Below, piece by piece: positions 1 to 64,000 of a DNA stretch of 64,000 nucleotides; the first letter of the stretch is position 1; each line of letters opens with the position of its first letter. The DNA comes from Streptomyces californicus. GTDB lineage: Bacteria > Actinomycetota > Actinomycetes > Streptomycetales > Streptomycetaceae. The position numbers and the translations under genes were made by a program. The notes beneath the pieces are model-generated. The model was not told the DNA's origin. It did no database searches and worked only from the letters and a program-made list of their open reading frames with translations. The stretch covers positions 124,001 through 188,000 of the forward strand of contig NZ_JNZZ01000001.1 of NCBI RefSeq assembly GCF_000717645.1, given 5' to 3'.

Positions 1-40
1 CCGGGTAGGTGAGGGTGACATCGGTCAGGGTGAGCGTCAT
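1..40 (-). CDS. ABC transporter ATP-binding protein, N-terminal fragment
   Basis: Only the first 13 codons lie in the window; the gene runs off its left end. They read MTLTLTDVTLTYP, the usual first strand of an ABC ATPase, where an aromatic residue shortly after the start stacks on ATP. Its ATG overlaps the stop codon of the FtsX-type permease as ATGA (37-40), so the two are translationally coupled and this is most likely the permease's own ATPase. Walker motifs are outside the window, so the family call rests on context and these few residues. Confidence 0.6.
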   Translation of the reverse strand, partial: MTLTLTDVTLTYP

Positions 41-1116
41 CGGGCACTCCCGAGTGCGGTGAGCGGGTCGACGGCGGTGATCCGCCGGATGGACAGGGCG
101 GCCCCTAGCGCGCCGAGGGCGATCATCACGGCGGCCGGGACGAGGACGGTCGCCGTGTCCAGGACGAACGGCACCGCTCCCCCGCCGATCAGGGCCCCGG
201 CTCCGGCGGCGAGCGCGGTACCCGCCCCCGTACCGAGGACGAGCATGACCACGGCCTGGCCGAGCGCGTCGCGCAGGAGGTACGGGGTCGACGCGCCGAG
301 CGCCTTCAGCACGGCCACGTCGCCGCTGCGCTGGATCGTCCAGACGGTGAAGAACGCCCCGATGACGAGTGCGGAGATGGCGAAGAGGAAGCCGCGCATC
401 ATCTGCAGGGAGCTGTTCTCCGCCTGGTAGGAGCCGATCGCGGTGAGGGAGTCGTCGAGGGTGAGCGTGCTGGTGCCCGCCGCCTCGTCCCCCGCCGCGA
501 GGTCGGCGCCGCCGGTGGTGGTCAGGGCGATCACGGTGGCCTGTTCGGCGGGGCCCGCCCCGTCGTGGCCGATCTGCTGCCAGTCGTCGAGCGTGGTCCA
601 GACGACGGGGGTGTGGCTGTAGGCGGCGTCCCCCGTGACGGCGGCGACCTCGCGCTCGGTCCGGCCGAGTGCGATCCGGTCCCCGGCCGACACGTCCAGT
701 TCCTCGGCCGCCTTCTCCGACAGCACGACGCGGCCTGGCCCGGTCCCGTCCGGGCCGAGGGTGCCGTCCGGTTCGACGCCGAAGGCGGACACGGCGGCGG
801 TCCGCTCCCCGGCGGTGGCGTTGAGCGTATGGATGCCGACCGGCTGCGCGGCCTCGACGCCGGGCCGGGCCGCCCAGGCCCGCCAGTCGTCCTCGCGGAC
901 GGTCGAGTTGGTGAACGACTCGGCCTGCCCGTCCGGGGGCGCGGCGAACGCCAGGTGGTCGGCGTCGAGCCCGGTGACGGCCGAGGTGTTCTCCCGGGCC
1001 AGACCGGCGGTGAGGCCGGACAGCAGGCCCACGAGCAGCGTGATCAGCACCACGACCGAGCCCATGAGGGCGAACCGGCCCTTGGCGAAGCGGAGGTCTC
1101 TCCATGCGACGAACAT
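37..1116 (-). CDS. FtsX-like ABC transporter permease
   Basis: The 359-residue membrane protein has the MacB/FtsX layout. There is one N-terminal membrane helix (about residues 17-40), then a periplasmic-type domain of about 190 residues. Three C-terminal helices follow, the first preceded by MRGFLFAISALVIG and followed by the conserved coupling segment GDVAVLKALGAS. Such permeases work with a cytoplasmic ATPase in mechanotransmission or in export of peptides and lipids, and the ATPase gene overlaps its stop codon. A GGAGCC ribosome site precedes the ATG. A histidine kinase/response regulator pair starts 110 bp away on the opposite strand. Divergent pairs of this kind often control their transporter, but no operator was identified here. 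Substrate is unknown. Confidence 0.85.
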   Translation of the reverse strand: MFVAWRDLRFAKGRFALMGSVVVLITLLVGLLSGLTAGLARENTSAVTGLDADHLAFAAPPDGQAESFTNSTVREDDWRAWAARPGVEAAQPVGIHTLNATAGERTAAVSAFGVEPDGTLGPDGTGPGRVVLSEKAAEELDVSAGDRIALGRTEREVAAVTGDAAYSHTPVVWTTLDDWQQIGHDGAGPAEQATVIALTTTGGADLAAGDEAAGTSTLTLDDSLTAIGSYQAENSSLQMMRGFLFAISALVIGAFFTVWTIQRSGDVAVLKALGASTPYLLRDALGQAVVMLVLGTGAGTALAAGAGALIGGGAVPFVLDTATVLVPAAVMIALGALGAALSIRRITAVDPLTALGSAR

Positions 1117-1185
1117 GGCTCCAGCCTCGTCGGGCCGGGGCCGGAAGACATCGCGCGGCGGACGGGCCCGGGATCAACCTTTCGA

Positions 1186-1217
1186 TTGACCGGGGCCGGG
1201 AGGGGCGCGGCTACGCT
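1186..1217 (+). promoter_or_regulatory. putative promoter of the sensor kinase gene
   Basis: TTGACC (1186-1191) and TACGCT (1212-1217) resemble sigma-70-type boxes, but the spacing is 20 bp, longer than ideal. The -10 box ends only 9 bp before the ATG, so the transcript would be leaderless or nearly so, as is frequent in Streptomyces. No ribosome site is visible before this ATG, which fits that reading. Confidence 0.3.
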
Positions 1218-1226
1218 GGACAGACC

Positions 1227-2636
1227 ATGGATTCGCGTTCGCACACCCACGTCACGGCGGCCCTCCGGCTCTGCCTGCACGCCCTGCTGGCGGGGCTGCT
1301 GGCCCTGGTGGTGGTGCGGGCGGTGGGCGAGGGCGGGCCGCGGACGACGGCGGTCGTGGCGGTCGCGCTGCTGACGGCGGCGCTGTACGCGGCGGGGGCG
1401 CTGGTCTCCTCCGTACGCCCGGAGGACGAGGGGGCGGCATCGGTCTCCGCCGGGTCTCCAGGACGCGGGGCGGGTGCGTCGGTCTCCGCCGGGCGCCCTG
1501 AAGGCGGGGCGGGTGCGTCGGCTTCCGCCGTACGGCGGGGTGGCCGGGACAGGGCCCTGTTCGCTCCGGTGCGGCCCGGCAGCCGGGCCGGGGCGTGGTG
1601 GCTGGGCGCGTTGTGGGCGCTGTGGGCGGTGCTGCTGGTCCTGTCGCCGGACGCCCTGTGGATCGCCTTCCCGCTCTACTTCCTCCAGCTCCACTTCCTG
1701 CCGATGCGCTGGGCGCTGCCCGCCGTCGTGGTCACCGCGGCCGCCGCGATCACCAGCTTCGTCGTGCACCGGCAGGAGATCGCGCCGGGGGCGTTCATCG
1801 GCCCTCTGATCGGCGCGGCCGTCGCCGTCGCCACGGTCCTCGGGTACGACGCCCTGTTCCGGGAGAGCGAGCGGCGGCGGGAGCTGATCGTGGAGCTCGT
1901 CGCCACCCGCGCCGACCTGGCGGAGGCGGAACGTACCGCCGGGACCCTCGCCGAGCGCGAACGCCTCGCCCGGGAGATCCACGACACCCTCGCGCAGGGG
2001 CTGTCCAGCATCCAGTTGCTGCTGCGGGCCGCCGAGCGGTCGCTGCCCGAGGACGCTCCGGCCGCCGGGCACGTGCGGGCGGCCCGCGAGGCCGCGCAGG
2101 CCAATCTCGCCGAGGCCCGGTCCTTCGTCCGCGCGCTGACACCGCCGGATCTGGAGCACGGTTCGCTGGCCGGCGCCCTGGAGCGGCTCTGCGCCCGGAC
2201 GACCGCGCCGGGCCTGACCGTGCGGTTCGCGGTCAGCGGGACCCCGGTGGAGCTGCCGACCCCGTACGAGGTGGCGTTGCTGCGGACCGCGCAGTCGGCG
2301 CTGGCCAACACGGTGCGCCATGCGGGGGCCGGCCGGGCGGAGATCACGCTGAGCTTCATGGACACCTCCGTGGCGCTGGACGTGGTGGATGACGGGCGGG
2401 GCTTCGACCCGTCCGCCGCCCCGGTCCACGAACGCGGCGACGGAGGCTTCGGGCTGCCCGCCATGCGGGCGCGGGCGGGGTCCCTCGGCGGTGCGCTGAG
2501 CGTCGAGTCGGCGCCGGGCCAGGGCACGGCGGTGGCGGTCACGCTGCCGCTGCCCGTCGCGGAAGCCGGTACGGGAACGGGGACAGGCGGGGGAACGGGA
2601 GCGAACGTGGACACGGAAGCGGGGCGTGCGGCGTGA
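1227..2636 (+). CDS. Two-component sensor histidine kinase (NarL/DesK class)
   Basis: The 469-residue membrane-bound kinase is expected to autophosphorylate on histidine and pass phosphate to the response regulator encoded next. The N-terminal half has several membrane helices interrupted by a low-complexity Ser/Gly/Ala insert (about residues 60-110, with the SAGSPGRGAGASVSAGRPEG type of repetition). A HisKA_3 dimerisation helix follows with the motif REIHDTLAQGLSS, phospho-acceptor H252. The C-terminal HATPase domain shows an N-box around ANTVRHA and the G-box VVDDGRGFD. The ATG at 1227 is preferred over an upstream in-frame ATG because the protein resembles the family from here. Its stop overlaps the regulator's GTG start as GTGA. 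The signal sensed is unknown. Confidence 0.9.
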   Translation: MDSRSHTHVTAALRLCLHALLAGLLALVVVRAVGEGGPRTTAVVAVALLTAALYAAGALVSSVRPEDEGAASVSAGSPGRGAGASVSAGRPEGGAGASASAVRRGGRDRALFAPVRPGSRAGAWWLGALWALWAVLLVLSPDALWIAFPLYFLQLHFLPMRWALPAVVVTAAAAITSFVVHRQEIAPGAFIGPLIGAAVAVATVLGYDALFRESERRRELIVELVATRADLAEAERTAGTLAERERLAREIHDTLAQGLSSIQLLLRAAERSLPEDAPAAGHVRAAREAAQANLAEARSFVRALTPPDLEHGSLAGALERLCARTTAPGLTVRFAVSGTPVELPTPYEVALLRTAQSALANTVRHAGAGRAEITLSFMDTSVALDVVDDGRGFDPSAAPVHERGDGGFGLPAMRARAGSLGGALSVESAPGQGTAVAVTLPLPVAEAGTGTGTGGGTGANVDTEAGRAA

Positions 2637-3268
2637 GCGGGAAGGCGATCCGGCTGCTGCTGGCGGACGATCATCCGGTGGTACGGGCGGGGCTGCGCGC
2701 GGTCCTGGACACCGAGCCGGACTTCGAGGTCGCCGGTGAGGCCGCCACCGCCGAGGGGGCCGTCTCGCTGGCGGCGGCGGGCGGCTTCGACGTGGTCCTG
2801 ATGGACCTCCAGTTCGGTGCGGGCCTGCACGGCTCGGAGGCCACGGCGACGATCACCGCCGTGCCGGACGGCCCCCGGGTCCTCATCCTCACCACCTACG
2901 ACTCCGACGCGGACATCCTGGCGGCCGTCGAGGCGGGCGCCAGCGGCTATCTGCTCAAGGACGCGCCGCCGCAGGAGCTGGCGGCCGCGGTGCGCACCGC
3001 GGCGGCGGGCCGCTCGGCGCTCGCGCCCTCGGTGGCGCACCGGCTGATGGACCGGATGCGCACCCCCGCCGAGGCGCTGACCCGGCGGGAGCTGGAGGTG
3101 CTGCAGCTGGTCGGTGAGGGGCTGTCGAACCTGCAGATCAGTAAGCGGCTGTTCCTGAGCCAGGCCACGGTCAAGTCCCACCTGGTGCACATCTACGCCA
3201 AGCTGGGCGTCGACTCCCGTACGTCGGCGGTGGCCGCGGCCACGGCGCGCCGGCTCATCCGCCGCTGA
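2633..3268 (+). CDS. Response regulator, NarL/FixJ family
   Basis: The 211-residue DNA-binding partner of the overlapping kinase has a receiver domain of about residues 5-122. It carries the acidic pair DDH near the start, phospho-acceptor D58 in VVLMDLQF, the conserved threonine in ILTTYDSD and the lysine in LLKDAPP. A LuxR-type helix-turn-helix follows at about residues 148-205 (LTRRELEVLQLVGEGLSN...ISKRLFLSQATVKSHL). The GTG start overlaps the kinase stop codon by four bases, which argues for strict co-expression. The likely target is the divergent ABC transporter operon, by position only. Confidence 0.93.
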   Translation: MSGKAIRLLLADDHPVVRAGLRAVLDTEPDFEVAGEAATAEGAVSLAAAGGFDVVLMDLQFGAGLHGSEATATITAVPDGPRVLILTTYDSDADILAAVEAGASGYLLKDAPPQELAAAVRTAAAGRSALAPSVAHRLMDRMRTPAEALTRRELEVLQLVGEGLSNLQISKRLFLSQATVKSHLVHIYAKLGVDSRTSAVAAATARRLIRR

Positions 3269-3380
3269 GCCGGCGGAGTCCGCACTCCGGCGCGGAAGAG
3301 CGGTGCGGGCCGGGCGCACCTCCGTACCGGCGAAGCCCGGGCGACACCGCCGGGGCGACGGGCGCGGGACGGCGACCGCC

Positions 3381-3501
3381 GACGCACGAGGAGACCCCGC
3401 GTGGATGTCACCCGCCGACGACGCACGAGGAGACCCCGCATGGATGTCACCCACCGACGCACGGGGAGACCCCGCGCGGGTGTCAACCGCCGACGCACCG
3501 G
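3381..3501. repeat. Short tandem repeat, 36-39 bp period, three full copies plus a partial
   Basis: The block beginning GACGCACGAG recurs at 3381 and 3420, as GACGCACGGG at 3456, and as a partial GACGCACCGG at 3492. Periods are 39, 36 and 36 bp. Each full unit also carries GGAGACCCCGC and a GTGTCA/ATGTCA core. It lies between the response regulator and the convergent small gene at 3515, and it touches neither reading frame. Periods divisible by three hint at origin from coding sequence, but no conserved protein fits. It may be replication slippage. Confidence 0.7.
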
Positions 3502-3514
3502 CAGGCGCGGGGCG

Positions 3515-3829
3515 TCACCCGCGCGGGGGCTCCCCGAAGAGGTCGACCGCGTTGCGCACCTCGCGGAGGGCTGCGGCCAGGGCGCTCACCGAGCCGATCG
3601 CCCCCGCGATCAGCAGCAGCGAGCGGCGCATCCGGGGGATCTCCGGCACTCCGCTGACCGCCATGGCGTCCAGAGCCGCGAGCTCGTCCTCGGCGATCGG
3701 GCGGTCCGGGAACTCGGCCCGGAGCCCGGCCAGCTCCCTGCGGAGCCGGGAGACGGCCATGCGCAGCTCGGCCACTCTCGGATCCTCGACGCTTCCGGTC
3801 AGCCTCTTCCGCCCCACGCTTCGCAACAC
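3515..3829 (-). CDS. Small conserved helical protein (DUF5955-like)
   Basis: The 104-residue protein has a predicted amphipathic helix rich in Arg/Glu/Leu (AELRMAVSRLRRELAGLRAE, about residues 19-38). A conserved-looking acidic stretch (IAEDELAALDAM) follows, then a more hydrophobic segment (RSLLLIAGAIGSVSALAAAL, about residues 69-88) that is too weak to call a membrane helix. It ends in VDLFGEPPRG. The pattern resembles small Streptomyces proteins I associate with DUF5955, a recollection that needs an HMM search. Function is unknown. It stands alone, convergent with the response regulator, and the tandem repeats lie just beyond its 3' end. Confidence 0.7.
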   Translation of the reverse strand: MLRSVGRKRLTGSVEDPRVAELRMAVSRLRRELAGLRAEFPDRPIAEDELAALDAMAVSGVPEIPRMRRSLLLIAGAIGSVSALAAALREVRNAVDLFGEPPRG

Positions 3830-4018
3830 AGCATTCCCCCTCGCACGTCACGGCGCCGCTGTGACCCCCGCACCCGGGCTGTGGCCAAGTCACCGGGTTC
3901 GTCCGCAAGTTAACGCCATGACAGGCTGTGTGCGCCAGCCCACGCAAAGAAATCAGGGTTACCCCGGAGAGTGACATGCGTGTCGCGTGTGCGAACGGCT
4001 CGGTGGTATCCAGGCCCC

Positions 4019-4660
4019 ATGGCTACGGAGACGACGACGAGCACGGACCAGGACCGGGCAGCCGGCACGGAGAACCCCAAGGTCGCGGGGGTGGTGCTGG
4101 CCGCGGGCGGGGGGCGGCGGCTCGGCGGCCGCCCCAAGGCGCTGCTGCGGCACCGGGGCCGCCCGCTGATCGAACACGCGGTCCGCTCCCTGCGCAACGG
4201 CGGTTGCGGACCGCTCCACGTGGTGCTCGGCGCCTCGGCGGACGAGGTGCGGGCCCGGACGGACCTGAGGGGCTGCGCCGTGAGCGTGAACCCGGCGTGG
4301 GAGGAGGGCATGGGCTCCTCGCTGCGGCTGGGGCTCGCCGCCCTGAGCGCGGCGGACGCGGACGCGGCGCTCGTCCTCCTGGTCGACCAGCCGGGCATCG
4401 GCGCCGAGGCGGTGGCGCGGGTACGGCTGGCGTACCGCTCACGGACGAGCCTGGCGGCCGCCTCGTACGACGGGGAGCGGGGCCATCCGGTGCTGTTCGG
4501 CTCGGACCGGTGGCGGGACATCGCGGCGGCGGCCGTCGGCGACCGGGGCGCGCGGACGTATCTGCGGGAGCACCGGGACGCGATCACGCTCGTGGAGTGC
4601 GGGGACGTGGCGGAGGCGTACGACATCGACACGGAAGCGGACCTCGGGCGCCTGGAGTGA
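4019..4660 (+). CDS. MobA-like nucleotidyltransferase (molybdenum-cofactor cytidylyltransferase type)
   Basis: The 213-residue protein opens, after about 20 polar residues, with the NTP-transferase signature LAAGGGRRLGGRPKALL (about residues 26-42), where the Gly-rich loop and Lys bind the nucleotide triphosphate. A second family motif is LVDQPGIG (about residues 124-131; usual form DQP), and YDIDTEADL near the end matches the family's C-terminal DIDTxxD. Relatives transfer CMP or GMP to molybdopterin, or guanylate to phospholactate. Next to purine-degradation genes, the attractive inference is maturation of a molybdenum xanthine dehydrogenase, but no dehydrogenase gene is in the window. ATG 4019 is chosen over ATG 3971. 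There is no ribosome site, and GGTATC lies just upstream, suggesting leaderless transcription. Confidence 0.82.
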   Translation: MATETTTSTDQDRAAGTENPKVAGVVLAAGGGRRLGGRPKALLRHRGRPLIEHAVRSLRNGGCGPLHVVLGASADEVRARTDLRGCAVSVNPAWEEGMGSSLRLGLAALSAADADAALVLLVDQPGIGAEAVARVRLAYRSRTSLAAASYDGERGHPVLFGSDRWRDIAAAAVGDRGARTYLREHRDAITLVECGDVAEAYDIDTEADLGRLE

Positions 4661-4675
4661 GCGGCGCCGGGCCAG

Positions 4676-4759
4676 CGGCCCGGGGCCGGCGGCCCGGGGC
4701 CGGCGGCCCGGGGCCGGCGGCCCGGGGCCGGCGGCCCGGGGCCGGCGGCCCGGGGCCGG
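4676..4759. repeat. Six perfect tandem copies of a 14-bp GC repeat, in a 491-bp intergenic gap
   Basis: The unit CGGCCCGGGGCCGG is repeated six times without error from 4676 to 4759. It is nearly self-complementary, so the array could fold into strong secondary structure and might terminate the upstream gene. The rest of the 4661-5152 gap is GC-rich filler to about 4970, then a noticeably AT-richer 80 bp carrying the aceB promoter and its operators (annotated separately), then an aceB leader. No gene is seen in the gap. Confidence 0.85.
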
Positions 4760-4993
4760 CGCGTCCGCGTGGGGACGCCCGCCCCGGCCGCGCGGGCCCC
4801 GGCACGCCGCCCCTCGCGCACGGGCGCCCCGGAACTCGCGCCGGTCCGCCCGCGCCGCCCGGCCGCCGACCCGGCACGTCGGCGGTCCACCCCGCCCGAA
4901 GGTCCGCCCTCGACGGTCCGTGGCCGTCCCGGCACGCTGCGCCGCCTGGGGGCCGTTTCTGTCGAACCGGAGAATCTCGACATCAACAAATCA

Positions 4994-5035
4994 TTGAACT
5001 TCCACCATGAGGAAACTAGTATCCACTGATCAGAA
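4994..5035 (+). promoter_or_regulatory. aceB promoter with two overlapping 15-bp operator-like boxes
   Basis: TTGAAC (4994-4999) and TAGTAT (5017-5022), 17 bp apart, form a good sigma-70-type promoter, with a start expected near 5029. Box 1, TTCCACCATGAGGAA (5000-5014), fills the spacer. Box 2, ATCCACTGATCAGAA (5021-5035), covers the end of the -10 and the start site. The centres are 21 bp apart, exactly as in the hyi and gcl promoters in this window, where the same arms TTCCG/CGGAA and the same variant arm CAGAA occur. Position between and over the promoter boxes predicts repression. Confidence 0.65.
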
Positions 5036-5036
5036 G

Positions 5037-5055
5037 CCATCTGAACCTCAGACGG
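5037..5055. promoter_or_regulatory. Inverted repeat in the aceB leader
   Basis: CCATCTGA-ACC-TCAGACGG has arms matching at 7 of 8 positions. It lies just downstream of the predicted aceB transcription start, so it could be a third regulator site or a small RNA hairpin in the 124-nt leader. No match to another promoter in the window was seen. Confidence 0.35.
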
Positions 5056-5152
5056 CACCCACGGCCGTATCTCGGAGCCATGGCACGCCGTGCCGTCTCA
5101 GGCGACCCGGCGGCCGGTGAGAGGCCGCCGCCCGCTGAAGGAGTGACAGCTC

Positions 5153-6772
5153 ATGTCCGCACCAGCGCCGTCCACGCTGGCCATCGTCGATGCCGAGCCC
5201 CTGCCCCGGCAGGAAGAGGTCCTGACCGACGCGGCCCTCGCGTTCGTGGCCGAACTGCACCGGCAGTTCACCCCGCGCCGCAATGAGCTGCTCGCCCGTC
5301 GCGGTGAGCGCCGCGCCGAGATCGCCCGCACCTCCACGCTGGACTTCCTGCCCGAGACGGCGGCGGTTCGCGCGGACGACTCCTGGAAGGTCGCGCCCGC
5401 CCCGGCGGCTCTGAGCGACCGCCGGGTGGAGATCACCGGTCCGACCGACCGCAAGATGACCATCAACGCCCTGAACTCGGGCGCGAAGGTCTGGCTCGCC
5501 GACTTCGAGGACGCGTCCGCCCCCACGTGGGAGAACGTCGTCCTCGGCCAGCTCAACCTCACCGACGCCTACGAGCGCCGCATCGACTTCACCGACCCGA
5601 AGTCCGGCAAGTCCTACGCCCTCAAGGCCGCCGACGAGCTGGCCACCGTCGTGATGCGCCCGCGCGGCTGGCACCTGGAGGAGCGCCACCTCCAGCTCGA
5701 CGGCGTCTCCGTGCCCGGCGCGCTGGTCGACTTCGGCCTCTACTTCTTCCACAACGCGCAGCGCCTGATCGATCTCGGCAAGGGCCCGTACTTCTACCTG
5801 CCGAAGACCGAGTCGCACCTGGAGGCCCGCCTCTGGAACGACATCTTCGTCTTCGCCCAGGACTACGTCGGCGTCCCGCAGGGCACGGTCCGCGCGACGG
5901 TCCTGATCGAGACCATCACCGCCGCGTACGAGATGGAGGAGATCCTCTACGAACTGCGCGACCACGCCTCCGGATTGAACGCGGGCCGCTGGGACTACCT
6001 CTTCTCCATCGTCAAGAACTTCCGTGACGGCGGCGCCAAGTTCGTCCTGCCGGACCGCAACGCGGTGACGATGACCGCCCCGTTCATGCGGGCGTACACC
6101 GAACTCCTGGTCCGCACCTGCCACAAGCGCGGTGCGCACGCGATCGGCGGCATGGCGGCCTTCATCCCCTCGCGGCGCGACGCCGAGGTCAACAAGGTGG
6201 CCTTCGAGAAGGTCAAGGCCGATAAGGACCGCGAGGCCGCCGACGGCTTCGACGGCTCCTGGGTCGCCCACCCGGACCTGGTCCCGATCGCGTTGGCCTC
6301 CTTCGACGCGGTGCTCGGCGAGAAGCCCAACCAGAAGGACCGGCTCCGCGAGGACGTCTCGGTGGCGGCGGGCGACCTGATCGCCATCGACACCCTCGAC
6401 GCGAAGCCCACCTACGACGGTCTGCGCAACGCCGTCGCGGTCGGGATCCGCTACATCGAGGCGTGGCTGCGGGGCCTGGGCGCCGTCGCCATCTTCAACC
6501 TGATGGAGGACGCGGCGACCGCCGAGATCTCCCGCTCGCAGATCTGGCAGTGGATCAACGCGGACGTGGTCTTCGAGAACGGCGAGCACGCCACGGCGGA
6601 GCTGGCCCGCAAGGTCGCCGCCGAGGAACTGGCCGCGATCCGCGAGGAGATCGGCGAGGAGACCTTCACCGCCGGCAAGTGGCAGCAGGCCCACGACCTC
6701 CTGCTCCAGGTCTCCCTGGACCAGGACTACGCGGACTTCCTGACCCTGCCCGCGTACGAGCAGCTGCGCTGA
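5153..6772 (+). CDS. aceB: Malate synthase A
   Basis: The 539-residue enzyme condenses glyoxylate with acetyl-CoA to give malate, feeding two-carbon units from acetate or from purine-derived glyoxylate into the citric-acid cycle. Length and motifs match isoform A. Visible motifs include TGPTDRKMTINALNSGA, WLADFEDASAPTW (acidic Mg/glyoxylate-binding stretch), the signature MRPRGWHLEERHL, LPKTESHLEARLWND, IETITAAYEMEEILYELR and the catalytic-region GGMAAFIPSRRD. A GAAGGAG ribosome site sits 8 bases before the ATG. Its promoter carries boxes resembling those before hyi and gcl, so all three glyoxylate-consuming enzymes may answer to one repressor. The gene is monocistronic, with a hairpin after it. 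Confidence 0.97.
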   Translation: MSAPAPSTLAIVDAEPLPRQEEVLTDAALAFVAELHRQFTPRRNELLARRGERRAEIARTSTLDFLPETAAVRADDSWKVAPAPAALSDRRVEITGPTDRKMTINALNSGAKVWLADFEDASAPTWENVVLGQLNLTDAYERRIDFTDPKSGKSYALKAADELATVVMRPRGWHLEERHLQLDGVSVPGALVDFGLYFFHNAQRLIDLGKGPYFYLPKTESHLEARLWNDIFVFAQDYVGVPQGTVRATVLIETITAAYEMEEILYELRDHASGLNAGRWDYLFSIVKNFRDGGAKFVLPDRNAVTMTAPFMRAYTELLVRTCHKRGAHAIGGMAAFIPSRRDAEVNKVAFEKVKADKDREAADGFDGSWVAHPDLVPIALASFDAVLGEKPNQKDRLREDVSVAAGDLIAIDTLDAKPTYDGLRNAVAVGIRYIEAWLRGLGAVAIFNLMEDAATAEISRSQIWQWINADVVFENGEHATAELARKVAAEELAAIREEIGEETFTAGKWQQAHDLLLQVSLDQDYADFLTLPAYEQLR

Positions 6773-6788
6773 CCACGCCCGACGAACC

Positions 6789-6824
6789 CCGCCGCCCCGA
6801 CACCGCACAGCGCCGGGGCGGCGG
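6789..6824. terminator. Hairpin terminator after aceB
   Basis: CCGCCGCCCCG (6789-6799) pairs perfectly with CGGGGCGGCGG (6814-6824) across a 14-base loop. There is no T run, as usual in this genus. It lies between aceB and the convergent deformylase gene and could serve both. Confidence 0.5.
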
Positions 6825-6887
6825 CCGCGCGCGGCCCCGACTCCCGGCGCCTGCCCGATCCCTCGGGCGAAAGCCCCGGTCGCGCCG

Positions 6888-7547
6888 TCACTTGCCCAGC
6901 TCCGCGGCCCTCTCGGCGCGGCGGGCGAACACCGCCTCCCGGGCTTCCGCCATCTCGCTCAGGGCCGTCCGGCGCTCCCGGCGGGCGAGCCGGTCCAGAT
7001 AGAGGCGCCCGTTGAGATGGTCCGTCTCGTGCTGGAGGCACCGGGCGAAGTAGCCCCGCCCCTCGATCACCAGCGGCTCGCCGGTCCGGTCCCGGCCGCG
7101 TACGACGGCCCGGTCCGGGCGGGACACCACCCGGTAGGGGCCCGGCACGGACAGGCACCCCTCGGACTCCTCGACCAGCCTGCGCTGTTCGGCCGGGATC
7201 TCGTCCAGGACCGGGTTCACGACGTGTCCCACGTGGCGTACGCCCCAGTCGTCGGTGATGTCCCACACGAACACCCGCAGACCCTCCCCGATCTGGTTGG
7301 CGGCGAGTCCCGCACCCCCCGCCACCCTGTTCGTGGCGAACATGTCGTCGACGAGCCGGGCGAGTTCCGGTGTGCCGAACGCGGTGACCTCCTCGCAGCG
7401 GCGCCGCAGCACGTCTTCGCCGACCACGGTGATCCGGTGCACCGCACCCCGTTCGGCCTCCGGCACGACCTGCGGGTAGGAGTCGACCGGCCGCCCCTGG
7501 ACACGGGTCCGGCGGTCCTGCGAAGAGCTGTCGAACCGAACAGCCAT
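6888..7547 (-). CDS. def: Peptide deformylase
   Basis: The 219-residue metalloenzyme removes the N-formyl group from new proteins. All three family motifs are intact: GAGLAANQIG (motif I), EGCLSVP (motif II, metal ligand C131) and QHETDH (motif III, ligands H173 and H177, catalytic E174). An N-terminal extension of about 25 residues and a charged C-terminal tail flank the domain. ATG 7547 is chosen as the nearest start with an upstream G-rich site (AAAGGTG). Streptomycetes usually carry more than one deformylase. This one stands apart from fmt and ribosome genes and is divergent from an ArsR-like regulator with twin palindromes between them, so it may be a conditionally expressed paralogue. 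That role is inference. Confidence 0.93.
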   Translation of the reverse strand: MAVRFDSSSQDRRTRVQGRPVDSYPQVVPEAERGAVHRITVVGEDVLRRRCEEVTAFGTPELARLVDDMFATNRVAGGAGLAANQIGEGLRVFVWDITDDWGVRHVGHVVNPVLDEIPAEQRRLVEESEGCLSVPGPYRVVSRPDRAVVRGRDRTGEPLVIEGRGYFARCLQHETDHLNGRLYLDRLARRERRTALSEMAEAREAVFARRAERAAELGK

Positions 7548-7656
7548 GAAGTACCCACACCTTTCACCGTGGCGAGCGCGCGTCCGAAACGCACGCTCCG
7601 GCCCGACGCACCTGTTGTGACGCCTCGGCCGAGCGCACCCGCGCCTTGACCGAATG

Positions 7657-7683
7657 CTTTGCAAAGTAGCACCCTTTGCAAAG
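7657..7683. promoter_or_regulatory. Twin CTTTGCAAAG palindromes, likely autoregulatory operator
   Basis: Two identical, perfect 10-bp palindromes CTTTGCAAAG lie at 7657-7666 and 7674-7683, centres 17 bp apart. A TTGACC -35-like box (7646-7651) lies just upstream, and the second palindrome ends on the first base of the regulator's GTG start. The layout predicts repression of the ArsR-like gene by its own product and possibly of the divergent deformylase. Confidence 0.65.
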
Positions 7684-8267
7684 TGAGTGATGAGAAACGT
7701 CCAACGACGTCCGCCCGCAGCACCCTCCCCGACCACCCCGTACGCGTCGCCCTGCTCGACCTCCTGGCCGAGACGGGCACCATCACGTCCACCCAGGCCG
7801 CCCACCGCCTCGGGCACAGCTCCGGCCTCTGCTCGTTCCACCTGCGCCAACTCGCCAAGCACGGACTCGTGGAGGAGGCCCCGCACCGCGGGGGGCGGCA
7901 ACGGCCATGGCGGCTGCGCTGGGAATCCGCGCCCGGGACGCCCGAAGCCGCTCGGCAACGGCCCACGCCGTTCGACGACCTCGCGCGCGGGCTGGAGGAC
8001 GAGAGCTACCGGCGCTGGCAGGAGAACCGCGCACTGGCGCCGGACGCGTGGCGACGCGAGGAGTCCTTCAGCGCGGTGGTCCACCTCACTCCCGAGGAGA
8101 TGTCCGAAGTGGCCGACGCCGTACGCCGGTTGCTGGACCCGTACCGCGAGCGCGACGACCGGCCCGCCGCCCGCCCGGCGGGGTCCATGGCGGTGGCCAC
8201 GATCACGCGGATGTTCCCCCTGCTGCCCGAGCACACCGACAACGACACGGACAAGGACGGGAGTTGA
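7683..8267 (+). CDS. ArsR/HTH_20-type winged-helix regulator
   Basis: The 194-residue predicted transcription regulator has a winged helix in its N-terminal third: HPVRVALLDLLAETG (helix 1), ITSTQAAHRLGHS (helix 2), SGLCSFHLRQLAKHGLVEEAP (recognition helix and wing). A C-terminal half of about 110 residues (DESYRRWQENRALAPDAW...) resembles the extension of ArsR-like DUF5937/HTH_20 actinobacterial proteins. No metal-binding cysteine cluster is seen, so metal sensing is unlikely. The GTG at 7683 is preferred because an earlier TTG would lie inside the operator. The gene probably gives a leaderless message. It sits between the deformylase and the CHAT gene. Its target is most likely the twin CTTTGCAAAG site. 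Confidence 0.8.
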   Translation: MSDEKRPTTSARSTLPDHPVRVALLDLLAETGTITSTQAAHRLGHSSGLCSFHLRQLAKHGLVEEAPHRGGRQRPWRLRWESAPGTPEAARQRPTPFDDLARGLEDESYRRWQENRALAPDAWRREESFSAVVHLTPEEMSEVADAVRRLLDPYRERDDRPAARPAGSMAVATITRMFPLLPEHTDNDTDKDGS

Positions 8268-8369
8268 ACCACACGATCAGTAGGGTGATCCCGCCATCGG
8301 TGTGCGTCGCAGCCGGACCGGATCCGGGTCGCGCCGGGGCTGCGGTGAACCGACGCGAACGGGGGCGCG

Positions 8370-11300
8370 ATGACAGAGGTGGGAGCGGCCGAGGACGCGG
8401 CGCACCGCATCCTTCGGCAGGTCGAGAGGGCGGACGGCGACCCCGGGGCCATGGCCTGGTTCGCCGGGCCGGAGGCGGGACGGGCGGCCGACGACGTGCG
8501 CGCGGGCATCGCCGCGTCCGGCGGAGACCTCTGGGGCCTGGGAGTCCTGGCGCTCGGCTACGCCGACCTCTTCCGCTACGTCGCGTCCGGCGGGGCCGAC
8601 CGGACCGCGCTCGCCACCGCCCTGTTCGGGTTCGCCACGGTCCGCGAGCAGGACCCGGACCAGGTGCCGCCCGGACTGCGCCCGCTCTACGCCACGCTGG
8701 CGGGCGAACCGGACGGCGCCGCCACCGCGCCCCGCGCGGCGTACGACGCGGGCGTGGGGATGATGGCGGTCTTCCAGCAGAGCCGCGATCCCGAGGCCCT
8801 GCGCGGGGCCGAGGCCCTGTTGCGTCATGCCGCCGGAGCGGTCTCCCCCGGCAGCGCCGAGCAGGGCGTCTGCCTGTCGGACCTCGGTCTCGTGCTCTTC
8901 TACGGCTTCCAGGACGGCGCCGGGCGGCAGGCGCTCGACGACGCGGTCGCCGCCGGGCGCGCCGCCGTGGCCTGCGCCCCGGGCGACCCGGACGAACAGG
9001 CCCGCAGGTACGGCAACTTCGGTCATGTCCTGCGCAACTCGGCGGATGCGACCGGGGACATGGAGACGCTCGGCGAGGCGGTCGCCGCGCTGCGGAGGGC
9101 CGTGGAACTCTCCACGGCGGACACCCCCCTGAGCGCGTACCACCGGGCCACCCTCGGTTCCGTGCTGTGCCTGGCCGCCGACCGGCAGGACGAACCGGCC
9201 CTGCGCACCGAGGGGATCGCGCTGCTGCGCACCGCGCTCGCGGAGCCGGGCGGCGTCGTGGCCGACCCCGCCGCGCTCCTGTCCGATCTGGGGGTCGCCC
9301 TCTTCGCCGAAGCGGCCGAGGTCATGCGGGACGACCAGCGCACCGGGCTCGCCGAGGAGGGGATCGCCGCCTGCCGGAGGGCGGCGGACACCGCGCCCAG
9401 CGCCTTCGAGCGCGCCGCGTACCTTGCCAACCTCACGCTGCTGCTGACCGGGTTCGCCCGTCATACCGAGCGCCCCGACCTGCTCGACGAGGCGATCGCC
9501 GTCGCCCGTGGGGCCCTCGAAACCGTTCCCGCCGGCCATCCGGTGCGCGCCCAGGCCCACTTCGCGCTCTCGCAGGCGCTGAGCGCCCGGCACTCGGCCC
9601 GCGACTCCCCGGCCGACCTGGACGAGGCGATCGACCAGGCCCGCCTCGCCGCGCGGTCAGGTCCCGCCGACGACGTGTCCCGCCGGGTCATGATCGCCAC
9701 CCATCTCGCGGAGTGCCTCTGGAAGCGCGCGGCCTGGAGCACCGGGTACCGCCACGCTCCGGTGGGCTCCGGCGCGTTCGAGGCCCCGGTCGCCCTGCTG
9801 CGGGATCTCGCCGGGCAGGTGTCCGCCCGCTCCGCCGAACGGGCGCGCGTCCTGTGGGCGTTGGGCCGCTGCCTCCTCCTCCCGGGTGACCCCGACGGTG
9901 CCGAGGAGGCCGCCGACTGCTTCCGCAAGTGCCTCGTCCTGCCCGCGCCCAGCAGCGACTTCGCGGCCGGCGCGCGCTTCGCCCTGGGGGCGGCGCTGGC
10001 CCGGTGCGCCGGGGCGGACGCCGAGCGGTGGCGCGGCGGCGTCGAAGAGATGCTCCGGGGCCTGGAACAGCTCCGAGCCGACGGGCCGGACTACTGGGAC
10101 TGCCGCACCGAGTACGCCGAAGCCCTCATGGAGCGGGCCGACCGGACGGGCGAAACCGGTCTGTACGAGGAAGCGGTGGTCCTGTTCCGCGACGGGCTCG
10201 GACGGGCTCCGCTCTCCCGCGCCCAGGACGCCGTACGCCGCTCGAACATCGGCTTCGGGCTGATGAACATCGTGACGCACACGGGCCGGGTCGAGCTGAT
10301 CGACGAGGCGGTGGCCGCCCACCGGGAGGCCGTCGACCGGTCGGAGCCGGGAGACCGCTTCGCCACCCACCTGCTTCTCGGTCTCGGCGAAGCGCTGGTG
10401 ACGTGCGGGGAGTTCCGTTCGGACACGGCCGCGTTGGAGGAGGGCATCACGGTGCTGCGCCGCGCCGTCGCCGCGTCCGACGCCGCCACCTTCGGTGGCG
10501 CCGACTGCCGGACGGCGCTGGGTGACGCCCTGCGCAACCTCGCCCGGCTCTCCACCGATCCCGCGTCACTGGAGGAGTCCGTGCGCTGCCACCGGGAGGC
10601 GGTCGCCATGGCGTCGGGACCGCCCTCGCCCGGGGCCCTGCTCGGCCTCGGCAACAGCCTGGGGGCGCTGTACCACCGCAGCCGTGACACGCGGCACGCG
10701 GACGAGGCGGAGCGCCACTACGAAACCGCACTGGCCTCGCCGGGACCGGTGGCGTACGGCCTTCGCGGTGCCGTCCTCACCGGACTCGGCTTCGTCCGGT
10801 GGCTCCGGGCCGTCGGGAGCGGGGACGAGGCACTCCGGGACCGGGCCGTCGCCGCACTGCGCGAGGCGGTCGACCGGTCGCCCAGGCTGCGGGCCGGGAT
10901 GGCGCTCACCAACCTGGGCAGCGCCCTCATGGACCGGGGGCTGGCCTCCGGCAGCCGGGCCTGGCTGGCCGAGGCGGTGACGGTGCTCCGCCGCGCGCTG
11001 GACGACAGCCCGCCGGCGGCGGTGGAACGGACGCTGCACCTCAACAACCTCGCGGAGGCGCTGCGCTGCTGGTACGAGACCGTGGGCGACCCGGCCGCCG
11101 CCGATGAGGCCGCCGTACTGCTGCGGGCGGCGATGGCCGTACCGCAGGGCGACCGCGGCGGCACCGACCTGGCCGGGGTCAACCTGGGCGCCCTGCTGAT
11201 CAACAGGGCGCTCCTGGAGGCGGATCCGCGACTCGCGGACGAGGCCCGGCGGGTCCTCGAAGACGCGGTCGCCCGGTTCGGGCCGGGCCATCCGTCGCGT

Positions 11301-13253
11301 CCTCACGCCCTGCAGAAACTCGCCTCCGCCTGGGTGATCTGCGCGCACCTGGCGGAGGAGCGCGCCGGGGCGGCTGCCCTGCGGGCGCTCCGGAACGCGG
11401 AGGCCGCGGCGCTGGACTCCCTTGCGGCGACCTCCCACGGCCACGGGCTGCACGGCGTCTCGCAGATGCTGCTGTCGACGGTACGGCTGGCGCGGGCGGC
11501 GCTCGGGGAACCGGTGGACCTGGCGGAGGTGGCCCGCCTCGCCCGTACCTGCGCGCGCGCCCCGGACACGCATCTCGGCGTCCGGATCCGGGCCGCCCGC
11601 GCCTGGGGCGTGGCCGCGGCGAACGGCGGGGACCGTGCGGAGGGGCTGGAGGGGTGTGCGTACGCCGTCGGCCTCTTGCCCCTGATGGCGCCGCGCAGCC
11701 TCGCGCGCGCGGACCAGGAGGCGCGGCTGCAGGTCAGCGAGGGCCTGGCGAGTGACGCGGCCGCACTGGCGATCGAGGCGGGGGACGCGGGACGCGCGCT
11801 CGCCCTGCTCGAACAGGGACGCGGCGTGCTGCTGGCCCAGGGGCTGGACGACCGGACCGACGTGTCGCGGCTGCGGGCTCTGGCTCCCGGTCTCGCGGCG
11901 GAGTTCGAGCGGATACGGGACCGGCTGAGCGAACCGCCGCGCGCCACCTCGGTCGTGGGCACGGGGCCGGGCGGCCCGCTGACCCCGTTCGACGGGGCAC
12001 ACGAGGCGGCGGTGGTCGCCGAGGACAGGCTCTCCCTGACCCGCCGCTGGGAGCGGCTCCTGGACGAGATCCGGACATCGCCGGGGCTCGACGGCTTCCT
12101 GCGGCCGCCCTCCGTACCGGAGCTGGTCGCCGCCGCGGCCGAGGGCCCGGTCGTCGTCGTCAACGTCAGCCGCTTCCGGTGCGACGCTCTCGTCGTGACC
12201 GCCGACGCCGGGATCGACGTGGTCCCCCTGCCCGGCCTCACCCTGCGGGACGTCGACGCGTGGGCGGCGGAGTACGTCGAGGGGGTCGGCACGGCGTACG
12301 GGAGGAACGGGGTGGACGAGGCCGTCGCCATGATGCGCCGGCTCTCCGGAATCCTGGGCAGGCTCTGGGCCACCGTGGCCGCGCCCGTACTGGAGCGCCT
12401 CGGCCTGGACGCCGCCCCGCGTGAGGGCGCTCCGTGGCACCGCGTGTGGTGGTGCCCCACCGGGCGGCTGTCCTTCCTCCCGCTGCACGCCGCGGGCCGG
12501 GGCGCGGCGGACTCCGGCGACTGGGTGCTCGACCGTGCCGTCTGCTCGTACACGCCCACCGTGCGCGCCCTGGCCCGTGCCCGCGACGGTCTGGCCGCCG
12601 GCGAGCGGGGCGGGCGGGCCTCCACAGGCCGGGGCGGTCCCGTCCCCGGCGGTCGCGGGCGTCCCGCACCGCTGGTCGTGGCCCTGGAGGAGACACCGGG
12701 GGCCGCACCCCTGCCGGGCGTCGCACGGGAGGCGGCGGTGCTCCGGGAGCTGTTCCCCGAGGGGAGGCTGCTGTCCGGGCCCGAGGCCACGGTGGCGGCG
12801 GTCGGCCGGGCCCTGGAGGCGCACCCGTGGGTCCACTTCAGCTGCCACGGCGTCAGCGAGCTCCTCGACCCGTCACGGAGCGGTCTGATCCTGTACGACG
12901 GGCGGCTCACCGTCTCCGACGCGGCGGCCCGGCGCCCGGGGTCCCCGGAGCTGGCGGTGCTGTCCGCCTGCTCGGCGGCGCAGGGCGGGATCAGGATCCC
13001 GGACGAGGCGGTCCAACTGGCGTCCTCCTTCCAACTGGCGGGCTATCCGCATGTGATCGGCACCCTGTGGCCCGTCGCGGACAAGCTGGCGACGCGGCTG
13101 ACCGAGGAGTTCTACACGACGCTCGCGGCAGACCTCGACCGCGGGCGGGCCCTCGACCCGGCCACGGCCCTGCACCACCCGGTCCGGGCCCTGCGCGACC
13201 GCTACGCGCAGGCCCCGCACCTGTGGGCGGCGCACATCCACACGGGACCGTGA
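8370..13253 (+). CDS. TPR-rich CHAT-domain protease
   Basis: The 1,627-residue cytoplasmic protein has residues 1 to about 1,200 as degenerate TPR-like helical repeats, each with the cadence LxEAVxxxRxAVxxxPxDxxxxAxxLxNLGxAL. The last about 280 residues form a CHAT (caspase-HetF-associated with TPRs) domain. The catalytic pair is intact: H1493 in HFSCHG and C1534 in VLSACSAAQG, followed by the family's GYPHVIGTLWPV. CHAT proteins are caspase-like peptidases; some (for example the type III-E CRISPR partner and Bacteroidetes examples) cut partners on activation, while many large actinobacterial ones are uncharacterised. The ATG has a GGGGGCG ribosome site. A conflict or cell-death role is plausible. 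Neighbours to the right, convergent with it, include a zincin with an injection-cargo motif. Confidence 0.9.
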   Translation: MTEVGAAEDAAHRILRQVERADGDPGAMAWFAGPEAGRAADDVRAGIAASGGDLWGLGVLALGYADLFRYVASGGADRTALATALFGFATVREQDPDQVPPGLRPLYATLAGEPDGAATAPRAAYDAGVGMMAVFQQSRDPEALRGAEALLRHAAGAVSPGSAEQGVCLSDLGLVLFYGFQDGAGRQALDDAVAAGRAAVACAPGDPDEQARRYGNFGHVLRNSADATGDMETLGEAVAALRRAVELSTADTPLSAYHRATLGSVLCLAADRQDEPALRTEGIALLRTALAEPGGVVADPAALLSDLGVALFAEAAEVMRDDQRTGLAEEGIAACRRAADTAPSAFERAAYLANLTLLLTGFARHTERPDLLDEAIAVARGALETVPAGHPVRAQAHFALSQALSARHSARDSPADLDEAIDQARLAARSGPADDVSRRVMIATHLAECLWKRAAWSTGYRHAPVGSGAFEAPVALLRDLAGQVSARSAERARVLWALGRCLLLPGDPDGAEEAADCFRKCLVLPAPSSDFAAGARFALGAALARCAGADAERWRGGVEEMLRGLEQLRADGPDYWDCRTEYAEALMERADRTGETGLYEEAVVLFRDGLGRAPLSRAQDAVRRSNIGFGLMNIVTHTGRVELIDEAVAAHREAVDRSEPGDRFATHLLLGLGEALVTCGEFRSDTAALEEGITVLRRAVAASDAATFGGADCRTALGDALRNLARLSTDPASLEESVRCHREAVAMASGPPSPGALLGLGNSLGALYHRSRDTRHADEAERHYETALASPGPVAYGLRGAVLTGLGFVRWLRAVGSGDEALRDRAVAALREAVDRSPRLRAGMALTNLGSALMDRGLASGSRAWLAEAVTVLRRALDDSPPAAVERTLHLNNLAEALRCWYETVGDPAAADEAAVLLRAAMAVPQGDRGGTDLAGVNLGALLINRALLEADPRLADEARRVLEDAVARFGPGHPSRPHALQKLASAWVICAHLAEERAGAAALRALRNAEAAALDSLAATSHGHGLHGVSQMLLSTVRLARAALGEPVDLAEVARLARTCARAPDTHLGVRIRAARAWGVAAANGGDRAEGLEGCAYAVGLLPLMAPRSLARADQEARLQVSEGLASDAAALAIEAGDAGRALALLEQGRGVLLAQGLDDRTDVSRLRALAPGLAAEFERIRDRLSEPPRATSVVGTGPGGPLTPFDGAHEAAVVAEDRLSLTRRWERLLDEIRTSPGLDGFLRPPSVPELVAAAAEGPVVVVNVSRFRCDALVVTADAGIDVVPLPGLTLRDVDAWAAEYVEGVGTAYGRNGVDEAVAMMRRLSGILGRLWATVAAPVLERLGLDAAPREGAPWHRVWWCPTGRLSFLPLHAAGRGAADSGDWVLDRAVCSYTPTVRALARARDGLAAGERGGRASTGRGGPVPGGRGRPAPLVVALEETPGAAPLPGVAREAAVLRELFPEGRLLSGPEATVAAVGRALEAHPWVHFSCHGVSELLDPSRSGLILYDGRLTVSDAAARRPGSPELAVLSACSAAQGGIRIPDEAVQLASSFQLAGYPHVIGTLWPVADKLATRLTEEFYTTLAADLDRGRALDPATALHHPVRALRDRYAQAPHLWAAHIHTGP

Positions 13254-13297
13254 GGTGCGCGGAAGGCACAGCTGCCCCGTCGACAACCCTGCGGCCA

Positions 13298-14527
13298 CTA
13301 CATCTGGTCGCCGCGCTCCTCGAACCACTCCCGCGCGCCCGGGTTGAGCCGTGCGCGCGGTCCGGGCTTCGGGTCGTGGTAGGCCGCGTACGCCTCCGCG
13401 AACCACTCCTCCGGTGTGGAGAACTGGTAGTTGGACACGGCGTGCTGTTCCCGTTCGGCCCGCAGATAGCTGACCCACTGCCCGTAGTGGTCGACGTGGT
13501 ACGTCCGGTTCCCGATCGCGAGCGTGTCCCCGCCGCCGTTCGTGAGCGTCCACGGCTGCGCGAGGGCGAGCCGTCCGAACTCGACGACGCGGGCGAGCCG
13601 GGTCCTGAACTGGTCGTCCTGGTCGGGGAAGCCGTCGGCGAGGTTCGTCAGGCGTTCCGGAGCGGCCCTGGCCCCCTCCGGATCCAGGGCCACCTCGACC
13701 GAATCGATGAGAGACATGTGATAGCGGTCCGTGACGTCCAGTTGGTCGCCGAGCCCCGCCTCGGTCAGGATCGCCAGCGCTACCTGCCGCGCGCTGCCGT
13801 AGGCCTCCCAGCCCCCGAACCGGGCTTCGTGCTTCAGGTTCTGCGCCCAGCCCGACTGCTTGTCGACGGAGTGGCCGATCTCGTGCCGGAGCGTCCACTT
13901 CACCAGGTTGCCGTTGGCCAGCACGTCCGACGTGCCGCCCATGACCTGACGCTTCTCCCCGGCGATGCCCAGGGCCTTGTCCCCGGCCTCGCTGATCCCC
14001 TCGTAGTCGGCCATCGCCCCCTTGTCCATCAGGGAACGCTGCCAGGACGCGGCCCGGTTCAGTTCCGTGTAGAGCCAGGAGGGCATGCCGAACGGGCTGA
14101 CCATGGTGATGCTCCGGTCGTCCCCGTCGTACAGGCTGGCCGCGCTCTCCGTGTCGGCACCGGCGGGCTGGATCGCCACCAACTCCGGGTTGTCCCTGAC
14201 GTCCTGGGTCGGCAGGCTGCCCAAGACCCCGTCGATCCGATTGAGCATGGAGTGGCTGAAATGATCGTTCGGCCGGTCGTCCGGCGGCCCGATGCGGATT
14301 CCGTACTTGGCACTGAGCGCCGTCTCCCGCTCGGCGGCTCCGGTGTTCGCCACCAGCCCGCCGAGGCCGTACCCGCCGGTGTTCCGGTGCGTCATCTGGA
14401 TCACGACGGCGTTCCCGACGGTCCGCTGCAACGCCATGGCCCGCGCCGCCCGTTCCTCGTGCCGCTCCGTCCGCGCCCGCGGAACGGCACGCGCCCCGTC
14501 CGTCTCCGCTTCCCGCCGTGCGTGCAT
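13298..14527 (-). CDS. Zinc metallopeptidase-like protein with N-terminal LQRTVGN motif (candidate contractile-injection cargo)
   Basis: The 409-residue protein has a basic N-terminus leading to MALQRTVGNAVV (residues 31-42). This is the short motif that precedes many actinobacterial proteins of the eCIS/DUF4157 group. A zincin active site is intact: H215-E216-I-G-H219 (RHEIGHSVD) with a plausible third ligand E378 in WFAEAYAAYHDPK. The region between is rich in Asp/Trp and shows no signal peptide or membrane helix. From family knowledge, the LQRTxGN-bearing proteins are often loaded into, or co-inherited with, extracellular contractile injection systems. No tube or sheath gene is in this window, so cargo status is inference. 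An AGGAG site precedes the ATG. Upstream on the same strand are a 71-residue gene and a DUF6338-like gene. Confidence 0.75.
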   Translation of the reverse strand: MHARREAETDGARAVPRARTERHEERAARAMALQRTVGNAVVIQMTHRNTGGYGLGGLVANTGAAERETALSAKYGIRIGPPDDRPNDHFSHSMLNRIDGVLGSLPTQDVRDNPELVAIQPAGADTESAASLYDGDDRSITMVSPFGMPSWLYTELNRAASWQRSLMDKGAMADYEGISEAGDKALGIAGEKRQVMGGTSDVLANGNLVKWTLRHEIGHSVDKQSGWAQNLKHEARFGGWEAYGSARQVALAILTEAGLGDQLDVTDRYHMSLIDSVEVALDPEGARAAPERLTNLADGFPDQDDQFRTRLARVVEFGRLALAQPWTLTNGGGDTLAIGNRTYHVDHYGQWVSYLRAEREQHAVSNYQFSTPEEWFAEAYAAYHDPKPGPRARLNPGAREWFEERGDQM

Positions 14528-14726
14528 GGTTCTCCTGCCTCGGATTGGTCCAGCGTCCCTCTCCCAGCATTCACCGTCTGCGGGGTGCGCGGGGAGAGAC
14601 GGGAGGGCAGACCTGGGGGGTGACGGGGGCAGGTTCCGGAAGGTCCTCTCCGCTCTCCGCCCTGGTGGCGTTCCCGCCGTTTCCCCGGCTCGACGCGTAC
14701 AGAGGCATCCGGGCCCCCGCCCGTAC

Positions 14727-14942
14727 TCAGGGTCCTTCCGGATCGGTGGATCCCTGGGTGGTCGGCGCCTCCGCGCCCATCGCCGTGCCGGATGGGCCGG
14801 GCGGCAACTCGTCCGGCTCGGCCATCAGGTCGGTGGGCCGGTAGGTCTTGGTGAAGGAGAACTCCGCGACGAGTTCCGCCAGTTCGGCGTCGCTCCCCGC
14901 CCCGTGCTCTCCGCCGTCCCCCGGCCGCGCTCTCTCCGTCAT
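14727..14942 (-). CDS. Small acidic protein of unknown function
   Basis: The 71-residue product has a short N-terminal tail, an acidic helix (DAELAELVAEFSFTKTY, about residues 18-34), then a Pro/Gly/Thr-rich end. No domain is recognised. The start lies 3 bases after the stop of the DUF6338-like gene, so it belongs to that operon. It sits between a membrane protein and the zincin, which makes an adaptor or chaperone-like accessory conceivable, but nothing in the sequence proves it. A non-coding stretch of about 200 bp separates it from the zincin gene. Confidence 0.55.
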   Translation of the reverse strand: MTERARPGDGGEHGAGSDAELAELVAEFSFTKTYRPTDLMAEPDELPPGPSGTAMGAEAPTTQGSTDPEGP

Positions 14943-14945
14943 CGG

Positions 14946-15593
14946 TCACTCACTCCCTCCGGCCGCTGACGCCGCGGGCGGCAGCAGCACCTCCAGTACA
15001 TCCACGTCGGCCGCCCGCACGTACACGCCGGCCGTACCGGGCACCCTGCCGAGGAAGGTGCCGTCGGGTCCCATCCGGTACTGCGCCTGCAGATAGAGGT
15101 CGCCCGGCTGCGGGTACGCCGAGACCGCCGACCGCGAGCCGAGCCAACCGCCCACCCACAGGCCGTTCTTGAGCCGTACGCGGACGAAGCAGGAGCCCCG
15201 GTCCTGGAAGAGGGCGTCCCACGCGGTCGGCGTCGGTTCGTACCGTGCCCGGGCGCGCCGCCGCCACCACGACGCCTCCGCCCAGGCCAGCGCGGCGGGC
15301 GCGGCGACGATCAGCAGCAGCGCGGCGAGCCCGGCCTCGCGGGGCTGCCGCAGCACACCGGCCATCGGGCCCTCCCCTCCCCCGGCGAGCAGCCGCACCA
15401 ACCAGGGCCCCGCTACCACCGCGTAGACGAAGTCGAGGAGGGCGCCCGCCGCGATGGCGCGGACCAGCCGGTTCTGCGGCTCCTGCTCGCTGGCCAGGGA
15501 ACCGCGCAACCGCTCCCGCACCGCCTGGTAGAAGAATCCGGGCAGCACGAGGATCAGCAGAATCGTCAACTGCCCGACTGTTCCCGGGACCAT
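14946..15593 (-). CDS. DUF6338-like membrane protein
   Basis: The 215-residue protein has an N-terminal hydrophobic helix (GQLTILLILVLPGFFYQAV), two further hydrophobic segments (about residues 55-75 and 90-115) and a soluble C-terminal beta-rich domain. That domain has the cadence WDALF...CFVRVRLKNGLWVGGWLG...YPQPGDLYL...GVYVRAADVDVLEV, which I recognise as DUF6338-type. Function is unknown; the domain looks SH3-like. ATG 15593 is chosen because a GGGGGG ribosome site lies 8 bases upstream. An earlier in-frame start would add a GDGDGD tail encoded by a CGTCGC-type hexanucleotide repeat (about 15645-15671). It forms an operon with the 71-residue gene. Confidence 0.75.
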   Translation of the reverse strand: MVPGTVGQLTILLILVLPGFFYQAVRERLRGSLASEQEPQNRLVRAIAAGALLDFVYAVVAGPWLVRLLAGGGEGPMAGVLRQPREAGLAALLLIVAAPAALAWAEASWWRRRARARYEPTPTAWDALFQDRGSCFVRVRLKNGLWVGGWLGSRSAVSAYPQPGDLYLQAQYRMGPDGTFLGRVPGTAGVYVRAADVDVLEVLLPPAASAAGGSE

Positions 15594-15635
15594 CGTGGTG
15601 CCGCCCCCCGTGCTCGTCGCCTCGGCGCGGTCGGC

Positions 15636-15673
<38 letters not shown>

Positions 15674-15776
15674 AGGATGACGTACGGCCCCCGGTACGCC
15701 CAAGCCCCTCAGCTCCCGGCCGTCCCCCTTTTCGGCCGTGCCGTCCCGCCCCTCGGCGCCGCGCCGCCCCGGTCGT

Positions 15777-17309
15777 TCACGTCCACACCGCGCCCAGTGC
15801 CACGAATCCGCAGATCAGGGCCGCCAGGACGGCCAGCAGCGGCCAGACGAACCGCAGGTAGCGGTCGTAGCCGACCTTCGCGAGCGCCACCCCGCCGATG
15901 GTGACCGCCGTGGTCGGGACCCAGAGGTTCATCCAGCCGCTCGCCGCCTGCCACGCGGTGACGACCACGGCGCGGGAGACGCCCGCGAAGTCGGCGAGCG
16001 GGGCCAGGATCGGCATCGCGAGGGTGGCGTGACCGGAGGTGGACGGGATGAGGAAGGCGAGCGGCAGGTTGACGAGGAAGACGAAGACCGCGAAGAGCGC
16101 CGACGAGGTGCCCGAGACCACGCCCTCGATGGAGTGCAGCACGGTGTCGGTGATCCGCGCGTTGTTCATGATGACGGTGACCCCGCGCGCGAGCACGATC
16201 ACCAGGGCCGGGGAGATGAAGTCCGCCGCGCCCTGGACGACCGTCGCGCTGAGCCGCTGCTCGCCGAACCGGGCGACGACGCCGACCAGGACCGCCGCGA
16301 CCAGGAACAGGGCGGCCAGTTGGGGGAAGGACCAGCCGAGTTCGAAGCCGTACGGGGTGGCGTCGGCGTCGCCCGTCAGCGCACTCGACCACGGGACGAC
16401 GGAGAAGATCATGAACCCGAAGACCAGGGCGACCAGGACGAGGACGGCCCGGTGCAGCCCGGTCAGCTCCGGGGGCTCCGCCGCCCCGGCCGCGTCGTGC
16501 TCGCGGTCGCCGGGCAGGAAGCCGGAGAGCGAGCGCCCGGGGTCCGCGCGGACCCGGTTCGCGTACCGGACGACGTAGGCGATCGTCACCGCCGTCAGCA
16601 CGACCCACATGATCGCGCGCAGCACGATGCCGTCGCCCAGCGAGATGTCGGCGGCGGAGGACGCGACCCCGGTGGCGAAGGGGTTGACCGTGGAGCAGAG
16701 CACCCCGATGCCCGCGCCGAGGATGATCGTGCCGGTGGCCACCATGCGGTCGTAGCCGAGCGCCAGCATCAGCGGGATGATCAGGCCGTAGAAGCCGAGC
16801 GTCTCCTCCGCGAACCCCTCGACCGTGCCGAGCAGCGAGAAGACCAGCATCACCCCGGCGATGAGCAGCGCGCCCCGGTCGCGCAGCCGGTGCGCGAGGC
16901 GGCCGATGCCCCGGTCCAGGGCCCCGGTGGCGAACACCACGGTGATGAACGCGCCGATGGCGAGGACGAAGAGGAACACGCCGGCGCTGCCGTACAGTTC
17001 GCCGGCCAGATCCGGGCCCACCTCCCCCGTCTTCGCGTCCTGGACCCCGTACAGCCCGTTGACCGGGGAGAGGAAGAGGTCGTTGAGGCGGTCGACGAGG
17101 CTCTGGTCGCTGTCGACCCGGTGGTACGTGCCCTGGACCGGGGCCCCCTCCGCGTCGCGGTCGTAGGCGCCGGGCGGGATCAGGAAGGCCAGCGCCCAGA
17201 CCGCGAGGGTGACCACGACGAGGACCGTGAGGGCGCTGGGGAAGGTGAACTTCCGCCCCGCTGGGGGCTCCTCCCGCTGGGCCGGTCCCGTCTCGGCCGC
17301 GCCGCTCAC
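15777..17309 (-). CDS. YfcC-type / C4-dicarboxylate-carrier-family transporter
   Basis: The 510-residue integral membrane protein has about 11-12 predicted helices. After a 25-residue cytoplasmic tail come the first helix (VLVVVTLAVWALAFLIPPGAYDR), an extracellular loop of about 60 residues, then helices with LGTVEGFAEETLGFYGLIIP and VLARGVTVIMNNARITDTVL, and LIPSTSGHATLAMPI. These are features of the YfcC/AitC branch of the DcuC-like family, which includes amino-acid and dicarboxylate carriers. Substrate cannot be told from sequence. The GTG at 17309 is the start nearest the conserved region; the ribosome site is weak, so the N-terminus is approximate. Confidence 0.85.
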   Translation of the reverse strand: MSGAAETGPAQREEPPAGRKFTFPSALTVLVVVTLAVWALAFLIPPGAYDRDAEGAPVQGTYHRVDSDQSLVDRLNDLFLSPVNGLYGVQDAKTGEVGPDLAGELYGSAGVFLFVLAIGAFITVVFATGALDRGIGRLAHRLRDRGALLIAGVMLVFSLLGTVEGFAEETLGFYGLIIPLMLALGYDRMVATGTIILGAGIGVLCSTVNPFATGVASSAADISLGDGIVLRAIMWVVLTAVTIAYVVRYANRVRADPGRSLSGFLPGDREHDAAGAAEPPELTGLHRAVLVLVALVFGFMIFSVVPWSSALTGDADATPYGFELGWSFPQLAALFLVAAVLVGVVARFGEQRLSATVVQGAADFISPALVIVLARGVTVIMNNARITDTVLHSIEGVVSGTSSALFAVFVFLVNLPLAFLIPSTSGHATLAMPILAPLADFAGVSRAVVVTAWQAASGWMNLWVPTTAVTIGGVALAKVGYDRYLRFVWPLLAVLAALICGFVALGAVWT

Positions 17310-17867
17310 GCCGCGTCCGGGGCGCGGCGGTGCACGGGTGTGGCGGTTCGTGGGATTCCGGTGGGAGGCCGGGCCTCCGGACGGGTGACCGGGGGCTCCG
17401 GACGGGTGACCGGGACGCGCCGGGGCTCGCCCGGGGGCGGCCCCGGGGCTGGGGGCGGCCCCGGCGCGTACGGGGTGATGGTCGCCGCCGCGCGCGGGCG
17501 CACTCGGCGGCCGGCCGTACGCCCCGGGCGAGCGGGCGGCCGCCCGGTCGGCGGGTCCGCCTGCCCTCTCGGGTCGTCTCCCAGGTGCATGGCCCAGCCC
17601 CTTCGGTCCCGTGGTCCGCCGCTCCTCCGGCACCACGGGATCACAGAGCGCGGGGCGCCGCACGCCCGGTGGAGCGACCGCCCCGGCCCTGACGCAGGCG
17701 CGGGAGCGACGTCAGGGGAGAACCCGGGACCGGCTCCGGGGCCGAGGCTCCGGGCCTCCGGGGCTCCGGAGCTCCGGGACTCCGGACGATGCCGGGGTGA
17801 ACCCGGGACCGGCTCCGGGGCCGGGGCTCCCGGGGCGCATCACCCCGGTCGGGCCGTCCCGGTCCGC
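17310..17867. other. Gene-free GC-rich gap with short direct repeats
   Basis: No credible gene is seen in these 558 bases between the carrier and the fibronectin-III lipoprotein. The stretch is extremely GC-rich, with many CTCCGG/CCGGGG words. The 20-mer GACGGGTGACCGGG-type phrase recurs near 17376-17412, and a 24-bp sequence beginning AACCCGGGACC occurs at 17721 and again at 17800 (79-bp offset). They look like slippage products rather than binding sites. The promoter of the carrier gene must lie here but is not obvious. Confidence 0.6.
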
Positions 17868-18860
17868 TCAGTCCGGCAGGACGACCGTCCGCTGAGCCGA
17901 GAAGTCGCCCCACTTGCCGTCCGGAAGCTTGGCCCTGAGCTTCACCGAGTACCGGGTGCCGGCCGGGTCCGCCAGGTCGAGCCGATAGGTGGCGCGCCCG
18001 GTGGGCGGCGTACCGCCCCAGACGATGGTGGTGGTCAGCTTGCCGTTCAGGTACAGCTCGTAGGCGGGGATGCTGCCGCCCGTCTCGGGCTGGTCCCAGG
18101 ACAGGTCCAGCACGTAGCGGCCGTCCTTCTCGGTGACCTCGGGCCGCAGGCCGGTGGGCGCGGTGCTCGCGGGGGCGCCGGGGGCGGACTCGGTGGTGAG
18201 GTCGAGCGCGTTGCTGTCGGCCGAGGACTTGTCGGAGGCGTCGCGGGCCCGGACGGTGAAGGTGTAGACGGTCCCCGGGCGCAGACCGGTGAGCCTGGCC
18301 GTGGTCTCGGAGCCGGACACGCTGTGGACCCGGGAGTCCTCCTGGTAGATGTCGTACGAGGTGACGCCGACGTCGTCCTTCGCCGCACTCCAGGTGAGGG
18401 TGGCGGCCCGGCCCCCCTCGGCGCGACCGGTCAGCTTCGTCGGGGTGGTGGGCGGCTCGTCGTCCCGGGGCGGGGTGTCCTGGGTGGTGACCGGGACGGC
18501 CTTGCTGGGTTCGGAGAGGTTTCCGGCCGTGTCCTTGGTCCGGACGCTGAAGGTGTAGTCCGTGGAGGCGGTGAGGCCGTTCACGTCGATCATGGTCTTC
18601 GTCGCCGGGACGCTCTTGACCTTGGTCTTCCCCCGGTAGACCTCGTAACCGGCGACCTTCTCGTTGTCGGTGGCGGCCTTCCACATCACGTGCACCGACG
18701 TGGAGCTGCTGGCCTGGGCGGTGACGCCCCGGGGGGTGCCGGGCGGCTGTGTGTCGGCTTCGGCGGTGCCCCCGCAGGCGGCGAGGAGTGGGGCGAGCAG
18801 CAGGGCGGAACAGGCCAACGCGGCAGAGACGTGGGGGCGTTGCACGGTGGTGCCTTCCAT
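17868..18860 (-). CDS. Fibronectin type III domain lipoprotein
   Basis: The 330-residue exported protein has a lipoprotein signal peptide that ends in the lipobox LLAACGG, lipidated cysteine C29. Three fibronectin-III modules follow (about residues 40-125, 138-225 and 235-328), each with the usual W/Y-x-D cadence (VMWKAATDNEKVAGYEVYR, LTWSAAKDDVGVTSYDIY, LSWDQPETGGSIPAYELY). FnIII tandems in actinomycetes usually accompany carbohydrate-active enzymes as spacers. Here they stand alone on the membrane with no catalytic domain, so adhesion or scaffolding is the likely role. It is monocistronic in appearance. Confidence 0.9.
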   Translation of the reverse strand: MEGTTVQRPHVSAALACSALLLAPLLAACGGTAEADTQPPGTPRGVTAQASSSTSVHVMWKAATDNEKVAGYEVYRGKTKVKSVPATKTMIDVNGLTASTDYTFSVRTKDTAGNLSEPSKAVPVTTQDTPPRDDEPPTTPTKLTGRAEGGRAATLTWSAAKDDVGVTSYDIYQEDSRVHSVSGSETTARLTGLRPGTVYTFTVRARDASDKSSADSNALDLTTESAPGAPASTAPTGLRPEVTEKDGRYVLDLSWDQPETGGSIPAYELYLNGKLTTTIVWGGTPPTGRATYRLDLADPAGTRYSVKLRAKLPDGKWGDFSAQRTVVLPD

Positions 18861-19154
18861 CCGGAGAGCAATGGTCCAGACCTGTATGCCACGGCACGGG
18901 GGCGGCCCACAAGAGGCCGGAGCGGAACCATCCGCTATGTGACGGTGTGCGCGCCGCCCGCGCGTCCGTGCACCGCGCGTCCGCGTCGGTCACCCGCGTC
19001 GACCGCGGGCGACGTGGACGCGGTGGCCGGAATAGGCGGCACGGGCCGTCGCGTTGAACGGACTCGTTGGCGACGACCGGCTGCCGGGCCGGTCCCCGGG
19101 CGGCCGTGGCCCACTGCTGTCCGGTGTTCGGACGAGACGACCGGGAGCGGCCCG

Positions 19155-19532
19155 ATGACCATCCTCAAGACGTACGCGCGCCTGTGGAGCGACGACCTGG
19201 ACCGGGCGCTCCCGCTGCTGGAGGAGCTGACCGGCGAACAGCCCCATCTGCGCATGGCGTTCGAGGAGGTGGCGCTCGCCGCGATCGGCGATTTCCTGGT
19301 CATCGCGGGCCCGGCCGAGGAACGCGCGCGGTACGGCCACGGCTCCGCGACCGTCGTCGTGGACGACATGGACGCCCTGCTCACCACGCTGGCGTCCGCC
19401 GGGGCGGTCATCACCACCCCGGCCACGCCCGGCCCGACCGGCCGGTTCCTCTACGCCCGCCACGCGGACGGCACGGAGATCGAGTACGTCGAGTGGACGC
19501 CGGAACTCGTCCGCCGGATCATCCGCCCCTGA
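19155..19532 (+). CDS. VOC (glyoxalase/bleomycin-resistance-like) family protein
   Basis: The 125-residue single-domain protein has a beta-alpha-beta-beta-beta repeat visible from MTILKTYARLWSDDLDRALPLLEELTG to the closing strand GTEIEYVEWTPEL. The usual metal-binding acidic residue could be E in TEIEYVEW, but the full set of ligands is not clear. Members bind or modify small electrophiles or drugs; no substrate can be assigned. Its 3' end overlaps the convergent HEAT-repeat gene by 14 bp (19519-19532), so transcripts of the two are antisense at their ends. Confidence 0.85.
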   Translation: MTILKTYARLWSDDLDRALPLLEELTGEQPHLRMAFEEVALAAIGDFLVIAGPAEERARYGHGSATVVVDDMDALLTTLASAGAVITTPATPGPTGRFLYARHADGTEIEYVEWTPELVRRIIRP

Positions 19533-21720
19533 CCGCCGCGCGCACCCGGGCGCGCAGCCGCTCGTCGGCGCTCTCCACAGTGCCGTCGAGGCCCGAGTGG
19601 ATCACTCTGCGGTCGCGCTCCGCCAACTCCGCGAACCGCGCCCGCTGTTCGACGGTCAGCCCGGCGACACCGAGCGCCACCAGCGCCTCCACCGCCTCGG
19701 CGGGGGCCGCGCCCGCCTCCGCCGCGTCCAGCAGGAGGTCCGCCGCACGTACGGCGCCCAGCACGTCGGGGGCGACGGCGTGCAGGGCGACGGCCGCCGC
19801 CGCGCGCAACTCCACATCGGCCAGGAGCGGTTCCAGTACGGGGACGAGGTCGCGGGCGTCCGGGCCGATACGGGCGGCGGCCTCGGCGGCGCGTACAAGG
19901 GTCCAGCGCCGCCACCGCGGTTCAGCGGTGCCGAGGACGCCCGCCAGGACCGCCACCGCCTCCGCCGCGTCACCGGTGAGGCGGTGCAGGGCGGCGGCCA
20001 GCGCGATGTCGGCGTCCATCCGCGGGTTGGTCCGCTCGATGCCGGGTGCGGAGAGCGCGGCGCGCAGGGCGGGGACGAGCGGGACGGCGGCGGGCCCGAG
20101 GTCGGCGGCAGCGGCCGCCGCGGCGCGCACGCCGTCCCGGACTCCCCCGCCGTCCGTCGCCAGGACCTCGGCGAGAGCGTGCAGCAACGGACCGTGCTCG
20201 CCGGTCAGTCCACGGAGGGCGCGCGCCGCTTCGAACCGGTCCTCCAGGGGGCCGGCCTCCGCCTTGCGCGCCAGCGCTTGCGCCACCTCCGTACGGTGCT
20301 CGGGCGCGTGGACGGCGGCCAGTGCCTTCGGGACCGCCAGGGGGTGTGCCTCCAGCGCGGCGAGCAGTTCGGGCACGGCGGCGGACGCGTCCGGACCCCA
20401 GGCCGTGAGCAGCGCCACGGGCCGGTACGGGGCGCCGCCGCCCGGCTCGCCCTCGGTGAGCCGGCGCCGGACCGCCTCCAGCAGCTCCGGGTCGTACGGC
20501 AGGACGGGGAGGGTGCCGACGGGGCCGCCGCACGCCGCCTGGAATGCCCGGGGCCGCCGCGGGAGGTCCCGGGCCAGCAGCGGGGCGGCGCGCTCCGGGG
20601 CGACGGCGATGAGGGCTTCGAGCGCGCGGTCCGCCGGGTCGCCGTCACCGTCGGCCCGGGTGGCGAGGAGGTCGGCGGCGGGTGCGCCGGCGGGTCCGAG
20701 CCGGCCGAGGACCGCCAAGGCGCCGGTATCGTCGCCGTCCTGCTCGGCGGCCGCGATCAGGGCGGGTGCCAGGCGCGCGGGCATGCCCCGGGACAGTTCG
20801 CAGGCGGTGGTGGCCGCCCAGGCCGCCTCGGCGCGCGCGTCGGGGTCGTCGTGGCGCAGGGCGGCGTCGAGCAGCGCGCCCACCGCGTCCCGGTCGGCCT
20901 CGGTGTCCCGTTCCAGCAGGGTGAGGGTGAGGTGGTGGACCGGCTCGTTGCGGGTTTCGTCGTACCGGCCGGACACGTGGGGCTCCAGCGGAAGCAGGTC
21001 CACGGCCGCCGCGTGGTGGTCCCGCGTCCAGGGCAGCCCGGCGTCCGCGCAGGCCAGGAGGGCGGCGGTCCGCAACTGCGGCGGGTGCTCGGGGCCGATC
21101 GCCCCGGCCGCCAGGGGGCCGCTGCCCTCGGGATCCAACTCCACGAGGGCTGTGAGCAGTTCGGCGCGGACGCCCGGCTCCGGCTCGGCCTCCAGCCGGT
21201 CGCGGAGAGCCGGTACGGCGAGGGCGGCGCCCGCCGCTCCCGTCCATCCGGCGGCCCAGGCGGCGGCCTGGCGCACGCTCGGGCTCTCATCGGTCAGCGA
21301 GGCGATGAGCAGCGGCAGTTCGGCGACGACGGCCCGGCGGCAGGCGACCTCGTCGCTCTCCCCGGCCCGCCCCTCGCTCGGCCCGGTCTCCTCCCGAGGC
21401 TCGGCGCCGCACGTCGGCCGCGGGTCCGCGCCGCCCTCCGCGATGCCGCCGAGCAGCAGGAGCACCTCCGCCGCACGGATGCCGGCGGCGGCCGTCCGGG
21501 CCAGGAACGGCACCGCCTTCGCGGACGCCTCGTACACCGATCCCTGGTGCAGGATGCTGCCGTACAGCTCGCTCTGCGCCTCGTCCGCCGCCCCGTCGTC
21601 GTCCCCGGCGAGGGCGCGCAGATGGCCGGGGACGTCCTCGGCGCTGCCGTAGGCATGGGTGTACGAGGCCCAGGGCTGAGCGTCCAGGTCGGCGTGGAAC
21701 AGGCCGTGGTCGAAGGTCAT
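19519..21720 (-). CDS. HEAT-repeat protein
   Basis: The 733-residue protein is built almost entirely of paired helices with HEAT character: SPSVRQAAAWAAGWTGAAGAALAVPALRDRL, GVRAELLTALVELD, DARAEAAWAATTAC and others along its length. The N-terminus FDHGLFHADLDAQPWASYTHAYGSAEDVPGHLRAL is typical of large actinobacterial HEAT proteins of unknown role, which act as scaffolds in protein or nucleic-acid binding. ATG 21720 is chosen over an in-frame upstream ATG because AGGG lies just before it and the conserved MTFDHGLF start follows. No enzymatic motif is seen. Confidence 0.85.
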   Translation of the reverse strand: MTFDHGLFHADLDAQPWASYTHAYGSAEDVPGHLRALAGDDDGAADEAQSELYGSILHQGSVYEASAKAVPFLARTAAAGIRAAEVLLLLGGIAEGGADPRPTCGAEPREETGPSEGRAGESDEVACRRAVVAELPLLIASLTDESPSVRQAAAWAAGWTGAAGAALAVPALRDRLEAEPEPGVRAELLTALVELDPEGSGPLAAGAIGPEHPPQLRTAALLACADAGLPWTRDHHAAAVDLLPLEPHVSGRYDETRNEPVHHLTLTLLERDTEADRDAVGALLDAALRHDDPDARAEAAWAATTACELSRGMPARLAPALIAAAEQDGDDTGALAVLGRLGPAGAPAADLLATRADGDGDPADRALEALIAVAPERAAPLLARDLPRRPRAFQAACGGPVGTLPVLPYDPELLEAVRRRLTEGEPGGGAPYRPVALLTAWGPDASAAVPELLAALEAHPLAVPKALAAVHAPEHRTEVAQALARKAEAGPLEDRFEAARALRGLTGEHGPLLHALAEVLATDGGGVRDGVRAAAAAAADLGPAAVPLVPALRAALSAPGIERTNPRMDADIALAAALHRLTGDAAEAVAVLAGVLGTAEPRWRRWTLVRAAEAAARIGPDARDLVPVLEPLLADVELRAAAAVALHAVAPDVLGAVRAADLLLDAAEAGAAPAEAVEALVALGVAGLTVEQRARFAELAERDRRVIHSGLDGTVESADERLRARVRAAVRGG

Positions 21721-21901
21721 GGCCCTGATCATGACAGCCGCCGCCGACACCGCCGCCACGAGCCCGCCCGCGCCCGCGCGGGGCCGCACGGGGCCGCGAT
21801 CGGCCTCACAGGCCGGTCATGACCCCACAGCCGGGCGCCGACCCGCGGCCGGACAACAGCCCCCTGGGGGGACGCGTCGCCGTCCCGAGGACCAGCCGCC
21901 G

Positions 21902-22585
21902 TCAGCTGGTGAAGAACTCCGTGATGTGCGCCGCCACCTGGTCCGCCCGCGTCGCGTGCATCCGGTGTCCGCCGGGCACGGTGATCAGACGGCAGTCCGG
22001 GATCAGCGAGGCCACGTCCGGCTGGCGGTGCTGGTCCATGGTGCTCTCCGGGCCGCCGGCGACGACGAGCGTCGGGGAGACGATGTCGCCGAGGCCGTCG
22101 GCCGCGTCCGGTCCGGGGTCGGCGAGCTGCTCCCGTACGGCGGGCACCGCGTTCTCGTCGTAGTCCACCGGGCCCTCGGGGCAGCCGGCCGGACCGGGGT
22201 CGCCGGGGAACGGGGCGGGGGCCTCCAGCAGGACCAGCCGCTCCACCCGGTCGGAGTGCTCCTGGGCGACGAGCCGGGCGACGACGCCGCCCATGCCGTG
22301 GCCGACGAGCCCGACGCGGTCCAGCTCCAGTTCGTCGAGGAAGCCGACGACGTCCTCGGCCATCAGCTCCAGGTCGTAGTCGTCGGGCCAGTCGCTCTCG
22401 CCGTGTCCGCGCAGGTCCAGGGCATGGACCCGCCATTCCCGGCCCAGCAGGGGGCCGGCCGCCTCCCAGTCGGCGGACGAACCGCCGAGGCCGTGCAGCA
22501 GCACGACGGGCGAGCCGAACGCGTCGCCCCAGGACCGGTACGCAAGGCGCACATCGCCGACATCCACGACAGACTGATCTTCCAT
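21902..22585 (-). CDS. Alpha/beta-hydrolase-fold protein lacking the serine nucleophile
   Basis: The 227-residue protein has the classic fold markers: oxyanion HGLGG (31-35), the strand HALDLRGHGESDWP, and the nucleophile elbow VGLVGHGMGGVVA, where position 97 is Gly (codon GGC) instead of Ser, Asp or Cys. The conserved histidine is present in PGGHRMHATRADQ, and the acid strand reads VSPTLVVAGGPEST without a clear Asp. A plain serine-hydrolase mechanism therefore looks impossible. The protein may be a binding or receptor-type member or a recently inactivated enzyme. The frame is otherwise intact and well formed. ATG 22585 is the first start before the conserved region. Confidence 0.85.
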   Translation of the reverse strand: MEDQSVVDVGDVRLAYRSWGDAFGSPVVLLHGLGGSSADWEAAGPLLGREWRVHALDLRGHGESDWPDDYDLELMAEDVVGFLDELELDRVGLVGHGMGGVVARLVAQEHSDRVERLVLLEAPAPFPGDPGPAGCPEGPVDYDENAVPAVREQLADPGPDAADGLGDIVSPTLVVAGGPESTMDQHRQPDVASLIPDCRLITVPGGHRMHATRADQVAAHITEFFTS

Positions 22586-22716
22586 GCCCCCGACGCTACA
22601 GGCGGCGGTGCCCCGCGCCGCCCACCGGGGCGCGACGGCGGCCCGGTGGAACCCGCGCGGGGGCTTCACCGGGCCGGAGGGACCCGTGCCGGGCGACCGG
22701 TCCGCCGCCCGCTCCG

Positions 22717-24171
22717 TCAGTGCACGCCGACCCCGGCGGCCGCCGGGACCACGTGCTCGCCGTTCACGGGCGGTTCGTCCGCGGGATCGGGCTTGCGGCC
22801 GAAGTGGTTGAAGGCGAGGTTGAGCACGATCGCCACCACACAGCCGGTGGAGATGCCCGAGTCGAGGACGACCAGCAGGTCCTCGGGGAAGGCGTGGTAG
22901 AACTGCGGCGCCGCGATCGGGATCAGGCCGATGCCCACGGCCGCCGCCACGATCAGGGCGTTCTCGCCCTTCTCCAGGGCGGCGGTGGCCAGGGTCTGGA
23001 TGCCGCTGGCCGCGACCGTGCCGAACAGGACGATGCCCGCGCCGCCCAGCACCGGCAGCGGTACGAGGGCGATGACCGAGGCGGCCACCGGGACGAGGCC
23101 GAGCAGGATCAGGATGGCGCCGCCGACCGCGACGACGAAGCGGCTGCGGATCTTGGTCATCGCGACGAGGCCCACGTTCTGGGCGAAGGCGCTGCACATG
23201 AAGCCGTTGAAGAGGGGGCTGATGGCACTGCCGAGGGTGTCGGCGCGCAGACCGCCCTCGATGACCTTCTCGTCGGCGGGGCGGTCGACGATCTTGCCGA
23301 GGGCCAGCATGTCCGCCGTGGACTCGGTCATGCAGACCAGCATCACGATGCACATCGAGATGATGGCGGCGATCTCGAACTGCGGGGCGCCGAAGGCGAA
23401 GGGCGTCGGGAAGCCGACCACGTCGGCCTCCTTGATGGCGCCGAAGTCGGTGATGCCGGCGGGGATGGCGATCAGCGTGCCGATGACCAGGCCGAGCAGA
23501 ATCGCGATCTGCTGGAGGAAGCCGCGCAGGAGTTTGCGCAGGGCCAGCACGATGACCAGGGTCACGGCGGCCATGGTGATGTTGGTCATCGATCCGTAGT
23601 CGTCGGCCGTGGCGTTGCCGCCCTGGGACCAGTTGAAGGCGACGGGGAGGAGCGAGACGCCGATCAGGGTGATCACGGTGCCGGTGACGACGGGTGGGAA
23701 GAAGCGCACCAGTTTGCAGAAGTACGGGGCGAGGACGAAGCCGAGAAGGCTCGCGACGATGATCGCGCCGAAGATGACGGCTATCCCGTCGTGTCCCCGG
23801 TCCTTGCCTATCGCGATCATCGGGGCGACGCCGGCGAAGGAGACGCCGTTGACGAAGGGCAGCCGGGCGCCGACCTTCCAGAAGCCGATGGTCTGGAGGA
23901 GGGTGGCGATGCCCGCGGTGAACAGGCTCGCTCCCATCAGGAAGGCGGTCTCCTTGGCGGTGAGGCCGACGGCGGGCCCCACGATGAGCGGCGGGGCCAC
24001 CACGCCCGCGTACATGGCGGCCACGTGCTGGAGGCCGCTGGTGAACATCTTCAGTGGGGGGAGGGTTTCGTCGACCGGATGTTTCCGGCCGTCACTCGGT
24101 CCTTCCGCGACGGAGTCGTCCATCACGTCGGGGGCGTCTGCGTCTTTGCGAAACCTGGGCTTAGCGGCCAC
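22717..24171 (-). CDS. NCS2-family purine (urate/xanthine) permease
   Basis: The 484-residue proton symporter of the nucleobase-ascorbate family has about 14 predicted helices after a hydrophilic N-terminus of about 40 residues. Diagnostic sites are LQHVAAMYAGVV in helix 1 (essential His), TESTADMLALG in helix 8 (substrate-binding Glu), SAFAQNVGLVAMTKIRSR in helix 10 (family signature with QNVG) and FPTPFAFGAPQF. The spacing and the Glu/Gln pair fit the purine rather than the uracil branch. Two strong hairpins separate it from the deaminase gene upstream, so it probably has its own promoter. A second, paralogous permease lies at 25924-27327. Confidence 0.92.
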   Translation of the reverse strand: MAAKPRFRKDADAPDVMDDSVAEGPSDGRKHPVDETLPPLKMFTSGLQHVAAMYAGVVAPPLIVGPAVGLTAKETAFLMGASLFTAGIATLLQTIGFWKVGARLPFVNGVSFAGVAPMIAIGKDRGHDGIAVIFGAIIVASLLGFVLAPYFCKLVRFFPPVVTGTVITLIGVSLLPVAFNWSQGGNATADDYGSMTNITMAAVTLVIVLALRKLLRGFLQQIAILLGLVIGTLIAIPAGITDFGAIKEADVVGFPTPFAFGAPQFEIAAIISMCIVMLVCMTESTADMLALGKIVDRPADEKVIEGGLRADTLGSAISPLFNGFMCSAFAQNVGLVAMTKIRSRFVVAVGGAILILLGLVPVAASVIALVPLPVLGGAGIVLFGTVAASGIQTLATAALEKGENALIVAAAVGIGLIPIAAPQFYHAFPEDLLVVLDSGISTGCVVAIVLNLAFNHFGRKPDPADEPPVNGEHVVPAAAGVGVH

Positions 24172-24332
24172 GGCGGTTCCTCCGGTCGGTTACACGTCGT
24201 CGGCGACGTGGGGTTCAGGGAGGTGGTGCGTAAGTGGTGCGGCGGTGCTTGCGGCTCTCTCAGGTGGTGCAGGTCGTGCAGAGGGGGGGTGCGGGCCGCG
24301 CACGTGGGGGTGGGTGCGGGCAGCGTTCATCA

Positions 24333-24377
24333 CCGGTCCGGCGGGCGCGCACATGGGGTGCGCGTCCGCCGGACCGG
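24333..24377. terminator. Long GC hairpin in the deaminase-permease gap
   Basis: CCGGTCCGGCGG-G-CGCGCAC (24333-24352) pairs with GTGCGCG-T-CCGCCGGACCGG (24358-24377). That is 20 pairs including one G-U, around a 5-base loop. The whole 317-bp gap 24172-24489 holds this hairpin and the one at 24451 and no gene. Together they should end the uricase-to-deaminase transcript. Confidence 0.65.
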
Positions 24378-24450
24378 CTGCCGCGGACCCCGCTCGGGTC
24401 CACGGCGGCCGGTCTCGGGCCGTCCCCCTCGACCGGCCGGTCGGGGATCA

Positions 24451-24475
24451 CCGCACGGAGCCGGGCTCCGTGCGG
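24451..24475. terminator. Hairpin directly after the 8-oxoguanine deaminase gene
   Basis: CCGCACGGAGCC (24451-24462) and GGCTCCGTGCGG (24464-24475) are perfectly complementary around a single G. In practice this is an 11-bp stem with a CGG loop. It lies 15 bases past the deaminase stop codon on the minus strand, the right place for its terminator. Confidence 0.6.
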
Positions 24476-24489
24476 GGCGTGCCGCGGAG

Positions 24490-25878
24490 TCAGGCTCCGG
24501 CGGCGATCCGCGCGAGGCGGCGGGCCTCGTCGCGGGTGACACGGGCGATGGCGTCCTCGTCCACCGTGGTGAGGTGGTCGCCCTCGACGACCGGCTTGCC
24601 GTCGACGAGGGAGAGGGTCACCGGGGCGGCCGCGCCGAAGATGAGCGCGGTCACCGGGTCGGCGATCGAGGAGTGGGCCAGGGTGTCCAGCTTCCACAGG
24701 ACGAGGTCGGCGAGCTTGCCGGCCTCCAGGGAGCCGATCTGGTCGGCGCGGCCCAGCACCTGGGCCCCGCCGAAGGTCCCGAGGCGCAGGGCCTGCCGGG
24801 CGTTGAGGGCGGCCTCGCGGTGGGCGCCGAGGCGGTTGATGAGCAGGGCGTTGCGCAGCTCGGTGTGGAGCTCGCCGGACTCGTTGGACGCGGTGCCGTC
24901 CACGCCGAGGCCGACCGGGACGCCGGCGGCGAGCATGTCGGGTACGCGGGCGATTCCGGCGGCGAGGCGGGCGTTGGAGGACGGGCAGTGGGCGACGCCG
25001 GTTCCCGTACGGGCGAACGCGGCGATGTCGGAGTCGTTCATGTGGACGCAGTGGGCCATCCACACGTCGTCGCCGAGCCAGCCGGTCGACTCGAAGTACT
25101 CGGTCGGCCCCATCCCGAACAGCTCCTTGCAGAACTGCTCCTCCTCCACGGTCTCCGATCCGTGGGTGTGCAGCCGCACGCCCTTGCGCCGGGCCAACTC
25201 AGCGCCCTGGCGCATCAGTTCCGTGGAGACGGAGAAGGGCGAGCAGGGGGCGACGGCGACCTGGGTCATGGCGTCGAAGGAGGCGTCGTGGTGGGCGTCG
25301 ACGGTGGCCTCGGTGGCGGCGAGCGCGCCCTCCAGGGTCTCGACGGCGAAGTCCGGGGGCAGGCCGCCGTCCTTCTCGCTGCGGTCCATGGAGCCCCGGG
25401 CGAGGGTGAACCGTACGCCCATCTCCCGGGCGGCTCCGATGATCGCGCCGGACAGGTCGCCGGAGCCCTGGGGGAAGACGTAGTGGTGGTCCATGGCGGT
25501 GGTGACCCCGCCGCGGGCCATCATGGCGAGCGATCCCTGTGCGGCGGCGCGGGCCATCGGCTCGTCGATGCGCGCCCAGGTCGGGTAGAGGGCGACCAGC
25601 CAGTTGAAGAGGTTGTGGTCGGTGGCCAGGCCCCGGGTGATCCACTGGTAGAAGTGGTGGTGGGTGTTGACCAGGCCGGGGGTGGCGAGGTGCCCGGTGG
25701 CGTCGACGCGCCGGACGACTCCGGTGAGGCCCTCGGGGGCGCTGCCCGCGCCGACGGACTCGATGCGGTTGCCGGCCACGACGATGTGCCCGGAGGCGTA
25801 CTCGGTGTCGCGGGCGTCGACGGTGGCGATCGAACAGTTCTCGATGACGATGCGCTGAGGGTCTGCCGAAGCTGCCAT
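24490..25878 (-). CDS. 8-oxoguanine deaminase (amidohydrolase)
   Basis: The 462-residue enzyme is of the AtzF/TrzN-like amidohydrolase superfamily and is predicted to deaminate 8-oxoguanine to urate. Metal ligands and catalytic residues are visible: NTHHHFYQ on strand 1 (HxH), LHTHGSET (His and base Glu), MAHCVHM (His) and GLGVDGTASNES (Asp). The VDARDTEYASGHIVVAGNRIESVG opening is the urease-like beta-sandwich. AAGGA precedes ATG 25878. It follows the permease gene by 45 bp on the same strand, so it is the last gene of the uricase operon and would supply urate from oxidised guanine. Confidence 0.9.
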   Translation of the reverse strand: MAASADPQRIVIENCSIATVDARDTEYASGHIVVAGNRIESVGAGSAPEGLTGVVRRVDATGHLATPGLVNTHHHFYQWITRGLATDHNLFNWLVALYPTWARIDEPMARAAAQGSLAMMARGGVTTAMDHHYVFPQGSGDLSGAIIGAAREMGVRFTLARGSMDRSEKDGGLPPDFAVETLEGALAATEATVDAHHDASFDAMTQVAVAPCSPFSVSTELMRQGAELARRKGVRLHTHGSETVEEEQFCKELFGMGPTEYFESTGWLGDDVWMAHCVHMNDSDIAAFARTGTGVAHCPSSNARLAAGIARVPDMLAAGVPVGLGVDGTASNESGELHTELRNALLINRLGAHREAALNARQALRLGTFGGAQVLGRADQIGSLEAGKLADLVLWKLDTLAHSSIADPVTALIFGAAAPVTLSLVDGKPVVEGDHLTTVDEDAIARVTRDEARRLARIAAGA

Positions 25879-25923
25879 GGCGCTTCCTTCTTCTCTCTGT
25901 GGCGATGTGGGCACGGCAGGACC

Positions 25924-27327
25924 CTAGGAGGATTTGAGTGCCACAGCGGTGCGGCTGTGGGTGCCGAGATGGTGGAAGAACAGGTTGAGCACGACCGCGA
26001 CCAGGGCTCCCGCGCTGATCCCGGAGCCGAGGACGGTCTGCGCCCAGGCCGGGAATCCGGCGTAGAAGGTGGGCGCGGCGAGCGGGATGATGCCCGCGCC
26101 GAGCGCGACGGCTACCAGGATGATGTTGGAGCTGTCGTCGAGTCCGGCTTCGGCGAGCGTACGGATGCCGCTGACCGCGATCGAGCCGAAGAGGACGATG
26201 CCGGCGCCGCCGAGGACGGGCATCGGGACGAGCGAGACGACCGCGCCGAGCACCGGGAAGGCGCCGAGGACCAGGAGGGCTCCACCCGCCGCCGCGACGA
26301 CGTACCGGCTGCGCACCCGGGTCAGCGAGACGACGCCGACGTTCTGGGCGAAGGCGCTGGTGGGGAAGCCGCCGAAGACCGGTCCGAGGAGGGTGGCGAT
26401 GCCGTCGGTGCGCAGTCCGCGGGTGATGGTGCGCCCGTCGGTGCGGCGGTCGCAGATCTCGCCGAGGGCGAGCATGCCGGCCGAGGACTCCGTCATCAGG
26501 ACGAGCATGACGATGCAGAGCGAGAGGATGGCGGCGGGATGGAACTCCGGTGCGCCGAAGGCGAAGGGGGTCGGCAGGGCGGCGAGCGGTGCGGACCGCA
26601 GCGCGGAGAAGTCGGCCATGCCGAACGGGATCGCGGCGAGCGTGCCGACGAACATGCCCATGAGCAGGGCCACTTGCTTGAGGAAGCCGCGGCCGAACCG
26701 CTGGATGAGCAGGATGACGACGAGGGTGAAGGCGGCCAGCGCCAGGTACTTCATGGCGCCGAAGTCGTCGGCGGTGGCGTCGCCGCCCTGCGCCCAGGCG
26801 ACCGGTACCGGCATGAGGGTGACGCCGATGAGGGTGATGACCACGCCGGTGACGAGGGGCGGGAAGAAGCGCAGCAGTCTGCCGAAGAACGGCCCGACCG
26901 CCAGGCAGAAGACGCCCGCGACGATCACTGCCCCGTAGATGGAAGGGAGTTGGTGTCCCGGCGCGCTGGTCTCGGCGATGGCGAGCATCGGCGCGATCCC
27001 GGCGGACGAGGCCGCGTTGACGAAGGGGAGCCGGTTGCCGGCGAAGCGGCCGAGGCCGACGGTCTGCAGGACGGTGGCGAGTCCGGCGACCAGGAGGCTC
27101 GCCGCGATGAGCCGGGTCATGCCGGCGGTGTCCAGGCCGACGGCCTGGCCGATGATCAGCGGAGGGGTGACGACGCCCGCGTACATGGCGGCGATGTGCT
27201 GGAGTGCGGCGGGGACGAGCCGCGCCGGCGGAAGTCTCTCGTCGACCGGGTGAACTGCCGTACCGGCGAGGGTTTTCGAGGGGTCTTTGCCTGGGCCTTC
27301 GGCCGGCCCCGTTGCAGGCTGTGCCAT
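25924..27327 (-). CDS. NCS2-family purine (urate/xanthine) permease, second copy
   Basis: The 467-residue paralogue of the permease at 22717 shows the same landmarks: LQHIAAMYAGVVTPP (helix 1 His), MTESSAGMLALGEI (helix 8 Glu), TSAFAQNVGVVSLTRVRSR (helix 10) and LPTPFAFGAPEF. Divergence is spread over the whole length, so the two are old paralogues rather than a recent duplication. A strong GGAGGG site lies before ATG 27327. It sits between uricase (67-bp gap) and the deaminase, inside the operon, so it is the likelier importer of urate or xanthine coupled to uricase. Confidence 0.92.
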   Translation of the reverse strand: MAQPATGPAEGPGKDPSKTLAGTAVHPVDERLPPARLVPAALQHIAAMYAGVVTPPLIIGQAVGLDTAGMTRLIAASLLVAGLATVLQTVGLGRFAGNRLPFVNAASSAGIAPMLAIAETSAPGHQLPSIYGAVIVAGVFCLAVGPFFGRLLRFFPPLVTGVVITLIGVTLMPVPVAWAQGGDATADDFGAMKYLALAAFTLVVILLIQRFGRGFLKQVALLMGMFVGTLAAIPFGMADFSALRSAPLAALPTPFAFGAPEFHPAAILSLCIVMLVLMTESSAGMLALGEICDRRTDGRTITRGLRTDGIATLLGPVFGGFPTSAFAQNVGVVSLTRVRSRYVVAAAGGALLVLGAFPVLGAVVSLVPMPVLGGAGIVLFGSIAVSGIRTLAEAGLDDSSNIILVAVALGAGIIPLAAPTFYAGFPAWAQTVLGSGISAGALVAVVLNLFFHHLGTHSRTAVALKSS

Positions 27328-27394
27328 GGGTGTTCCCTCCGGGTGACCGGCCGCCGCCCGTCTGCGGGCGGGCGGCGGCCGGTTCAGCACCGCG

Positions 27395-28318
27395 TCAGAG
27401 GTTGGTCATGTCGACCGGGATCTTCGGCTCGACGCCGTCCCGGAGCACGGTGGCCTCGATCAGACCGTAGGGACGGTCCGCCGCGAAGTAGACCTCATGG
27501 TCGTTCTTGAGGCCGAACGGTTCGAGGTCCACCAGGAAGTGGTGGTTGTTCGGCAGCGAGAAGCGGATCTCGTCGATCTCGCTGCGGCTGTTGATGATGC
27601 GCGAACCCATCTGGTACAGGGTCTGCTGGAGCGAGAGCGAGTACGTCTCGGCGAACGCCTGGAGCATGTGCTTGCGCGCCTGCTCGTAGGACTTCTCCCA
27701 GTTCGGCATGCGCTGCTCGTCGCTGGTCCAGTTGTACCGCCAGCGGGCGGAGACGTCGGTCGCCAGGATGCGGTCGTACGCCTCCTTCAGCGTCGTGTAC
27801 TTGTCCTTGACGTAGCCCCAGAACTCGGAGTTGGTCGAGTTCATGACGGTGAGGTCCTTGAGGCCGGAGATGACCTCCCAGCTCTCGCCGTCGTAGGTGA
27901 TCTGGGTGACGCGGGTCTCCTGGCCCTTGCGGGCGAAGGAGTGCTTGACGTCGTCGGCGCCGATGAACCTGGAGTTGCCGTCCGAGGTCGCGATGCGCTC
28001 CCAGGCGTACTCCTCGATCCGGATGCGGGCGCGGTGGATCGGCTCCTGCGAGGAGACGAAATGGCGGGCGAGGTGGATGCCGAACTGCTCGGCGGACTCG
28101 ATCCCGTGCTCCTTGGCGAACGCGAACACCGTGTTCTTGGTGGTGTCGGTCGGCAGGACGTTGGCGTTGGAGCCGGAGTAGTGGACGTCGTCCATGTCGC
28201 CGGAGAGGGCGACCGAGACGTTCAGGTCCTTGATGTGGTGGGTGTCGCCGTCCCGCGTGATCTTCACGACGCGGTTCTCTGCTTTGCCGTACTGGTTCTG
28301 GCCGAGAATCGTGGGCAT
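27395..28318 (-). CDS. pucL: Urate oxidase (uricase)
   Basis: The 307-residue cofactor-free oxidase converts urate, O2 and water to 5-hydroxyisourate and H2O2. It has two tunnelling-fold repeats. Visible landmarks are the active-site threonine region LPTDTTKNTVFAFAKEHG, the HFVSSQEPIHRARI strand, FIGADDVKHSFARKGQETR, and the C-terminal signature SLPNNHHFLVDLEPFGLKN. It starts 7 bp after the HIU hydrolase stop in an OHCU decarboxylase-HIU hydrolase-uricase-permease-deaminase operon. The H2O2 it makes is the probable reason that the catalase promoter shares the operator of this operon. Confidence 0.97.
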   Translation of the reverse strand: MPTILGQNQYGKAENRVVKITRDGDTHHIKDLNVSVALSGDMDDVHYSGSNANVLPTDTTKNTVFAFAKEHGIESAEQFGIHLARHFVSSQEPIHRARIRIEEYAWERIATSDGNSRFIGADDVKHSFARKGQETRVTQITYDGESWEVISGLKDLTVMNSTNSEFWGYVKDKYTTLKEAYDRILATDVSARWRYNWTSDEQRMPNWEKSYEQARKHMLQAFAETYSLSLQQTLYQMGSRIINSRSEIDEIRFSLPNNHHFLVDLEPFGLKNDHEVYFAADRPYGLIEATVLRDGVEPKIPVDMTNL

Positions 28319-28325
28319 GTCGGTG

Positions 28326-28715
28326 CTAGCTCCCTCGGTAAACGGAGTAGCCGAACGGGTTGAGCAGCAGCGGTACGTGGTAGTGCTCGCCCGGGACGAC
28401 CGCGAACGCGATGGTCACCTCCGGGAAGAACGCGCCGCTGTCCCTTACGCGGGGGGCGTCCTGCTGCGCCTCGGCTTGCTTCTTGGAAAAGTACGTCTCG
28501 GTGTCGAAGGCGAGACGTACGTGGGTCGTTCCCTCCGGCAGGGCCGGGAGGTCCTTGCAACGCCCGTCCGCATCGGTGGCGGAGGCCCCGAGCGTGACGT
28601 ACGGCGCGTCGCTCCCGCCGCGGGCGGCGAGCGAGACGGCGACGGACGCGGCGGGGCGGCCGATGCTGGTGTCCAGGATGTGGGTGGACACCGATGCGGT
28701 CGTGTCGGTACTCAA
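28326..28715 (-). CDS. uraH: 5-hydroxyisourate hydrolase
   Basis: The 129-residue transthyretin-like enzyme hydrolyses 5-hydroxyisourate to OHCU. The family's key sites are all present: HILDTSIGRPA near the start (catalytic His), RLAFDTETYF, FFPEVTIAF, HYHVPLLLNPFGYS and the invariant C-terminal YRGS. The start is set by the ribosome site. AGGAGA (28725-28730) stands 9 bases before a TTG at 28715, giving MSTDTTASVSTHILD. A possible TTG at 28739 lies before that ribosome site and overlaps the upstream stop. The gap to the preceding gene is 20 bp. Confidence 0.93.
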   Translation of the reverse strand: MSTDTTASVSTHILDTSIGRPAASVAVSLAARGGSDAPYVTLGASATDADGRCKDLPALPEGTTHVRLAFDTETYFSKKQAEAQQDAPRVRDSGAFFPEVTIAFAVVPGEHYHVPLLLNPFGYSVYRGS

Positions 28716-28735
28716 GACCGTCACTCTCCTAGATC

Positions 28736-29272
28736 TCAAGAGTCCTGTGCGGGAGCGTCCTCTGCGAGGGTCTCCGTCACGAGACGGGTCAGCCGGATGC
28801 GGTTGATCTTGCCCAGTTCGGTGCGCACGATCTCCTGCTCCTGCTCGGGCGCGTTCCCGATCCGGGACTTCACCGCGTCGCGCATCTGCTCACCGGTGGC
28901 TCCGGTGGCGCAGATCAGGAAGACGTGTCCGAACCGCTCCTGGTAGGCCAGGTTCAGTTCGAGCATCTCGGTCTTGAGCTCGTCGGAGGCGCCGGCCATG
29001 CCCCGCTGTTCGCGGGAGGAGGTCGGGTCGCCCGGCTTCGGGCGGCCGATCGGCGGGTGGCCCGCCATCGCGTCGGCCAGGTCCGCCGCGGTGAGCCGCG
29101 CGGTGGCGGCGTCGCTCGCGGCGAGCAGGGCTTCCCCGGTGGCGTACGGACGCCCGGCGAGGACCGTCTTTCCCCAGGTCGCACTGGCACACACCTCGTG
29201 CAGTACGGGGGTGGCCTCGCCGTCCGCCAGGGCGTTGAACCGGGTGAGGCCCGGTGTGTTGCTCGACGTCAC
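28736..29272 (-). CDS. uraD: 2-oxo-4-hydroxy-4-carboxy-5-ureidoimidazoline (OHCU) decarboxylase
   Basis: The 178-residue all-helical enzyme makes S-allantoin from OHCU, the last of the three urate-ring steps. Motifs are FNALADGEATPVLHEVCAS at the start, AGHPPIGRP with the catalytic His, SREQRGM, LNLAYQERFGHVFLICATG and a C-terminal EIVRTELGKINRIRL. GTG 29272 is chosen because GGAGG lies 6 bases upstream; translation from further up would run through the promoter. It is the first gene of the uricase operon and starts 49 bp downstream of a -10 box. Confidence 0.94.
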   Translation of the reverse strand: MTSSNTPGLTRFNALADGEATPVLHEVCASATWGKTVLAGRPYATGEALLAASDAATARLTAADLADAMAGHPPIGRPKPGDPTSSREQRGMAGASDELKTEMLELNLAYQERFGHVFLICATGATGEQMRDAVKSRIGNAPEQEQEIVRTELGKINRIRLTRLVTETLAEDAPAQDS

Positions 29273-29320
29273 GGGAGCCTCCGTGGCTGTTTTTCGCTGT
29301 GCGTTGTTCGGGCTGCGGAT

Positions 29321-29360
29321 AGCTAACGCCCTCCGCAACACGACGTCAACAGTTTGTTGA
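29321..29360 (-). promoter_or_regulatory. Promoter of the uricase operon with palindromic operator
   Basis: Read on the minus strand, TTGACG (29344-29349) and TTAGCT (29321-29326) are 17 bp apart. The palindrome TCAACA-AAC-TGTTGA (29346-29360) overlaps the -35. The 20-mer TTTCAACAAACTGTTGACGT found here is repeated exactly at the catalase promoter (33796-33815). Overlap with the -35 predicts repression, or at least competition with polymerase. The regulator gene next door (29428-29934) is the obvious candidate. Confidence 0.75.
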
Positions 29361-29427
29361 AATCTCGCGAACGAAGAAAGCCGCCGTCCCGGCATGCGGA
29401 CGGCGGCTCTCCCGTGTGTTCGGCCAA

Positions 29428-29934
29428 CTACTCACCCTTGGCCGTATGTTCCCTGTTGAGGTAGTTGTACACCGTGAACCTGGAGACGCCCAGGGCGCCC
29501 GCCACGGTCTCCACTCCGTGCCGCACCGAGAAGGCACCGCGTGCCTCCAGCGTCCGGACGACGGACTGCTTGGCCTTGCGGTCCAGGTCGGCGAGCGGCA
29601 TGCCGTGCCGCCGCTCCATCGCCGCGAGGATGTGGTCCAGCGACTCGGAGAGCTGCGGCAGCCGTACGGCTATGACGTCCCGGCCCTCCCAGGCGAGGAC
29701 GACGTCGTCCTGTTCCGCCCGGTCCGGACCCAGCAGTTCGGCGCCCATCGCGTCGACGAGCGGCTTCACGGCGGAGACGAGCGGGTGGTCGAGCCAGGGC
29801 CCCGGCGCCCGGTGGTCGGGCTCGGGCGACGGGCTGTCGCCCTCCGGCGCCGGGCGGTCGGGCCCGGTCGGCGGCCGGCCCGTCGCCGGGGAGGGGGCGC
29901 CGGCGGCAGGAGGGTGGTCGACGGATTCGGTCAC
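29428..29934 (-). CDS. YheO/DauR-type helix-turn-helix regulator
   Basis: The 168-residue protein starts with about 45 residues of Pro/Asp-rich low complexity. A ligand-sensing-like region follows (PLVSAVKPLVDAMGAELLGP...DVVLAWEGRDVIAVRLPQLSESLDHI, about residues 50-110). A C-terminal HTH_22-like domain closes it: SVVRTLEARGAFSVRHGVETVAGALGVSRFTVYNYLNRE. That domain is characteristic of YheO/DauR regulators. It lies directly upstream of the uricase operon, on the same strand, and is therefore the best candidate to bind TCAACA-AAC-TGTTGA. Its GTG overlaps the stop of the thiamine-binding-family gene (GTGA), so the two are co-translated. Confidence 0.85.
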   Translation of the reverse strand: MTESVDHPPAAGAPSPATGRPPTGPDRPAPEGDSPSPEPDHRAPGPWLDHPLVSAVKPLVDAMGAELLGPDRAEQDDVVLAWEGRDVIAVRLPQLSESLDHILAAMERRHGMPLADLDRKAKQSVVRTLEARGAFSVRHGVETVAGALGVSRFTVYNYLNREHTAKGE

Positions 29935-30182
29935 GGCGTCTCCCCCTCGATCACGTTCACCTGGAGCGAGACCCGGGTGGCGCCCGACGCGAGGGCCTGG
30001 CGCAGCAGGGAGTCCACGGCGGTGAGCACCTCGTCCGCGCCCCCCTCCGCGGTGTTGCCGAAGGGGCCGACGTCGACGGCGTCCAGCTCGGCGGCCTGGA
30101 TCACCTCCCGCGCCACCACCGCGTGGGTGGGCGCTTCGTCGAGATCGAACGGCTCGGTGGTGAACTCCACCCTCAAGCGCAC
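29931..30182 (-). CDS. Thiamine-binding (MTH1187/YqgV) family protein
   Basis: The 83-residue ferredoxin-like protein has VRLRVEFTTEPFDL (strand 1), HAVVAREVIQAAELDAVDVGPFGNTAEGGADEVLTAV (helix, strand and the conserved GPFGNTAEG turn) and RVSLQVNVI (last strand). Family members bind thiamine or related pyrimidines in a tetramer and often sit beside transporters. Here it overlaps the purine regulator by 4 bp, so it may serve as a ligand-binding partner. That is inference. GGAGG four bases before GTG 30182 fixes the start. Confidence 0.8.
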   Translation of the reverse strand: MRLRVEFTTEPFDLDEAPTHAVVAREVIQAAELDAVDVGPFGNTAEGGADEVLTAVDSLLRQALASGATRVSLQVNVIEGETP

Positions 30183-30289
30183 TGTGCCTCCATGTGTCCG
30201 CGCCCCGGGTGCGGGCTCCCGCGGCTCGGCCACGACTGTAGCCGCTGGGCGGGGCCCCGCCCCGGCGTGCGCGGGACCCCGGCCCGGGG

Positions 30290-31522
30290 TCACGGCAGCG
30301 GCAGGACGCAGACCGCGACGGGCGCCCGGAAGGGGTCGCCGGCGGCGGTCAGCGCGCCGTCCGGGCCGACCGCGAACACGGTCACGGTGGAGGAACGCTG
30401 ATTGGCCACGAACAGCAGCGCGCCGTCCGGGGACAGGGCGAGCTGGCGGGGCCAGTCACCGCCGACGGGCACGGTGTCCAGCAGCCGCAGGGTCGCCCCC
30501 TCGTCCTCGACGGCGTAGCGGGTGAGGCTGTTGTGGCCCCGGTTGGCGAGGTAGACGTACGCCCCGTCCCCGGTGACGACCGGCTGGGCCGGATAGCTGG
30601 TGCCGGAGCCCGTGCCGGTGGACTGGCCGGGCCCCGGGGCGAGGGCGCCGGTGGCGGGGTCGTACGCGCAGACGACCATCGTGTCGTCCAGCTCGCAGGC
30701 GAGGTAGGCGAACCGACCGCCGGGGTGGAAGGCCAGGTGGCGGGGGCCGGAGCCGGGGGCCAGGGCCGCGCGGGAGACCTCGGTGAGCGTCCCCGCGCCT
30801 TCGTCGAGCCGGTAGCTGTACACGGTGTCGGTGCCCAGATCGACGGCGAGGACATGGCCGCCGTCGGGCGAGGTGACGATCTGGTGGGCGTGCGGGCCGC
30901 CCTGCCCCGGTCCCGGCGGCGGTGAGCTGTGGGTGATCCGGTCGGTGCGCTCCCCCAGCGAGCCGTCCTCGGCGATCGGGTGCACGGTGACGCTGCCCGA
31001 GCCGTAGTCCGCGCTCAGCAGCCAGCGCCCGGAGGGGTGGACGGAGAGGTGGGTGGTCCCGGCGCCGCCGGTGGGACGGCCGCCGATGACCTCGTACGTC
31101 CCGTCCGGCGCGCACCGCACGGCGGTGACCGCGCCCGGGTCCTGCTCGCAGGCGGCGTAGACGGTGGCTCCGGAGGGGTGCACGGCCAGGTAGGAGGGGT
31201 TCCGCACGCCGCCGATCACCGGCCCGGGGGTGATCGCGCCGCTCACGGTGTCGTACGCGGCGGTGCCGATCCCGGCGCCGCCTCCCGCCTCCGAGGTGTA
31301 CGTGCCGAGGAGCAGCGACCGCGTGGCGCGCGGGGCGGCGGGGGCGGTACGGGCCTGCGGCCGGGCGGGCGCGGCGAGAGCGGAGGCGGGGGCGACGGCG
31401 GCGAGGGCGGCTCCGGCGAGCAGGCCGCCGAGCAGGCCGCGGCGGGTGGGGGCCGGGCCGGGGGGCGTGCTCACGCTCGGGCATGTGCGCGGGCTCGGGT
31501 TCGGGTTCGGGAACGGCTTCAT
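30290..31522 (-). CDS. Tat-exported lactonase-family (YbhE/Pgl-like) beta-propeller protein
   Basis: The 410-residue protein has a twin-arginine signal peptide, TRRGLLGGLLAGAALAAVAPASA, and cleavage is expected after about residue 45. The rest is a seven-bladed propeller whose blades repeat the cadence HPSGRWLLSADYGSGSVTVH, SPDGGHVLAVDLGTDTVYSY, HPGGRFAYLACELDDTMVVC and SPDGALLFVANQRSSTVTVF. The family includes 6-phosphogluconolactonase and muconate cycloisomerase-like proteins. An exported version probably acts on another lactone or only binds. A GAGGTG site precedes ATG 31522. A GC palindrome (30247-30262) follows the gene. Confidence 0.87.
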   Translation of the reverse strand: MKPFPNPNPSPRTCPSVSTPPGPAPTRRGLLGGLLAGAALAAVAPASALAAPARPQARTAPAAPRATRSLLLGTYTSEAGGGAGIGTAAYDTVSGAITPGPVIGGVRNPSYLAVHPSGATVYAACEQDPGAVTAVRCAPDGTYEVIGGRPTGGAGTTHLSVHPSGRWLLSADYGSGSVTVHPIAEDGSLGERTDRITHSSPPPGPGQGGPHAHQIVTSPDGGHVLAVDLGTDTVYSYRLDEGAGTLTEVSRAALAPGSGPRHLAFHPGGRFAYLACELDDTMVVCAYDPATGALAPGPGQSTGTGSGTSYPAQPVVTGDGAYVYLANRGHNSLTRYAVEDEGATLRLLDTVPVGGDWPRQLALSPDGALLFVANQRSSTVTVFAVGPDGALTAAGDPFRAPVAVCVLPLP

Positions 31523-31707
31523 GCGAGGCACCTCGTGTGGGGGGACGGCTGCTTCTCGTACGGGCGGTTGCGTTGGCCACCCTGACCCGTCCGCGGCCGT
31601 ACGGCAAGAGGCGCAACACCGGTTGCATCCTCCGCAACACCCGTCTCGCGTAAGGCCGTTGACCACGACATGAACTCCGCCGCCCGGGGCGATTTCACCG
31701 GCACCCC

Positions 31708-31772
31708 TTGACAGCCCCACCGCTCGCCGGGCAATCTTCCGTTAAGCAGAAACGAACTTCCGCAATACGGAA
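31708..31772 (+). promoter_or_regulatory. hyi-glxR promoter with two 15-bp operator boxes
   Basis: TTGACA (31708-31713) and CAATCT (31732-31737) are 18 bp apart. Box 1, TTCCGTTAAGCAGAA (31737-31751), begins on the last base of the -10 and covers the start site. Box 2, TTCCGCAATACGGAA (31758-31772), is a perfect TTCCG-N5-CGGAA palindrome. Centres (31744 and 31765) are 21 bp apart, two helical turns, so two dimers would bind the same face. Position predicts repression. Confidence 0.75.
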
Positions 31773-31789
31773 GGAGCGCCGACATCCTC

Positions 31790-32629
31790 ATGGGATACCC
31801 GGACCAGCGCTTCGATGTGAACCTGTCGATCCTCTTCACGGAACTCCCGCTTCTGGAGCGTCCCGCGGCAGCCGCCGCGGCCGGCTTCACGGCGGTCGAG
31901 CTGTGGTGGCCCTGGATCGAGACCCCCACCCCTCCGCAGGCCGAGCTCGACGCCCTCAAGAAGGCGCTCGACGACGCCGGCACCCACCTGGTGGGGCTGA
32001 ACTTCTACGCCGGACAGCTCCCCGGCCCCGACCGCGGCGCGCTCTCCGTGCCCGGCGAGGAGTCGGACCGCTTCCGCGCCAACATCGAGGTGGCGGCCGA
32101 CTTCGCCGCCTCGGTCGGCTGCACGGCGCTCAACGCGCTGTACGGCAACCGCGTCGAGGGCGCCGACCCGCAGGTCCAGGACGCGCTCGCCCTGGAGAAC
32201 CTGGTCCTGGCCGCCCGCGCGGCGGACCGGGTCGGGGCGATCCTGCTCGTGGAGGCCCTCAACAAGCCCGAGTCGCCGCTCTATCCGCTGGTCAGCGCAC
32301 CGGCCGCGATCGAGGTCGTCGACCGGGTCAACGCGGCGACCGGTCTCGGGAACGCCAAGTTCCTGCTGGACCTCTACCACCTGTCGATGAACGGCGAGGA
32401 TCTGAGCCAGGTGATCAAGGCGTACGCCGCGAAGACCGGCCACGTGCAGATCGCCGACAATCCGGGGCGCGGTGCGCCGGGCACGGGTTCGCTCCCGCTG
32501 GAGCGGCTGCTCGACGAGCTGAAGGACGCCGGGTACACGGGCCGGGTCGGCCTGGAGTACAAGCCGGGCGACCGGCCGAGCGCGGAAGCCTTCGACTGGC
32601 TCCCGGAGACGGCCCGAGCGGACCGCTGA
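31790..32629 (+). CDS. hyi: Hydroxypyruvate isomerase
   Basis: The 279-residue TIM-barrel enzyme interconverts hydroxypyruvate and tartronate semialdehyde in the glycerate route from glyoxylate. FDVNLSILFTELPLLERPAAAAAAGFTAVELWWPW is the conserved first barrel strand. Metal and substrate residues are expected in LLVEALNKPESPLY (Glu), LLDLYHLSMNGEDL (Asp/His) and HVQIADNPGRGAPGTG (His/Asp), and GLEYKPGD carries the last Glu. GGAAGGAG lies 13 bases before the ATG, a long spacing, but the next downstream start would remove barrel strand 1. glxR follows after 96 bp. Confidence 0.93.
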   Translation: MGYPDQRFDVNLSILFTELPLLERPAAAAAAGFTAVELWWPWIETPTPPQAELDALKKALDDAGTHLVGLNFYAGQLPGPDRGALSVPGEESDRFRANIEVAADFAASVGCTALNALYGNRVEGADPQVQDALALENLVLAARAADRVGAILLVEALNKPESPLYPLVSAPAAIEVVDRVNAATGLGNAKFLLDLYHLSMNGEDLSQVIKAYAAKTGHVQIADNPGRGAPGTGSLPLERLLDELKDAGYTGRVGLEYKPGDRPSAEAFDWLPETARADR

Positions 32630-32725
32630 CCGGCCGCCGGCCACGCGGCCGCGCACGCGCCGGGGCGGACCCCGGGGGCTCGCCCGGCCCCCTCCCGTAC
32701 ACATGTTTTCCAGGAAGGCACCCTC

Positions 32726-33619
32726 ATGAGCAACAACCTCCCCAAGGTCGCGTGGATCGGCCTCGGCATCATGGGCTCCCCCATGTCCGAGAACCTGATC
32801 AAGGCCGGCTACGACGTCACCGGTTACACCCTGGAGCAGGACAAGATCGACCGGCTGGTCGCGGCCGGCGGCACCGGCGCCTCCTCGATCGCGGACGCGG
32901 TCGAGGACGCGGATGTCGTCATCACGATGGTGCCCGCGTCGCCGCAGGTCGAGGCCATCGCGTACGGCCCGGACGGCATCCTGGAGAACGCCCGGCGCGG
33001 CGCGCTGCTGGTGGACATGTCCTCCATCACCCCGCAGACCTCGGTCGACCTCGCCGAGAAGGCGGCCGAGAAGGGCATCAGGGTCCTGGACGCGCCGGTC
33101 TCCGGCGGTGAGGCCGGTGCCATCGAGGCGGTCCTGTCCATCATGGTCGGCGGCGAGCAGGCGGACTTCGACACCGCGAAGCCGCTCCTGGAGGCGCTCG
33201 GCAAGACCATCGTGCTCTGCGGTCCGCACGGCTCCGGCCAGACGGTGAAGGCCGCCAACCAGCTGATCGTCGCGGTCAACATCCAGGCGTGCGCCGAGGC
33301 CGTGGTCTTCCTGGAGAAGTCCGGGGTGGACCTCACCGCCGCGCTCGACGTCCTCAACGGCGGCCTCGCCGGCTCGACCGTGCTGACCCGCAAGAAGGAC
33401 AACTTCCTGAAGCGGGACTTCGCCCCCGGCTTCCGGATCGACCTGCACCACAAGGACATGGGCATCGTCACGGACGCCGCCCGCAACGTCGGCGCGGCCC
33501 TGCCCGTCGGCGGCGTGGTCGCCCAGCTGGTCGCCTCGCTGCGCGCCCAGGGCGACGGCGGCCTCGACCACTCGGCGCTGCTGCGCTCGGTCGAGCGGCT
33601 CTCCGGCTCCCAGGTCTGA
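32726..33619 (+). CDS. glxR: Tartronate semialdehyde (2-hydroxy-3-oxopropionate) reductase
   Basis: The 297-residue beta-hydroxyacid dehydrogenase reduces tartronate semialdehyde, the product of glyoxylate carboligase, to D-glycerate with NAD(P)H. The N-terminal Rossmann motif is [21 protein letters not shown]. The substrate signature is [12 protein letters not shown], the catalytic lysine lies in [10 protein letters not shown], and [12 protein letters not shown] matches the C-terminal helical domain. AGGAAGG stands 10 bases before the ATG. It is cotranscribed with hyi from the promoter carrying the paired boxes. gcl, which makes the substrate, is 7.5 kb away on the other strand under the same kind of operator. 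Confidence 0.95.
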
Positions 33620-33620
33620 C

Positions 33621-33638
33621 CCTCGCGGCTCCGCGAGG
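33621..33638. terminator. Short hairpin after glxR
   Basis: CCTCGCGG (33621-33628) pairs with CCGCGAGG (33631-33638) immediately after the glxR stop. The loop of two bases would in practice open to six. It is a weak candidate, but placed correctly. Confidence 0.35.
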
Positions 33639-33795
33639 AGCCCGGCCCCGCGCGGAGGCCGGCCGGCCACGACCGCCGGCCCGCCCCCGGGGCCACGGCC
33701 CGCACGACGGGCCCCCTCGACTCCGGGTCGCGGTGGCGCTGACACCTGTCCTGTCGCGCCCAGGCGCTGCCGCGACCCGGAACCACATACTTCAT

Positions 33796-33837
33796 TTTCA
33801 ACAAACTGTTGACGTTGCTCAGTGGCGAATTTACGCT
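33796..33837 (+). promoter_or_regulatory. Catalase promoter with the uricase-type operator
   Basis: TTGACG (33809-33814) and TACGCT (33832-33837) are 17 bp apart. The palindrome TCAACA-AAC-TGTTGA (33798-33812) covers the -35, in the same register as at the uricase operon. The identity extends over the 20-mer TTTCAACAAACTGTTGACGT and stops after it, which argues for a conserved binding site and not for a recent duplication. Confidence 0.78.
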
Positions 33838-33879
33838 CCTCAAGCCGTCAGCAGCTCGTACGAAAGGTCATCCCGCCAC

Positions 33880-35337
33880 ATGGCTAAGCGTGTGCTCACG
33901 ACCGAGTCAGGCGCCCCGGTCGCCGACAACCAGAACTCCGCCTCCGCCGGCCTCGGCGGGCCGCTCCTCCTCCAGGACCAGCACCTCCTGGAGAAGCTCG
34001 CCCGCTTCAACCGCGAGCGCATCCCGGAGCGCGTGGTGCACGCCCGTGGCTCCGGCGCGTACGGCTACTTCGAGGTCACCGACGACGTCACCGGCTTCAC
34101 CCGCGCCGACTTCCTCTCCGAAGTCGGCAAGCGCACCGAGACGTTCATCCGCTTCTCCACCGTCGCGGACTCGCTCGGCGGCGCGGACGCGGTCCGCGAC
34201 CCGCGCGGCTTCGCCCTCAAGTTCTACACGGACGAGGGCAATTACGACCTGGTCGGCAACAACACCCCGGTGTTCTTCATCAAGGACCCGATCAAGTTCC
34301 CCGACTTCATCCACTCGCAGAAGCGCGACCCGTTCACGGGCCGTCAGGAGCCGGACAACGTCTGGGACTTCTGGGCGCACTCCCCCGAGGCGACGCACCA
34401 GGTGACCTGGCTGATGGGCGACCGCGGCATCCCCGCCTCGTACCGCCACATGAACGGCTACGGCTCGCACACCTACCAGTGGACGAACGCGCAGGGTGAG
34501 GCGTTCTTCGTCAAGTACCACTTCAAGACGAACCAGGGCGTGCGGTCCCTCTCCGCCGACCAGGCCGCCGAACTCGTCGGCAAGGACGCCAACTCGCACC
34601 AGACGGACCTGCTCCAGGCCATCGAGCGCGGCGTCAACCCGTCCTGGACGCTGTACGTGCAGGTGATGCCGGCCGCCGAGGCGGCGGACTACCGGTTCAA
34701 CCCGTTCGACCTCACGAAGGTGTGGCCGCACGCCGACCACCCGCTCCAGCGGGTCGGCCGCCTGGTGCTGGACCGCAACCCGGACAACGTCTTCGCCGAG
34801 GTCGAGCAGGCCGCGTTCTCGCCGAACAACTTCGTGCCCGGCATCGGACCGTCCCCGGACAAGATGCTCCAGGGCCGGCTCTTCGCCTACGCGGACGCGC
34901 ACCGCTACCGTCTGGGCGTCAACCACACCCAGCTGCCGGTGAACGCGCCGCGCACGCCGGTGGTCGACAACTACGGCCGCGACGGGCTCCACGCGACCCG
35001 CTACGGTTCGCGGTACGACAAGAACTACGAGCCCAACTCGTACGCGGGGCCCGCGCAGACCGACGCCGCGCTGTCCTCCCCGCTCGCGGTCCACGGCTGG
35101 ACGGGCACGCACGAGGCGCCCGCCCACGCCAAGGACGACGACTTCTTCCAGGCGGGCGAGCTGTACCGGCTCATGTCCGAGGACGAGAAGGGCCGTCTGG
35201 TCGCGAACATCGCCGGGGGCCTGTCCCAGGTCACCCGCGACGACGTGATCGAGAAGAACCTCGCCCACTTCCACGCCGCCGACGCCGACTACGGCAAGCG
35301 TGTGGAGGAGGCGGTCCGCGCCCTGCGCGAGGACTGA
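33880..35337 (+). CDS. Monofunctional haem catalase
   Basis: The 485-residue small-subunit catalase breaks down H2O2. Active-site residues are visible: H54 in [15 protein letters not shown], the distal Asn in [14 protein letters not shown], and the haem-ligand Tyr in [14 protein letters not shown]. The NADPH/haem regions [21 protein letters not shown] and [15 protein letters not shown] are present. Length is usual for clade-3 bacterial enzymes. ATG 33880 has GAAAGG about a dozen bases upstream. Its operator is identical to that of the uricase operon, so it is probably dedicated to peroxide from urate oxidation. Two hairpins follow. Confidence 0.97.
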
Positions 35338-35352
35338 GCCTCCCTCAGGACC

Positions 35353-35402
35353 CCTGCCCGTACCGCGCACCCGGATGAGGGGTGTCGCGCGGCACGGGCA
35401 GG
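35353..35402. terminator. Hairpin terminator after the catalase gene
   Basis: CCTGCCCGTACCGCGC (35353-35368) and GCGCGGCACGGGCAGG (35387-35402) pair at 15 of 16 positions around an 18-base loop, 15 bases after the catalase stop. Confidence 0.6.
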
Positions 35403-35531
35403 ACGACGAGGCCGCGGCGGTCGAGCGATGCCAGTGCGGTGGTGAAGGACCGGGGACCGTCTCCTGACCTGAAGGAGACGCCCTCACCCGGGCCGATCGC
35501 CGCCGCCGCGGTCCCTGTCACCCGGTGAACG

Positions 35532-35571
35532 AGGGCGCGGAGTACGGATACGGTCCCGTACTCCGCGCCCT
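35532..35571. terminator. Perfect 16-bp hairpin between catalase and the NACHT gene
   Basis: AGGGCGCGGAGTACGG (35532-35547) and CCGTACTCCGCGCCCT (35556-35571) are perfectly complementary around an 8-base loop. The genes on the two sides converge, so it probably terminates the NACHT transcript and backs up the catalase terminator. The 35338-35624 gap holds only these hairpins. Confidence 0.7.
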
Positions 35572-35624
35572 TCCGCGTGCCCGCGCCCGTGCGGCCGGTC
35601 CTTCCGGTGCGCGGCGGGGGCGGG

Positions 35625-38243
35625 TCATTCGCGGTAGGTCCGGGCGAGGTGCCGCTGCAGCCGGATGTGGCGGAACTGGTAGACGGCGCCGGCCTGGCGC
35701 AGCACTCCCCGCTGGTAGGCGTCCTCCAGGAAGGCCACCGTGTCCCAGGGCAGTCGGCGCGTCATCGGCAGCCAGACCCGGGACACCGTCAGCCACTGCC
35801 CCCACGCGGTGAACACGAGCACGTAGGCCGCCGCTCCGCCCAGCCCGCCGGTGGCCCCGAGGAGCACGGCTCCCCGCAACGGCCAGAGCAGTGTTCCCAG
35901 CAGGCCCTGGAACAGGAAGACCACGGCGTACCCGCAGAGGACCACGCCGAGGCCGAGCGCCGGGACGAGCACGAGGAGCTGCCGGCCCGCCGCCGTACGG
36001 TTGACGGACAGCAGCCGGATCGGGGTGGCCGCGGCGGTGATGTCCATGGGCGACTCGAACACCGCCAGCGTTCCGAAGACGAGACCGGCCGTCAGGCCGA
36101 TGATCAGCCCGTAGAGCAGCGTGTTGATGAGCACGATCGTCATCAGTTCCGTGCGCGACAGGGCGTAATCGATCTTCAGCACGCTCATCAGGGCGACCGA
36201 CCAGGAGTACCCGACTCCCAGCACCGAACCCCCCAGCAGCATGAACCCGAAGCGGGTGAGGAACGTCCGGACGGGTCTTCGCCCGGTGCGGCGGCCCGCG
36301 GCGGACAGCCGGAGCCGTACCCGGGACGGCACGGCGGCGGTCCGGCCGACCACGGTCAGCGCGGCGTACGTGATCCCGAAGGCCGTGCCGGAGCAGACAC
36401 CGACCAGCAGGGCGTACGACACGGACGCGCCCCACCCGATCGGTTCGCCGTGCCCGGATGCGGCGGCGACCCCCTGCACGAGCAGCGTGGCCGCGGCCAT
36501 GCACACCGTGGAGACCAGCACGGTGAGCAGGACACGGGTGGCGGTCCGCAGGTTCTGGCCGATCCGCCACCAGGCGAGATCCCGCTGGTCGTGCGTGCCC
36601 TGGCTCAGGCTGTGCGCCAGATAGCCGAGCCAGCGCAGGGCCTGGTCGGGGTCCCGGTACCGCTGCCCGCTACCGCCGTCGGTCCGTTCGAGGGCGCGGC
36701 GCCGGTAGACCGCCGGCACGAAGCCCGCCAGCAGGTGTTCCTCCAGGTGTCCGGCGGTGGGGAAGCGCGCGGTGTCCAGCAGCTCCTCCGGTTCCCTCCC
36801 GGGTGCCTCGCTGTACATCGTCCGGGCCAGAATGACCATCAAGGGGGTGCGCAGCACCTCGGCGAGCCGGGTGCTCGCCGCCGTGTCACGAGCCCTCAGC
36901 CGTTCCAGGACGGCGTCCCACACGCCGGTGCCGTCCCCCTCGCCGCCCCGCGCGACGAGCCGGTCCGTACGCGGGAGATAGGCGGCCAGGTCCTCGACGC
37001 CGAGGTCGGTGAGTTCGATGCCGGCGGCCCACACCAGCGGAGCGTGCGCGGCGCGGACCGCGCGGGCGTACTCGTCCCGGCGGCTGGTCAGGACCAGTGG
37101 ACAGGAGGTGGCGTTGAGCGTTTCGAGCGCCGCCGCGCGCAGGGCCTCCGCGATCTCGTCGAACCCGTCCAGCACCGGCAGTATCAGGTCGGCGTCGACC
37201 AGCGCGGCGGCCAGCGTCGAGCCGCCGGGGATCCGGCGGGCCAGGTGCGGGTGGTCCCGCAGGAGCAGGCCGGCCAGGAAGTCGCGCAACGTGGTGGTGG
37301 TCGGGTCCCACGACCCGATGCTGAAGATCACCGGCACCGGGACCGGAGCGGCGGGGGCCGCGAGGAGGTCGAGGGCGAACTTGATGGCCAGCACCGACTT
37401 TCCGGAGCCGGCCCGGCCGAGTATCACCAGTCGCCCGGAGGCGATGCTCCGGTAGGCCGCGACCACGCCCCGGAGGTCGCCGCTCAGCCGCAGCGCCCGG
37501 GGCGTGTCCCCCGGTTGAAGCCGCTGGATGTTCTCCGGCCGGTCCATCAGCCCGGCCGGGGCCGGCTGCCATCGCACGGGGAGCGGAAAGGGGTCGTGGA
37601 CGCGTCGGTGTCCCTCCTCGCGCTGCCAGCGGCGCCTGACCTCACGGGCCAGCGAGGCGGCGGCGTCGGCGAGCACGCCGGCCGACGGGGTGGCCGGCTG
37701 GACGACCGGTGCGGCCGCGGCGGATTCGGGCGGGTCCGGCGCCGGGGCGATAGGCGCGGGTTCCGGCAGCTCCGACGCCGGTGCGACCGGCGGAGCGACC
37801 GGCGCGGGTTCCGGCGGTCCGACGGCCGGTGCGACCGGCGCGGGTTCCGGCGACTCCGACGCCGGTACGGATGGCGCGGGTTCCGGCGGTCCTACGACAG
37901 CGTCCTCCGGCGCCCGGTCCAGGGTGTCCGTGAGCTGCCGCCGCTCCTCCGTCCCGACCCCCAGGGCGTCCGCCAGCAGGTGCAGGGTCCTCAGCCGGTG
38001 GTCGGTCGACCGGCCCGTCTCCAGCCTGCGAATGGTGCGCACACTCACCGTGGACCGCTCCGCCAACTGCTCCTGCGTGAGGCGGGCGCGCTTGCGTAAT
38101 CGGCGGAGCAGCGCGCCTTGTTCGTCCGTCAATCCGGGCTCCCAGTTCGCACGGGTACCAAAGTCCGGCCAGGGCGTGTCCGGCGGCTCCCGAAGGGGCC
38201 CGCCGGACACGCCCCAGAGCTTAAGGGCTGACCGGCCACACAT
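35625..38243 (-). CDS. XRE-NACHT-transmembrane STAND-type protein
   Basis: The 872-residue protein starts with a Cro/XRE helix-turn-helix (about residues 38-95; LRRLRKRARLTQEQLAERST, SVRTIRRLETGRS). A Pro/Ala linker of about 75 residues made of PEPAPVAP-like repeats follows. Then comes a NACHT NTPase: Walker A GRAGSGKS with K282, Walker B LILPVLDGFDEI with D359, and the sensor-like strand CPLVLTSRRDEY. The C-terminal third has about six membrane helices (about residues 555-850) and ends in an Arg/His-rich tail (FRHIRLQRHLARTYRE). Many bacterial NACHT proteins act in antiphage defence, but function here is untested. ATG 38243 has AGGAGA 7 bases upstream. Divergent to it is a broken esterase gene. 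Confidence 0.87.
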   Translation of the reverse strand: MCGRSALKLWGVSGGPLREPPDTPWPDFGTRANWEPGLTDEQGALLRRLRKRARLTQEQLAERSTVSVRTIRRLETGRSTDHRLRTLHLLADALGVGTEERRQLTDTLDRAPEDAVVGPPEPAPSVPASESPEPAPVAPAVGPPEPAPVAPPVAPASELPEPAPIAPAPDPPESAAAAPVVQPATPSAGVLADAAASLAREVRRRWQREEGHRRVHDPFPLPVRWQPAPAGLMDRPENIQRLQPGDTPRALRLSGDLRGVVAAYRSIASGRLVILGRAGSGKSVLAIKFALDLLAAPAAPVPVPVIFSIGSWDPTTTTLRDFLAGLLLRDHPHLARRIPGGSTLAAALVDADLILPVLDGFDEIAEALRAAALETLNATSCPLVLTSRRDEYARAVRAAHAPLVWAAGIELTDLGVEDLAAYLPRTDRLVARGGEGDGTGVWDAVLERLRARDTAASTRLAEVLRTPLMVILARTMYSEAPGREPEELLDTARFPTAGHLEEHLLAGFVPAVYRRRALERTDGGSGQRYRDPDQALRWLGYLAHSLSQGTHDQRDLAWWRIGQNLRTATRVLLTVLVSTVCMAAATLLVQGVAAASGHGEPIGWGASVSYALLVGVCSGTAFGITYAALTVVGRTAAVPSRVRLRLSAAGRRTGRRPVRTFLTRFGFMLLGGSVLGVGYSWSVALMSVLKIDYALSRTELMTIVLINTLLYGLIIGLTAGLVFGTLAVFESPMDITAAATPIRLLSVNRTAAGRQLLVLVPALGLGVVLCGYAVVFLFQGLLGTLLWPLRGAVLLGATGGLGGAAAYVLVFTAWGQWLTVSRVWLPMTRRLPWDTVAFLEDAYQRGVLRQAGAVYQFRHIRLQRHLARTYRE

Positions 38244-38337
38244 GGCCGGTCTCCTGGCCTGTTCCCTGAGCTGCGCGAACGCCACCTTTGTGGAACCGGC
38301 GGCCCCGCCGGACCCATCGCACAGAGGAGACGCCACG

Positions 38338-39417
38338 TTGAGATCCCTGACGCCCCTCCGCCTTCGCACCCTCGGCGTCCTGCTCGCGGCACTGCTGCCG
38401 GCCTCCCTCGTCGGCACCGCCGCACGGGCGGACGCCCCGGCCGTCCCCGACTTCACCGACGGCTTCGGCCTGACCGAGGCCGCCGACGCGACCGAGGTGC
38501 GCTCCGCCACCGACTTCACCATCACCGTGACCACCCCCCAGGTGTCCGGCCCGCACAAGATCCGCGTCTTCCTTCCCCGTGGATACGCCGCCGAACCGGA
38601 CAAGCGGTGGCCCGTCACGTACTTCCTGCACGGAGGCGGCGGCAACGTGAACGACGCGGCGGCCGTCCCCGCCCTGCGCTCCGACGAGATGATCACCGTC
38701 GTCCCGGACGGCGGCCTCAAGAGCTGGTACGCCGACTGGCTGATGCAGAACACCGCCGTGGGGGCGGCCAACTGGTAGACCTTCCACCTGGAGCAGGTCG
38801 TCCCCTACATCGACGCCAACCTGCGCACCGTCCCCGACCGCGCGCACCGGGCCGTGGTGGGGCTCTCCATGGGCGGCGCCGGCGCACTGCACTACGCCCA
38901 GGCCCGGCCCGACCTGTTCGGCCACACCGCTTCGCTCTCCGGCGGAATCGACTTCGCCATGGCCGAGGTCCGCGCGACGGTCCTGGCCACCGAGCTCAAC
39001 CTCCCGGGCGCCTGGTGCGCGGTGAGCGGTTCCTCCGGCTCCGGTCAGTGCGCCGACTACGGCCCGTACGTCGACAGCGACGCGATCTTCGGTTCGCCGT
39101 ACCCGATTCTGGGCGCCGACCGCCTCTGGAACGCGTACGACCCCGCGGCTCCGGCCAACCTGGCCGAGCTCAAGGACACCGGGGTGACGCTCTACACCGG
39201 TGACCAGGGCGTCATCGACGGCCGCACCGCGGTCGCCGCCGCCACCGTCAAGGCCCGCCTGGACCGCCTCGGCATCCCCGGCCGGCTCGTCGACTACGGC
39301 AACGGGGCGTCGCTCTCCCCCACCTGCGACGGCGGCCACCACTACGGCTGCTGGTCCGCCGCGTTCGCGGACTACGTCCCCCGCCTGGAAGCCGCGTTCG
39401 CGGCGGCGACCGACTGA
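38338..39417 (+). pseudogene. Secreted esterase (Ag85/esterase D-like) interrupted by an in-frame TAG
   Basis: From a TTG start with AGAGGAGA upstream, the frame encodes a signal peptide (LGVLLAALLPASLVGTAARADA) and the first half of an alpha/beta-hydrolase esterase: VFLPRGY..., YFLHGGGGNVND and a W-rich segment ending GAANW. A TAG follows at 38776-38778. The same frame then continues without shift for another 213 codons: TFHLEQVVPYIDANL, the nucleophile elbow VGLSMGGAGAL, and CDGGHHYGCW with the catalytic His. Homologous esterases have WETF here, so GAG (Glu) to TAG is the simplest explanation. Unless the stop is suppressed, the product is a 146-residue fragment without catalytic serine. No frameshift or deletion is visible. 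Confidence 0.85.
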
Positions 39418-39464
39418 CCTCGCGCAGTGACCTTTCCAGCAGACCTCCCGAAGGAGTGGACACC

Positions 39465-40622
39465 ATGATGATCAAACGGAACAGGACGAAGCTCTCCCTC
39501 GTGGCCGGCGTCGTCTGCGCGACGCTGCTGACGCTGTCGGCCCCGGCGGCGCACGCCGGGCCCGCCGAGGCCGATCACGCCGCCACGCTCAAGGCGCTCA
39601 GGACGTTCCAGGCGAGCGCCGGGCCGGGCGCGGCGGTCCACGCCGGGGGCCCCGGTGGCTCCTGGACGCTGTCGGCGGGCACGGGCACCATCAACACCGA
39701 CCGGCCCATCCGGTCGGACGAGCACTTCCGCATCGGCAGCCAGACCAAGACGTTCACCGCGGCGGTCGTGCTGCAACTGGTCGACGAGGGCAAGGTCTCG
39801 CTGGACGCGCCCATCGCGGACTTTCTGCCCGGCGTGGTCAGCGGCAACGGCTACGACGGCACCCGCATCACCGTGCGCCATCTGCTGCAGCACACCGGCG
39901 GCCTCGCCCCGTTCGCCCCGCAGGTGGTCATCGACCAGCCCCCGTCCAACCCGGACGGCACGTACGACCTGGCCGTGCTGGTGCGCAAGGGGCTGAGCCA
40001 CGCGCCGGTCTCCGCGCCCGGGGCCGCGTTCGCGTATTCCAACACCAACTACCTGGTGCTCGGCATGCTCATCGAGAAGGTGACGGGGCGGCCGGTGCAC
40101 GAGAACGTCACCCGGCGCGTCATCGAGCCCCTGGGGCTGGGCCGGACCGTCTTCCCCGCCCCCGGCGACCGCGCCCTGCCCGCCCCGGCCGTCAACGGCT
40201 ACCACGGGCTGCGTGTCGGGGGCTTCTTCTTCTGGACGCCCGCCCTCTCCTACGACCCGTCCCTCTTCAGCAGCGCGGGGGCGATGGTCTCGACGCTGGA
40301 GGACCTCACCGCCTTCTACCGGGCGCTGATCGCGGGCAAGGTCGTCTCGGCGGCGGGTCTGGCCGAGATGCGCAAGCTCCGGGAGGTCGGTCCCGGGGTC
40401 GCCTTCGGCCTCGGCATCGGCAGGAAGGAGTTGTCCTGCGGTGTCATGGCCTGGGGCCATGACGGCGGCGTCCCCGGCTACATGTCGCAGACCCTGGTCA
40501 CGGAGGACGGCCGGCACGCGTCCGTCGTGACCAACGCGCTGTTCCAGGTGGGCATGCCGGCCGAGCAGTTGCACGCCCTCCTGGACACGGCCCTGTGCGA
40601 GGACGCGGCGCGGCGCCCCTGA
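39465..40622 (+). CDS. Secreted serine hydrolase, beta-lactamase/D-Ala-D-Ala carboxypeptidase family
   Basis: The 385-residue protein has a signal peptide (KLSLVAGVVCATLLTLSAPAAHA) with cleavage after about residue 29. The penicillin-binding-protein-like domain has the SxxK nucleophile in IGSQTKTFTAAV, the YxN motif in AYSNTNYLVLG and HTGGLAPF near the active site, and GHDGGVPGY replaces the KTG triad (H-x-G form of class C-like esterases). It could be a DD-peptidase, esterase or beta-lactamase-like protein. AAGGAG 8 bases before ATG 39465 fixes the start. It follows the broken esterase by 47 bp and may share its transcript. Confidence 0.9.
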   Translation: MMIKRNRTKLSLVAGVVCATLLTLSAPAAHAGPAEADHAATLKALRTFQASAGPGAAVHAGGPGGSWTLSAGTGTINTDRPIRSDEHFRIGSQTKTFTAAVVLQLVDEGKVSLDAPIADFLPGVVSGNGYDGTRITVRHLLQHTGGLAPFAPQVVIDQPPSNPDGTYDLAVLVRKGLSHAPVSAPGAAFAYSNTNYLVLGMLIEKVTGRPVHENVTRRVIEPLGLGRTVFPAPGDRALPAPAVNGYHGLRVGGFFFWTPALSYDPSLFSSAGAMVSTLEDLTAFYRALIAGKVVSAAGLAEMRKLREVGPGVAFGLGIGRKELSCGVMAWGHDGGVPGYMSQTLVTEDGRHASVVTNALFQVGMPAEQLHALLDTALCEDAARRP

Positions 40623-40777
40623 CCGCACGCCCGCCCCACGCGGACAGCTCCGCGTGCGGGCGGCGCCGGGTGGGGAGCGGATGCCCGCTCCCCACCCCCC
40701 GCGCCCCCGCGTCCGCGCCACGGCGAGGGCGGCGCGACACCACCCACCCCTTCCCCCTCTGACGTCAAGGAGCCGAC

Positions 40778-41002
40778 ATGGCATACCGCTACCGGTGCGG
40801 CGAGTGTGGTTTCTCCACCCGGTGGACCACCGAGTCCGAGGCCGAGGACCTCTCGGTCGCCCACTACGCCGACCGCCACCCGCGACTCGTCCCGGGCGGC
40901 AGCGTCGAGATCAACCGGAAGAACCCCGAGAGCGCCGGCTGCCTCACGCTGCTCGGGATCGCCCTCCTCCTGCTGCTGATCATCGCCTCGTGCGGGAGGT
41001 AG
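40778..41002 (+). CDS. Small zinc-ribbon membrane-anchored protein
   Basis: The 74-residue protein begins YRCGECGFSTRW, one CxxC knuckle, followed by a histidine pair (HYADRH) that could complete a C2H2-like zinc site. It ends with a hydrophobic helix CLTLLGIALLLLLIIASCG. Similar short proteins are common in streptomycetes without known role. AAGGAG before the ATG is ideal. A perfect 21-bp stem terminator follows at 41058. Confidence 0.8.
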   Translation: MAYRYRCGECGFSTRWTTESEAEDLSVAHYADRHPRLVPGGSVEINRKNPESAGCLTLLGIALLLLLIIASCGR

Positions 41003-41057
41003 GCGCCGGGCCGCCGTTCCCGCGCCGCACCCGGCCGAGGCACCCGGCCCGCGCAGC

Positions 41058-41103
41058 GAGGCCCCGGCCTCCGGAGGTTCGGACCTCCGGAGGCCGGGGC
41101 CTC
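41058..41103. terminator. Perfect 21-bp bidirectional terminator
   Basis: The arm at 41058-41078 (GAGGCCCCGG...GGAGGT) pairs without mismatch with 41083-41103 around the loop TCGG. It lies midway between the zinc-ribbon gene and the convergent gcl gene and should end both transcripts. Confidence 0.85.
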
Positions 41104-41119
41104 CCGCGTGACGCCTTCG

Positions 41120-42904
41120 TCAGGTGGTCGTCAGCGGGCGGATCGCGGTCGGGGCGTGGGACGCCTCCGTGGCCAGGTCCTCGAACTCGTTCACCGACGC
41201 GATGTCGCTCCCGCTCATCGCGATGTTCGTGACCCGCTCCAGGATCGCCTCCACCACCACCGGCACCCGGAACTCCGCCGCCAGCTTCTTGGCCTCCTCG
41301 AAGGCCGGGAGAAGCTGGTCCGGTTCGGTGACCCGGATCGCCTTGCAGCCGAGGCCCTCGACGACCTTGACGTGGTCGACGCCGTAGACGCCCAGCTCCG
41401 GGGAGTTGAGGTTCTCGAACTCCAGGTTGACCTGGAAGTCGATGTCGAAGTTGCGCTGCGCCTGGCGGATGAGGCCGAGGTAGGAGTTGTTGACCAGCAC
41501 GTGGACGTACGGGATGCGGTGCTGCGCGCCGACGGCCAGCTCCTCCAGCATGAACTGGAAGTCGTAGTCGCCGGAGAGGGCCACGACCGTGCCCTCCGGG
41601 TCCGCCGTGGCGACGCCCAGGGCGGCCGGGATCGTCCAGCCGAGCGGGCCCGCCTGGCCGCAGTTGATCCAGTGGCGGGGCTTGTACACGTGCAGCATCT
41701 GCGCGCCCGCGATCTGGGAGAGTCCGATCGTGGTGACGTAACGGGTCTCCGGGCCGAACGCCCGGTTCATCTCCTCGTACACACGCTGCGGCTTGAGCGG
41801 CACGTTGTCGAAATGCGTCCTGCGCTGGAGGGTCGCCCTGCGCTCCTGCGTGGAGGCGGCCCAGGCCGAGCGGTCCTTCAGCCCGCCCGCGGCCTTCAGC
41901 TCGCGCGCCACCTCGACGAAGAGCTCCAGCGCGGCCTTGGCGTCGGAGGCGATGCCGAGGTCCGGGGCGAAGATCTTGCCGAGCTGGGTGGGCTCGATGT
42001 CGACGTGGACGAAGGTGCGGCCCTGGGTGTAGACGTCCAGCTTGCCGGTGTGGCGGTTGGCCCAGCGGTTGCCGATGCCGAGGACGAAGTCGGACTCCAG
42101 GAAGTTCGCGTTGCCGTAGCGGTGCGAGGTTTGGAGACCCACCATGCCGGCGTTCAGCTCGTGGTCGTCGGGGAGGATGCCCCAGCCCATGAGGGTCGGA
42201 ACGACCGGGACGCCGGTCAGCTCGGCGAACTCGACGAGCAGTTCGGAGGCGTCGGCGTTGATGATGCCGCCGCCCGCGACGAGGAGCGGGCGCTCGGAGG
42301 CGTTCAGCATCGCCACGGCCCGCTCGATCTGCTTGCGGGAGGCGGCGGGCTTGTGCACCGGGATGGGCTCGTACAGCTCGGGGTCGAACTCGATCTCGGT
42401 GAGCTGCACGTCGATCGGCAGGTCGATGAGGACCGGGCCGGGGCGGCCGGTGCGCATCAGGTGGAACGCCTGCTGGAAGACGCCGGGCACCTGCGCGGCC
42501 TCCAGGACGGTGGTCGCCGCCTTGGTGACCGGCTTGGCGATCGAGGCGATGTCGACGGCCTGGAAGTCCTCCTTGTGCAGGACGGCGGTCGGCGCCTGGC
42601 CGGTGATGCAGAGGATCGGGACGGAGTCGGCGATGGCGGAGTACAGGCCGGTGATCATGTCGGTGCCGGCCGGGCCGGACGTGCCGATGCAGACGCCGAT
42701 GTTGCCCGCCGCGGCCCGGGTGTACCCCTCGGCCATGTGGGAGGCGCCCTCGACGTGACGGGCCAGGGTGTGGTTGACCCCGCCGGATGCCTTGAGGGCC
42801 GCGTAGAAGGGGTTGATCGCCGCGCCCGGAACGCCGAACGCGTTGCTGACGCCTTCGCGCTTGAGGATCTCAACTGCCGCTCGGGCAGCGGTCATACGAG
42901 GCAT
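41120..42904 (-). CDS. gcl: Glyoxylate carboligase (tartronate-semialdehyde synthase)
   Basis: The 594-residue thiamine-diphosphate enzyme joins two glyoxylates into tartronate semialdehyde plus CO2. It has the three ThDP-enzyme domains. [11 protein letters not shown] carries V51 in place of the usual catalytic Glu, a hallmark of this family. [20 protein letters not shown] and [14 protein letters not shown] lie in the middle domain. The ThDP motif [33 protein letters not shown] is in the C-terminal domain. AGGAGC 6 bases before the ATG fixes the start. It is monocistronic, with its product used by glxR. Its promoter carries the paired TTCCG/CGGAA boxes. Confidence 0.97.
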
Positions 42905-42963
42905 GGAAGCTCCTGCTCGGGATTGGTGGAGTCGGGCTCTGTCGCGCCACCTGAGAGCACCAA

Positions 42964-43030
42964 TTCCGCATTACGGAAACTCACTTCTGTTATACGGAAG
43001 CAATCTAGGACCTGGGAGATCCGTCGTCAA
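42964..43030 (-). promoter_or_regulatory. gcl promoter with two 15-bp operator boxes
   Basis: On the minus strand TTGACG (43025-43030) and TAGATT (43002-43007) are 17 bp apart. Downstream come TTCCGTATAACAGAA (42985-42999) and TTCCGTAATGCGGAA (42964-42978), centres 21 bp apart, in the same order and arms as at hyi. Both lie in the initially transcribed region, so the bound protein would block initiation or early elongation. Confidence 0.78.
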
Positions 43031-43186
43031 GGTCGTGGGCGGCTCTGGAAGCGGCCGAAAAGCGCCGTGCGTTCGGCGCGAACTCCCCCGTTCCCCTCCC
43101 CGGAGCTTCGCTCCTGGTGGACGATGGGGTGACGAGGGAGGCACGGAGCGCGGTCGGTCGCGGGTCCGTGCCGGAGGGAGACGAAC

Positions 43187-43897
43187 GTGGAGTCCGTGCC
43201 GGTCCGCTGCCCCGCCTGCGGCCGCGACCACGCCTACAGCACACCGGCCTACCCCTGCCCGTGCGGCGAGCCCACCGCCCCGCCGCTGCTGCGCGGGGCC
43301 CCGGCGGTCCGGGTCGCCCACCGCAGCTGGAACGACGTCTGGGTCACCGTGCGCTGCGCCTCCTGCGCCCGGGAGGACCAGTGGCCGCAGCCCGAGCTGT
43401 GCTGCCCGTGCGGGAGCGTCCTGCGCATCCCGGTACGCCCCGTGGCGACCGCGGCGGCGCGCGCCGAGCCGGTCCTTCCCGCCCACATCCCGCTGCCGCG
43501 CACCGCCGCCCACCCGCGCCCGGCGTTCCGGCCGGTGACGATCCGGACGGGCGACGACGCGGTGACCGCGGCCGGCCGCTACCTGACCTGGCTGGGGTAC
43601 CGCGACGTCGGCCGGCCCGGCGCGGGCCCCGCCTCCGGCATCGACCTGCGGGGCGACGGGGTCATCGCGCACGTGGACTCCCGCACTCGTCCGGCCGCCC
43701 TGCGCGCGGTCGAGACGCTCTGGCTCAACGCGCTGGGCGCCTCGGCGGCCGGGGTCTTCTTCTCCCTGGCGGGGTACGCGGAGGACGCGCGGGCCTGCGC
43801 GGACGGCGTCGGCCTCCCCCTCTTCGTCCTGGATCTCACCGGCACCCCGCAGCCGGTGAACGGGCCGGCCGACGAACTGGTGAGCACCGGCGCCTGA
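43187..43897 (+). CDS. Zinc-ribbon protein with a degenerate restriction-endonuclease-like domain
   Basis: The 236-residue protein's first 80 residues hold three or four CxxC/CxC knuckles (VRCPACGRDH, PCPCGEP, VRCASCARED, CCPCGS), likely one or two zinc ribbons. The C-terminal half (AGRYLTWLGYRDV...GIDLRGDGVIAHVDSRTRP...AGVFFSLAGYAEDARACADGVGLPLFVLDLTG) has the cadence of an Mrr-like nuclease fold. The acid-x-Lys pair expected after GIDL reads AHVD, so cleavage is doubtful. The role may be DNA binding. GTG 43187 has GGAGGGAG upstream. It is divergent from gcl. Confidence 0.65.
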   Translation: MESVPVRCPACGRDHAYSTPAYPCPCGEPTAPPLLRGAPAVRVAHRSWNDVWVTVRCASCAREDQWPQPELCCPCGSVLRIPVRPVATAAARAEPVLPAHIPLPRTAAHPRPAFRPVTIRTGDDAVTAAGRYLTWLGYRDVGRPGAGPASGIDLRGDGVIAHVDSRTRPAALRAVETLWLNALGASAAGVFFSLAGYAEDARACADGVGLPLFVLDLTGTPQPVNGPADELVSTGA

Positions 43898-44050
43898 CCG
43901 CCCCGCGCCGCGTGCGGCCCACCGGTCGCGCGTGGCGCCGTGCCGGTCACGCGCGGGGCCGACGTCGACGACGCGTACGGTTGTGGCGCCGGGAGCCGGA
44001 TTTCGGCCCCTCGCATACCGGCCGGGGCTCCGGCGCGGCACACTGAGTCC

Positions 44051-44710
44051 ATGCGTATCCGCTCCGCCAGACGCTCCGATCTCCCGCTGCTGCAGGACAT
44101 CGAGCGCGCCGCAGGGGAACCGTTCCGCGCCCTCGGCATGGCCTTCGTGGCCGACGACGATCCGCCCCCGCTCGACCTGCTGGAGGGCTACCGGCAGGCA
44201 GACCGCTGCTGGGTGGCCACCGACCCCCTCTCCCCCACCGGCGACCGGCCGCTCGGCTATGTGCTCGCCGACCCCGTCGACGACGCCCTGCACATCGAGC
44301 AGGTCTCGGTCCATCCCGCCGCCGCCCGCCGGGGCATCGGACGGGAGCTGATCGCCCATCTCGCCGGCGTGGCCGCGCGGTGCGGGATGACGGCGCTCAC
44401 CCTGACCACCTTCACCGACGTCCCGTGGAACGCCCCGTACTACGCCCGGATCGGCTTCCGGGTCCTGAGTGAGGAAGAACTCACCGACGGACTGCGGGCG
44501 ATCCGCGGCGAGGAGGCGCAGCACGGGCTCGACCGCTGGCCACGGGTCTGCATGCGCCGTGACCTGGCCTCCGTCCCCCCGCCGGAGGACCGGCCGGCCT
44601 CCGTTCCCCCGCCGAAGGACGCACGAACGGTCGCACAACCGCAGCTCTTTCCGGACACGTCGGAGACGTCCGGCGCTGCGGAGACGGTAGCTGTCGGTGG
44701 TGGCGCGTAA
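44051..44710 (+). CDS. GNAT-family acetyltransferase
   Basis: The 219-residue protein has a single GNAT fold. RIRSARRSDLPLLQDIERAAGEPFRAL is the first strand and helix. LHIEQVSVHPAAARRGIGRELIAHLAGVA holds strand 4 and the acetyl-CoA pyrophosphate loop (RRGIGRELI), and VPWNAPYYARIGFRVL is the C-terminal substrate lid. A Pro-rich, poorly conserved tail of about 50 residues follows. It transfers acetyl from acetyl-CoA to an amine; the target is unknown. The ATG follows closely on an AT-richer stretch. The gene for a 65-residue protein starts 9 bp after its stop. Confidence 0.87.
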   Translation: MRIRSARRSDLPLLQDIERAAGEPFRALGMAFVADDDPPPLDLLEGYRQADRCWVATDPLSPTGDRPLGYVLADPVDDALHIEQVSVHPAAARRGIGRELIAHLAGVAARCGMTALTLTTFTDVPWNAPYYARIGFRVLSEEELTDGLRAIRGEEAQHGLDRWPRVCMRRDLASVPPPEDRPASVPPPKDARTVAQPQLFPDTSETSGAAETVAVGGGA

Positions 44711-44719
44711 GCTGTGCGC

Positions 44720-44917
44720 ATGGCTTTACTCCCGGACAGCTCCTACCCCGCAGACCGCCCCGCGCCCGCAGCCGCCCAGGCCAACGAGGCGATCCGGGCG
44801 CTCGTCGACGCCACCGGAACCGACTGGTCCGAGGTGGAGGCGGCGACCTATGAGGTGCTCCTCGTCGAGTGGGCGGCCGCGACCCGGGGCGACCCCGACA
44901 TCATCGAAGCCGCCTGA
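44720..44917 (+). CDS. Tiny conserved-looking protein with a TTA codon
   Basis: The 65-residue protein begins MALLPDSSYPADRP and has an acidic helical C-terminal half (EAIRALVDATGTDWSEVEAATYEVLLVEWAAATR). No domain is recognised. The third codon (44726-44728) is TTA, read in Streptomyces only by the developmentally controlled bldA tRNA, so translation may be late or conditional. ATG 44720 is preferred over GTG 44714; TAAGCT lies just upstream, consistent with a leaderless message. Confidence 0.65.
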   Translation: MALLPDSSYPADRPAPAAAQANEAIRALVDATGTDWSEVEAATYEVLLVEWAAATRGDPDIIEAA

Positions 44918-45049
44918 CCCGGCGTCCGCACCCGCGCGGTGACCCCGTCGTGCACGGGGTCACCGCTTTTCCGTGCTCCGGACCGCGGCACGGCCGGGGC
45001 GTGTGTCGAAAGTGGCGCAGGCGGGAATTGTCGGACAGGCCCTGGCCCC

Positions 45050-46657
45050 TCACTCCGCGTACGTCTCGCGCAGCTCGATCTTGCGGACCTTTCCGCTGAC
45101 CGTCATCGGGAAGGCCGCGAGGACCCGGAGGCGGCGCGGGATCTTGTAGTGCGCCAGCCGCTCCCGGCAGAACGCGGTCACCTCCTCCAGGGTCGGCGGA
45201 TCGGCCGGGTCCCGGGGGATGACACAGGCCAGGATCTCCTCTCCGTACCGCTCGTCCGGCACCCCGACCACCTGGACGTCGGCGATCTTCGGGTGGCCGT
45301 AGAGGAACTCCTCGATCTCCCTCGGGTACACGTTCTCGCCGCCCCGGATGATCATGTCCTTGATCCGGCCGACCACCTGGACGTACCCGTCCTCGCGCAT
45401 CACGGCCAGGTCCCCCGTGTGCATCCACCGCCCCACGTCGACGACTTCGGCGGTGCGCTCGGGCTGGTCCCAGTAGCCGAGCATCACGCTGTAGCCACGG
45501 GTGCGCAGTTCACCGGCGCTGCCGCGCGGCAGCGTGACGCCGGTGACCGGGTCGACGACCTTGATCTCGATGTGCGGCAGCACACGGCCCACGGTGCCGG
45601 TGCGGCGCTCCTGGTCGTCGTCGCGGCGGGTCTGGGTGGAGACCGGCGAGGTTTCCGTCATCCCGTAGCAGATCGACACCTCGGCCATGTGCATCTCGGC
45701 GACGACCCGTTTCATCACCTCGGCCGGGCAGGGGGATCCGGCCATGATGCCGGTGCGCAGCGTGGAGAGGTCGTACGTCGCGAAGTCCGGCAGGTTCAGC
45801 TCGGCGATGAACATCGTCGGCACCCCGTAGAGCGAGGTGCAGCGCTCCTGCTGGACGGCGGCCAGCACGGCGGCGGGCTCGAAGGACGGCCCCGGGATCA
45901 CCACGCACGCGCCGTGCGAGGTGGCCGCGAGATTGCCCATCACCATGCCGAAGCAGTGGTAGAAGGGCACCGGGAGGCAGATCCGGTCCTCCTCCGTGTA
46001 GGCGATCGTCTCCCCCACGAAGTACCCGTTGTTGAGGATGTTGTGGTGGGAGAGGGTGGCGCCCTTGGGGAAGCCCGTGGTGCCCGAGGTGTACTGGATG
46101 TTGATCGGGTCGTCGCAGGACAGCTCCGCCTCGCGGGCGGCCAGTTGCTCCCGGGACACGGCGGGAGCGGCCGAGGTCAGCTCCTCCCAGGACGGGTCAC
46201 CGATGTAGTGGACGGCGCGCAGGGCGGGGCAGTCGGCGCGGACCTCCTCGACCAGGGCGCGGTAGTCGCTGGTGCGGTGGGCGAGGGAGGCGACCAGCAG
46301 GCGGACGCCCGCCTGGTTGAGGACGAACTCCACCTCGTGGGCGCGGTAGGCGGGGTTGATGGTGACCATAACGGCCCCGATCCGGGCCGTGGCGTACTGG
46401 ACGAGCACCCACTCGGGGCAGTTGACCGCCCAGATGCCGACCCGGTCGCCCTTCCCCACTCCGGACGCCATCAGGGCGCGGGCCAGCACGTCCACGTCGG
46501 CGCCGAACTCCGCGTACGTCCAGCGGCGGCCCGAGACGACGTCGACCAGGGCCTCGCGGTCGCCGTGCGCGGCGATCGCGCGGTCGAGGTCGCGGCCGAT
46601 GGTGTGGCCCAGCAGGGCGGTGTCGCCGGTGCCGTGCGCGTACGAGAGCGAGCTCAC
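45050..46657 (-). CDS. AMP-binding acyl-CoA synthetase (fatty-acid:CoA ligase)
   Basis: The 535-residue adenylate-forming enzyme activates a carboxylic acid as acyl-AMP and then acyl-CoA. Core motifs are intact: A3 YTSGTTGFPKGATLSH, A5 YGMTETSP, A7 YWDQPERTAE...WMHTGDL and A8 GRIKDMIIRGGENVYPREIE. The catalytic lysine of A10 is in MTVSGKVRKIELRE. The layout is that of medium- or long-chain fatty acyl-CoA synthetases. Its GTG start overlaps the stop of the preceding synthetase gene as GTGA, so both are made from one message. Confidence 0.93.
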   Translation of the reverse strand: MSSLSYAHGTGDTALLGHTIGRDLDRAIAAHGDREALVDVVSGRRWTYAEFGADVDVLARALMASGVGKGDRVGIWAVNCPEWVLVQYATARIGAVMVTINPAYRAHEVEFVLNQAGVRLLVASLAHRTSDYRALVEEVRADCPALRAVHYIGDPSWEELTSAAPAVSREQLAAREAELSCDDPINIQYTSGTTGFPKGATLSHHNILNNGYFVGETIAYTEEDRICLPVPFYHCFGMVMGNLAATSHGACVVIPGPSFEPAAVLAAVQQERCTSLYGVPTMFIAELNLPDFATYDLSTLRTGIMAGSPCPAEVMKRVVAEMHMAEVSICYGMTETSPVSTQTRRDDDQERRTGTVGRVLPHIEIKVVDPVTGVTLPRGSAGELRTRGYSVMLGYWDQPERTAEVVDVGRWMHTGDLAVMREDGYVQVVGRIKDMIIRGGENVYPREIEEFLYGHPKIADVQVVGVPDERYGEEILACVIPRDPADPPTLEEVTAFCRERLAHYKIPRRLRVLAAFPMTVSGKVRKIELRETYAE

Positions 46658-48330
46658 TTCAGGTCCCCCTCGTCGAACTCGACGCCGCCGCCGAGCGCCG
46701 TGCGTTCGCGGAGTTCGATGCGGCGGATCTTGCCCGACACGGTCTTGGGCAGCTCCGCGAACTCCAGTTTGCGCAGGCGCTTGTACGGGGCGAGGACCGC
46801 CCGGGAGTGGGCGAAGAGCACCTTGGCGGTGTCCGGGCCGGGCTCCCAGCCCTCCGCCAGCACGATGTACGCCTTCGGGACGGCGAGGCGGAGCGGGTCG
46901 GGGGCGGGCACGACGGCGGCCTCGGCGACCGCCTCGTGCTCCAGCAGGGCGCTCTCCAGCTCGAACGGCGAGATCTTGTAGTCGGACGCCTTGAACACGT
47001 CGTCGGCGCGGCCCACGTAGGTGATGTAGCCGTCCTCGTCGCGGGCGCCGATGTCCCCGGTGCGGTAGTAGCCGCCGGCCATCGCCTCCGCCGTGCGGTC
47101 CGGGTCGCCGTGGTAGCCGGTCATCAGCCCGACGGGGCGGTCGGCGAGGTCGAGGGAGATCTCGCCCTCCGACGCCCCGGGCTGCCCGGTGACCGGGTCG
47201 AGGAGTTCGACGGTGAAGCCGGGGCTCGGGCGGCCCATGGAGCCGGTCTTGAGGAGCTGGCCGGGGCTGTTGGCGACCTGGACGGCGGTCTCCGTCTGGC
47301 CGAAGCCGTCCCGGATCGTGACGCCCCACACCCGCCGGACCGTCTCGATGACCTCGGGGTTCAGCGGTTCGCCCGCCGCGACGACCTCGCGCGGCGGGAC
47401 CTTCAACTGGCTGAGGTCGGCCTGGATGAGCATGCGCCAGACGGTGGGCGGGGCGCAGAAGCTCGTGATGCCCGACCGGTCCATCTCGGCCATGAGACGG
47501 TTCGGGTCGAAACGCGTGTAGTTGAAGATGAAGACGGTGGCCTCGGCGGTCCAGGGGGCGAAGAGGTTGGACCAGGCGTGCTTGGCCCAGCCGGGCGAGG
47601 AGATGTTCAGGTGCACGTCGCCGGGCTGGAGGCCGATCCAGTACATCGTCGCCAAGTGGCCCACGGGGTACGACACATGGGTGTGCTCGACCAGCTTGGG
47701 GCTGGCGGTGGTGCCGGAGGTGAAGTAGAGCATCAGCGGCTCGTCGGCGTCGGTCTCCCGGGCGGGGGTGAACACCGCGGACGCCTCGGCCGCGCCGGCG
47801 TACGACCGCCAGCCCGCCACCTCATCGCCCACCGCGATCCGGGTGTAGCGGCCGGGGACCTCGTCGAACTTCGCCGTGTCCGCGTCCCGCACCAGCACAT
47901 GGCGGACCCGGCCGCGCTCCACCCGGTCGCGCAGGTCGGCGGGGCCGAGCAGCGGGGTGGCGGGGATGACGACGGCGCGCAGCTTCATCGCGGCGAGCGC
48001 GGTCTCCCACAGCTCGACCTGGTTGCCCAGCATCACGAGGATCCGGTCGCCCTCCCGAACTCCCTGCGCCTTCAGCCAGTTGGCGGCCCGCGCGGAGCGT
48101 TCGGACATCGCCGCGAAGGAGACCTCGGTGCGCCGGCCGTCCTCCTCCACGATGTGCAGGGCGGTGCGGTCGTTGCCCTCGGCGATGACGTCGAACCAGT
48201 CCAGCGCCCAGTTGAAGTGGTCCGCCCGGGGCCATCGGAAGCCGGCGTAGGCCCGCTCGTAGTCCTCGCGGTGCTCCAGCAGGAAGTCCCGGGCCTCCCG
48301 GAACGTCTCGGTCGCACTGGTTGCCGACAT
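46654..48330 (-). CDS. AMP-binding acyl-CoA synthetase (acetyl/medium-chain type)
   Basis: The 558-residue ligase is related to acetyl-CoA and medium-chain acyl-CoA synthetases. The N-terminal FRWPRADHFNWALDWFD motif is followed by A3 YFTSGTTASPKLVEHTH (where TTASP differs from the commoner TTGxP), A5 DGFGQTETA, A7 YRTGDIGARDEDGYITYVGRADD and A10 KTVSGKIRRIELRE with the catalytic lysine. It and the overlapping second ligase have different chain-length character and may serve successive substrates. Divergent promoters fit in the 44-bp gap to the GAF-LuxR gene, which contains the small palindrome ACCAACTGGT. Confidence 0.92.
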   Translation of the reverse strand: MSATSATETFREARDFLLEHREDYERAYAGFRWPRADHFNWALDWFDVIAEGNDRTALHIVEEDGRRTEVSFAAMSERSARAANWLKAQGVREGDRILVMLGNQVELWETALAAMKLRAVVIPATPLLGPADLRDRVERGRVRHVLVRDADTAKFDEVPGRYTRIAVGDEVAGWRSYAGAAEASAVFTPARETDADEPLMLYFTSGTTASPKLVEHTHVSYPVGHLATMYWIGLQPGDVHLNISSPGWAKHAWSNLFAPWTAEATVFIFNYTRFDPNRLMAEMDRSGITSFCAPPTVWRMLIQADLSQLKVPPREVVAAGEPLNPEVIETVRRVWGVTIRDGFGQTETAVQVANSPGQLLKTGSMGRPSPGFTVELLDPVTGQPGASEGEISLDLADRPVGLMTGYHGDPDRTAEAMAGGYYRTGDIGARDEDGYITYVGRADDVFKASDYKISPFELESALLEHEAVAEAAVVPAPDPLRLAVPKAYIVLAEGWEPGPDTAKVLFAHSRAVLAPYKRLRKLEFAELPKTVSGKIRRIELRERTALGGGVEFDEGDLK

Positions 48331-48374
48331 GTGCCCTCCTCATTACCAACTGGTCGCCTAACATCATGTAAACA

Positions 48375-49301
48375 GTGACCCAGGTCTCACCACCCCCGGA
48401 CGGGGGTGCCGGTCTCCCCGACCGGGGGGCGTGCGGGCCGGGGCGGAGGGACGTCGAAGTGCCGGGAGCGGTCGAGGCGGTGGAGATGCAGGCAGCGCTG
48501 TTGAGGCTGCGCCGCACCAGCGGGCTTCCCGTGGTGTTCGGCGGCCTCCTGTCGGACGCGCGTCACGCGCGGATCGCCGAGCTGAACGGGACGCAGACCA
48601 CCGCCCTGCGGGGTCTCGTCATCTCCGCCGGGAGCGGTCTCGGCGGCAAGGCCATCGCCCTGTCGCGGCCCTGCGCGGTGACGGACTACGCCTCCTCGCG
48701 CCACATCAGCCACGAGTACGACGCGGCGGTGGCGGCGGAGGGGCTGCGCTCGGTCGTCGCGGTCCCCGTCGTCGTGCGGCGCACGGTGCGGGGCGTGCTG
48801 TACGGGGCGATGCGCACCCCGGTCACGCTCGGCGACCGGACGTTCGACGCGGTGGTGGCGACGGCGCGGGACATCGAGCAGTCGCTCGCGGTACGGGACG
48901 AGGTGCGGCGGCTGCTGGCGGCGGGGCGGGAGCAGGTGAGCGACCCGGGTACGGTGCCCGGCGCCTGGGAGGACGTACGCGAGGCCCACCGCGAGCTGCG
49001 GGCGCTGGTGCCGAAGGTCCTCGACCCGGCGTTGCGCGACGAACTCCTGGAGGTGTGCGGCCGGTTGGCCTCGGCGTCGGGGGCCCGGGCCCCGGCGGCC
49101 CGTGACGTACGGCTCGCACCGCGCGAGGTGGACGTGGTGGCCTGCGTGGCGGCGGGCGCGACGAACGCGGCGGCGGCGGAGCGGCTGGGGCTGCGGCCGG
49201 AGACGGTGAAGGGGTATCTGCGGTCCGCGATGCGGAAGCTGGGCGCGCACACTCGGCTGGAGGCGGTGGTGGCGGCGCGGCGCGCGGGGCTGCTGCCCTG
49301 A
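48375..49301 (+). CDS. GAF-LuxR family transcription regulator
   Basis: The 308-residue protein has an N-terminal GAF-like sensory domain (about residues 40-175; LRRTSGLPVVFGG, LGGKAIALSRPCAVTDY, SVVAVPVVVRRTVRGVLYGAM). An alpha-helical linker follows, then a C-terminal LuxR helix-turn-helix (LAPREVDVVACVAAGATNAAAAERLGLRPETVKGYLRSAMRKLGAHTRLEAVV). GTG 48375 gives about 35 residues of unconserved leader; an internal ATG near MQAALLRLRR is an alternative start. It is divergent from the two acyl-CoA synthetases and probably controls them in response to an acyl compound. That is inferred from position. Confidence 0.85.
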   Translation: MTQVSPPPDGGAGLPDRGACGPGRRDVEVPGAVEAVEMQAALLRLRRTSGLPVVFGGLLSDARHARIAELNGTQTTALRGLVISAGSGLGGKAIALSRPCAVTDYASSRHISHEYDAAVAAEGLRSVVAVPVVVRRTVRGVLYGAMRTPVTLGDRTFDAVVATARDIEQSLAVRDEVRRLLAAGREQVSDPGTVPGAWEDVREAHRELRALVPKVLDPALRDELLEVCGRLASASGARAPAARDVRLAPREVDVVACVAAGATNAAAAERLGLRPETVKGYLRSAMRKLGAHTRLEAVVAARRAGLLP

Positions 49302-49359
49302 GCACGGCGCGCGGGGCCGCTGCTGCTCCGAGTGCGGCGCGCGGGGCCGCTGCCCTGAG
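49278..49359. repeat. Triplicated 3' end of the GAF-LuxR gene
   Basis: CGGCGCGCGGGGCYGCTGC-type sequence occurs at 49278 (in the last codons of the regulator), 49305 and 49335. A CTGAG/CCGAG word closes each copy. The spacing is 27 and 30 bp. The gene's stop codon falls inside copy 1. It appears to be a local tandem duplication. Confidence 0.6.
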
Positions 49360-49446
49360 CCTCTCGGCGCTTTCCCGGTCCGTCGGGGTCGCGCCCGGGG
49401 CCGTTCGCGGTCTCCCGGGGGCATTTCGGACCGCGCGGAGGCCCGT

Positions 49447-50604
49447 TCAGGACAGGTCGGTCTGTGGCCGGTCACCGAAGTCCAGGAACGTGCCGAACCG
49501 GATGTCGTGGTCCGGCGCGTCCGACATCACGGCGAGCATCCGGGCGGCCTCCTCGGTGATCTCCGCCGTCTGCGCGCGGGTCGGCTTCCGCAGCGGCTGG
49601 ACGGTCAGGACCGCCGTGTCCTGCTCCTGCCGGACCTGCCAGAGGGCGTCGAGGAAGCCGTCGATCAGAACGCTTCCGTACGTCTGGTTGCCCTTGCCGT
49701 TGCGGCCCTTGTTGACCGCGGGGATGACGCGGGTGCGGTCGGCGTGGCCGAGGAGGACGTTGTCGAACTCGGGCAGGAAGCGCGGTGGGGCCGGGGTGTC
49801 GGGGTCGGGGCGCGGGGCGTCGGGAAGGTCGAAGAGTTCGGCGCCGTTCTCGTCCCGGAAGGTGGTCAGCCGGGGCCTGAGCCGTTCGAACACCTCCTTC
49901 GTCCGGGTGATCCCCGCCCAGCTCTGGAAGTCCTTGACCGAGGCGGGGCCGAACGCGCCCAGATAGCGCGTCACGACGGTGTCGAGCGTGGGAGCGGGCC
50001 CGGCGGACCGGCCGAGCCAGTGCTCGACCGTGGTCAGCGCGACCTGGCCGCCGCGCCCCCACAGTCCGCGCGGGGTTACCTGGACCAGCGGCAGCAGACA
50101 GCGGGCGGCGACGGTGAGTGCGAGGGGGTCGGCGGCCGGCCAGTGGGCGAGCAGTTCCCCCCGCAGCTCCTTGAGCGGGCGCGGGCGCTCCTCCACCAGC
50201 CGCTGGGTCAGCGCCGCGAGCCGGTCCAGGTCCACCCCCTCCAGCCCGTGCCGGAAGGACGCCAGCTCCCGGTCGCGCGGCGCCCGGACCAGGGGCCCCA
50301 GAGTGAGGGCGTCGTCCGCCGTGTGGGTGTGGAGGGTGGAGCGCAGGGTGACGAGCCGCGCGACCTCGCGTGACTCCATCAGGGAGGACAGCTCGGCCGG
50401 ATCGAAATCGGCCAGCCGGGCGTAGAGCTGGAAGTACGGGGGCTTGGTGTTCTGGGCCTGGAGCCCGACGAGGTGGCCGACCGCCTCGCGCGCGGACATG
50501 GAGGACCGGCGCAGCAGGAGCTGGCGCTCCAGGGTCGCCCGGTTCAGCTCCCGGACGGTGAGGCGGGCGGGGTGTGCGGCGGTGCGGTGCGTCTGCGCGG
50601 CCAT
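49447..50604 (-). CDS. Winged-helix DNA glycosylase-like protein (AlkZ/YcaQ, HTH_42 family)
   Basis: The 385-residue protein starts with a winged-helix segment (LTVRELNRATLERQLLLRR) followed by VGHLVGLQAQNT. Its Q49-x-Q51 pair matches the catalytic QxQ of AlkZ-type glycosylases, which unhook interstrand DNA crosslinks and remove bulky adducts. TLRSTLHTHTADDAL and FLPEFDNVLLGHADRTRVIP are further family landmarks. Self-resistance versions sit in gene clusters for DNA-alkylating natural products; here it is alone, so general repair is more likely. The ATG is the first before the conserved region; TACGCT lies just upstream (50611-50616 on the plus strand) but in the wrong orientation. Confidence 0.83.
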   Translation of the reverse strand: MAAQTHRTAAHPARLTVRELNRATLERQLLLRRSSMSAREAVGHLVGLQAQNTKPPYFQLYARLADFDPAELSSLMESREVARLVTLRSTLHTHTADDALTLGPLVRAPRDRELASFRHGLEGVDLDRLAALTQRLVEERPRPLKELRGELLAHWPAADPLALTVAARCLLPLVQVTPRGLWGRGGQVALTTVEHWLGRSAGPAPTLDTVVTRYLGAFGPASVKDFQSWAGITRTKEVFERLRPRLTTFRDENGAELFDLPDAPRPDPDTPAPPRFLPEFDNVLLGHADRTRVIPAVNKGRNGKGNQTYGSVLIDGFLDALWQVRQEQDTAVLTVQPLRKPTRAQTAEITEEAARMLAVMSDAPDHDIRFGTFLDFGDRPQTDLS

Positions 50605-50760
50605 GGCCCGTACGCTACCGGGGCTCGCGGACGGCCCGTGGTCGCGCGGGGGCGGCGGCGTGAGGGCCGAGCCGGGAACGTACGCCTCTCGTGCGCGGGC
50701 GTACGTACGGACCGCGCCTGCCGGAGCGCGCACGGTGGCCGTACCCGGGGTGCGCGCCGC

Positions 50761-50804
50761 GTACCACCACCGTGTGTGCCGCGTACCACCACCGTGTGTG
50801 CCGC
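50761..50804. repeat. Two perfect 22-bp tandem copies
   Basis: The unit GTACCACCACCGTGTGTGCC plus GC is present twice in a row (50761-50782, 50783-50804), and a third GTAC follows. It lies in the 258-bp gap between the divergent AlkZ-like and DMT-transporter genes. The unit contains the near-palindrome CACCACCGTGTGTG. Function unknown. Confidence 0.75.
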
Positions 50805-50862
50805 GTACGCCCGCCGGGGCCCGTGCCGCGCGGTCCGGGCGGCGCGCGGCCATGATGAACCG

Positions 50863-51732
50863 GTGATCAGCATCCTGTTCGCCGTCCTCACCGCCCTCAG
50901 CAACGGGTGCGCGTCGGTGCTCCAGCGCCGGGCGGCGATGCGGGTGCCCGACAGCGCGGCGATGCGCCTCTCGCTCTTCGGCCGGCTGCTGCGCCAGAAG
51001 GTGTGGCTGGCCGGGATCGGGCTGGTGATCGTGGCCGCCGTCTGCCAGGCGGTCGCGCTGGCCACCGGGCCGATCGCGGTGGTGCAGCCGATCTTCGTGA
51101 TCGAGCTGCCCGCCACGCTGCTGATCGCCGGGTACGTGATGCGCGTCCGGGCGGACCGGGCGCTCTGGTACGGCGTAGCGGCGGTGACGGTGGGGCTCGC
51201 GCTCGGGATGGCGTCGGCCGACCCGGTGGGCGGCTCCGACACGGTCCGGGGCGCGGCGTGGATTCCCGCGCTGGTGCTGACCGGTCTGTTCGAGGCGGCG
51301 CTGATCGGCTGCGCGCTGCGGACGCGCGGCGACGTGCGGGCGGCGCTGCTGGGGCTGGCCGCCGCGTGCGGGTACGCGCTGACGGCCGCGCTGATGAAGG
51401 ACGCGATGGCGCGGCTCGACGACGGCGGGGCGGCGGCGCTGCTGTCGTCCTGGCAGCTGTACGCGACGGCGGCGGCCGGGGTCGGGGCTCTGTTCCTGCT
51501 GCAGAACGCCCTCCAGGCGGGCAGCCTGGTGGCCGTGCAGCCGATGCTGACGCTGGGCGACGCGCTGATCAGCATCGTCTACGGGGTGACGCTCTTCGGC
51601 GAGGTGCTGCGGACCGGCTGGTGGCTGCTGCCCGAGCTGGCGGCGCTGGCCCTGATCGCCGCGGGGTGTGTCCGCCTGGCCCGTACCCCGCTGGCGGCGG
51701 GGACGCTCGCCCCGCCGCCGACTGCCCGGTGA
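50863..51732 (+). CDS. DMT-superfamily (EamA-like) transporter
   Basis: The 289-residue membrane protein has nine to ten predicted helices in two related halves. MISILFAVLTALSNGCASVLQRRAA opens the first half, ATGPIAVVQPIFVIELPATLLIAG is the family's conserved helix 3-4 hairpin, and NALQAGSLVAVQPMLTLGDALISIVYGVTLFGE is its counterpart in the second half. Both Gln-Pro motifs (VVQP, AVQP) are intact. Substrate unknown; relatives export amino acids or other metabolites. GTG 50863 is chosen because the first helix begins directly there. Confidence 0.85.
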   Translation: MISILFAVLTALSNGCASVLQRRAAMRVPDSAAMRLSLFGRLLRQKVWLAGIGLVIVAAVCQAVALATGPIAVVQPIFVIELPATLLIAGYVMRVRADRALWYGVAAVTVGLALGMASADPVGGSDTVRGAAWIPALVLTGLFEAALIGCALRTRGDVRAALLGLAAACGYALTAALMKDAMARLDDGGAAALLSSWQLYATAAAGVGALFLLQNALQAGSLVAVQPMLTLGDALISIVYGVTLFGEVLRTGWWLLPELAALALIAAGCVRLARTPLAAGTLAPPPTAR

Positions 51733-51817
51733 GCGCGCTCCGGTGGGCGCGCTCCGGTGGGCGCCCCGTCCGGCCTCCCGGTGAGCGCGCCGACCGCTGT
51801 CCGGTGAGCGCCCGCCC

Positions 51818-52861
51818 TCAGGCCGTGTGGGCCGGGGGGACGCGCTCGCCCGGCGGCACGGGGCCGGGCGGGGTGCCGTCGCCGAACGGGCGTCCGCCGA
51901 GCTGTGCGCGGTGGTGCGGGGTGGTCCACCGGGAGAGGTCGGGGCCGAGGGGGACGATGCCGGTCGGGTTGATGCCGGTGTGGACCTGGTAGTAGTGCCG
52001 CTTGATGTGGTCGAAGTCGACCGTGTCGCCGAACCCGGGCGTCTGGTAGAGGTCGCGGGCGTACGCCCACAGGACCGGGTCCTCGGTCAGCTTGTTCCGG
52101 TTGCACTTGAAGTGGCCGTGGTAGACGGGGTCGAAGCGGACCAGGGTGGTGAAGAAGCGGATGTCGGCCTCGGTGATGGTGTCGCCGACCAGGTAGCGCC
52201 GGTCCGCGAGGCGGGCGGAGGCCTGGTCGAGGCGGGCGAACAGGGCCTCGTACGCCGCGTCGTACTCCTGCTGCGAGCTGGCGAACCCGGCCTTGTAGAC
52301 GCCGTTGTTGACGTCCCGGTAGATGCCCTCCATCACGTCGTCGATCTCCGCGCGCAGCGGTTCGGGGTAGAGGTCGGGGGCGCCGGGACGGTGCAGGGCG
52401 GTCCACTCGGTGGCGAGGTCGAGGGTGATCTGCTGGTAGTCGTTGGTGACCAGCTTCCCGCTGGGGACGTCCACGATCGCGGGCACGCTGACGCCGCCGG
52501 GGTAGCCGTGCTCCCGCGCGTCGTACGCCTCGCTGAGGTGGTGGATGCCGAGCACCGGGTCCGCGCCGTCCGGGTCGAGGGTGAAGCGCCAGCTGCGGTC
52601 GTCCTGGATCGGGTCGGCGACGGCAAGCGACAGGGCGTCCTCCAGGCCCAGCAGCCGGCGGGAGACCAGGGCGCGGCTCGCCCAGGGGCAGGCCCGGCTG
52701 ACGACGAGGCGGTAGCGTCCGGCCTCGACGGGCCATCCGTCGCGGCCGTCGGCGGTGATCCGGTCGGCGAAGTGGCTGCGGGACCGCTTGAACGGCTTGT
52801 GGCCGTAGGAGTCGTTGCCCTCGGTCCCGGCGCTGCCGGTCGTCGTGTCGCTGTCGCTCAT
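51818..52861 (-). CDS. Glutathionyl-hydroquinone reductase-type (ECM4/YqjG) protein
   Basis: The 347-residue xi-class transferase-like protein has the active-site motif RACPWASR with catalytic C58, and the fold landmarks KRSRSHFADRIT, IHHLSEAYDAREHGYPGGVSVPAIVD (thioredoxin half) and RFFTTLVRFDPVYHGHFKCNRNKL (helical half). Enzymes of this kind reduce thiol-hydroquinone adducts. Actinomycetes use mycothiol, so the natural thiol donor is probably mycothiol, which is inference. ATG 52861 overlaps the stop of the MFS exporter as ATGA, suggesting joint detoxification and export of quinones or xenobiotics. Confidence 0.92.
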   Translation of the reverse strand: MSDSDTTTGSAGTEGNDSYGHKPFKRSRSHFADRITADGRDGWPVEAGRYRLVVSRACPWASRALVSRRLLGLEDALSLAVADPIQDDRSWRFTLDPDGADPVLGIHHLSEAYDAREHGYPGGVSVPAIVDVPSGKLVTNDYQQITLDLATEWTALHRPGAPDLYPEPLRAEIDDVMEGIYRDVNNGVYKAGFASSQQEYDAAYEALFARLDQASARLADRRYLVGDTITEADIRFFTTLVRFDPVYHGHFKCNRNKLTEDPVLWAYARDLYQTPGFGDTVDFDHIKRHYYQVHTGINPTGIVPLGPDLSRWTTPHHRAQLGGRPFGDGTPPGPVPPGERVPPAHTA

Positions 52862-54357
52862 GCCGTGCTCCTCGGTGCGTCGGTCGTCCGGTCCGTCGTG
52901 CGTCGTCTGCCCCGCCGGTCGGCGCCCACGTCGGCCAGGGCGACGATCAGCCCGGCCAGTACGAAGGCGACGGAGACGATGAGCCCGTGGTCGTAGGCGT
53001 CGGCCCAGCCGTCCGGGCCGACCTGGGCGAAGAACACCGAGCCGACGGCGGCGATCCCGACCGCCGAGCCGACCCGCTGGCCCGTCTGGAGGGTGCCCCC
53101 GGCGCTGCCGGCCCGGTCCACCGGCACCTCGGCGAGGGTCAGGGTCTGGTTCGGGGCGATGACCAGACCGCTGCCGAGGCCGGCGAGGAGCAGCGGGGCG
53201 GCCATGGCCCAGCCCGCCCCGGTGCCGGGGACCAGGTGGACGGCGAGCGCGGTGCCGCCGAGGCCGAGGGCGACCATGGCCAGGCCCGCCACCACCAGCG
53301 GGCGGCCGAAGCGGCCGACGAGCCGGCCGCCGATGGACGCCGCGGCGCCGGAGCCGAGGGCGAACGGGGTGATGGCGAGTCCGGCCTGGAGGGCGGAGTA
53401 GCCCAGGCCGGACTGGAGGTAGAGCGTCGTGATGAAGAAGATCGAGGTGAACCCGGCGAAGTAGAGCAGGATCAGCAGGCAGCCCAGCCAGTAGGAGCGC
53501 AGCCGGAACAGGGCGAGGTCCAGGACCGGGTGGACGCGCCCGCCCGTGCAGCGCGCCTCCCAGGCGACGAAGGCGCCGAGCAGCGCGGCGGCCAGGACGA
53601 GCAGGAGCCACTTGCCGTTGCCGGGCCACTGCTGGGCCTGGACGAAGGGCAGCAGCAGCGCCAGCACCCCGGTCCCGAGCAGGGCGACGCCCACCGGGTC
53701 CAGGTCGCGCGGCCGCACCCGCCCGGCGGACGGGGTGTCGGGCAGCAGCCGGCGGGCGAGCAGGAGGCAGACGACGCCGAGCGGGAGGTTGACGTAGAAG
53801 ACCCAGCGCCAGCCGTGGTCCGGGCCCGCGGCCTGGATGAGCAGTCCGCCGAGCAGCGGGCCGACGGCGGTGGAGATGCCGACGACGGTGCCGAACATGC
53901 CGAAGGCGCGGCCGCGCTCGCGGCCGGAGAACATCTGCTGGATCAGGGCGGAGATCTGCGGGGAGATCAGACCGCCCGCGATGCCCTGGACCAGACGGGC
54001 GATCACCAGCCACAGGCTGGACTGGGCGGCTCCGCAGGCGGCGGAGGCCAGGGTGAACAGGGCGAGCCCGGCCATGAAGACGGCCCGGCGGCCCCGCGCG
54101 TCGCCCAGGCGCCCGGCGGGGATGAGGAAGAGGCCGAAGGCGAGGGCGTAGCCGGAGAGCACCCACTGGAGATCGGACTCCGGGGTGTGCAGCCCCGCTC
54201 TGATGGAGGGCAGGGCCACATTGACGATGGAGACGTCGAGCAGGGTCATGAACCCCGCCACCAGGCAGACGGCGAGTGCCCGCCAACGCCGGGGGTCGGG
54301 GCCGTCCGGGGCGGCGTCGCCCCCGGTCGGGCCGGTGTGCGCCGCGCTCCGTGCCAT
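52858..54357 (-). CDS. MFS drug exporter, 14-helix DHA2 type
   Basis: The 499-residue transporter opens its first helix with AVCLVAGFMTLLDVSIVNVALPSI, the motif D1 of DHA2 exporters (LDVSIVNVALP). Motif A is seen in LIPAGRLGDARGRRAVF, motif C in GTVVGISTAVGPLLGGLL, and the 14-helix count fits. QSGLGYSALQAGLAITPFALGS and VAPNQTLTLAEVP-type segments are usual for proton-drug antiporters. It overlaps the quinone-reductase gene, so quinones or aromatic toxins are plausible substrates. Confidence 0.93.
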   Translation of the reverse strand: MARSAAHTGPTGGDAAPDGPDPRRWRALAVCLVAGFMTLLDVSIVNVALPSIRAGLHTPESDLQWVLSGYALAFGLFLIPAGRLGDARGRRAVFMAGLALFTLASAACGAAQSSLWLVIARLVQGIAGGLISPQISALIQQMFSGRERGRAFGMFGTVVGISTAVGPLLGGLLIQAAGPDHGWRWVFYVNLPLGVVCLLLARRLLPDTPSAGRVRPRDLDPVGVALLGTGVLALLLPFVQAQQWPGNGKWLLLVLAAALLGAFVAWEARCTGGRVHPVLDLALFRLRSYWLGCLLILLYFAGFTSIFFITTLYLQSGLGYSALQAGLAITPFALGSGAAASIGGRLVGRFGRPLVVAGLAMVALGLGGTALAVHLVPGTGAGWAMAAPLLLAGLGSGLVIAPNQTLTLAEVPVDRAGSAGGTLQTGQRVGSAVGIAAVGSVFFAQVGPDGWADAYDHGLIVSVAFVLAGLIVALADVGADRRGRRRTTDRTTDAPRSTA

Positions 54358-54486
54358 GGTTCGCACCTTAGGGGTGGTGGGCCGTTTCCTCATCCGGGAC
54401 GCGGCCGCGCCGGTGGCCCGGATTCCGGTTTCCCGGCCCGGTCCCGGTGCGGCGTGTCCGTCTCCGGCGGGGGTATGGGTTCCCGC

Positions 54487-54882
54487 ATGACTGTGGAGAA
54501 AACGAGCGTCCTCGTCCTTGACTGTGCCGAGCCCATGGAGCTGGCCGAGTTCTACGCCGGTCTCTTTGCCGCGGAGACCCGGATCGGCACCGACCCCGAT
54601 TTCGTGGAGATCGTCGGCAACGACGGCGTGCGGCTCGCGATCCGCCGCGACCACGGCTACGCCCCGCCGAGCTGGCCCCGCCCGGAGGACTCCCAGCAGG
54701 CGCACCTGCGGATCCTGGTGTCCCGTGCGGACATCGACGAGGCGGAGCGGGAGGCGATATCGCTCGGGGCCCGGCCCGTGGACACCGGCGAGAGCAACAG
54801 CGGGCCGCGTGACGTACGGACGTACGCGGACCCGGCGGGCCACTCGTTCACGCTCGCGGTCTACCCGTTGCAGGAGGACTGA
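54487..54882 (+). CDS. VOC family protein
   Basis: The 131-residue protein has the glyoxalase-like beta-alpha-beta fold: TSVLVLDCAEPMELAEFYAGLFAAETRIG (module 1), HLRILVSRADIDEAEREAISLGARPV (module 2) and YADPAGHSFTLAVYP at the end. The DxxGHxF motif with its His fits the metal or substrate end of the pocket. No substrate can be named. It is divergent from the MFS exporter (129-bp gap) and followed by a 15-bp perfect-stem terminator. Confidence 0.87.
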   Translation: MTVEKTSVLVLDCAEPMELAEFYAGLFAAETRIGTDPDFVEIVGNDGVRLAIRRDHGYAPPSWPRPEDSQQAHLRILVSRADIDEAEREAISLGARPVDTGESNSGPRDVRTYADPAGHSFTLAVYPLQED

Positions 54883-54908
54883 GCGGCGCCGGCCCGCCTT
54901 CGGAGGGG

Positions 54909-54948
54909 CGCGTGGCGGAAGGGTCCCAACGGGCCCTTCCGCCACGCG
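54909..54948. terminator. Perfect 15-bp hairpin after the VOC gene
   Basis: CGCGTGGCGGAAGGG (54909-54923) and CCCTTCCGCCACGCG (54934-54948) pair without mismatch around a 10-base loop. An AT-rich TTAATAG tail follows. Strong candidate. Confidence 0.8.
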
Positions 54949-54960
54949 AGTTAATAGACA

Positions 54961-54971
54961 GGAAAGTTTCC
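54961..54971. promoter_or_regulatory. Palindrome GGAAAGTTTCC before the cellulase gene
   Basis: GGAAA-G-TTTCC is a perfect 11-bp palindrome in an AT-richer island (54950-55012) 87 bp before the GH5 start. GGGAAGGAACC follows at 54990. It may be the operator or activator site of this secreted enzyme. The CebR consensus of cellulase genes (TGGGAGCGCTCCCA) is not seen. Confidence 0.4.
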
Positions 54972-55057
54972 CAACACCGTTGCGGCAATGGGAAGGAACC
55001 TTTACTTTCGATGCTGCCGACATGGCGCCTCCCACCCCCTCCGAAGGGAGCACCACC

Positions 55058-56140
55058 ATGCACCAGCGCACCACTCCCCCCACCGGCTCCGCGTCCCCCA
55101 CCGGTCGCCGCCGTCTGGCGCGCAAGGCCCTGATCGCCGCCGCGTCCGCACTCGGCGTCGCCACCGCCCTCATGACCCCCGTCCGGGCGGGCGCCGCCCC
55201 GGCCCCGGCCGCTCCCGCCGCCGCCACCCCGCTCGCCGCCAACGGCCAACTGTCCGTGTGCGGCCGCCAGCTCTGCAACGCCTCCGGCCAGCCGGTCGCC
55301 CTGAACGGGATGAGCACGCACGGCACCCAGTGGTACGCCCAGTGCGTCACCGGCGGCTCCCTCGACGCCCTCGCCAAGGACTGGCGGGCCGACGTGCTGC
55401 GCGTCTCCACCTACGTGCAGGAGGACGGGTACGAGACCGACCCGGCCGGATTCACCGCCCGCGCGCAGAAGTTCGTCGACGCGGCGCACGCCCGCGGCAT
55501 GTACGCGGTGATCGACTGGCACATGCTCGACCCGGGCGACCCGAACGCCAACCTGTCGCGGGCGAAGACCTTCTTCACCGCGATGGCGAAGAAGTACAAG
55601 AACCACCCGGGGGTGCTCTACGAGATCGCCAACGAGCCGTCGGGGGTGAGCTGGTCGGCCGTCAAGTCGTACGCCGAGAAGATCATCCCGGTGATCCGCG
55701 CCGAGGACTCCGACGCCGTCGTGCTGGTCGGGACGCGCGCCTGGTCCTCGTTCGGGGTGTCCGAGGGGGCGAACGAGTCGGAGGTCGTGAACAATCCGGT
55801 CCGCGCCTCGAACATCATGTACACCTTCCACTTCTACGCGGCCTCGCACCGCGACGAGTACCTGAAGACGCTGGACCGGGCCTCCGACAAACTCCCGGTG
55901 TTCGTCACCGAGTTCGGCACGCAGGACTACGCGGGCGAGGGGGCCAACGACTTCACCATGTCGCAGCGCTACCTCGACCTGATGAAGCGCAAGAAGATCT
56001 CCTGGACCAACTGGAACTACTCCGACGACCACCGCTCGGGCGCCGTCTTCAAGACCGGCACCTGCGACGGCTCCACCTGGACGGGCACCGGGGTCCTCAA
56101 GGAGGCCGGGGTCTGGATCCGCGAGCGCATCCGCCAGTGA
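55058..56140 (+). CDS. Secreted GH5 endo-1,4-beta-glucanase
   Basis: The 360-residue protein has a signal peptide with twin arginines (TGRRRLARKALIAAASALGVATALM, then an Ala-Pro linker) and export around residue 47. A single family-5 (alpha/beta)8 catalytic domain follows: LNGMSTHGTQWY, RVSTYVQEDGYETDP, VIDWHMLDPGDPN, the acid/base E193 in YEIANEPSG, FHFYAASH and the nucleophile E285 in FVTEFGTQD, closed by ISWTNWNYSDD. There is no cellulose-binding module. An AAGGGAG site precedes ATG 55058. A perfect 12-bp hairpin follows. Confidence 0.93.
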   Translation: MHQRTTPPTGSASPTGRRRLARKALIAAASALGVATALMTPVRAGAAPAPAAPAAATPLAANGQLSVCGRQLCNASGQPVALNGMSTHGTQWYAQCVTGGSLDALAKDWRADVLRVSTYVQEDGYETDPAGFTARAQKFVDAAHARGMYAVIDWHMLDPGDPNANLSRAKTFFTAMAKKYKNHPGVLYEIANEPSGVSWSAVKSYAEKIIPVIRAEDSDAVVLVGTRAWSSFGVSEGANESEVVNNPVRASNIMYTFHFYAASHRDEYLKTLDRASDKLPVFVTEFGTQDYAGEGANDFTMSQRYLDLMKRKKISWTNWNYSDDHRSGAVFKTGTCDGSTWTGTGVLKEAGVWIRERIRQ

Positions 56141-56245
56141 CCTACCCCGGTCCCGGGAGCGTCCGCCGGTGACCGGCTCCGGCTCCGGGAGCATCCGCCG
56201 GCGGCCGGTCCCGATCGCGCCCGACCGGGACCGGGAGCCCACCGA

Positions 56246-56287
56246 CGCGCCCGGCGCACGCCCCTTCTCTGGGTCGCGCCGGGCGCG
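56246..56287. terminator. Hairpin between the cellulase and nuclease genes
   Basis: CGCGCCCGGCGC (56246-56257) and GCGCCGGGCGCG (56276-56287) pair perfectly around an 18-base loop, 105 bp after the GH5 stop. Confidence 0.55.
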
Positions 56288-56335
56288 TTGCCGCGCCGCT
56301 CACTCCGAGTGCGCCCGGAATTAACCTTCGACGCC

Positions 56336-56363
56336 TTGTCATACCCGGTTCTACGCGCATAGT
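56336..56363 (+). promoter_or_regulatory. Promoter of the secreted nuclease gene
   Basis: TTGTCA (56336-56341) and CATAGT (56358-56363) are 16 bp apart in an AT-richer stretch, 34 bp before the GTG start. The cell-wall hydrolase gene at 63495 has a similar TTGTCAT-type -35. Confidence 0.5.
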
Positions 56364-56397
56364 TTTTGCCCCTACTACTCAGTTGGGGGCACCTCCC

Positions 56398-58815
56398 GTG
56401 CAGATACACAGATCCGGTTCGGTCCTGCTGACCGGCGCCGTCGCCGCCGCGCTCGCCGTGACCGCCCTGCCCGCCGCCCACGCGGCGCCGTCCGCCACCG
56501 CCGTCATCTCCGAGGTGTACGGCGGCGGGGGCAACTCCGGCGCGACGCTGACCCGGGACTTCGTCGAGCTGGCCAACGCCGGCTCCGCGCCCTTCGAGGT
56601 CGGGGGCCTCAGCGTCCAGTACCTGCCGGGCAGCCCCTCGGCCGGATCGCAGTGGCAGGTCTCCGCCCTGACCGGGTCGATCGCCCCCGGCGGCCGGTAC
56701 CTCGTCGCCCAGGCCGCGGGCACGGGCGGCACCGTCGCCCTGCCCACCGCCGACGCCACCGGCACCATCGCCATGGCGGCGGGCAGCGGCACCGTCGCCC
56801 TGGTCTCCGGGACCACCCCGCTCACCTGCAAGTCGGCGGCGGACTGCGCGGCCGACACCCGGATCGTGGACCTGGTCGGCTACGGCTCCGCGGTCGTCCG
56901 CGAGGGCAGCGGCCCGGTTCCCGGCGCCTCGGCCACCGCCTCCGTCGCGCGCGCCGCCTCGCTCGCCGACACCGACGACAACGCCGCCGACCTCGCCGCG
57001 GGCGCCCCCACCCCGGTCAACACCAAGGGCGAGACGTCCGGCGGCGGGCAGCCCCCGGAGGAGCCCGGACCCACCGAGCCCGGCGACGTCCGCATCCACG
57101 ACATCCAGGGCACCACCCGGGTCTCCCCGCTCGACGGCACCGCGGTGACCGGCGTCCCGGGCGTCGTCACCGGCGTACGGGCCGGCGGGTCGCGCGGCTT
57201 CTGGATCCAGGACGCAGCGCCGGACGACGACCCGCGCACGGGCGAGGGCCTGTTCGTCTACACCGGTTCCGCCGCGCCGACCGTCAAGGTCGGGGACTCC
57301 GTCCTGGTCAGCGGCAAGGTCGCGGAGTACTACCCGGGCACCGGCACCCAGTCGCTCACCCAGATCACCGCGCCCCGCACCACCGTGCTCTCCTCCGGCA
57401 ACGCGCTGCCCGCCCCGGTCGTGCTCGACGCCCGCTCGGTGCCCGCCCGTTACGTGCCCTCGGCGGACGGCGGGTCGATCGACGCGCTCACGCTGGACCC
57501 GGCCCGGTACGCGCTGGACCTGTACGAGACGCTGGAGGGCTCCCGGGTCACGTTCGCCGACACCCGGGTGACCGGCGCGACGACCGCGTACGACGAGATC
57601 TGGGTGACCGTGAAGCCGCGGGAGAACCCGACCCGGCGCGGCGGCACGCTCTACGCCTCGTACGAGGACCAGAACACCGGCCGGCTCAAGGTCATGTCGC
57701 TGGACCCGGCCCGCCCCGTCCCGGCGGCCAACGTCGGGGACATGCTCAAGGGCCGCACCACCGGCGTCCTCGACTACGCGAGCTACGGCGGCTACAACGT
57801 CCAGGCCACCGAGCTGGGCACAATCGTCGACAACAAGCTGCGGCGCGAGGTGACCCGGAAGCAGCGGAAGGACGAGCTGGCGGTCGCCACGTACAACGTG
57901 GAGAACCTCGACGCGGGCGACGACCAGGCCAAGTTCGACACCCTCGCCGCGGGCGTCGCGGTCAACCTCTCCTCCCCCGACATCGTCTCGCTGGAGGAGA
58001 TCCAGGACGACAACGGCGCGGTCAACGACGGCACGACCGACTCCGAGGCGACGCTGAAGCGGTTCACGGACGCGGTCGTCGCCCAGGGCGGTCCGCGCTA
58101 CGCCTGGCGCTACATCGCCCCCGAGAACAACAAGGACGGCGGCGAGCCCGGCGGCAACATCCGCAACGTCTTCCTGTACAACCCGAAGCGCGTCTCGTTC
58201 ACCGACCGGCCGGGCGGCGACGCCACCACCCCGGTGCGGGCCGTCGACACCTGGAAGGGTGTCAAGCTCTCCGCGTCCCCGGGCCGGATCAACCCGGCGA
58301 GCCCGGCGTGGGCGGACAGCCGCAAGCCGCTGGTGGGCGAGTTCGTCTTCCGGGGCGAGCCCGTCTTCGTCATCGGCAACCACTTCGCGTCCAAGGGCGG
58401 CGACCAGCCGCTGCACGGCCGCTTCCAGGAGCCGACGCGGTCCTCGGAGACGAAGCGGATCCAGCAGGCCGCCGAGGTGAACACGTTCGTCGCCTCGCTG
58501 CTGAAGGCCGACAAGTCGGCGCGCGTCGTCGCGCTGGGCGACTTCAACGACTTCGAGTTCTCCCCGACGATGAAGGCGCTGACGAAGGACCGGGCGCTCA
58601 AGCCGCTGATCACGACGCTGCCCGAGTCCGAGCGGTACAGCTACGTCTTCGACGGCAACTCGCAGACGCTGGACCACATCCTGACGAGCCCGGGGATCCG
58701 CCGCCTCGACTACGACGTGGTGCACATCAACGCCGAGTTCGCCGACCAGGCGAGCGACCACGACCCGCAGGTGGTGCGGATCAAGGTCGGCGGCCTCTGG
58801 CCCTGGTTCTGGTAG
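56398..58815 (+). CDS. Secreted ExeM/NucH-type endonuclease with lamin-tail domain
   Basis: The 805-residue protein has a signal peptide (SVLLTGAVAAALAVTALPAAHA), then a lamin-tail-like beta-sandwich (about residues 30-170; VISEVYGGGGNSGATLTRDFVELANAG). A Pro/Glu linker and an OB-like domain (about 215-430; TRVSPLDGTAVTGVPGVVTGV) follow. The last domain is an endonuclease/exonuclease/phosphatase domain with all motifs: ATYNVENLD, EEIQDDNG, GNHFASKGGDQ, ALGDFNDFEF and ASDHDPQV. Such enzymes release phosphate and nucleotides from extracellular DNA, a source of purines for the pathway elsewhere in the window. GTG 56398 follows a GGGGG site. The C-terminus is the aromatic GLWPWFW. Confidence 0.92.
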   Translation: MQIHRSGSVLLTGAVAAALAVTALPAAHAAPSATAVISEVYGGGGNSGATLTRDFVELANAGSAPFEVGGLSVQYLPGSPSAGSQWQVSALTGSIAPGGRYLVAQAAGTGGTVALPTADATGTIAMAAGSGTVALVSGTTPLTCKSAADCAADTRIVDLVGYGSAVVREGSGPVPGASATASVARAASLADTDDNAADLAAGAPTPVNTKGETSGGGQPPEEPGPTEPGDVRIHDIQGTTRVSPLDGTAVTGVPGVVTGVRAGGSRGFWIQDAAPDDDPRTGEGLFVYTGSAAPTVKVGDSVLVSGKVAEYYPGTGTQSLTQITAPRTTVLSSGNALPAPVVLDARSVPARYVPSADGGSIDALTLDPARYALDLYETLEGSRVTFADTRVTGATTAYDEIWVTVKPRENPTRRGGTLYASYEDQNTGRLKVMSLDPARPVPAANVGDMLKGRTTGVLDYASYGGYNVQATELGTIVDNKLRREVTRKQRKDELAVATYNVENLDAGDDQAKFDTLAAGVAVNLSSPDIVSLEEIQDDNGAVNDGTTDSEATLKRFTDAVVAQGGPRYAWRYIAPENNKDGGEPGGNIRNVFLYNPKRVSFTDRPGGDATTPVRAVDTWKGVKLSASPGRINPASPAWADSRKPLVGEFVFRGEPVFVIGNHFASKGGDQPLHGRFQEPTRSSETKRIQQAAEVNTFVASLLKADKSARVVALGDFNDFEFSPTMKALTKDRALKPLITTLPESERYSYVFDGNSQTLDHILTSPGIRRLDYDVVHINAEFADQASDHDPQVVRIKVGGLWPWFW

Positions 58816-58823
58816 AGCGCGGT

Positions 58824-58864
58824 CCCTGCGGGGGCGGGCCGGTCTCCGGTACGCCCCCGCAGGG
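58824..58864. terminator. Perfect 13-bp hairpin after the nuclease gene
   Basis: CCCTGCGGGGGCG (58824-58836) and CGCCCCCGCAGGG (58852-58864) are complementary around a 15-base loop, 8 bases after the stop codon. Confidence 0.75.
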
Positions 58865-59017
58865 CTGTTCCGGACCGCCCTCGGCCGTCCGGCCGGACCG
58901 GCAGGTCACGGGGCCGTCTGGACCGGCGTACCGCAGGTGCGTCCGGGCCTGAGCGCCTCAGGTCCGGACGCCTGTCCGGACCGGCAGGCCGCGCCCGCCT
59001 CTCCGGCCCGGCGTGCC

Positions 59018-59917
59018 TCAGGTCCGGCCCGCCCGGGCGCCCGCCTGGCGCGGCAGCGTGACGACGCCGGCCGCCGGCCGGCGGCCGGTGAAGAACCCGG
59101 CGATCAGCTCGGCCACCTCCTCGGCGCGCTCCAGCACCACCCAGTGGTCGGACTCCTCGATCGTGAGGAACCGGCTGCCCTCGATGGTCGCGGCGAACTC
59201 CCGCTGCCGGGCGGGCGAGGTCACCGTGTCGTGCTCCCCGGCGAACACGAGCGCCGGTACGCCGGTGAGCCCCCCGGAGAAGTCGGGCCGGTCGGCGAGC
59301 GCCCGGTGGAGGGAGTCCGCCGCGTGCGGGGAGTGGGTGAGCGCGTGCAGGAAGGAGCGCCGCACATAGCGCCGCGCCAATTCCCGTCGATGGACGGGCC
59401 GTTCCGGGTCCAGGCACATCAGGGCGTCGGCCGCCGTCGCGGCGAACCCCTCGCGGTCCCCGGCGGCGAGCTGCCGCCGGGCCCGCTCCCAGCAGTCGAC
59501 CTGGGCCGCGTCGATGTGCACCGGCACGCCGCCGAGCGCCAGGCGCGCGACCCGCTCGGGATGGCGGCGGGCGAACCCGAAGGCGATGGCGGTGCCGTAG
59601 GAGAAGCCGAACACGTTGAGCCGCGGGGCGCCGAGGTCGTCCGCGACGGCGAGGACGGTGCGACGCAGCAGGTCGGCGCTGGGCCCGGGCGGCAGCGGGT
59701 CGGCGGTGCCCATGCCGGGAAGGTCGGCGGTGACCACGTCGGCGGCGTCGCCGAGGTGGTCGTCCATCTGCGGCCAGCCGAACATGCCCTGCAGCGCGCC
59801 GCCGATGATCAGCGCCGGTTCGGTGGCCGGGACGCCGTCGGGCCCGGAGTGCGGCTGGACGCGGTAGCTGAACCGTACTCCGTCGACCGACAGGGGCCGG
59901 ATGATCTCCTCGGGCAT
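59018..59917 (-). CDS. Alpha/beta hydrolase of an ACP-ketosynthase operon
   Basis: The 299-residue serine hydrolase has the nucleophile S106 in VFGFSYGTA, the oxyanion strand ALIIGGALQGMFGWP, the acid Asp in LVFAGEHDTVTSP and the His in ESDHWVVLE. It follows the ketosynthase gene by 66 bp on the same strand and is the last gene of the ACP-KS operon. There it could release or edit the ACP-bound acyl chain, or hydrolyse the product ester. The ATG is the first start before the conserved region. Confidence 0.85.
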   Translation of the reverse strand: MPEEIIRPLSVDGVRFSYRVQPHSGPDGVPATEPALIIGGALQGMFGWPQMDDHLGDAADVVTADLPGMGTADPLPPGPSADLLRRTVLAVADDLGAPRLNVFGFSYGTAIAFGFARRHPERVARLALGGVPVHIDAAQVDCWERARRQLAAGDREGFAATAADALMCLDPERPVHRRELARRYVRRSFLHALTHSPHAADSLHRALADRPDFSGGLTGVPALVFAGEHDTVTSPARQREFAATIEGSRFLTIEESDHWVVLERAEEVAELIAGFFTGRRPAAGVVTLPRQAGARAGRT

Positions 59918-59983
59918 GGGTGCGCCGCGTTCCCTTCTGTTCTGTCATGTCCGGTCCTCAGGCCGGCCCGTGAGCCCGCTCCG

Positions 59984-61246
59984 TCAGGCGCGGGTGAGGA
60001 CGAGTGCCGCGTTGTGGCCGCCGAAGCCGAGCGAGGTCTTGACGGCGCAGTCGAAGGCGGCGGACCTGGCCTCCTTGGCGACCACGTCGATCGGGATCTC
60101 CGGGTCGGGGGCGTCCAGATTGACGGTGGGCGGGACGCGTTGGTGCTGGAGGGCGAGGACGGTGAGCGCGGTCTCGATGCCGCCGGCCGCGCCGAGCGTG
60201 TGGCCGGTCATCGCCTTGGTGGAGGTCACCAGGGGGCTCTCGCCGAGGACCCGCCGGAGCATCGTCGTCTCGATCAGGTCGTTGGAGAGGGTGGACGTGC
60301 CGTGCGCGTTGACGTGCCCGACGTCGTCCGGGGAGAGGCCGGCGTCCGCGAGCGCGGCGCGCAGAGCGCGTTCGATGCCGAGGCCCTCCGGGTCCGGGGC
60401 GACGGCGGAGAGCGCGTCGCTGGTGGCCCCGTACCCGTTGACGTGGGCGCGGACGGTGGCGCCCCGGGCCCGGGCGTGGTCCGGGTGTTCGAGGACGAGG
60501 AGCCCGGCGCCCTCCCCGACGACGAAGCCGTCACGGTGCGTGTCGAAGGGGCGGCAGGCGGCGGCGGGATCGTCCCGGCGGGTCGAGACGGCCTTGAGAC
60601 TGCACGCGCTGGCGATCAGGAGGCGGGTGCAGGTGGATTCGGCGCCGCCGGCGATGACGATGTCGCAGGCCCCGGAGCGGAGCATCTGGTGGGCGGTGCC
60701 GATGGCGACGGTGCCGGAGGAGCAGGCGGTGGAGACGGCCTGGCTGGGCCCGTGGACGCCGAGGTCCAGACTGACGCTGCTGGCCGCGCCGTTGACGACG
60801 CTGAGCGGGGCGAGCTTCGGGGAGACCCGGCGGGGGCCGCGCGCGGTGAGGGCGGCCTGCTGTTCGTCGTAGAACGGGAGCCCGCCGTGGGCGGAGCCGA
60901 TGACGACGCCGACGCGGCCGCTGTCCCAGACGGACGGGTCGAGCCCGGCGTCCGCGACGGCCTCGCGGGCGGCGATGACGGCGAGCTGGGCGAAGCGGTC
61001 CATGAGCCGCTGGGCCGCCACCCCGAGGATCTCCCCCGGGTCGCAGTCGGTGACGGAGTAGAAGAAGTCGCAAGGCAGACCGGCGAGTTCGGGCCGGGGC
61101 CCGGCGGCGGGCGCGAGGCGTTCGGTGACACCGTGCCAGGCGGCGTCCGCTCCCGTGCCGGCCGCGGTGACCAGGCCGACGCCGGTGACGGCCGCGGCGT
61201 ACGGGGCGAGCGGGGGCCGGCGGTAGGGCACGGTGGCCGCGCTCAT
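59984..61246 (-). CDS. Beta-ketoacyl-ACP synthase (FabF/PKS II KS-like)
   Basis: The 420-residue condensing enzyme has the catalytic triad of the decarboxylating class: C175 in STACSSG, H315 in NAHGTST and H349 in MTGHTLGAAGG, with K344 in TKAMTGH. AVTGVGLVTAAG opens the thiolase fold and GFGGHNAALVL closes it. The sequence is that of stand-alone FabF-like enzymes, related to but not clearly one of the type II PKS KSalpha group, and no chain-length-factor partner lies beside it. Its ATG overlaps the ACP stop as ATGA. Substrate chain is unknown. Confidence 0.92.
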   Translation of the reverse strand: MSAATVPYRRPPLAPYAAAVTGVGLVTAAGTGADAAWHGVTERLAPAAGPRPELAGLPCDFFYSVTDCDPGEILGVAAQRLMDRFAQLAVIAAREAVADAGLDPSVWDSGRVGVVIGSAHGGLPFYDEQQAALTARGPRRVSPKLAPLSVVNGAASSVSLDLGVHGPSQAVSTACSSGTVAIGTAHQMLRSGACDIVIAGGAESTCTRLLIASACSLKAVSTRRDDPAAACRPFDTHRDGFVVGEGAGLLVLEHPDHARARGATVRAHVNGYGATSDALSAVAPDPEGLGIERALRAALADAGLSPDDVGHVNAHGTSTLSNDLIETTMLRRVLGESPLVTSTKAMTGHTLGAAGGIETALTVLALQHQRVPPTVNLDAPDPEIPIDVVAKEARSAAFDCAVKTSLGFGGHNAALVLTRA

Positions 61247-61692
61247 GCGGAGACCTTCCCGTGGACGACCTCGACGAGCCGGCCGACGGTGTCGCGCGAC
61301 GTGAGTGCGACGTCCTCCAGATCCACGTCCAGCCGGTCCTCGATGTGCAGCCGCAGCTCCTCCAGCGCGAGGGAGTCCAGTCGCAGCCGGTGCAGCGGGA
61401 TGTCGGGGCGGATGGCGTCCGGATCGGTCCCGAACCTCGTCACCAGCAGCGTGCGGATCTCGGCCGACGTACGCGCCTGCGGGGACGTGCCGGACTCCGG
61501 GAAGGCGCTGGACTGCGGGGAGGTGCCGGGGGCCGGGGAGGCGCCGGTCTCCGCCGACGCACGGGCCCCCGGGAACGCGCCGGGCTTCGGGAACGTGCCG
61601 GCCCGCGCGGACCCGCCCGTCGTCTCCGGCGTGCTTCCCCGCGCGGCTTCCGGCGCGCTTTCCGGCGTGCTGATCTCTTCCGACGTGCTCAT
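61243..61692 (-). CDS. Acyl carrier protein with a long low-complexity N-terminus
   Basis: The 149-residue protein's last about 75 residues are a normal carrier domain, with the phosphopantetheine serine S107 in LRLDSLALEELRLHIEDRL and the closing VGRLVEVVHG. The first about 75 residues are Ser/Thr/Pro/Ala-rich and repetitive (TPESAPE, GTFPKPGAFPGA, GASPAPGTSPQ, SAFPESGTSPQ), unusual for an ACP and probably disordered. The stop codon overlaps the ketosynthase start. A TATAAA box lies upstream in the leader (61795-61800). Confidence 0.9.
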   Translation of the reverse strand: MSTSEEISTPESAPEAARGSTPETTGGSARAGTFPKPGAFPGARASAETGASPAPGTSPQSSAFPESGTSPQARTSAEIRTLLVTRFGTDPDAIRPDIPLHRLRLDSLALEELRLHIEDRLDVDLEDVALTSRDTVGRLVEVVHGKVSA

Positions 61693-61794
61693 GCGGCTCT
61701 CCTGGGCTCGATGACGCGGTGACGCCTGCCGCGCGGTGAGGGGGAGGTGGGAGGGAGGGGCCTTCGGGGGACGCCGGCTGCTCCGGAGGGACCC

Positions 61795-61800
61795 TTTATA
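61795..61800 (-). promoter_or_regulatory. TATAAA box upstream of the ACP operon
   Basis: A lone AT-rich TATAAA (minus strand) lies about 100 bp before the ACP start in an otherwise GC-rich gap. No good -35 stands 16-18 bp upstream, although GGGAAC words occur there. Direct repeats GTACGAA at 61837 and 61861 (24 bp apart) lie behind it. Either may be part of the control region shared with the divergent nitroreductase gene. Confidence 0.3.
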
Positions 61801-61938
61801 CGCCTTCGCGGGCGCGTTCCCGGCCCCTGTTCCCCCGTACGAAGGGACTTCTGCGCAGGCGTACGAATACCGGGGCGGCGTCGGGGTGCCAGGATGGAGG
61901 GACCGCCGTACCGGACGGCAGGACCGAAGGAGACGCCC

Positions 61939-63243
61939 ATGACGGCCGAGCACGACGGCAGCACCGAGGTCACCCCGAGCCCGTCCGACTGGGTCGCCCG
62001 TCAGGCCGAGCTGTACGAGTCGTCCGGCGGCACGAAGGGCACCACCCAGCTCGGCGTCCCCTGCCTGCTGATGGACTACGTGGGCCGGCGGAGCGGCGCG
62101 GTGCGGCGCACGGTGCTGATGTACGGGCGGGACGGCGAGGACTACCTCATCGTGGCGTCCAACGGCGGCTCGGACCGGCCGCCCCTGTGGTACCTGAACC
62201 TCCAGGCCCACCCCGAGGTCGAACTCCGCGTGGAGACCGAGCGGTTCGGGGCGGTGGCGGCGACGCTTCCCGCCGAGGAGAAGGCGCGGGTCTGGCCGGG
62301 CCTGGTGGAGCTGTTCCCGCGCTACGGGGAGTACCAGGCGGGCACCGACCGGGACATCCCGGTCATCCGGCTGACCCGCCGCCGAGACGGCGGCGCCGGA
62401 GCGGCGGGGCGCACGACCGCGCACCGGCGGACGAGCGGGGGCGAATATGCCGGCGGTAAGGCCGCCGCGAGCCCTTCTGGTGCGCTGCCGCGCGCCGTAC
62501 ACTCCGCGATCATGACCATGGAAACGGTTCTGCCCGACCCGTCCGCCCTCGGCGGCCCCGCCCTCTTCGACACCATGTCCACCATGCGCGCCATGCGCCG
62601 CCTCACGGCCGACCCGGTGCCGGACGAGACGGTCGAGCGGCTGATACAGGCGGCCGTCTGGGGGCCCAGCGGCGGCAACATGCAGCGTTACGAGTACGTG
62701 GTGGTGACCGACCGCCAGGTGATGGCGCGCCTCGCCCCGCTGTGGAAGCGGTGCGTCGACGCGTACCTGGCGACGACCGGGAAGCACGCGCCCGAGGGCA
62801 TGGACGAGGCGGCGTACGGCCGGATGGTCGCGGCGATCGAGCACCAGCGCGACCACTTCGCCGACACTCCGGTGCTGATCATCCCGTGCTACCGGTTCCC
62901 GGAACCGCGCCTGGACGAGGAGGGCCTCGCGGCCTCCGCGCGGGCGCTCGGCCCCGAGGGGACGCAGCGCATGATGGAGACGCAGACGCGCTTCCAGGCG
63001 CTGGCGGAGGGCTCCTGCGTCTACCCGGGCGTCCAGAACCTGCTGCTCGCCGCCCGAGGGCTGGGGCTCGCGGCGAACATCACCATCTGGCACCTGATGC
63101 TGGAGCAGGAGTGGAAGCGGGAGCTGGGCATCCCCGAGGAGATGAACACCTTCGCGGCGATCCCGGTGGGGTGGCCCGCGGGCAACTTCGGCCCCGTCCG
63201 CCGGCGTCCGGTGGCGGACGTCATCCACCGCGACCGCTGGTAG
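61939..63243 (+). CDS. F420-type (Ddn-like) and FMN-type nitroreductase domains in one open frame
   Basis: The 434-codon frame has no internal stop. Residues 1 to about 155 are a deazaflavin-dependent nitroreductase-like split barrel (LGVPCLLMDYVGRRSGAVRRTVLMYGRDGEDYLIVASNGG...WYLNLQAHPEVELRVE...IPVIRLTRR). Residues about 155-190 are an unconserved Ala/Gly/Arg linker. From M192 on is a full FMN nitroreductase (STMRAMRRLTADPVPDETVERLIQAAVWGPSGGNMQRYEYVVV...YPGVQNLLLAARGLGLAANITIW...AGNFGPVRRRP). AAGGAG precedes the first ATG. A TACACT box 8 bases before the ATG at 62512 could drive the second enzyme alone. This may be a true fusion, or a lost stop between two genes. Confidence 0.8.
   Translation: MTAEHDGSTEVTPSPSDWVARQAELYESSGGTKGTTQLGVPCLLMDYVGRRSGAVRRTVLMYGRDGEDYLIVASNGGSDRPPLWYLNLQAHPEVELRVETERFGAVAATLPAEEKARVWPGLVELFPRYGEYQAGTDRDIPVIRLTRRRDGGAGAAGRTTAHRRTSGGEYAGGKAAASPSGALPRAVHSAIMTMETVLPDPSALGGPALFDTMSTMRAMRRLTADPVPDETVERLIQAAVWGPSGGNMQRYEYVVVTDRQVMARLAPLWKRCVDAYLATTGKHAPEGMDEAAYGRMVAAIEHQRDHFADTPVLIIPCYRFPEPRLDEEGLAASARALGPEGTQRMMETQTRFQALAEGSCVYPGVQNLLLAARGLGLAANITIWHLMLEQEWKRELGIPEEMNTFAAIPVGWPAGNFGPVRRRPVADVIHRDRW
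62475..62503 (+). promoter_or_regulatory. Possible internal leaderless promoter of the nitroreductase domain
   Basis: TTCTGG (62475-62480) and TACACT (62498-62503) are 17 bp apart, and an in-frame ATG begins 9 bases later (62512). The pattern matches leaderless Streptomyces genes. If used, the FMN nitroreductase (243 residues) would be made separately. Confidence 0.35.
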
Positions 63244-63273
63244 CACCGGTTCGCGTCAACCGGGACCGACTCC

Positions 63274-63306
63274 CCTGTCGGGTGACGCTCGACGTCACCC
63301 GACAGG
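63274..63306. terminator. Hairpin after the nitroreductase frame
   Basis: CCTGTCGGGTGACG (63274-63287) pairs perfectly with CGTCACCCGACAGG (63293-63306) around a 5-base loop. A strong 14-bp stem. Confidence 0.8.
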
Positions 63307-63372
63307 CCCAGCGCCTTCGCCAACTCCCCACATATTGCAGGATGTTGCCAGCACGAACAGCCAGGTCACACA

Positions 63373-63401
63373 TTGTCATGCCCTGCTCATATCGATAGCC
63401 T
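63373..63401 (+). promoter_or_regulatory. Promoter of the cell-wall hydrolase gene
   Basis: TTGTCA (63373-63378) and TAGCCT (63396-63401) are 17 bp apart, in an AT-richer island with ATATCGATAG. Leader of about 85 nt. Confidence 0.5.
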
Positions 63402-63494
63402 GACCGCGTTCGTCGTCCCTCCGGCCCCTCACGGGCCCGAGGGCTTTTCTCTTCCCGAACGCCCTTCCCCCCTCACCATCGAGCAGGAGCCCTC

Positions 63495-64000
63495 ATGCAC
63501 CGACGCACAGCCGCCCGCACCCGGGCCCGCGCCTGCGCCGTGGCGGCCCTCACCGCCGCCGCCCTCCTCGCCACCGGTCAGCCCGCGACCGCCGCCCCGC
63601 GCGCGGACACGGCCGACCCGATGAACCGCGCCTTCGCCGAAGCCGCGCGGGAGTACGGCGTACCGCGCGATCTGCTGGCCGCCGTCGGCTACGGCGAGTC
63701 CCGCCTCGACGGCCACGCGGGCACCCCCAGCCAGGCCAACGGCTACGGCGTGATGCACCTGGCGAGCAACCCGGCCAACCACTCCCTGGAGAAGGCCGCC
63801 GAGCTGACCGGGAGGAGCGCGGCGACGCTGCGCCGGAACACGGCGGCCAACATCCTCGGCGGCGCGGCCGTCCTGCGCGACCACGCCGACGCCCTGGGCC
63901 TGGACGCCTCCGAGCGGCGGGACCTGGACGCCTGGTATCCGGCGGTGGCCCGCTACAGCGAGGCCGAGAAGACGGCCGCCGTGCTCTACGCGGACGCGGT
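63495..64000 (+). CDS. Secreted cell-wall hydrolase (lysozyme-like N-terminal domain), partial
   Basis: The first 168 codons are in the window; the gene runs off the right end. A signal peptide (ARTRARACAVAALTAAALLATGQPATAA) is followed by a lysozyme/lytic-transglycosylase-like helical region: EAAREYGVPRDLLAAVGYGESRLDGH (catalytic-Glu type helix), SQANGYGVMHLASN, EKAAELTGRSAATLRRNTAANILGGAAVL and WYPAVARYSEA. In streptomycetes this N-terminal region is often joined to an N-acetylmuramoyl-L-alanine amidase domain, which would lie beyond the window. GAGCAGGAG precedes the ATG. Confidence 0.8.
   Translation, partial: MHRRTAARTRARACAVAALTAAALLATGQPATAAPRADTADPMNRAFAEAAREYGVPRDLLAAVGYGESRLDGHAGTPSQANGYGVMHLASNPANHSLEKAAELTGRSAATLRRNTAANILGGAAVLRDHADALGLDASERRDLDAWYPAVARYSEAEKTAAVLYADA

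Follow-up and report, generated by a model that had tools for sequence, protein, structure and literature searches.

Paired boxes at glyoxylate and allantoin genes of Streptomyces as probable operators of the IclR-family protein AllR

In a 64,000-nucleotide stretch of the Streptomyces californicus genome (hereafter the window), pairs of palindromic boxes with a fixed spacing precede hyi-glxR, gcl and aceB. We think it very probable that these pairs are operators of the Streptomyces AllR protein, at which a pair of dimers would repress hyi-glxR, gcl, aceB and allR itself until released by a metabolite. Genome comparison makes AllR a well-supported candidate for the protein that binds the boxes. 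The regulon is, on well-supported grounds, an ordinary and largely expected one: its core (AllR, the allantoin genes and hyi) has reportedly been described in S. coelicolor, and tandem sites for IclR proteins are a kind already familiar. What may be gained is a definition of the Streptomyces AllR operator at the level of sequence, comprising four promoters, a fixed two-turn spacing and a predicted fixed relation to the -10 element, which should be useful for predicting control of glyoxylate and allantoin metabolism.

Each site consists of two 15-bp boxes whose centres are 21 bp apart. An earlier note on this DNA had described such pairs at hyi, gcl and aceB, and all three are present letter for letter. 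The predicted hyi operator (31737-31772, +) is made up of TTCCGTTAAGCAGAA (box 1, 31737..31751, +) and TTCCGCAATACGGAA (box 2, 31758..31772, +), the GGAA of which runs into the ribosome-binding site GGAAGGAG. The predicted gcl operator (42964-42999, -) comprises TTCCGTATAACAGAA (box 1, 42985..42999, -) and TTCCGTAATGCGGAA (box 2, 42964..42978, -), and the predicted aceB operator (5000-5035, +) comprises TTCCACCATGAGGAA (box 1, 5000..5014, +) and ATCCACTGATCAGAA (box 2, 5021..5035, +). Scored over ten arm positions per box against TTCCG-N5-CGGAA (maximum 20), the hyi and gcl pairs each reach 19/20 and the aceB pair 15/20. The likeness of aceB to the other two was thus only partly borne out: it has the same spacing and the same CAGAA arm, but it is weaker and carries that arm on its second box rather than its first. 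None of the three pair sequences has a second copy in the window, and 100 shuffles gave a mean of 0.00; a looser pair pattern allowing up to 3 mismatches gives six window matches, which are the hyi, gcl and aceB sites on both strands (shuffle mean 0.03).

The whole-genome scan proposed in the earlier note was run, and the many unrelated pairs that it had feared did not occur. With up to 3 mismatches allowed, the strict pair pattern occurs at just three places in the genome (7.78 Mb, 104 contigs): hyi and gcl match exactly, and a GC-rich site on contig 27 has 2 mismatches. The reversed pattern finds 0 in the same genome. The aceB pair is not picked up by this pattern, which derives from hyi and gcl. 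Single exact boxes number 15 in the genome, and only those of hyi and gcl fit the fuller IclR core TTYCRYW3RYGRAA when compared by eye. Together, the three places, the empty reversed control and the restriction of the fuller core to hyi and gcl rule out an abundance of unrelated pairs.

Tandem sites 18-22 nt apart are reported for IclR-family regulators in 94 orthologous groups and are taken as tetramer sites (Suvorova and Gelfand 2021, PMC8222616), and all three window sites, at 21 nt, fall within that rule. The available part of the same survey gives WTTYCRYW3RYGRAAW as the consensus of one IclR subgroup, the core of which hyi box 2 and gcl box 2 match throughout. In hyi box 2 the outer W positions deviate, and the aceB boxes fit the core in part only. 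As far as the available part goes, the AllR entry of the survey is the E. coli one and the Streptomyces AllR pair is not named.

The gene behind the first pair, hyi (hydroxypyruvate isomerase, 31790..32629, +), matches TIGR03234 at 304.6 bits, under the equivalog cutoff of 353.45. The other three score above the cutoffs of their models: glxR (2-hydroxy-3-oxopropionate reductase, 32726..33619, +; TIGR01505), gcl (glyoxylate carboligase, 41120..42904, -; TIGR01504) and aceB (malate synthase A, 5153..6772, +; TIGR01344). A strict promoter scan passes the gcl promoter (43002..43030, -; TTGACG - 17 - TAGATT) as its sole match, those of hyi and aceB lying below threshold, so the latter two were called from conservation. 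The proposed hyi promoter (31708..31737, +) joins TTGACA (31708-31713) across 18 bp to a weak -10, CAATCT (31732-31737), and its TTGACA and CAATC recur among aligned relatives. The proposed aceB promoter (4994..5022, +), based on 67 aligned promoters, has TTGAAC (4994-4999) and TAGTAT (5017-5022) 17 bp apart, which puts the -10 in the linker between the boxes.

These calls suggest two registers. At aceB, box 1 would fill the -35/-10 spacer, the linker would make the -10 and box 2, whose first two bases finish the -10, would lie over the start. A -10 built from the linker would also account for two features of aceB, its conserved linker (ACTANT) and the unusual A with which box 2 opens. The allR pair appears to share this layout, with TGGACG-17-TAGAAT in its common form. 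At hyi, box 1 overlaps the final base of the proposed -10, and at gcl it begins 2 bp past the -10. We infer that one box generally covers the -10/start junction and that its partner sits two turns upstream (aceB, allR) or downstream (hyi, gcl), a placement that would fit a repressor. Arm counts across Streptomyces loci agree in that the start-covering box mostly has an AGAA arm, as hyi box 1 and aceB box 2 do in the window. At hyi box 1 the arm is CAGAA in 28/30 and TAGAA in 2/30; at gcl box 1, CAGAA in 17/29, TAGAA in 11/29 and CAAAA in 1/29; at aceB box 2, CAGAA in 65/66 and TAGAA in 1/66; and at allR box 2, CAGAA in 43/79, TAGAA in 10/79 and CGGAA in 21/79, the last including the clade of the window.

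We picture each box as the site of one AllR dimer. Boxes two helical turns apart would place two dimers (a tetramer) on one face of the DNA, and AllR lying across the -10/start region would obstruct RNA polymerase at hyi-glxR, gcl and aceB as well as at the allR promoter, which lies between allR and allantoinase. Breakdown of allantoin would raise a pathway metabolite (allantoate and/or glyoxylate) that releases AllR, and the glyoxylate-consuming genes would then open together.

The earlier note had placed the regulator gene outside the window, which is correct, and it is close by. An AllR-like IclR-family gene (G000:C1:122443-123246) starts 1.56 kb and ends 0.75 kb ahead of the window start (C1:124001). 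It encodes 267 residues with an N-terminal HTH_IclR domain (PF09339, 65.8 bits) and a C-terminal IclR_C domain (PF01614, 144.8 bits; match at C1:122728-123210), both above cutoff, which identifies it as a member of the IclR family. Allantoinase (TIGR03178) and allantoicase (TIGR02961) genes, also above cutoffs, adjoin it on the other strand. A fourth, weaker pair starts 201 bp ahead of the start codon of the IclR-family gene, between it and allantoinase; scoring 15/20, it is degenerate in this strain. With allantoin genes and a pair of its own beside the AllR-like gene, and with the same spacing near AllR orthologues in three other families (below), the assignment to AllR, which the earlier note gave as an inference, is now well supported.

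Navone et al. 2015 (AEM 81:6649) reportedly found S. coelicolor AllR to be an IclR-family repressor that binds allantoin-gene promoters and controls hyi, to respond to allantoate and less to glyoxylate, and to touch antibiotic production through hyi. The predicted regulator described here is likewise of the IclR family and would likewise repress allantoin genes. In the texts searched, which did not include the 2015 AllR paper, we found no account of the S. coelicolor AllR operator, nor any mention of the register rule, of a -10 placed within the linker at aceB, or of how the aceB operator fares in species lacking AllR. In Streptomyces sp. SirexAA-E, the available part of one study (PMC12772271) terms SACTE_5479 (266 aa) a homologue of the S. 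coelicolor allantoin repressor and reports its recovery in pull-downs with xylan-gene promoters. The malate synthase there is SACTE_5472, 7 locus numbers away (PMC12772271), a distance compatible with the order of AllR and aceB in S. californicus.

Parallels extend to E. coli, where AllR binds the gcl promoter, glyoxylate weakens the DNA binding of both IclR and AllR, and IclR is tetrameric, according to the available parts of two sources (PMC11323563, PMC8222616). These proteins are likewise IclR-family repressors of allantoin or glyoxylate genes, but the E. coli operator given there, KTTGGAAWAWTWTTCCAAC, is unlike the boxes here (PMC8222616). The proteins differ as well. The AllR-like protein stays under the cutoff of each of three NCBIfam models (E. 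coli AllR, IclR and BhcR), the first two being equivalog models, and for the AllR equivalog NF007548 it reaches 119.4 bits against a cutoff of 406.

Among the Streptomyces loci examined, a pair scoring at least 14/20 was found at aceB in 67/67, at allR in 78/80, at hyi in 30/30 and at gcl in 29/29, while 6 of 740 random 300-bp windows score at least 14 and 2 score at least 15. These counts draw on 80 named loci, the best 30 hyi loci and the best 30 gcl loci, with the genome of the window added to each set; they omit 14/81 loci with no aceB in the fetched stretch, L064 (allR, short upstream region) and L205 (gcl). The hyi and gcl sets lean to close relatives, because they are the best-scoring 30 loci from samples of 150 and 41 genomes; among more divergent hyi loci, 6/9 score at least 15. 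In the allR intergenic region, the highly conserved part consists largely of the pair together with a few bases next to it. AllR was found in 147/150 Streptomyces genomes, Hyi in 134/150 and the pair pattern (up to 3 mismatches) in 147/150; since the reversed control matched in 65/150, a lone weak match in a genome can be chance.

Some loci carry variations on the module. An extra box lies 21 bp upstream of hyi box 1 in two genomes (G093:C1:6904667-6904702 and G081:C364:17786-17821), giving three boxes in 21-bp steps. In another (L276, 1794-1829), a 21-bp-spaced pair stands just before a DUF6986/HpcH-HpaI aldolase gene, and pairs of the same kind occur in L275, L277, L278 and L279. The L276 gene, the only one of these tested, has a weak malyl-CoA lyase match, and no aldolase-gene pair is among the pattern matches of the S. 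californicus genome.

The association with AllR extends beyond the genus. We compared 20 AllR loci (62-69% identical, mostly the best-scoring) that represent three further families of the class and were taken from 64 matching non-Streptomyces genomes. Ten pairs scoring at least 16 have the 6-bp linker, whereas any other linker length between 0 and 20 yields 0-2; the reversed pattern gave 0, and ten simulated sets gave one match in total. Every one of the ten is located either upstream of allR or aceB, at a distance of no more than about 270 bp, or, in L300, between hyi and allR, and about half of the 20 loci are without a strong pair. The helix-turn-helix segment SGLPLPTIHR is identical in 12/20 of these AllR proteins and close in the rest. 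Conservation within Streptomyces and co-occurrence across families together support the earlier suggestion that hyi-glxR, gcl and aceB may share one operator bound by a dimer pair.

Genomes that have lost AllR provide a further comparison. Nine of 393 Streptomyces genomes at ≥98% completeness, plus G418, are AllR-less. Six AllR-less genomes have aceB at the cutoff used, five of them with readable upstream regions; G543, G648, G418 and G073 have no aceB match. In the five, the aceB pair is incomplete (gone or damaged), two of them having one intact box. Box 1 matches at 8 of 13 fixed positions in G304, 8 in G459, 7 in G493, 8 in G647 and 11 in G629, where it is changed in the left arm and core and box 2 is lost. 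For comparison we used 28 AllR-positive genomes from the hard end of the sample, a non-random choice in which Hyi was not found in 16, untested in 7 and divergent in 5 (G018, G035, G051, G060, G120). Box 1 reaches at least 10/13 in 27/28 of these against 1/5 of the AllR-less genomes (Fisher p 0.0006, for box 1 only, with kinship ignored and with the threshold chosen after the values were seen). Counting either box, the figures are 27/28 and 3/5 (p 0.053, kinship ignored). By eye, the five AllR-less genomes represent at most about three independent losses, G304 pairing with G459 and G493 with G647. The count omits G605 (weaker AllR match, box at 13/13), G129, whose upstream region is cut by a contig edge, and G050, which is 82% complete and in which AllR was not found and aceB box 1 stands at 11/13. 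AllR is present and aceB box 1 absent in G597, and box 2 is lost in many AllR-positive genomes (for example G026, G014, G043, G121, G037, G113 and G134).

The circumstances of loss differ. In G304, G459 and G629 (L354, L355, L356), allantoicase, allantoinase and aceB still form a gapless cluster in which AllR has cleanly dropped out between allantoinase and aceB; the stretch upstream of aceB in G493 and G647 contains neither allantoicase nor allantoinase nor AllR. Genomes of the first kind, without AllR between allantoinase and aceB, amount to a natural test of the dependence of the boxes on AllR. Full erosion of the aceB operator in G304 and G459, which are sister sequences, was considered and ruled out: box 1 is gone, and box 2 is intact in register at 9/10 arm positions. 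Across the ten AllR-less genomes the pair pattern has matches in 7, compared with 2 for the reversed control. Judged by eye, the only clear case is the hyi pair of G129; one site in G648 is ambiguous, and the others look like chance. G073, in which neither AllR nor aceB was found, has a weak pair at hyi. It and G129, the only AllR-less genomes tested for hyi and gcl, both have hyi; both may reflect assembly gaps, because aceB of G129 is at a contig edge and G073 is without both AllR and aceB.

At aceB the pair is incomplete in every readable AllR-less genome, yet a lone box can outlive AllR, and another binder may act there. More broadly, the boxes might belong to a different regulator, such as another IclR protein, with AllR acting in some other way or sharing them. 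This would accommodate the intact aceB box 2 of G304 and G459, the 8 IclR_C matches in the S. californicus genome and six genomes (G043, G121, G134, G113, G037 and G120) that keep AllR and show no pair at allR. However, it leaves unexplained why the strong pairs of other families keep to the regions ahead of allR and aceB or to the one separating hyi from allR, why all five readable AllR-less genomes have an incomplete aceB pair, and why just one of the ten AllR-less genomes has a clear hyi pair. We consider it unlikely, and prefer AllR as the probable binder.

That the boxes are conserved as promoter or mRNA-leader elements, with no protein operator, is very improbable. They do share bases with promoter elements and, at hyi, with the ribosome-binding site. 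But dyad symmetry and the fixed 21-bp spacing are kept in two registers (spacer and start, or start and leader), and in G304 and G459 the -35/-10 pair TTGAGG-17-TACGAT survives before aceB with box 1 gone from between. As to other regulators of hyi, we take SCO6205-SCO6206 of S. coelicolor to be glxR and hyi. A predicted ArgR box is reported for these two genes in the available part of one study (PMC5839063).

A second palindrome, motif B (TTCAAC-N5-GTTGAA), is unlike the paired boxes. In the window it lies over the aceB -35 as ATCAACAAATCATTGAA (4982..4998, +), before the OHCU decarboxylase / urate oxidase genes (29345..29361) and before a catalase gene (33797..33813), and it was not seen before hyi or gcl. 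It reaches at least 11/12 in 79/79 Streptomyces allantoinase-allR regions (for example L012, 16072-16088) against 0/740 random windows, and at least 10/12 at aceB in 67/67, a score reached by 9/740 random windows. The idea that motif B is the true AllR site and the paired boxes serve something else could draw on this constancy and on the persistence of motif B in the allantoinase-allR region of three genomes with no pair at allR (G121, G037 and G120), but we reject it as scarcely credible: the three genomes that cleanly lack AllR between allantoinase and aceB (G304, G459 and G629) have a perfect motif B (12/12) before allantoinase, none of the 20 outgroup AllR stretches reaches 11/12, the motif matches none of the IclR consensus types, and in the window neither hyi nor gcl is preceded by it.

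The perfect motif B in these three genomes without AllR indicates that this motif is independent of AllR. We lean slightly towards a two-layer control, in which a movable AllR pair module would be joined by an AllR-independent motif B that ties urate oxidation, allantoinase, catalase and malate synthase to another regulator. If true, carbon salvage would be joined with peroxide disposal. That motif B outlives AllR points to a purine-catabolism regulator that could be hunted directly. Beside the urate operon, a 168-aa protein with an HTH_22 domain (29428-29934, -) is a possible motif B regulator. Elsewhere in the window, an esterase-like frame identified by eye (38338-39417, +) is broken by an in-frame TAG at 38776-38778.
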